Shown here piece after piece: positions 1 through 20,229 of a stretch of 20,229 nt of DNA (position 1 is its first letter; each line of letters starts with the position of its first letter). Both the position numbers and the translations under genes were made by a program. The notes under the pieces are model-generated. The model did no database searches. It worked only from the letters and a program-made list of their open reading frames with translations, and was not told the DNA's origin. Origin of the DNA: a virus; the IMG/VR virus record IMGVR_UViG_3300035158_000616, positions 1 to 20,229 of that record. One strand, 5' to 3'.

Positions 1-7
1 TCATGCC
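1..7 (-). repeat. Truncated GGCAT-N4-ATGCC palindrome at the window edge
   Basis: The window opens with TCATGCC followed by TT, which is the right half of the unit GGCATATTCATGCC plus the start of its usual TTC flank. The array therefore probably continues outside the window. Confidence 0.6.
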
Positions 8-123
8 TTGATTCTAATAATCTTGATTGACTATACCTGTTTCCAGTCCAAGGGGTATTGGATCCTGGTTAACAACAAAAATCAAAGAAAGGCGAAAAGG
101 ATGTTCCAAATCAACTGCCAGAA

Positions 124-137
124 GACATGTACATGTC
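124..137 (+). repeat. GACATGTACATGTC palindrome (family B)
   Basis: A perfect 14-bp palindrome. Its flanks, GAA before and GAGCTG after, are shared with the copy at 2989-3002 and nearly so at 17265-17278, so the repeated unit is about 23 bp long. The GAA flank lies on the plus strand, opposite to the direction of the genes. Confidence 0.9.
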
Positions 138-183
138 GAGCTGATTTTTCTGGTCGCCTTTAAGCTCATGGCAGTGCAATCTG

Positions 184-235
184 GGCATATACATGCCTTC
201 TGGGCATATTCATGCCTTCTTGGCATATTCATGCC
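184..235 (-). repeat. Three tandem GGCAT-N4-ATGCC palindromes (family A), 19-bp period
   Basis: Units at 184-197, 203-216 and 222-235 are separated by TTCTG and TTCTT. Read on the minus strand, each is AAGAAGG or AGAAGG running into CATGTATATGCC or CATGAATATGCC. The central bases vary (ATAC or ATTC on the plus strand) while the GGCAT/ATGCC arms do not. Confidence 0.95.
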
Positions 236-255
236 TTCGAGGAAGTTTACCGGCA

Positions 256-372
256 TCATGCAGATCTTCTCTGGAGTCGTCCTTGGCATATACATGCCTT
301 CTTGGCATATACATGCCTTCCATGATTTTTTATGTTTCCTTTTTTGTGCCACATCTTGTTTCGTTTCCCCAT
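256..372 (-). CDS. Possible small basic protein (38 aa) after the endolysin
   Basis: Candidate ORF only. The ATG at 372 is preceded on the minus strand by a strong Shine-Dalgarno stretch, AAGGAGGTG (about 380-388), at about 9 nt spacing, the best-looking ribosome site in this stretch. The product begins MGKRNKMWHKKGNIKNHG and is rich in Lys and Arg; residues 19-31 are encoded by two palindromic repeats. It ends in TGA at 256-258. I recognise no family. The repeat-coded section argues for caution: the Shine-Dalgarno sequence may itself be a variant of the AAGAAGG linker of the repeat array. Confidence 0.3.
   Translation of the reverse strand: MGKRNKMWHKKGNIKNHGRHVYAKKACICQGRLQRRSA
285..317 (-). 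repeat. Two tandem GGCATATACATGCC palindromes (family A)
   Basis: Units at 285-298 and 304-317 have a 19-bp period and the linker TTCTT, in the same orientation as the array at 184-235. Confidence 0.95.
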
Positions 373-388
373 AAGGCATCACCTCCTT

Positions 389-421
389 GGCATATACATG
401 CCTTCTGGGCATATTCATGCC
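389..421 (-). repeat. Two tandem family A palindromes overlapping the endolysin stop codon
   Basis: Units GGCATATACATGCC (389-402) and GGCATATTCATGCC (408-421) have a 19-bp period. The second is read on the minus strand as GGCATGAATATGCC, and its internal TGA (417-415) is the stop codon of the endolysin gene. Confidence 0.95.
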
Positions 422-936
422 TCCTGGGCACCCTTTTTTAATTTGTAGTACTCTCTGAAGATCTCTAAAACATATTCGCAATTCGGGATTGGCGAATGAT
501 TCCGTGCTGACCAGCAGTTGTATGCCGCAACCCCTCTGACGAATCCAAAATTCCGGATATTCCAATCGAGCAGTGTGGCAGCAACTGCGATATTGGTGTC
601 GGGGATAAGGAGTTCACTGCATTTTACGGAAGACCATTTTGTGTCCGACAGACCTGGGAATTGTCTGACTTTATTTGGGCAATAGATCTGCATTAGTCCA
701 TATGAAGGGTCCGCATGGTTCACCCTGGTCGGGATTTCATCAGACTCTACTCTTGCGATTGCTTTCAGTAGTCCCCAATCGAGAGTCTCGTACTGGTCGG
801 CGTATTTCTTATAGAGGCGATTCAGGTAACACTCGGATTCGGTGGAACCATATAAGTTGTTGATTAAGTTTTCTGTTATGACCATAGACAGGATCATTAA
901 TAGGGTCATAGTAATTATATAGATGTATCTATTCAT
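415..936 (-). CDS. Membrane-anchored lytic transglycosylase (endolysin)
   Basis: A 173-residue murein hydrolase that would cleave peptidoglycan glycan strands at lysis. An N-terminal hydrophobic segment (about residues 4-22) looks like a signal anchor or uncleaved signal peptide, so the enzyme may be exported by the host Sec system. The SLT fold follows: a catalytic glutamate in ARVES (about residue 64), SYGLMQI (about 78-84) and AAYN (about 137-140), the standard motif order of lytic transglycosylases. T7 uses an amidase (gp3.5) for lysis instead. The start is the ATG at 936; only a weak AGGT lies 8 nt upstream. The stop TGA lies inside a palindromic repeat. The last gene I can name in the late cluster. 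Confidence 0.85.
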   Translation of the reverse strand: MNRYIYIITMTLLMILSMVITENLINNLYGSTESECYLNRLYKKYADQYETLDWGLLKAIARVESDEIPTRVNHADPSYGLMQIYCPNKVRQFPGLSDTKWSSVKCSELLIPDTNIAVAATLLDWNIRNFGFVRGVAAYNCWSARNHSPIPNCEYVLEIFREYYKLKKGAQEA

Positions 937-963
937 TGCTGTTGACCTATAGAAGTAATCTTT

Positions 964-977
964 GGCATATTCATGCC
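964..977 (-). repeat. Single family A palindrome upstream of the endolysin
   Basis: GGCATATTCATGCC followed by TTC. It is in gene-sense orientation and lies 28 bp upstream of the endolysin ATG. Confidence 0.9.
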
Positions 978-991
978 TTCGATGTAAAATC

Positions 992-1036
992 TTACGTTAT
1001 GCTATAGAGGCACTATAGACACTATATATACTACAG
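992..1036. promoter_or_regulatory. CTATAG cluster, possible phage promoter or operator
   Basis: On the plus strand CTATAG occurs at 1002-1007 and 1013-1018, followed by CTATAT (1022-1027) and CTACAG (1031-1036); another CTATAG lies at 947-952. CTATAG is the initiation-site core of T7/SP6-type RNA polymerase promoters. The plus-strand stretch 992-1010 matches the SP6 promoter, as I remember it, at 14 of 19 positions. That orientation would transcribe antisense to the terminase. CTATAG is itself a palindrome, so direction is not settled. Function is inferred only. Confidence 0.3.
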
Positions 1037-1079
1037 TTACCTTCCTCTCTCTCCCCCCACCAATGCAACCAGAAGTCCG

Positions 1080-1098
1080 ATGCCCGTCTGATGGGCAT
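1080..1098. other. Perfect 6-bp inverted repeat (hairpin)
   Basis: ATGCCC and GGGCAT are separated by 7 nt (GTCTGAT). No T-tract follows on either strand, so it is not a typical intrinsic terminator; an RNA processing site or protein site is possible. Confidence 0.45.
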
Positions 1099-1103
1099 TC
1101 AAA

Positions 1104-1136
1104 GGCATGAATATGCAAAGAAGGCATGAATATGCC
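1104..1136 (+). repeat. Two tandem family A palindromes
   Basis: GGCATGAATATGCA (1104-1117, last base degenerate) and GGCATGAATATGCC (1123-1136) have a 19-bp period. They are in plus orientation, opposite to the genes. Confidence 0.9.
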
Positions 1137-1150
1137 GCGGGAGATTAAAA

Positions 1151-1164
1151 GACATGTACATGGA
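1151..1164 (+). repeat. Degenerate family B palindrome
   Basis: GACATGTACATG followed by GA instead of TC. It abuts the next family A unit, whose GAAGG flank starts in its tail. Confidence 0.75.
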
Positions 1165-1165
1165 A

Positions 1166-1198
1166 GGCATGAATATGCCAAGAAGGCATGAATATGCC
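1166..1198 (+). repeat. Two tandem GGCATGAATATGCC palindromes just after the terminase stop
   Basis: Units at 1166-1179 and 1185-1198 have a 19-bp period and the linker AAGAA. They are in plus orientation and end 22 bp from the terminase stop codon. Confidence 0.95.
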
Positions 1199-1220
1199 AA
1201 TCGAAGGGATTTAAAAGGTA

Positions 1221-2945
1221 TTATACATTGGATATCCAACTTCCTTTAGTCATTGATGTGCTCCGGTCTTTCCCAAGTATATGCCCCAGGAAGTCCTCTG
1301 TATGGAGCTGAAGCTGGTGGTTCTTCCAATCATCAAACGCTTCCTGCTCGTCCCTGGCAAGATATTCACTCCAATATTCGACGGCACCGGCTAATGCGTC
1401 CAACTTGTCATCGTGTTTTAGCGCACCACGTTCTTTTGTGAGCCGTGTCATCTGATAAAACAGGCAATACTGGAGGTGTTGAGGATCTCTTTCTAGAAGC
1501 TTAAGCTCTCTGTTGGCAACCTGACGGTTCAGAACAAGCCTGTGTCGGTTCATTACCGGTTCAAGTGTATCAATAATTCGGACTTCTTTTTGCGTATTAA
1601 CCCTTTTTTCCTCAATAGAGCACTTGTGATACTTCTTAAGAACCGGCAGAAACAGGGATTGATACATGCCGTCCCCGAAGTTGGACTCAATAACGACCTC
1701 ATTGACCTTTTCACGTGCCGCAATTTTGGCCAGGGCAGTCAATGTAGCGTCCTCATAACCACCATTAAAGCCCCCGCAGTCCGTACAAAAAAGATTTCCG
1801 TGGAGATGCTTGACCACGGCAAATCCTGTTTGGTCCGTGCCTCGACCCGAAGGATCTATAAACATCACACTACCCTCATATTCGGTCCAATGTTCCTTAT
1901 CAAACCAGAGGGGTGCGTGAAACCTGTCACCGGTAAACCCAACATTCTTCAAGTCCTTTATAACTTGTTCCTGTCCGGACCCGTACTGGACTGATACAGG
2001 CGCACGCTCAGGGTTCGTGTCCATTAAAATGAGGTCTGAGAGTTTCAACGGATATTTCTCCTGGTCAGACAAGGTCGTATCCAACATGAATTGCAGCATA
2101 AAACCTGACAGGCCATAACTCGCCTGTCGGCCTATAAGCTCCTCATCATCAAATCTTCTTGGATCTGTGGGTTCCCAATGCTTGTTGTTGTCAAACATCT
2201 GTTTTACGGCCGGCGACAAAGACTCACCGTAAGCCTGGATTTTATCCGGAGTCGGCACTCTTGCTGGCCAGATCCTCGTGATATAGCCTTTCTGAGCAAG
2301 CTTGTTATAGACGGTTTCCTCGGATTGTGGAGTCCCAAGAAACGTAATTTGGGATTCCTGGTCAGGAGTCATAATTGCCTCAAACTCGGATACAGCAGAC
2401 TCAAGTTTCTCTCGCATATCCTGAGTAGCCGAATTACCTGGAACCTCAATATCGTCAGCAACAATATCGGTCGCACGTGAACCCGTCATCTGCCCAAAAA
2501 TGCCGACAGACTTAACTGAAGGCGCATGGGCTGGTCTTGTGGGACCAACATCCCAGGCGATTTTAGATTCACGTTGCCCGTCTCTCGGTGATAGGTGATG
2601 AAGAACAGGCACAACCTGGATCAAACGATGGCAAAAGGTTGAAAAGTCATCAGCACGCTGTTTGCTGGCGGAAACGACCAGAAATTTCCTCTGAGGGTCT
2701 TTAAGCAGTCGCCACAGGACGTAGGCAGAGGTAGTCCAGGACTTGCCCACACCACGGTATCCTTCGATGATTTTCCTCCTCGGCCCATGCTGAAGATAAT
2801 AAGCTATCTCGTTTTGAATGGGAGTCGGTGGAGGCAATCGGAGACATTTCCAGACAAGCGCAAGGAAGACCCTGAAGTCCTTCAGCAATGCCTGAATGTA
2901 CTCCTTCTGCTGTTGCTCTTTAGTATTCAATGAATTTAGTGGCAT
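1221..2945 (-). CDS. Terminase large subunit (TerL), T7 gp19-like DNA maturase B
   Basis: The DNA packaging motor, an ATPase plus nuclease that docks on the portal and fills the prohead. An N-terminal Walker A motif (GYRGVGKS, about residues 62-69) and a Walker B motif (TDIVADD, about 159-165) form the ATPase. The C-terminal half shows nuclease motifs: FIDPSGRGTDQTGF, VVIESNFGDG and KHDDKLDALAGA. At about 574 aa it is close to T7 gp19 (586 aa, from memory). I place the start at the ATG at 2945: AAGAAGG (2959-2953) lies exactly 7 nt upstream. The in-frame ATG at 2951 is only 1 nt from that Shine-Dalgarno and would add two residues. Both ATGs and the Shine-Dalgarno belong to the palindromic repeat. 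It ends in TAA. Confidence 0.95.
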   Translation of the reverse strand: MPLNSLNTKEQQQKEYIQALLKDFRVFLALVWKCLRLPPPTPIQNEIAYYLQHGPRRKIIEGYRGVGKSWTTSAYVLWRLLKDPQRKFLVVSASKQRADDFSTFCHRLIQVVPVLHHLSPRDGQRESKIAWDVGPTRPAHAPSVKSVGIFGQMTGSRATDIVADDIEVPGNSATQDMREKLESAVSEFEAIMTPDQESQITFLGTPQSEETVYNKLAQKGYITRIWPARVPTPDKIQAYGESLSPAVKQMFDNNKHWEPTDPRRFDDEELIGRQASYGLSGFMLQFMLDTTLSDQEKYPLKLSDLILMDTNPERAPVSVQYGSGQEQVIKDLKNVGFTGDRFHAPLWFDKEHWTEYEGSVMFIDPSGRGTDQTGFAVVKHLHGNLFCTDCGGFNGGYEDATLTALAKIAAREKVNEVVIESNFGDGMYQSLFLPVLKKYHKCSIEEKRVNTQKEVRIIDTLEPVMNRHRLVLNRQVANRELKLLERDPQHLQYCLFYQMTRLTKERGALKHDDKLDALAGAVEYWSEYLARDEQEAFDDWKNHQLQLHTEDFLGHILGKDRSTSMTKGSWISNV

Positions 2946-2973
2946 ATACATACCTTCTTGGTATATTCATGCC
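2941..2973 (-). repeat. Two tandem family A palindromes carrying the terminase RBS and start
   Basis: GGCATATACATACC (2941-2954) and GGTATATTCATGCC (2960-2973), 19 bp apart, each with one arm mismatch. On the minus strand the first unit and its linker read AAGAAGG, TATGTAT, ATG, so it overlaps the first codons of the terminase. Confidence 0.9.
2945..2959 (-). promoter_or_regulatory. Repeat-derived ribosome binding site of the large terminase
   Basis: AAGAAGG at 2959-2953 and ATG at 2945-2943, spaced 7 nt apart. The same arrangement exists in each complete gene-sense family A copy with the AAGAAGG linker, so the repeat itself is shaped like a translation start. Confidence 0.7.
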
Positions 2974-2988
2974 TTCAATGAAAAAGAA

Positions 2989-3002
2989 GACATGTACATG
3001 TC
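2989..3002 (+). repeat. GACATGTACATGTC palindrome (family B) near the 3' end of the fibre gene
   Basis: A perfect 14-bp palindrome with flanks GAA and GAGCTG identical to the copy at 124-137. It lies 10 bp beyond the stop of the second fibre gene, pointing against the genes. Confidence 0.92.
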
Positions 3003-3012
3003 GAGCTGTCTA

Positions 3013-4605
3013 TTAAAATGGGAACATAAAGAATATGTTTGCGCTATCTTGTGGGGGTGTGTCGTCTTTTGAGAAAATCTTAAATGTAAGCCCGAAAACT
3101 CCCGGAGTTACACTGGTATCATCCGTAGACAGGATAAAACGATAATCCAAAAGGCCATTGGTCACACTAGTTCCTTCAGGCAAATCATGAATATAGCCAT
3201 CATGACCGGTTTTCCACCCTTCCCATGTTGAACCGCCATCTAAAGAGACATTCGTGTCAACATAAATGGACTGACCGTTGGGAGCACCATCGATAATGAT
3301 TTCCGTGCTGTCGACAACAACTGCGTCCGATAAATCAATTAAGGGCGGGTCTTTGAATTCACCGGATGAAGCTCTTTGAAGTTGGAGGCTTTGGGTTGAT
3401 AGGTTGCTAATCTCGGTTGAGGTCAGTGCTCTGTGGTCAATCACAAATTCATCATGCCGTCCGATGTATCCATACAAGTCATCCCACTCTAAAGCGATGG
3501 GTGTGTTGTTTGTGGGTCTGGTAATAGTGATTTCGCCTACATAGTTCCCATCAACCCATAAATTGACATCATTTCCTTGAATTCTTATAGCAAGTGTAAC
3601 TTTAGTATAGCCCGTGTAGGGATATGAAAATTCCGTGTTATTCCAATTCCCGTTGTTCCAGCCGCCCAAGTCAATTACTTGATTGGACCTTTCGACACGC
3701 AGCATGAATCCGTTGGTTCCGGGCATAGACGACCATAACAGGATATATTCACTGGTCGGCTGGAGGAATGTGCCATTTTCAGTTGACGTGTCATCCCAGG
3801 CAATATTCGGGACAACTTTCTGAAATATCGTGGCGTCTGTACCGGATGGTGGCATCAAATCATACTCTAATGCTCCCCCGATTCTCTGGTCGGGAGTGAA
3901 TGAAGTCGCATATGGTTTCTGCTCCACTTGAACGCCGTCCCAAAATACCGTGTCACCGGTATTATTATTATCCAAACGGACACCAATATAAGCCGTATTT
4001 GCTGGCATGGTAAGAGTTGCCGTAATACATGTGGACCAATCCGTGGCAGGAGTTTTGGTGACGTTTGTATTCTCGATCCAAGTATAGTTTGAATCAAGGG
4101 CAAATATCCAAATTTGAGTGCTCTCGTTACCATTCACTCCTTTAACATAAACAGACAATGTCCAGATTTCGCCTTCAGAGGCATCGGCAATCACGGCATC
4201 TGATGAATCATCCCATGGGGTTGTATAGGAATCGTCGTCCGTGCTATTATGCTGAAGACAATAAGTCCCGAACAATCCTCCGGTAGCAATCGAAATGTCT
4301 CCACGTACAGCGCCCGTAAATGGCAATGTTAAACTGCCATTGCTGAAATCACCGTCCGGTATCACATTGTTGGTCGATGGTTCAACAGCAACCATATCCT
4401 CAAATGGCCGAAAAGAAACCGTTTGAGAGGATGGAGCGTATTTACCGCCACTTGTCCCGACTAAGTCTGGATCTTCATTTATATAATTGCCCCAATACGT
4501 TGGTTGCCATAGCTCTACGGTATCATAAACTACTTGAGTGTTAAAAAGGTTGCCCTGCGACCATTCAGAACCTTCATTTATTTCTCTGATTACATCTTCA
4601 CTCAT
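3013..4605 (-). CDS. Second tail fibre/appendage protein with carbohydrate-binding-like domains
   Basis: About 530 residues, rich in Asn, Asp, Ser, Thr, Gly and Trp, with no membrane segment. After an N-terminal segment (about 1-75), residues about 75-235 look like a CBM4/9-type beta-sandwich, ending in the typical FWDGVQVEQKPYATSF stretch seen in phage and cell-wall binding modules. Residues about 240-395 resemble a LamG/concanavalin-like domain (NDVNLWVDGNYVGE). A further beta-rich domain follows. Likely a host-surface binding protein working with the neighbouring fibre. Start chosen at the ATG at 4605, because GGAG (4616-4613) lies 7 nt upstream; the in-frame ATG at 4632 would overlap the fibre stop and has a poorer site. 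It ends in TAA. Domain calls come from pattern memory only. Confidence 0.75.
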   Translation of the reverse strand: MSEDVIREINEGSEWSQGNLFNTQVVYDTVELWQPTYWGNYINEDPDLVGTSGGKYAPSSQTVSFRPFEDMVAVEPSTNNVIPDGDFSNGSLTLPFTGAVRGDISIATGGLFGTYCLQHNSTDDDSYTTPWDDSSDAVIADASEGEIWTLSVYVKGVNGNESTQIWIFALDSNYTWIENTNVTKTPATDWSTCITATLTMPANTAYIGVRLDNNNTGDTVFWDGVQVEQKPYATSFTPDQRIGGALEYDLMPPSGTDATIFQKVVPNIAWDDTSTENGTFLQPTSEYILLWSSMPGTNGFMLRVERSNQVIDLGGWNNGNWNNTEFSYPYTGYTKVTLAIRIQGNDVNLWVDGNYVGEITITRPTNNTPIALEWDDLYGYIGRHDEFVIDHRALTSTEISNLSTQSLQLQRASSGEFKDPPLIDLSDAVVVDSTEIIIDGAPNGQSIYVDTNVSLDGGSTWEGWKTGHDGYIHDLPEGTSVTNGLLDYRFILSTDDTSVTPGVFGLTFKIFSKDDTPPQDSANIFFMFPF

Positions 4606-4622
4606 TTTACATCTCCACTTAC

Positions 4623-5786
4623 TTAAGCCCATCCTTTCGTCAACATATAATAATAATTGCTGCCATCATAATAAATACTGAGGATGTCCTCAGCGTTGGC
4701 GTCGATGCTGAAAGATCCTGCGACGCCTCCCGGCCACTTGCCGGATGGCAGAGTGGGAGTCCTGCCGCCTGTATTGTCCTGAATGATTTTGAGCTGTTTG
4801 TGGCCAACTGTCATATTTGTAAAACTTATTATCGCATTACCGGAAAGGGTGACGACCTGGTTATTGCTGTTTGACCAATCTACCGTAACATTGGATGAAG
4901 CGGTTCCAACATTCCATTCACCGATAAAACCGACTCGATCCATATTCGTAATTTCACCGCCACTGATGTTAACATTACCAGCATTCTGGTCTGCTATAGA
5001 ACCTAGGCCGAGATCCAAATAGTCATAGTCATACTGCGTAATTGCTGATTTGGCGATGTTACCGTTATTTATGTATAAACCAGTTTGATTATTGCTCCAA
5101 TCCCTGTGTTTATCTATTTCATCATCATTCAAATCAGAGTGGTTTAGTATATCCTCTTTATACTGAACGCCGTCTGCACGAAGCACGGTCCCCTCCGTGT
5201 AATTCATTGTGCCAGACACATCAGTCAACTGATGAGCATTTACGTCGTGGGGGTTAGAATAATTGGTGAAATGGTTATGGATATCGGTTGCCGTATAACT
5301 ATAGGAACCATCATCAACTTTCTCCGTGCTCCCCCGGTCCCTGAAGATAACCTGGTTATCGGAGTCAAAAGAGATTATCTTGTTCTCCAGGTTTTCCACG
5401 AACGGCAAATTCGTATCATAACTAGTGCTGTTTTGCTTAAGGTTAAGGCTGATGGATCTCTCATGAACAGCATTAGCGTAATCTTTTGTTTCCTGAATTA
5501 AGTACAGTAGCTGTTTTGTGGCTTTATCCAAGTCCTGTTCTTTGAGAATTGAACCGGCAGTGAAATCGACAAGCCTTGAGTCGAGAACGGATTGCCGCAG
5601 AATAGTGACGACATCTCCCTCTGCCGGTGTCGAGTCCAGTTGAACCGTCGAATCATTAACCCATGTAAATGATACGGAGGACGTATTCACCTGGACTTCT
5701 ACATGGTCACGCTTCAGGAATGGGAAGGAAATATTGAATTGCGATGTGGAACCATCGGCAATATATTGATCCTGGGCATAAGACAT
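4623..5786 (-). CDS. Tail fibre protein with T7 gp17-type N-terminal domain
   Basis: 387 residues. The first roughly 120 residues (ADGSTSQFNISFPFLKRDHV, VTILRQSVLDSRLVDF, KEQDLDKATKQLLYLIQE) are the T7-type tail fibre adaptor that joins the fibre to the tail; the coiled-coil-like stretch QDLDKATKQLLYLIQETKDY closes it. The middle is repetitive and Asn/Asp rich. The C-terminal about 90 residues (TLPSGKWPGG to DILSIYYDGSNYYY) form a beta-rich tip domain common in phage fibres. It is shorter than T7 gp17 (about 550 aa), and a second binding protein follows, so host recognition may be split over two polypeptides. GAGGTGG lies about 11 nt before the ATG. It ends in TAA. Confidence 0.9.
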   Translation of the reverse strand: MSYAQDQYIADGSTSQFNISFPFLKRDHVEVQVNTSSVSFTWVNDSTVQLDSTPAEGDVVTILRQSVLDSRLVDFTAGSILKEQDLDKATKQLLYLIQETKDYANAVHERSISLNLKQNSTSYDTNLPFVENLENKIISFDSDNQVIFRDRGSTEKVDDGSYSYTATDIHNHFTNYSNPHDVNAHQLTDVSGTMNYTEGTVLRADGVQYKEDILNHSDLNDDEIDKHRDWSNNQTGLYINNGNIAKSAITQYDYDYLDLGLGSIADQNAGNVNISGGEITNMDRVGFIGEWNVGTASSNVTVDWSNSNNQVVTLSGNAIISFTNMTVGHKQLKIIQDNTGGRTPTLPSGKWPGGVAGSFSIDANAEDILSIYYDGSNYYYMLTKGWA

Positions 5787-5818
5787 AGGTATTTATTCCA
5801 CCTCGCTTCTATTTAAGA

Positions 5819-5839
5819 AACCCCCTGCGTGAGGGGGTT
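5819..5839 (-). terminator. Hairpin between TerS and tail fibre, probable intrinsic terminator
   Basis: On the minus strand AACCCCCT and AGGGGGTT form a perfect 8-bp stem with a 5-nt loop (CACGC), followed by TTTCTTAAAT counting the last stem Ts. The stem is strong but the T-tract is short, so termination may be partial. It lies 12 bp after the TerS stop and 33 bp before the fibre ATG. Confidence 0.7.
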
Positions 5840-5850
5840 CCTGTTGTTTC

Positions 5851-6090
5851 TTAAGATCCAACCGTGAATCCTTCCGTATTGAACTCTGAGAAATCACCAT
5901 TGACCAGATCTTCAAGCGGGTTAGCCGACTTCGGATCGATGGTAATCTGGTTGTCTCGGAACAGTTGGATCAGGTTCTTCTGCTCTGCCGCTGAAAGATC
6001 CCCATCTCTCAGTTTATTAAGATAAAACTCGACAGTCTTATCAAGTGCATCTGTAAGCTTTTCTTCAATTTGACCCTTGATAGTCGCCAT
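5851..6090 (-). CDS. Terminase small subunit (TerS), T7 gp18-like DNA maturase A
   Basis: 79 residues from the ATG at 6090. It recognises phage DNA concatemers and recruits TerL. The sequence is short, acidic and helical (IEEKLTDALDKTVEFYLNKL), with the RDGDLSAAEQKNLIQLFRDN segment typical of podophage small terminases, in which a dose-of-Ala/Glu helix precedes an FL(K/R)DN turn. The start at 6090 directly follows the TAA of the upstream gene (6094-6092); the in-frame ATG at 6105 would overlap that gene. TerL is not adjacent, because two fibre genes separate them. The stop is TAA. Confidence 0.75.
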   Translation of the reverse strand: MATIKGQIEEKLTDALDKTVEFYLNKLRDGDLSAAEQKNLIQLFRDNQITIDPKSANPLEDLVNGDFSEFNTEGFTVGS

Positions 6091-6091
6091 A

Positions 6092-6367
6092 TTAAATGCC
6101 CCCACAGAAGATAGTCCAAATTAAAGTCCCGATGCCGCTCGAAACCATCACCAGGATTCCGGCAATAAAACTGGTTCGGATTTTACTAATATCTTTTTCC
6201 ATTTTATCGATAAACTCGTGGTGATATCGATGCTTGGACGGTGTTAACCCATTACCACAATTAATCGGGCAATTCGGAGGGGTTCCTTTGTCATTCAATG
6301 CTTCCTCAACAGAATCTATTATTATCTGTTTTAGCTCGTCGTATTGAAGTTCCATACGTGTACTCAT
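6092..6367 (-). CDS. Small membrane protein, probable holin (T7 gp17.5 position)
   Basis: 91 residues. An N-terminal hydrophilic, acidic helix (ELKQIIIDSVEEALND) precedes a Cys-containing loop (NCPINCGNG), a charged helix (HHEFIDKMEKDISKIRTS) and one C-terminal membrane segment (about 66-88, FIAGILVMVSSGIGTLIWTIF). Position between the gp16-like gene and TerS is where T7 keeps its class II holin gene 17.5, so a holin role is the best inference; the architecture could also suit another lysis membrane protein. AAAGGA lies 5 nt before the ATG, and the TAA of the previous gene overlaps that site. Confidence 0.6.
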   Translation of the reverse strand: MSTRMELQYDELKQIIIDSVEEALNDKGTPPNCPINCGNGLTPSKHRYHHEFIDKMEKDISKIRTSFIAGILVMVSSGIGTLIWTIFCGGI

Positions 6368-6376
6368 AGATTTCCT

Positions 6377-9300
6377 TTAATATTGATCCGCACCATACTC
6401 CAAGAAATGGTGCAGTTGTTGCGACGGATAATCCTCTTTTCTCCGGCCAACACGAATTTGAGCACGCTTCTTCAGTTCAGACTTAATCTCATCCTTAATT
6501 CGTTTATTATTAGCGATTAAAGCTTCACGTGCCGCACGACGAACATCAGAAACGGTGTTCTTAATAACTCGAATTTTTGCTTCACGATTAAGTTGTTTAT
6601 ACTGGTCCGCCTGTATGATATCCGTTAACCATTCTTGGAGAGGCACTTGAGAAATGAGCTCATTGAGTTTGTCATATTCTTTGGGTTCCAGCTTTTCACG
6701 GACATGCTCTAGCTGAACGGATTCGCCTGGTGCTGGAATATTTGCACCAAGTCGCATCAATTCCTGGGCAATCGGATCTTTTGTTTCTTCACGTGTCGTG
6801 AAAACGCCCAGGGCGGGCGCTGGCCAAGCTTCATCTCGCTTGATGACAGTGCCATAAATATTGTGTCGTCTTGGATACAGCGCCTTCTTGTTGAACTTGC
6901 TTACAATAACGTCACTGGCATCCGTGGTTCGACGAACGACATCGTCGGATAACTCTTGAATGTGCCTCAATGCCGTCGATCCTGGAATTAGTTTGTCGAG
7001 CTGTTGGTTAAACCAGTACTGTACATTTTTCCGTTCTGATTGCATGACCATCTCAAAGAGACTGTGAGCGGACTGCATAAAGGTCTTATTCAGCACCGGA
7101 TCTGTCATAGCGTGTAACCAGGGACTCACAAGGTCCGCCATATCCTGCTCGTCCTCATCGGTGGCATATTGAATCGACATTTCGGCAGCACGGGCGATAT
7201 CTGCTATAGCGCCAAGAAGCATTGCAGCCGGGTCACCACGCTTATAAGACACCCATTTATCGCCAAGCTTAACCGAATATTCCTGAACACCATAGTTATC
7301 CCAAGTCTCTTCCATGCCGACCGGAGTCCTGCCGGTAAGATAACCAAGCTCATAGAGAGCAAGCGCACCGCCCATCATGGCAGAACCCTGCACCATACCA
7401 GCTATAGCTTCCTACCTGTCACGCCCCCCGTTGCGCAATTGATTCTTGACTCGGCCTTCAACCAATGCGGCAAGCGGTGTTTGGCGACCGGCATACTTGG
7501 TGAGATTGACCACAACCTTGTAGAAAGGCACACCCAGGATTTTAACTGTCTGTCCTAATGCGTTTGCGTTAAGCGCTTCATTCAAAGCGCCAGAGGCTTT
7601 ACCCAGGTCATCCGTAAAAGTGACTTCCCTGGCATTTCCCATCGCCTTGTAATGAAGATTCCTGGATGGTTTATTGGTCATGAACTGAATGAAATCTTCC
7701 AGGTCTTTTCCGCTTAAATTCCGGTCAATGCCCTCACGTGCTGCCTGGGCATGGAGTTCGGAAAAATAGCCGATGTTCTTCATAAACTCGTCACCGGCGG
7801 TTAACCCATGAAATGGCAGAAAAGGCATCTTAATCAGAGTCCGAAGCGGCAAGCGAACCCCTATTTTATTCATGTTCAACCTATCAAGTTGCCTAATCGT
7901 CCACTTATCAAGCTTTTCATAGACGTTACCGACTTGCCCCTCGGCTTTTGCCCCAGAGTCAATCTGCAGTTCCCCGGTAAACAATGCCTTCCAGACACGA
8001 CCGGCTTCATCATCCATTTCCCAAGCTTTTTTCATGCCGCCCATGATGACTTTCGGGTTGTAAAAATTCTTCTTTGTGACACCGGGAAGTCGCATGGCAT
8101 CAATCAGCCCCATCCGCATCCCATGTACATATGCGGATGCTTCCTTCATGACTTCCTTGTTTCCAGTCATCGCCGAATGTATTTTCAAACCAACAAACCT
8201 TTTGATGGTGTTATTAGTCATTGCGACACTATTGCCAAGCATGTTGGTAATATGAGTGGCCGGATTCCAGAGAAGGTTGGCCTGGACCAGCTCCAAGACC
8301 CCTTCCAAATAAGAGTTCTTTCCGATACTTCTGGCAACATGGAACTTGGCCGGGGTTGTCTTGGCTTGTCGAAAGCTTTCAATAGCTCTCTGGACTCTTT
8401 GCCTGGAGTTATTAGCCAGATCCTGGAGGTCCATATCATCCATCGAGTCAAGATCAAACCGGCCTTTGAATTTAGTCCATGGTTGATTATAGATATCAAG
8501 GGTACGCCCGATTTCACTGCGCACACCAAAAACAATGGACTCCAGCTCCTGAAGCTGTTTCATGTGCTCCAGCACTCGAAGTTCATCTTTAAAGCTCATA
8601 TTGGCCGGTTCTGAAACCATCTTGCCAATCGCATCAGCATACGTGACAAAAAACTTATTAAGGGACCGGACCCTTGCTGGTAGGTTCTTGACGTCCTTGA
8701 AGAGTCTGCGCATGGAATCCATAGTTTCGTCGGTGCCTCTGCCAAGATTGTGGGCTAACCTTTGACCGGCCTGTTTCTCAGTCGTTTCCCTGGAGACATG
8801 CCTACCAGCATCAGCGCTTCGCATTTCAAACATGTCATCAAGCCGGTCGCTTCGGAATATTTTAGCCATTCTTTGAACAGAGTCCTCGACTTCCATTGCA
8901 TCGATAACCTTGTTGTAACCCAGGTCGTCCGGCAAATCTTCGGCATGTCGATGTCTGGCAATTTTTATTGCCGTCTGCGTCAAGTCCTCCTCAGTCGCTT
9001 TTGGGGTCACTCTTCTTTCTTCAACAGGTTTCTTCAGTACTGCCTCATCAGCTTCTCTCACTGCCGCTTCAGCTTCCTGCTGCCCCACCGACTTCTCAGG
9101 TTCTGCATTCGTTTCGGTTCTCCGGCCAATATGACCTTTGCGGGGTTCTTCAGGTCGGCGAAGAGGATCTGTGTCGGCATGTTCAAGTTTACTGGAGACT
9201 TTCTTATCAAATTCCTTGACAACTTGGGATTTTTTGCCGCCTACTGCTCGCCAAAGCTGACCTTTAGCCAACTTAAATCCCGATATCAATGTATCAAAAG

Positions 9301-10171
9301 CGACCCCGGTGACTGCACCCTCCAAAGTTTGCTTTAATCTCTCAACTGCTGCCGGATTATTGGGGTCAGTTTTCATAAAGTCAATGATGACATTCTGTGT
9401 GTCAGGATCAAACTCAGATATGGCGTCTGCCAGCTTAGGGGCATACGGATCGAATGCTGCATAATCCGCAATAGCCCCCTTGATTGTGTCCTCACCCAAG
9501 CGTGCCATAAACTTTGCCGTTCGTGGTAGCTTGGTTGCCATATTCTTCATAATACCGCTGGAAAGAATTTTAGATGCGATTTGACCGCCTTTAGTCACCT
9601 TGGATACCCTAGAAAACGGCACCAGGAATTGTGAGAAAGTCTTGGTAATATCTCCAGGCAAGGAATAAGTGGATGTGATATCTTTGTTTGCTTCGTATAT
9701 GGCATTGGCATGTTTTTCCATGAAATCGGGAACGGATTCTGTAAGCTCCTCAGGATCTACAGTCATGGCACCGACCTGCTCGTCACTTAATAATCCAGCA
9801 GACTCGGCCATTTTAATCATTCCGGTCTGAGGGTTCATCCACTGACTGATTTCGCCAATCGCCTCAAAAGTTTCGATAGCGCCTTTTTCAAACCCTCCGA
9901 TGACACCTTTGCCGACATCCTTCAAATAATAGGACACGGGACTCTCCTGCCTGTCGACGTAAGCGTCAACTTGGTCATTGTCAAGTAAGCCCGCACGATA
10001 AGCAACATCAACGGAATATGGGTCCATACCCATAAGACCGTGATGCTTAAGTTGCTTTCGGGCCGTATACAAGTCTACTTGCTCTCTAGGAATCTGTCCT
10101 TTCTGATACATCTGGTCGATTTGACCAGGGGAATATTTCATCAAGCTCTTGTTTGTATTAGCCTCGGCCAT
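6377..10171 (-). CDS. gp16-like internal virion (DNA ejection) protein, read through one in-frame TAG
   Basis: One reading frame of 1265 codons (T7 gp16 is 1318 aa, from memory) interrupted only by TAG at 7414-7412. The part after the TAG (EAIAGMVQGSAMMGGALALY, then PYS-like GVQEYSVKLGDKWVSYKRGDP) continues the C-terminal half typical of large ejection proteins, so I read it as one protein, with TAG as probable Gln. Segments such as LVQANLLWNPATHITNMLGN are characteristic of podophage core proteins. No transglycosylase motif (catalytic Glu plus SYGLMQI) is seen at the N-terminus, unlike T7 gp16. Several hydrophobic helices suit a membrane-crossing ejection channel. Taken as broken, it would be two ORFs, 10171-7412 and 7396-6377, the second lacking a Shine-Dalgarno. 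Confidence 0.85.
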
Positions 10172-10177
10172 AAGTTA

Positions 10178-12049
10178 TTACTCCTTATATCCCGGTAAAT
10201 TCATAAGTCGTTGTCTGGTGGGATCTTCCACAGAAGTTTTATTGCCACCAGCAGTATTAGAGGTTTCTTGATTGCTCTGATTTCCACTCTTCTGGCTTGC
10301 AGCGGCACCCCTGGATATAGGATTAGCGCTCCTGGATGGCGTATTCACGATAGGTTCGTCGCTGCCATTGTTACTATTATGGCCCATATTAAAGTCAAAT
10401 TCCTGATTCTTCGGCATCGGGTATGCTTCTTTGGCATCCTTCTTAACCTGTTGCAGGATTTCATTGACTTGCTTAAACATAGGCGCACCGTCGGTTTCTT
10501 CCATCAATTGCTGATACTCAGCATTCAAACGTTGATGAGCATACCGGAGTCTCTTGGCATCCGCTCGTTTTCTGGCGCCGTCACCCCCACCAATAGCAAT
10601 TAAGCCACCGCCAGTTGACGACAACTCATCTTGCAAGAACCTCCACTGCTCGTTTTTATACTGCTTGATATTTTTGATTTCTCTATCTTCAAGACGATTT
10701 CGCTCTTTGGTCAGCAGATTCGATAGTTGAACATAATGGTTAGGGGTCAGATCTTGTTTGTTATTATGCAGCAGATTCTGGACTTGGTAGAAATTGCCTG
10801 GGTCATCCAGGTTAAGAATGGCGTTCTTGATGTCGACACGAATATCAGGATTTGAGACTTCGGCAAATCCGGTAGTCTCCAGCATATCGTCAATCTGCTG
10901 TAGATGAGCGTCGATTTCATTAGCATCCAGAGCAATTTGGTATTCATTGTTTGCCGTATCGTTCCATTTATTAACCACTTGCGATCTGATGTGCAGCAAT
11001 TGGTCCACTACGGTTTCACTACTGATATCGTCTTCATCCTGGAGTCTATCGATATTGGACAAAGCCACGGTAATATCTCGGTCCAGTTGCTCGGCAGCTT
11101 TCTTCCTGTATAGCTTCATCCGTTCTTGCTGGTTATTCAGTTTAGCATCACTGGCGGCTACCGCTCTGCGTTGCCATGTACGGACTCGGTTAACCAATTT
11201 AGTATCAGTCAATCGTATGCCGCCGTCTTTGTCCTTCCGGGTAGCAAAATCCAGGAAATCCGGATTAGCGGTTTGTTCAGCCAAACGGCCAGCTACATCG
11301 ATGATATGTTCGCTGACCTCCATTTTTGTCAGCCCGAACTCTTTGCCCTGCTTTTGGAGCCGGGTCAGGACTTCACGCAGATGCTTGCTTTCATCTTTGG
11401 TAATACGTTGCTCGGAAGTCCCAATTCCGGTTGGCGCTTGTTTTTGGCGCAGCATTTCCTCAGCTTCATTGCGCCATGTCTTTGCAAGGTTGGCAGCGCC
11501 TTCCTGGCGAACTCGTTCCCGCTGAATCTCCATGTAGTCCTGATAGACATGGGACTCAATTTGACGGGCTTTAGGAATGAAACCTTTAAGATATTCCGTC
11601 GATTTATCGGAAATGAACTGCTCCTGAAGCTGATTAAGACCTTCCTGGAACTCTTCAGGGCTGAGGTGATTCTTGTTAGCCAAGTAATTGCTAACTTGCT
11701 CCTGGAAATCATAGACCTCCGCTTCACCCTCGGCCCTTAAATATCCCTGAATCTTAGCTTGAGACGCATCCTCAGGCAGATCCTGTCCAGTTATACCAAG
11801 CTCATAACCTTTAGTTTTCTCTTCCTTTTCCTGTTGCTCCCTGAACTCGGCATAACCCTCCAAAAGACTTCTCCCTGATTTCAAAGCTTCAGCCAGTTTC
11901 ATGGCCGAACTGCCAGCAGCAGTTGTATGCTGATAGGTGTCTTTAGGATTTGCGGTAACATCCAAATTAGGTGTGCCATACCTATATGTTTCTTTTGCCG
12001 TGACACCCCTACGTTTGCTAAGGCGTTGCGGTGCGTTTCGTCTTGCCAT
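10178..12049 (-). CDS. gp15-like internal virion (core/ejection) protein
   Basis: About 623 residues, strongly charged and helical, with long coiled-coil-prone stretches rich in Gln, Glu, Lys and Arg and no membrane segment. Its position between gp14-like and gp16-like genes matches T7 gp15 (747 aa), part of the inner core ejected with the DNA. The C-terminal 100 residues are low-complexity (Asn, Ser, Gln). Start chosen at the ATG at 12049, 8 nt after GAGGAG; an in-frame GTG at 12058 lies inside that Shine-Dalgarno region and would leave no site. It ends in TAA, 7 bp before the next gene. Confidence 0.8.
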   Translation of the reverse strand: MARRNAPQRLSKRRGVTAKETYRYGTPNLDVTANPKDTYQHTTAAGSSAMKLAEALKSGRSLLEGYAEFREQQEKEEKTKGYELGITGQDLPEDASQAKIQGYLRAEGEAEVYDFQEQVSNYLANKNHLSPEEFQEGLNQLQEQFISDKSTEYLKGFIPKARQIESHVYQDYMEIQRERVRQEGAANLAKTWRNEAEEMLRQKQAPTGIGTSEQRITKDESKHLREVLTRLQKQGKEFGLTKMEVSEHIIDVAGRLAEQTANPDFLDFATRKDKDGGIRLTDTKLVNRVRTWQRRAVAASDAKLNNQQERMKLYRKKAAEQLDRDITVALSNIDRLQDEDDISSETVVDQLLHIRSQVVNKWNDTANNEYQIALDANEIDAHLQQIDDMLETTGFAEVSNPDIRVDIKNAILNLDDPGNFYQVQNLLHNNKQDLTPNHYVQLSNLLTKERNRLEDREIKNIKQYKNEQWRFLQDELSSTGGGLIAIGGGDGARKRADAKRLRYAHQRLNAEYQQLMEETDGAPMFKQVNEILQQVKKDAKEAYPMPKNQEFDFNMGHNSNNGSDEPIVNTPSRSANPISRGAAASQKSGNQSNQETSNTAGGNKTSVEDPTRQRLMNLPGYKE

Positions 12050-12092
12050 ATAATTCACTCCTCAGAGCATACTAAATTAATAAATTTGTTAA

Positions 12093-12701
12093 TTATCCGA
12101 CCGCACCTGCTGTTTGCGGTCCGATTCCATAGGGAGCTGGCTGTGTCGGCATTGAACTTACAGAACCACCACTATTCAAAACCCCTTTCAATTGACCGCC
12201 CATCTGGTATCCGCTCATGGCACCTTGGGCAGCACTGGTTCCAATCTTGAATGAACCCTGAAGAGGTCCGATAGTGGATGCTTCGGCCAGTTTCATCCGA
12301 CTCTTAGCCGTTTCTTGTACCATCTGTTTCTCATACTGAGCCCCTTTAATAGCTCTCTGGCGGTTGCTTTCAATTAAACCGATATCATATTCGGCTTGCA
12401 TCATTGCGTCGTGAAGTTGTCTAAGCGTTGAGTTGCCGAGCACATTCGCTTCACCGAAGGCAGCACGAAGCTTGCCCTGCTTTCTCAATGCTTGTCTGCG
12501 TGCTTCCATTTTCTCAAGGTTTGCTTGTTCGGTCACTTGCTCTCGCTGCCGACGGAGCTGTTCATACTGTCTTTCCATGGATTGATATGCGGATTCAGCC
12601 CGTGCTTCGGTAGCTTCATTTTTTCCGTGTATCGACATCATACTGCCAGCAGCACTAAGTACTGCCATTGTTCCCATGACAATCGTTGTTGGTTCACACA
12701 T
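12093..12701 (-). CDS. gp14-like internal virion protein
   Basis: 202 residues against 196 in T7 gp14. It starts MCEPTTIVMGTMAVLSAAGS, a Cys at position 2 followed by a hydrophobic helix, as T7 gp14 does (MCWAA...). A long Glu/Gln/Arg-rich helix follows, with RAAFGEANVLGNSTLRQL near residue 80, close to T7 RAAIGESMLEGSSMDRI, and a Gly-rich C-terminus. It probably forms the outer-membrane part of the ejection channel. Its ATG overlaps the end of the gp13-like gene by 8 bp (ATGTGTGA), with GGAGGA about 10 nt upstream, which suggests coupled translation. Confidence 0.88.
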   Translation of the reverse strand: MCEPTTIVMGTMAVLSAAGSMMSIHGKNEATEARAESAYQSMERQYEQLRRQREQVTEQANLEKMEARRQALRKQGKLRAAFGEANVLGNSTLRQLHDAMMQAEYDIGLIESNRQRAIKGAQYEKQMVQETAKSRMKLAEASTIGPLQGSFKIGTSAAQGAMSGYQMGGQLKGVLNSGGSVSSMPTQPAPYGIGPQTAGAVG

Positions 12702-13224
12702 GAGTTATCAATCCTCCATCCTCTCGACATGTACATGTCTTCCAAAACATATAAAAGCGCTCATCCGGATCTGTGAGAGTATATAAATCTTTTGAAAACC
12801 GGAATCCCAAAAGTCTGAGCCATTCTACTGCTCCCTTGTAGTCTGCCAGGACAAAGTTCACCAGCCCTGGAAAAATAATATGGAACAGGTCGATGACTCT
12901 TTTTGATAATTTGACGAATCGGAGGGGGTTCATGCGGTTCATCTTAGGTGAACCGATAAACCAAGGGATTCCATAGTCTTCATAAGGTGCATCGGTCAGA
13001 CCGAAGACGCCCACAATTTCCCCCTGGATCTTGACAGTCCAGGTATAATCACTCATATCAACGGAACGCTTTATTATGGATTGAGGAGAAATCAACCCTG
13101 TAGCGGCTGAAGTCTCCTCATAGTCCAGTATTCGCATGTCCATGCTTTCTACATCGTCCTCATCCTGCAATGGATATACGTACCCATCACAGAATTTTGG
13201 CACGAGTTGAATAAAATCCTTCAA
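12694..13224 (-). CDS. gp13-like protein with acetyltransferase (GNAT)-like fold
   Basis: 176 residues between the tail tube B and gp14-like genes, the position of T7 gp13, an internal virion protein. The order IVGVFGL, WFIGSPKM, a helix KLSKRVIDLF, then VNFVLADYKGAVEWLRLLGF follows GNAT-like podophage proteins and parallels T7 gp13 (138 aa). The start codon is TTG at 13224, with AAGGAG 6 nt upstream; the gene overlaps tail tube B by 38 bp. A family B palindrome (12726-12739) lies inside the last 20 codons and encodes KTCTCR, so the C-terminus may have been extended or replaced by a repeat. It ends in TGA. Confidence 0.75.
   Translation of the reverse strand: MKDFIQLVPKFCDGYVYPLQDEDDVESMDMRILDYEETSAATGLISPQSIIKRSVDMSDYTWTVKIQGEIVGVFGLTDAPYEDYGIPWFIGSPKMNRMNPLRFVKLSKRVIDLFHIIFPGLVNFVLADYKGAVEWLRLLGFRFSKDLYTLTDPDERFYMFWKTCTCREDGGLITHV
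12726..12739 (-). repeat. GACATGTACATGTC palindrome inside a coding end
   Basis: A perfect 14-bp family B palindrome with flanks GAA and GAG on the minus strand, in gene-sense orientation. It lies in the 3' end of the gp13-like gene and about 25 bp upstream of the gp14-like ATG. Confidence 0.9.
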
Positions 13225-15535
13225 ACGTTACTCCTTGGAATATACAGGACAGGTGGGTATCATTCTTAAAAATGATGCGGGTCTGAGTAGATTCGCCAAG
13301 CACCATAAACCGGGTTATCCCCTTTCGGAAATTAGCTTGGTCCAGAGAATCATTATTCAGTTGGAAACCTGTTTCTTCAACGGATTGCAGATAAGATTGC
13401 CTGTTTCCGGCAGGTTCAACCTCCAGGATAAAGTAGCCCGTATCGTAGTATCGAACCTGGATTGAACGGATTTTGAGAATACCTGTATGGGCTGTACCTT
13501 GTCGGTCCTGTATATACCAGGGAGTTAGCTCATAGAGCATCTCATAGGATTGGCCTATAACATAACTCTTATCCGAATAATCACCCTCGACTACAATATC
13601 CGTAAGGTTTGATTTGGTTACGTTTGCAACGGCAAGCAAATTGTCCGGATCGACAACACTCCAACTGTCATTATTTGAGGAATCATCAAATGGTAATGTG
13701 AAGGTTGTCTGGTCATTACCAGAATCATAACTGCCGGACAGGGTTAGCTGTTTATCGATATGGATCATATCCTTTGGTTCACTATTAAGTGGGATCTTGC
13801 AAAGGACTCCATGAGCATCGATACTGAATAGAATATACAGGTCGGCACCAAAGGGAAAAACGTCGATGATATAGGAATCGAATGACCATCGACACCAAGC
13901 GGATTGCACTTTCGCGTTCCCATCCCAAAAGTATTTGTATACATAAAGCGCATTCGCATCATCGGAGGTGTTCACGAACAAGTAGTCCATTTGCGTAACC
14001 GCTGTTAGCCATACCCGACCACCAAATGGAATATACTGAGGCACCTGTTTGGTCACGTCCACTGCGTCCTCAACCAGTGAATCTGGTTGAACGTAGTATT
14101 CCCGAATTGTTATATAATCTTGGTTGGGACAGGCAAAGTAGAGGTTACTGCCGATAGATGCTGACCTTGAGCCAGGCATACTAGTGAACCTTGTAGTCTG
14201 GTCAATCGCAATGGTTTTTGGACTGAGAATACTTCCGGCATAACTGACGATGAACTGCTGATTATCTGCTCGTAGCATGAGATTCTTGTTAAAAGGTAGC
14301 ACCTCACGAAGCGTGACAACTTCTGTTGTAGCAATCCCGATATCAATCGGGTCATCGTCGAGAACCTCAAGTGCTGTTGTCGGCCAGAAATCAAAGTAAA
14401 ATCCTGGACGACTAAGGATAATGTTTGATTTCGTCAGAAACCCCAACCTGTTCTGGTAAAAAAAGACATGCTCAATCTTAGTGCCGATGAAGCTTGGATC
14501 AGGAGCGGTATACTTATCGCCGACTTTCCGGTCTACCCAATTACATGGGGCAAAAACGAAAGAGCCGTCACTCATCCGGACCAATCGATGGGGCAAATTG
14601 TCGCCGTTCAAACCATTGTATAAATCAAATCCCGTCGATTCGATCCAGTTCTTGCCATCTGATTGGACATAATAATGAACGCTTTCACCATAAGTATCCT
14701 GGAGAATCCGCACCCTTTCATTGTCATTAAAACTCGATGCTGGCCAGAGTTCGTCATAAGACCGCACAGTGCGCCACAAAATATCCGTCTCTGAACCGCT
14801 CACATCCAAATCAAAGTCTCTGCCATCGATAAAATAAAGTTTGATTAAGTTTCCGTTGCGCTCGACATTTGGCAAGGTTTTGCCAACTGGCCATTTACTG
14901 GGATCAGTGAAAACATCGTTATACAATACTTCGGCAGCATGGTCGGGCGTCCAGGACCTATCCATATTTTTTGTGCAACTGTCTCCATCGAGCCGAACTT
15001 CGGCTTTTCCATCATACCAGCCATTAATCCGTACAATTGCGACATTTTCAATTTCGTTAGTCAGAGGCGGCATCTTCTGGCATGTCCTGTATCGATTGAC
15101 CACGATTGTATAATCGGCAATCGTTGTCGCTCGAATCCGGTTAAATGCGACTACATTACTTTTGTTAAAAGTGAGATAATCCTTAACCGATGTGTTTTGG
15201 GTAAAATTGAGATCTTCATCAAGCGTCCCATAATTGACTGTGGGAAACTCATCATTCACGAGGTCATATATGACAATCGGTTCTGTACCGTCATCCGTGA
15301 AAATAACAACATATCTCTCATTAATGTCTCGGTCGATTTTATGGACGTAACTTTCAGAGGCTACAACTGACCCCAAGTCCCTGATGAACTTGGAAGGTGG
15401 CCTTTTATACAACCCACGCACCAATTCGCCAATCGCATTTTCTTGCTGCTCGCATTGCGATTTCAGCCGCATGGATGCTGGTTGTTGGCTTACTCCATTA
15501 AAAAGGCCGGAATTTGTTTCCTGTAGTAGTGCCAT
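13187..15535 (-). CDS. Tail tubular protein B (nozzle), T7 gp12-like
   Basis: 782 residues (T7 gp12 is 794). It forms the distal tail nozzle. Typical features are the N-terminal FNGVSQQPASMRLKSQCEQQ, which is highly conserved across T7-like nozzles, GELVRGLYKRPPSKFI, and the central FFYQNRLGFLTKSNIILSRP. AGGTGG precedes the ATG at 15535, which sits 7 bp from the stop of tail tubular A. It ends in TGA inside the next gene. Confidence 0.95.
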   Translation of the reverse strand: MALLQETNSGLFNGVSQQPASMRLKSQCEQQENAIGELVRGLYKRPPSKFIRDLGSVVASESYVHKIDRDINERYVVIFTDDGTEPIVIYDLVNDEFPTVNYGTLDEDLNFTQNTSVKDYLTFNKSNVVAFNRIRATTIADYTIVVNRYRTCQKMPPLTNEIENVAIVRINGWYDGKAEVRLDGDSCTKNMDRSWTPDHAAEVLYNDVFTDPSKWPVGKTLPNVERNGNLIKLYFIDGRDFDLDVSGSETDILWRTVRSYDELWPASSFNDNERVRILQDTYGESVHYYVQSDGKNWIESTGFDLYNGLNGDNLPHRLVRMSDGSFVFAPCNWVDRKVGDKYTAPDPSFIGTKIEHVFFYQNRLGFLTKSNIILSRPGFYFDFWPTTALEVLDDDPIDIGIATTEVVTLREVLPFNKNLMLRADNQQFIVSYAGSILSPKTIAIDQTTRFTSMPGSRSASIGSNLYFACPNQDYITIREYYVQPDSLVEDAVDVTKQVPQYIPFGGRVWLTAVTQMDYLFVNTSDDANALYVYKYFWDGNAKVQSAWCRWSFDSYIIDVFPFGADLYILFSIDAHGVLCKIPLNSEPKDMIHIDKQLTLSGSYDSGNDQTTFTLPFDDSSNNDSWSVVDPDNLLAVANVTKSNLTDIVVEGDYSDKSYVIGQSYEMLYELTPWYIQDRQGTAHTGILKIRSIQVRYYDTGYFILEVEPAGNRQSYLQSVEETGFQLNNDSLDQANFRKGITRFMVLGESTQTRIIFKNDTHLSCIFQGVTFEGFYSTRAKIL

Positions 15536-15541
15536 ATATTA

Positions 15542-16123
15542 TTACCACCTGTTTCTTCCTAAACTTCCGTAATAAGAAATCGGGGAAGTCAGGAAATTGT
15601 AATCTTTGTTCTCTTCTTCAACTGAGAGCATCTTGGATCTTGCTTCCAGTTCATCCTGCTGAGACAACTTGTGCAGCAACTCAGATCCAACATACTTGTC
15701 CTGGAAAGCACGACCGGCACGAATGACAATGTATTGTCTTATGTGCTCCGGCAAATTTTCAAAATCCAACCCCCAGATAATGTTGACTCGGATGGAGTCT
15801 TCAAATTTAAATGTATGGTTGTCCTTGTCATATAGTTTACCGCTTCTCCAGACGAGGTTACGATTGCGGTCGACACAATCGACGGCTAGAACTCCACTCG
15901 GAATCTGGATTTCATCACTAGAATCCGGAGAAACCGGGTAATCTTCCTCGTAATTGCAGTTCAACCCTTCCATCTGGACCTCCCTGGATGCCCGGTCGAT
16001 TTCCTGCTCTGCCAGATTGCTCGGCGTAAATTGAGAGTCATCAATCGAGTTTACAGGCATCTCGCCAATCATCGACAGAAGGTAATTGACCGCTTCTATT
16101 TTACTTATTGGTCCGATAGACAT
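15542..16123 (-). CDS. Tail tubular protein A (adaptor), T7 gp11-like
   Basis: About 193 residues (T7 gp11 is 196). The adaptor ring sits between portal and nozzle. Diagnostic stretches are EAVNYLLSMIGEMPVNSIDD near the N-terminus, LNCNYEEDYPVSPDSSDEIQ, and YIVIRAGRAFQDKYVGSELL. Start chosen at the ATG at 16123, 8 nt after AGGAGG; the in-frame ATG at 16129 is only 2 nt from it and would add MS. It ends in TAA. Confidence 0.93.
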   Translation of the reverse strand: MSIGPISKIEAVNYLLSMIGEMPVNSIDDSQFTPSNLAEQEIDRASREVQMEGLNCNYEEDYPVSPDSSDEIQIPSGVLAVDCVDRNRNLVWRSGKLYDKDNHTFKFEDSIRVNIIWGLDFENLPEHIRQYIVIRAGRAFQDKYVGSELLHKLSQQDELEARSKMLSVEEENKDYNFLTSPISYYGSLGRNRW

Positions 16124-16147
16124 ACTCATGGCCTCCTGGGAATGTAA

Positions 16148-16185
16148 TAAAAAACAGGGGACCCCCTATTTTCAGGAGTCCCCTG
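16148..16185 (-). terminator. Strong intrinsic terminator after the capsid gene (T-phi position)
   Basis: On the minus strand CAGGGGAC (16185-16178) pairs perfectly with GTCCCCTG (16162-16155), with inner TCCT/AGGG pairing extending the stem, followed by TTTTTTATT. It lies between the capsid and tail tubular A genes, as does the T7 late terminator, and would make capsid mRNA more abundant than downstream mRNA. Confidence 0.9.
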
Positions 16186-16187
16186 GC

Positions 16188-16207
16188 GGCATATATATAT
16201 ATATGCC
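16188..16207. repeat. 20-bp palindrome GGC(AT)7GCC beside the terminator
   Basis: A perfect palindrome with seven AT dinucleotides between GGC and GCC, followed by TTTG on the plus strand. It looks like a family A unit whose centre has expanded by AT slippage. It sits 3 bp from the terminator stem. Confidence 0.85.
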
Positions 16208-16237
16208 TTTGTGTATACTTTATTTAACTCCTACTGA

Positions 16238-17203
16238 TTACGTAGGATTGCCGGTTCGCAGTTCGACACAGCATTCCGGACGAAGATACTTGTGTCCGAC
16301 CGCCATTTTGGCGACCATCAACCAACCCTGGCGACGAATGTCCCATTCGGTTTCGGCACTGAGATCCATCAGTTTCACAGTACCGGCACCTTCAGGACAC
16401 CAGACGATGCCTTTGGTTGTGCTGGCATTGATGCCGTGATAGCTGTCAGAACCAGAGGTGTCGGTCGTCGGTAGATTGTTGGTGGACAGAATATTAATAC
16501 CGGCAATCTTAATGACATTACCGTCAGCGAAACTGCCCTGAGTCCCATAGTCCTTATTGACCACGGAAAACCCATTGGTCTGGACAGTCTTCACAAGGGC
16601 ATAATAGTCAGCCGGTGCGAGCGCACAATATCGCTCTTCAGGGGCGTTCTTTTCATCGAGTGCCTGAGCAGCGGCAAACAGGGTATCGACGAATGCCTGT
16701 ACCTTTGTGGCGTCAGTGGAATTACCCAGGTCACTATTCTCAATAGTGGTTCCACCGTCACCATCGTCGACGAGCGCTCTCTGGCGGGAACCGTTGACGA
16801 TTTCCTTCAGTATGTTTACGTCATACTTATTCGCCAGGGTCTGGCCCATCTGACGAGCATAGATGCTTCTGGCATCATAGTGATTCATCACGTCGTCAAT
16901 CTCAGCGACGAACGCATGGGATACGAGAAGTCCATCAATCGTGATGACGTTCTCGGCATGGTTCACACCAAGGCCTGTCAGCTCAGTACCCGGCGAATGG
17001 TACTCAGCGGTAATGCCTCCGACTGCGGGAAACTGTGCGGACTTACCACTCTGAATAGTGCGCACGAGGTGCTTTCCCTTGGTAATAGTTTTCTGTTCAT
17101 ACAGTGCGAGAACTTCACCGCTAAACTTCTTCAGGAATAGCTGAAGCGGATCAGACCCTCCTTGATTTAAATCACCAAGTCGGCTTACTATCGCATCTGT
17201 CAT
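16238..17203 (-). CDS. Major capsid protein, T7 gp10-like (HK97 fold family)
   Basis: 321 residues (T7 gp10A is 345). The N-terminal LFLKKFSGEVLALYEQKTIT and the following GKHLVRTIQSGKSAQFPAVG are highly characteristic of T7-like and marine podophage capsid proteins; IDGLLVSHAFVAEIDDVMNH and the C-terminal KMAVGHKYLRPECCVEL complete the pattern. GGAGG lies 8 nt before the ATG. It is flanked upstream by a repeat-rich leader and downstream by a strong terminator. It ends in TAA, with no frameshift product apparent. Confidence 0.96.
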   Translation of the reverse strand: MTDAIVSRLGDLNQGGSDPLQLFLKKFSGEVLALYEQKTITKGKHLVRTIQSGKSAQFPAVGGITAEYHSPGTELTGLGVNHAENVITIDGLLVSHAFVAEIDDVMNHYDARSIYARQMGQTLANKYDVNILKEIVNGSRQRALVDDGDGGTTIENSDLGNSTDATKVQAFVDTLFAAAQALDEKNAPEERYCALAPADYYALVKTVQTNGFSVVNKDYGTQGSFADGNVIKIAGINILSTNNLPTTDTSGSDSYHGINASTTKGIVWCPEGAGTVKLMDLSAETEWDIRRQGWLMVAKMAVGHKYLRPECCVELRTGNPT

Positions 17204-17264
17204 AGTTCATTCCTCCTTCTCTTTATTGGTGGGATTTTCTTGGTTTTCTTTTGGTGGGTTTGAA

Positions 17265-17278
17265 GACATGTACATGTC
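17265..17278 (+). repeat. GACATGTACATGTC palindrome upstream of the capsid gene
   Basis: Perfect family B core with flanks GAA and GAGTTG, one base different from the flanks at 124 and 2989. It points against the genes, 62 bp before the capsid ATG. Confidence 0.92.
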
Positions 17279-17300
17279 GAGTTGCCTACTTCTTCAAGTC

Positions 17301-17375
17301 GACACGCATTGCACCTTCCGCGGCACGTACGTGCCTTCCGTGACATATACGTGTCTTCCGTGACATATACATGTC
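17301..17375 (-). repeat. Array of variant palindromes with 20-bp period and covarying arms
   Basis: GGCACGTACGTGCC (17322-17335, a perfect palindrome), GACATATACGTGTC (17342-17355) and GACATATACATGTC (17362-17375) share TTCCG-type linkers. A worn copy (GACACGCATTGCACC, 17301-17315) precedes them. The second base varies G or A and its partner varies C or T in step. Confidence 0.9.
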
Positions 17376-17438
17376 TTCCGACTTCAAGGTATCCACAGCT
17401 ATGATTTCCTCAGGAATCACCATTGGGCTTGAGTCAAA

Positions 17439-17452
17439 GACATGTAAATGTT
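17439..17452 (+). repeat. Degenerate family B palindrome
   Basis: GACATGTAAATGTT, two substitutions from GACATGTACATGTC. A weak copy. Confidence 0.55.
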
Positions 17453-17484
17453 GACTGGATTTATGTGTGTGGTGTAAGGTTGAA

Positions 17485-17517
17485 GGAATGAATATGCCAA
17501 GAAGGTATGTATATGCC
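17485..17517 (+). repeat. Two tandem family A palindromes downstream of the scaffold stop
   Basis: GGAATGAATATGCC (17485-17498) and GGTATGTATATGCC (17504-17517), each with one arm mismatch, have a 19-bp period and the linker AAGAA. They point against the genes. Confidence 0.88.
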
Positions 17518-17547
17518 AACTTGATTTGTTACACTGGTTCAAGCACA

Positions 17548-18435
17548 TTAGAAGGCAGTGGTTCGTTTGATTTTCTCTTCCACCTACTGTCGAAATGCAG
17601 GGTCATTTTGATATTCCGGTTTCTGCATATCCCTGACCATTTCAGCACGGGATTGATAGCCTTGCGGCCCGCTTGTGGATTTTCTGTCGCCTTCAAGCAG
17701 GTTATTATTTCCGGAGTTCATTGGCCCATTCTCCAACTGATAAGCTTGGGTGACAGCTCTGACTGCCATTTTAGCTTTGGCAACGTCGCCGGATGTGACG
17801 GCGTCATTAAACTCTCGGACCTCTTGCTTAGAAAGGTTTTCAGAACCCCATTCAACGAGTTTCTGATAATCTTCCTGGCTACCGGCGATTTCAAAAAGCG
17901 TATTTTGATACTGCTCAACCTGATACTGAACCCCAGAAAGATAAGTATCGACTAAACTCTATGGAAAAATATCACAGAGCTAGTTATAACTCTCTTCAGT
18001 AAGAGTACCATTTTCGACTAGCTCCTGGTTAAACTGCTCAACACTCAGGCCATTCTGTTCCAGGATCTCGTCAACCTGGGTCTTGGCCCGTTCCTGGGTT
18101 TCTTCACTCTCAGTAGACTGTTCATTGGGTTCATCGGTTTCTTCCTGCTGTCGTTCCTCCTGGTTGGATTCATCAGACTCGCTTGTCTCCTGCTGACTTG
18201 TGTCCAACTGAAAACCTCCGGTGGACTCCAACTGTTTATATATTTCACTGAGGTCACCCTTCTGCTTCAGCAGTTCCAGTGTTCCTTTCTCAAGTTCCTC
18301 TTCCGTTTTATACTTACCGGCTAATAGATCTTCTTCATGCAGAGCGGCACTCGTCGGGTTCTGACGTGTTGACATATTCATGCCTTCAAAGCTCTCTTCA
18401 TTGCCGCCCATCGTGACACTATGATTATCACCCAT
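17548..18435 (-). CDS. Scaffold (capsid assembly) protein, T7 gp9-like, with three in-frame TAG codons
   Basis: About 295 residues if TAG is sense (T7 gp9 is 307). It directs prohead assembly and then leaves. TAGs lie at 17982-17980, 17961-17959 and 17586-17584, all in one frame that ends at TAA 17550-17548. The N-terminal half is acidic (long Glu/Ser/Gln tract) with LAGKYKTEEELEKG. The C-terminal half matches T7 gp9: LVDTYLSGVQYQVEQY against FIDSYIRGQEALVEQY, and SRAEMVRDMQKPEYQNDPAF against DRSEMIKAMSDPRYRTDANY. After the last TAG the frame reads VEEKIKRTTAF, parallel to T7 QVEQKVIDSNF, with TAG on the Gln. The start could be 18435 or the repeat-embedded ATG at 18375, which has GAAGG 7 nt upstream. 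Confidence 0.88.
18371..18384 (-). repeat. Family A/B hybrid palindrome at the scaffold N-terminus
   Basis: GACATATTCATGCC, one arm from each family, followed by TTC. It lies in frame near the start of the scaffold gene and encodes EGMNMS; it contains an alternative start ATG at 18375 with GAAGG spaced 7 nt before it. Confidence 0.75.
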
Positions 18436-18440
18436 AAGTA

Positions 18441-18617
18441 TTAATTATCCTTGCGTACCGTTTTGTTATTCACCTGGGTGACTTTCGCGTTCGGGTTGCC
18501 GGTTTTGGTAGTTTTCTTAACCTGGCCTTCCTTGGCGTCCTAAGTCACATAACTATTTACGGACGCTCCTTGCTTAGGTTTCTTATCTCCTGACCTGACA
18601 GGATTCGCTTTAGCCAT
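18441..18617 (-). CDS. Small basic protein between portal and scaffold, read through one TAG
   Basis: A 59-codon ORF beginning MAKANPVRSGDKKPKQGASV, with an in-frame TAG as codon 26 (18542-18540), ending KTVRKDN and TAA. It is Lys/Asn/Thr rich, basic and without hydrophobic segments. Its ATG overlaps the portal stop (ATGGCTAA) and a run of GGAGGA lies just upstream, so translation is probably coupled. It ends 5 bp before the scaffold ATG. Composition is the same on both sides of the TAG, and without readthrough only a 25-residue peptide would be made. I do not recognise the family; a minor head protein is possible from position alone. Confidence 0.65.
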
Positions 18618-20220
18618 TTCCTCCTCCTTGCTCAAGTAAACTCTCTGTTACCTTTCCGGCCACTGTCGGTGCTGCTTTCGTAGCAGCTTCAGATTGTTGT
18701 TGTTTTTGAATCATTGCCTGGACTTCTTGCTCGGATCGAATTAAGCCATTTGTATCAACACCCTGATTAATAGCGGCACGTTGGATATACTCGCTCGGAT
18801 TGATATACAATGCTGCCATCTCAGGACCGAATGTCTGCGCAATCTCAGCGACAAACCCCCTGAGCTTAGCTTGCTTATGATTTCGGCCCAACGCCTCAAG
18901 CCCGGTAGTGACAATCGGATTAAGGGCATCCTGTGGCAGTTTTGGAATTTCGTTATCATCCTGGAGTCGACTCAGTACCAAACTTACCAAAGGCAATTGA
19001 AATTCCTGGGACAGAATCGAGTAAACACCACCCAACGTGTCTTCCAACTCTTGCGCCATAAACTGAATCTCTTGTGCGGTCACTCGTTCCGCATCCCGCT
19101 GCATACTTGAATTCATTAGGAATGCCTCGGATAAACGACTCTCAATTGCGACCGCTTGTGTCTGAGCGACTCTAAAATCGTTATACTTTTCAAGATGGAG
19201 TGGCGCCACATCGTCCTGTCTGCCTTGACGAAAGTCCATATTCCTGGCAGACTGCAAATCCTTGGTTCTCGTAAGGCCATTCGGGTTGACCAGGAATATC
19301 ACCTTCGCAGAACCAAGTGACCCTTCTACCAGCGCCTGGGAAAGACTCTCCAGGGACTGTAAATCGCCCAGGTATTCCTCGACAGGCCCACGGCCATAAT
19401 CAGAATCCTGCGACCATCTCAATGCAAGCCATGGAAGTCTGCCAGCATCAAACTCAGTTTTACGGTCCTCCAGAGAAATGCCTTGAATTTCCTGAGTTGC
19501 GACAAACTTTTTGTTATCATCGTCTTTCCTGACGACTTTGGTAAACAGGTCAATTTCCTTCTGAGTATGTTTATGGTCACCATCCTTAGCTATTTTCTCT
19601 TCCACTTTTTCCTTGATTTCCTGGGGAAGCGCCTTGATGGACATACTCTCTTTGATGATAAGCTCGACAAGGTTGCCAAGGGAATCCCTGACGACAACAT
19701 ACTGGTCTAATCGGAAAACCTTAAGCCCATACCCATGAAATGACCACAGGTGCATGTTCTCATCTGAAGACGGGATGTAGACCAGGGCATTGCCCGTCGC
19801 AATCAGTTGCCGCACGGCAGAAAACGCAGGGGAACGGATACCTTTATTCTCAATATATTTAAGTATCGCATTTTCGACAGCGGCAAGACTCGACATAATT
19901 TCGGATCTCGATGTCTCGCCATCAGTTACCTGTTTGATCTCACGCTCAACTTTATTTGACAGGGATAGCTTAAAAAAACTTTGATTCGGCGGGAGTAGAG
20001 ATAACCAAAGTTTGGATGCCAAATGATTGACAGCTTTCGACCCAAAGGACTGATAGGGGGTCGGTAGTGGATCGTTATGGTCGGTTTTTCCTTCTTCAGG
20101 TAACAGATGAGGAATCGTTAATTTAGCGCAGTGTCTGGCACGGTCCAGGTGTTGTTTCCTGTCACCGTTAAGCTGGTGCCATCTTGTTTTGATAGCCATT
20201 TTATTGTTTTCTTCCGCCAT
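18610..20220 (-). CDS. Portal (head-tail connector) protein, T7 gp8-like
   Basis: 536 residues, the same length as T7 gp8. It forms the dodecameric ring through which DNA is packaged and ejected. The N-terminal part shows the family signature: LTIPHLLPEEGK, LPTPYQSFGSKAVNHLASKL, and WLSLLPPNQSFFKL. The middle contains SLEDRKTEFDAGRLPWLALRWS and GRGPVEEYLGDLQSLESLSQ. The C-terminal tail is rich in Gln, Ala and Gly. It ends in TAA, overlapping the next ATG. Confidence 0.96.
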   Translation of the reverse strand: MAEENNKMAIKTRWHQLNGDRKQHLDRARHCAKLTIPHLLPEEGKTDHNDPLPTPYQSFGSKAVNHLASKLWLSLLPPNQSFFKLSLSNKVEREIKQVTDGETSRSEIMSSLAAVENAILKYIENKGIRSPAFSAVRQLIATGNALVYIPSSDENMHLWSFHGYGLKVFRLDQYVVVRDSLGNLVELIIKESMSIKALPQEIKEKVEEKIAKDGDHKHTQKEIDLFTKVVRKDDDNKKFVATQEIQGISLEDRKTEFDAGRLPWLALRWSQDSDYGRGPVEEYLGDLQSLESLSQALVEGSLGSAKVIFLVNPNGLTRTKDLQSARNMDFRQGRQDDVAPLHLEKYNDFRVAQTQAVAIESRLSEAFLMNSSMQRDAERVTAQEIQFMAQELEDTLGGVYSILSQEFQLPLVSLVLSRLQDDNEIPKLPQDALNPIVTTGLEALGRNHKQAKLRGFVAEIAQTFGPEMAALYINPSEYIQRAAINQGVDTNGLIRSEQEVQAMIQKQQQSEAATKAAPTVAGKVTESLLEQGGGNG

Positions 20221-20229
20221 ACCTCTTCA

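Follow-up and report, generated by a model that had tools for sequence, protein, structure and literature searches.

In-frame TAG codons in the ejection protein and scaffold genes of a T7-like phage fragment and their probable decoding as sense codons

Background

Recoding of stop codons in phages is best known from the gut crAss-like, megaphage and jumbo lineages, which make heavy use of TAG. Decoding of TAG as glutamine has been demonstrated by proteomics in two crAss-like phages using code 15 (PMC9523058), and in phAss-1 in-frame TAG codons were found in 41 ORFs (28%) together with three suppressor tRNA genes (PMC10607447). Stop codon reassignment is reported to occur sporadically across several families, and a suppressor tRNA with the CUA anticodon is present in about half of the code 15 phages (PMC11210395). 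Outside these phages UAG is read as a lysine derivative in the pyrrolysine systems of bacteria and archaea, where its use is rare. Searching the literature by title and abstract we found no study of Autographiviridae with alternative codes.

In this work we have analyzed a virus record of 20,229 bases, referred to in its whole length as the window, which is a fragment rather than a complete genome. It resembles code 15 phages such as the crAss-like phages and phAss-1 in carrying in-frame TAG codons in late structural genes whose homologues are uninterrupted; as in code 15 members these codons lie inside essential genes, here those for a gp16-like ejection protein and the capsid scaffold. It differs from phAss-1 in that TAG interrupts only two of 15 genes, in a T7-like podovirus, and no suppressor tRNA is seen within the 20-kb fragment.

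Results and discussion

Organization of the window

All 15 genes of the window are located on the minus strand and follow the T7-type late-region order: portal, scaffold, major capsid protein (MCP), gp11, gp12, gp13, gp14, a protein in the gp15 position, the gp16-like protein, a small unnamed protein, a TerS-like protein, two fibre-region genes, TerL and a transglycosylase. The gp16-like gene thus sits between the gp15-position and fibre genes, as a T7-type late region requires. The record is best explained as late-region DNA of a T7-like (Autographiviridae-type) podovirus in which UAG is decoded as an amino acid in the gp16-like and scaffold genes, and to this whole reading we assign a probability of about 0.75. 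The fragment does not include the early half of the genome, whose total size would be ~40 kb judging from relatives.

T7 gp16 itself carries a transglycosylase domain. The window encodes an SLT transglycosylase in a separate gene (415-936), downstream of TerL, and its gp16-like protein shows no Pfam domain, so the transglycosylase function may have been relocated from the gp16-like protein into a gene of its own.

The gp16-like gene and its single TAG

The gene for the gp16-like internal virion (ejection) protein occupies positions 6377..10171 of the minus strand and comprises 1264 codons when read through one TAG. Its frame begins with ATG at 10171, preceded by AAGGAG, ends with TAA at 6377 and is uninterrupted by any frameshift; the sole stop inside it is the TAG at codon 920 (7412..7414, minus strand), where the junction reads GGRDR-TAG-EAIAGMVQGSAMM. 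The claim of an earlier note that the frame passes unshifted across the TAG is therefore exact to the base. Codon 920 falls in a conserved stretch that reads GGxxAxAxAKMxTG in the homologues.

The read-through protein matches the internal virion protein family phrog_6651 (E 4.9e-33), and in tblastn searches it matched 'internal virion protein D' of HTVC011P, ProddE and others. Searched separately, both halves match this same family, and in order: the upstream part (7415..10171, minus strand; 919 aa if the TAG terminates) aligns with family positions 139-468 (E 4e-14) and the downstream part (6377..7411, minus strand; 344 codons) with positions 1026-1361 (E 5e-20). In the downstream part the in-frame codon bias is 0.213, as high as in the upstream part, and the other frames give values around zero or lower. 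In a ten-sequence alignment all nine homologues cross codon 920 without a gap, and comparison with homologous loci by tblastn showed that 26 of 26 other loci aligned over this codon are free of stops there, among them Desulfovibrio phage ProddE and Pelagibacter phage HTVC011P. The genes of these two phages resemble the gp16-like gene in gene order, length and conserved columns but lack the internal stop, and identity to them is only ~20%. The gene was proposed in the earlier note to be a single one interrupted by TAG only, and the 26 unbroken loci, the family matches on both sides and the persisting codon bias bear this out. A search by sequence for a relative with a solved structure found none, and a first scan for relatives with the gp16-like protein as query gave no match.

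The same data bear on the possibility that the protein is truly split, with translation stopping at the TAG and re-initiating to give two ejection proteins, 919 and 339 residues long. The first in-frame start downstream of the TAG is ATG 7396, 15 nt away, and the Met that it encodes aligns with a column in which several homologues carry M. It was claimed earlier that the downstream part has no Shine-Dalgarno sequence; as a statement of absence this does not hold, because an SD-like GGTAGGAAG lies ~12 nt upstream of ATG 7396, with an energy (-5.5 kcal/mol) similar to that of some accepted genes of the window. What stands of the claim is that this motif is weak and badly spaced: the spacing is long, and the energy lies at the 25th percentile of internal starts, roughly one in four of which is preceded by an equally good motif. 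A split has a precedent in Methylophilales phage MEP301 (L030, 2512-5611), which makes its gp16-like protein from two overlapping genes, with the break well upstream of the point that corresponds to codon 920. We looked for a family of homologues naturally divided at codon 920, and none of the 26 other loci is split there; nor was the downstream part found as a stand-alone gene in any record of the phage collection. Re-initiation at ATG 7396, which would account for gp16 alone and leave the TAGs of the scaffold gene unexplained, is unlikely.

The scaffold gene and its three TAGs

The capsid scaffold (T7 gp9-like) gene, located at 17548..18435 on the minus strand, comprises 295 codons when read through three TAGs, at codons 152 (17980..17982), 159 (17959..17961) and 284 (17584..17586), all on the minus strand. 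It contains no other stops and so provides, as had been proposed, a second independent gene with interruption by TAG only. The product matches the head assembly family phrog_1052 (E 9e-47), with 947 phage records matched, and in the alignment the homologues pass all three TAG positions without a stop. The stretch between TAGs 159 and 284 alone matches phrog_1052 (E 1.6e-30), and codon bias continues downstream, at 0.29 in frame and about zero or below in the other frames. No in-frame ATG, GTG or TTG occurs within 40 codons after TAGs 152 and 159, so that re-initiation could not produce the conserved C-terminal half; this is the main ground on which we favour decoded TAGs rather than a gp16 in two pieces.

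Between TAGs 152 and 159 (17959-17982) the gene has one residue fewer than most of the aligned homologues and reads LCDIFP where they have an LEKAGIP-like sequence. This unusual short stretch could reflect locally relaxed constraint.

Frequency of internal stops

The 15 genes of the window contain four internal stops, all TAG and confined to two genes (one in the gp16-like gene, three in the scaffold gene), and neither a frameshift nor an in-frame TAA or TGA. Across 293,009 aligned codons the homologous genes have three internal stops, a number that stayed at three when the locus set was enlarged to 354,067 aligned codons. At the former rate 0.064 stops are expected in the 6,247 codons of the window against the four observed, with a Poisson probability of ~7e-7 for four stops and ~0.002 for two interrupted genes. 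When the single-base paths to a stop are weighted, 43% of them lead to TAG, giving a probability of 0.035 that all four would be TAG by mutational opportunity alone; the TAG-only pattern is thus modest evidence, and the number of stops together with the otherwise intact reading is firmer evidence than this pattern. Among the out-of-frame stop trinucleotides TAG is the rarest (85/813). None of the 15 genes ends in TAG, which had been considered informative; 79 of 764 homologues (~10%) do so, and with this baseline a count of zero in 15 would arise in roughly one case out of five, so that nothing can be drawn from it.

These counts weigh directly on the view that the genome is defective or chimeric and its TAGs arose by nonsense mutation or through errors of assembly, with truncated, nonfunctional proteins in this copy as the result. 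Public contigs do carry single internal stops: one TAG lies inside gp12 of L100 and one TAA inside the portal gene of each of L108 and L123, and these are likely to be mutations or errors. It also fits this view that queries of IMG/VR with TerL, portal, gp12 and MCP yielded no relative with TAG at these positions, and that one residue is deleted between scaffold TAGs 152 and 159. Against it stand the uniformity of the four stops and the 15 genes otherwise free of interruption, where only 0.06 stops would be expected, and we consider mutation or error an improbable source of the four TAGs.

Decoding of UAG

With both frames unbroken, both flanks of the TAGs conserved, TAG as the only interruption and the homologues uninterrupted, the two genes are best explained by TAG being decoded as an amino acid; from these observations we infer suppression itself, as well as the source of the tRNA and the residue inserted. 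The phage would tolerate UAG as a sense codon within late structural genes, and a charged tRNA with the CUA anticodon, encoded either by the host or in the part of the phage genome that the fragment lacks, would insert an amino acid at UAG, so that the gp16-like ejection protein of 1264 residues and the scaffold of 295 residues could be produced whole. Competition by release factor 1 would probably leave some truncated product alongside, and the sparseness of UAG (4 in 6,247 codons) suggests that recoding is recent or inefficient. No tRNA, and hence no suppressor with the CUA anticodon, was found in the 20-kb fragment, in which the early genes are missing. It also speaks against decoding that no relative shares the trait and that the nearest one (L122, with an MCP 62% identical) terminates its scaffold gene with TAG.

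Programmed readthrough of the stop codon was also considered and rejected. The 3' contexts of the four TAGs differ, with no common motif, and no downstream RNA structure was detected, the z-scores for folding of the downstream 100 bases being -1.66, -0.93, -1.64 and +0.63. Differing contexts and ordinary folds make a general UAG-reading tRNA likelier than a programmed site.

The inserted residue

At codon 920 of the gp16-like gene the 27 homologues have mostly A (13) or S (6), followed by D (2), N (2), Y, V, L and K, with Q in 0/27; the nearest relatives by gp16 have Y (L043) and V (L051). The column of scaffold codon 152 is of K/A/S type (K 47, A 46, S 24, E 14, Q 4 of 163), that of codon 159 is K/R in ~91% (K 94, R 54, Q 1 of 163) and that of codon 284 is K/E/D/Q (K 35, E 34, D 22, Q 18 of 168). 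Unlike in code 15, none of these columns is Gln-conserved, and by this comparison the phage is best regarded as a variant rather than a code-15 member.

A residue classifier for which 3,565 sense positions of the phage served as training data (48% cross-validated accuracy) gave summed log odds at the four TAGs of 3.7 for K, 0.95 for R and 0.7 for Q, with lower values for the others. Lysine is thereby preferred over glutamine by 2.9 log units, or ~19:1, on four sites only. Where a column exceeds 85% K/R, the residue is K or R in 60 of 62 cases and Q in 2. The rarity of Q in the four columns and the preference of the classifier for K disfavour glutamine, the residue implicit in an assignment to code 15. 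K, R or a K-like residue would suit the four sites better, a lean that rests on four sites and leaves glutamine possible. That a T7-like phage decodes UAG as lysine or pyrrolysine rather than glutamine in its scaffold and ejection proteins is a proposal that we make tentatively; a lysine or pyrrolysine amber assignment in a phage is absent from the literature searched here.

Pyrrolysine, inserted by PylRS and tRNA-Pyl of a Pyl-using anaerobic host such as a sulphate reducer, would be a special case of UAG decoding. The preference for Lys-like columns is in keeping with it, gp16 places the Desulfovibrio phage ProddE among the closest named phages, and Pyl-using marine Deltaproteobacteria are known (PMC8318568). 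Other window genes, however, are nearer to phages of quite different hosts, and known pyrrolysine use is in methylamine methyltransferases, whereas the genes concerned here encode virion proteins; we give this special case a slim chance.

Should UAG decoding be true, a small T7-like phage with only four TAGs would exemplify recoding at a stage that is early or host-supplied, and at the K/R-conserved site the identity of the inserted residue can be tested directly. Such sparse cases may be overlooked by tools that seek large gains in coding density.

Palindromic repeats

Tandem palindromic units of 19-20 bp (GGCATATACATGCC, GACATGTACATGTC) occupy non-coding gaps of the window, at 162-449, 961-1005, 1101-1200, 2919-2982, 17257-17519 and 18362-18398. 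Considered as a clue to the host, the 19-bp repeats were matched by none of the viral or genome contigs, plasmids or phages searched. One palindrome pair provides the start of TerL (MYMP...), and another falls within the scaffold reading frame, where it is translated as EGMNMS.
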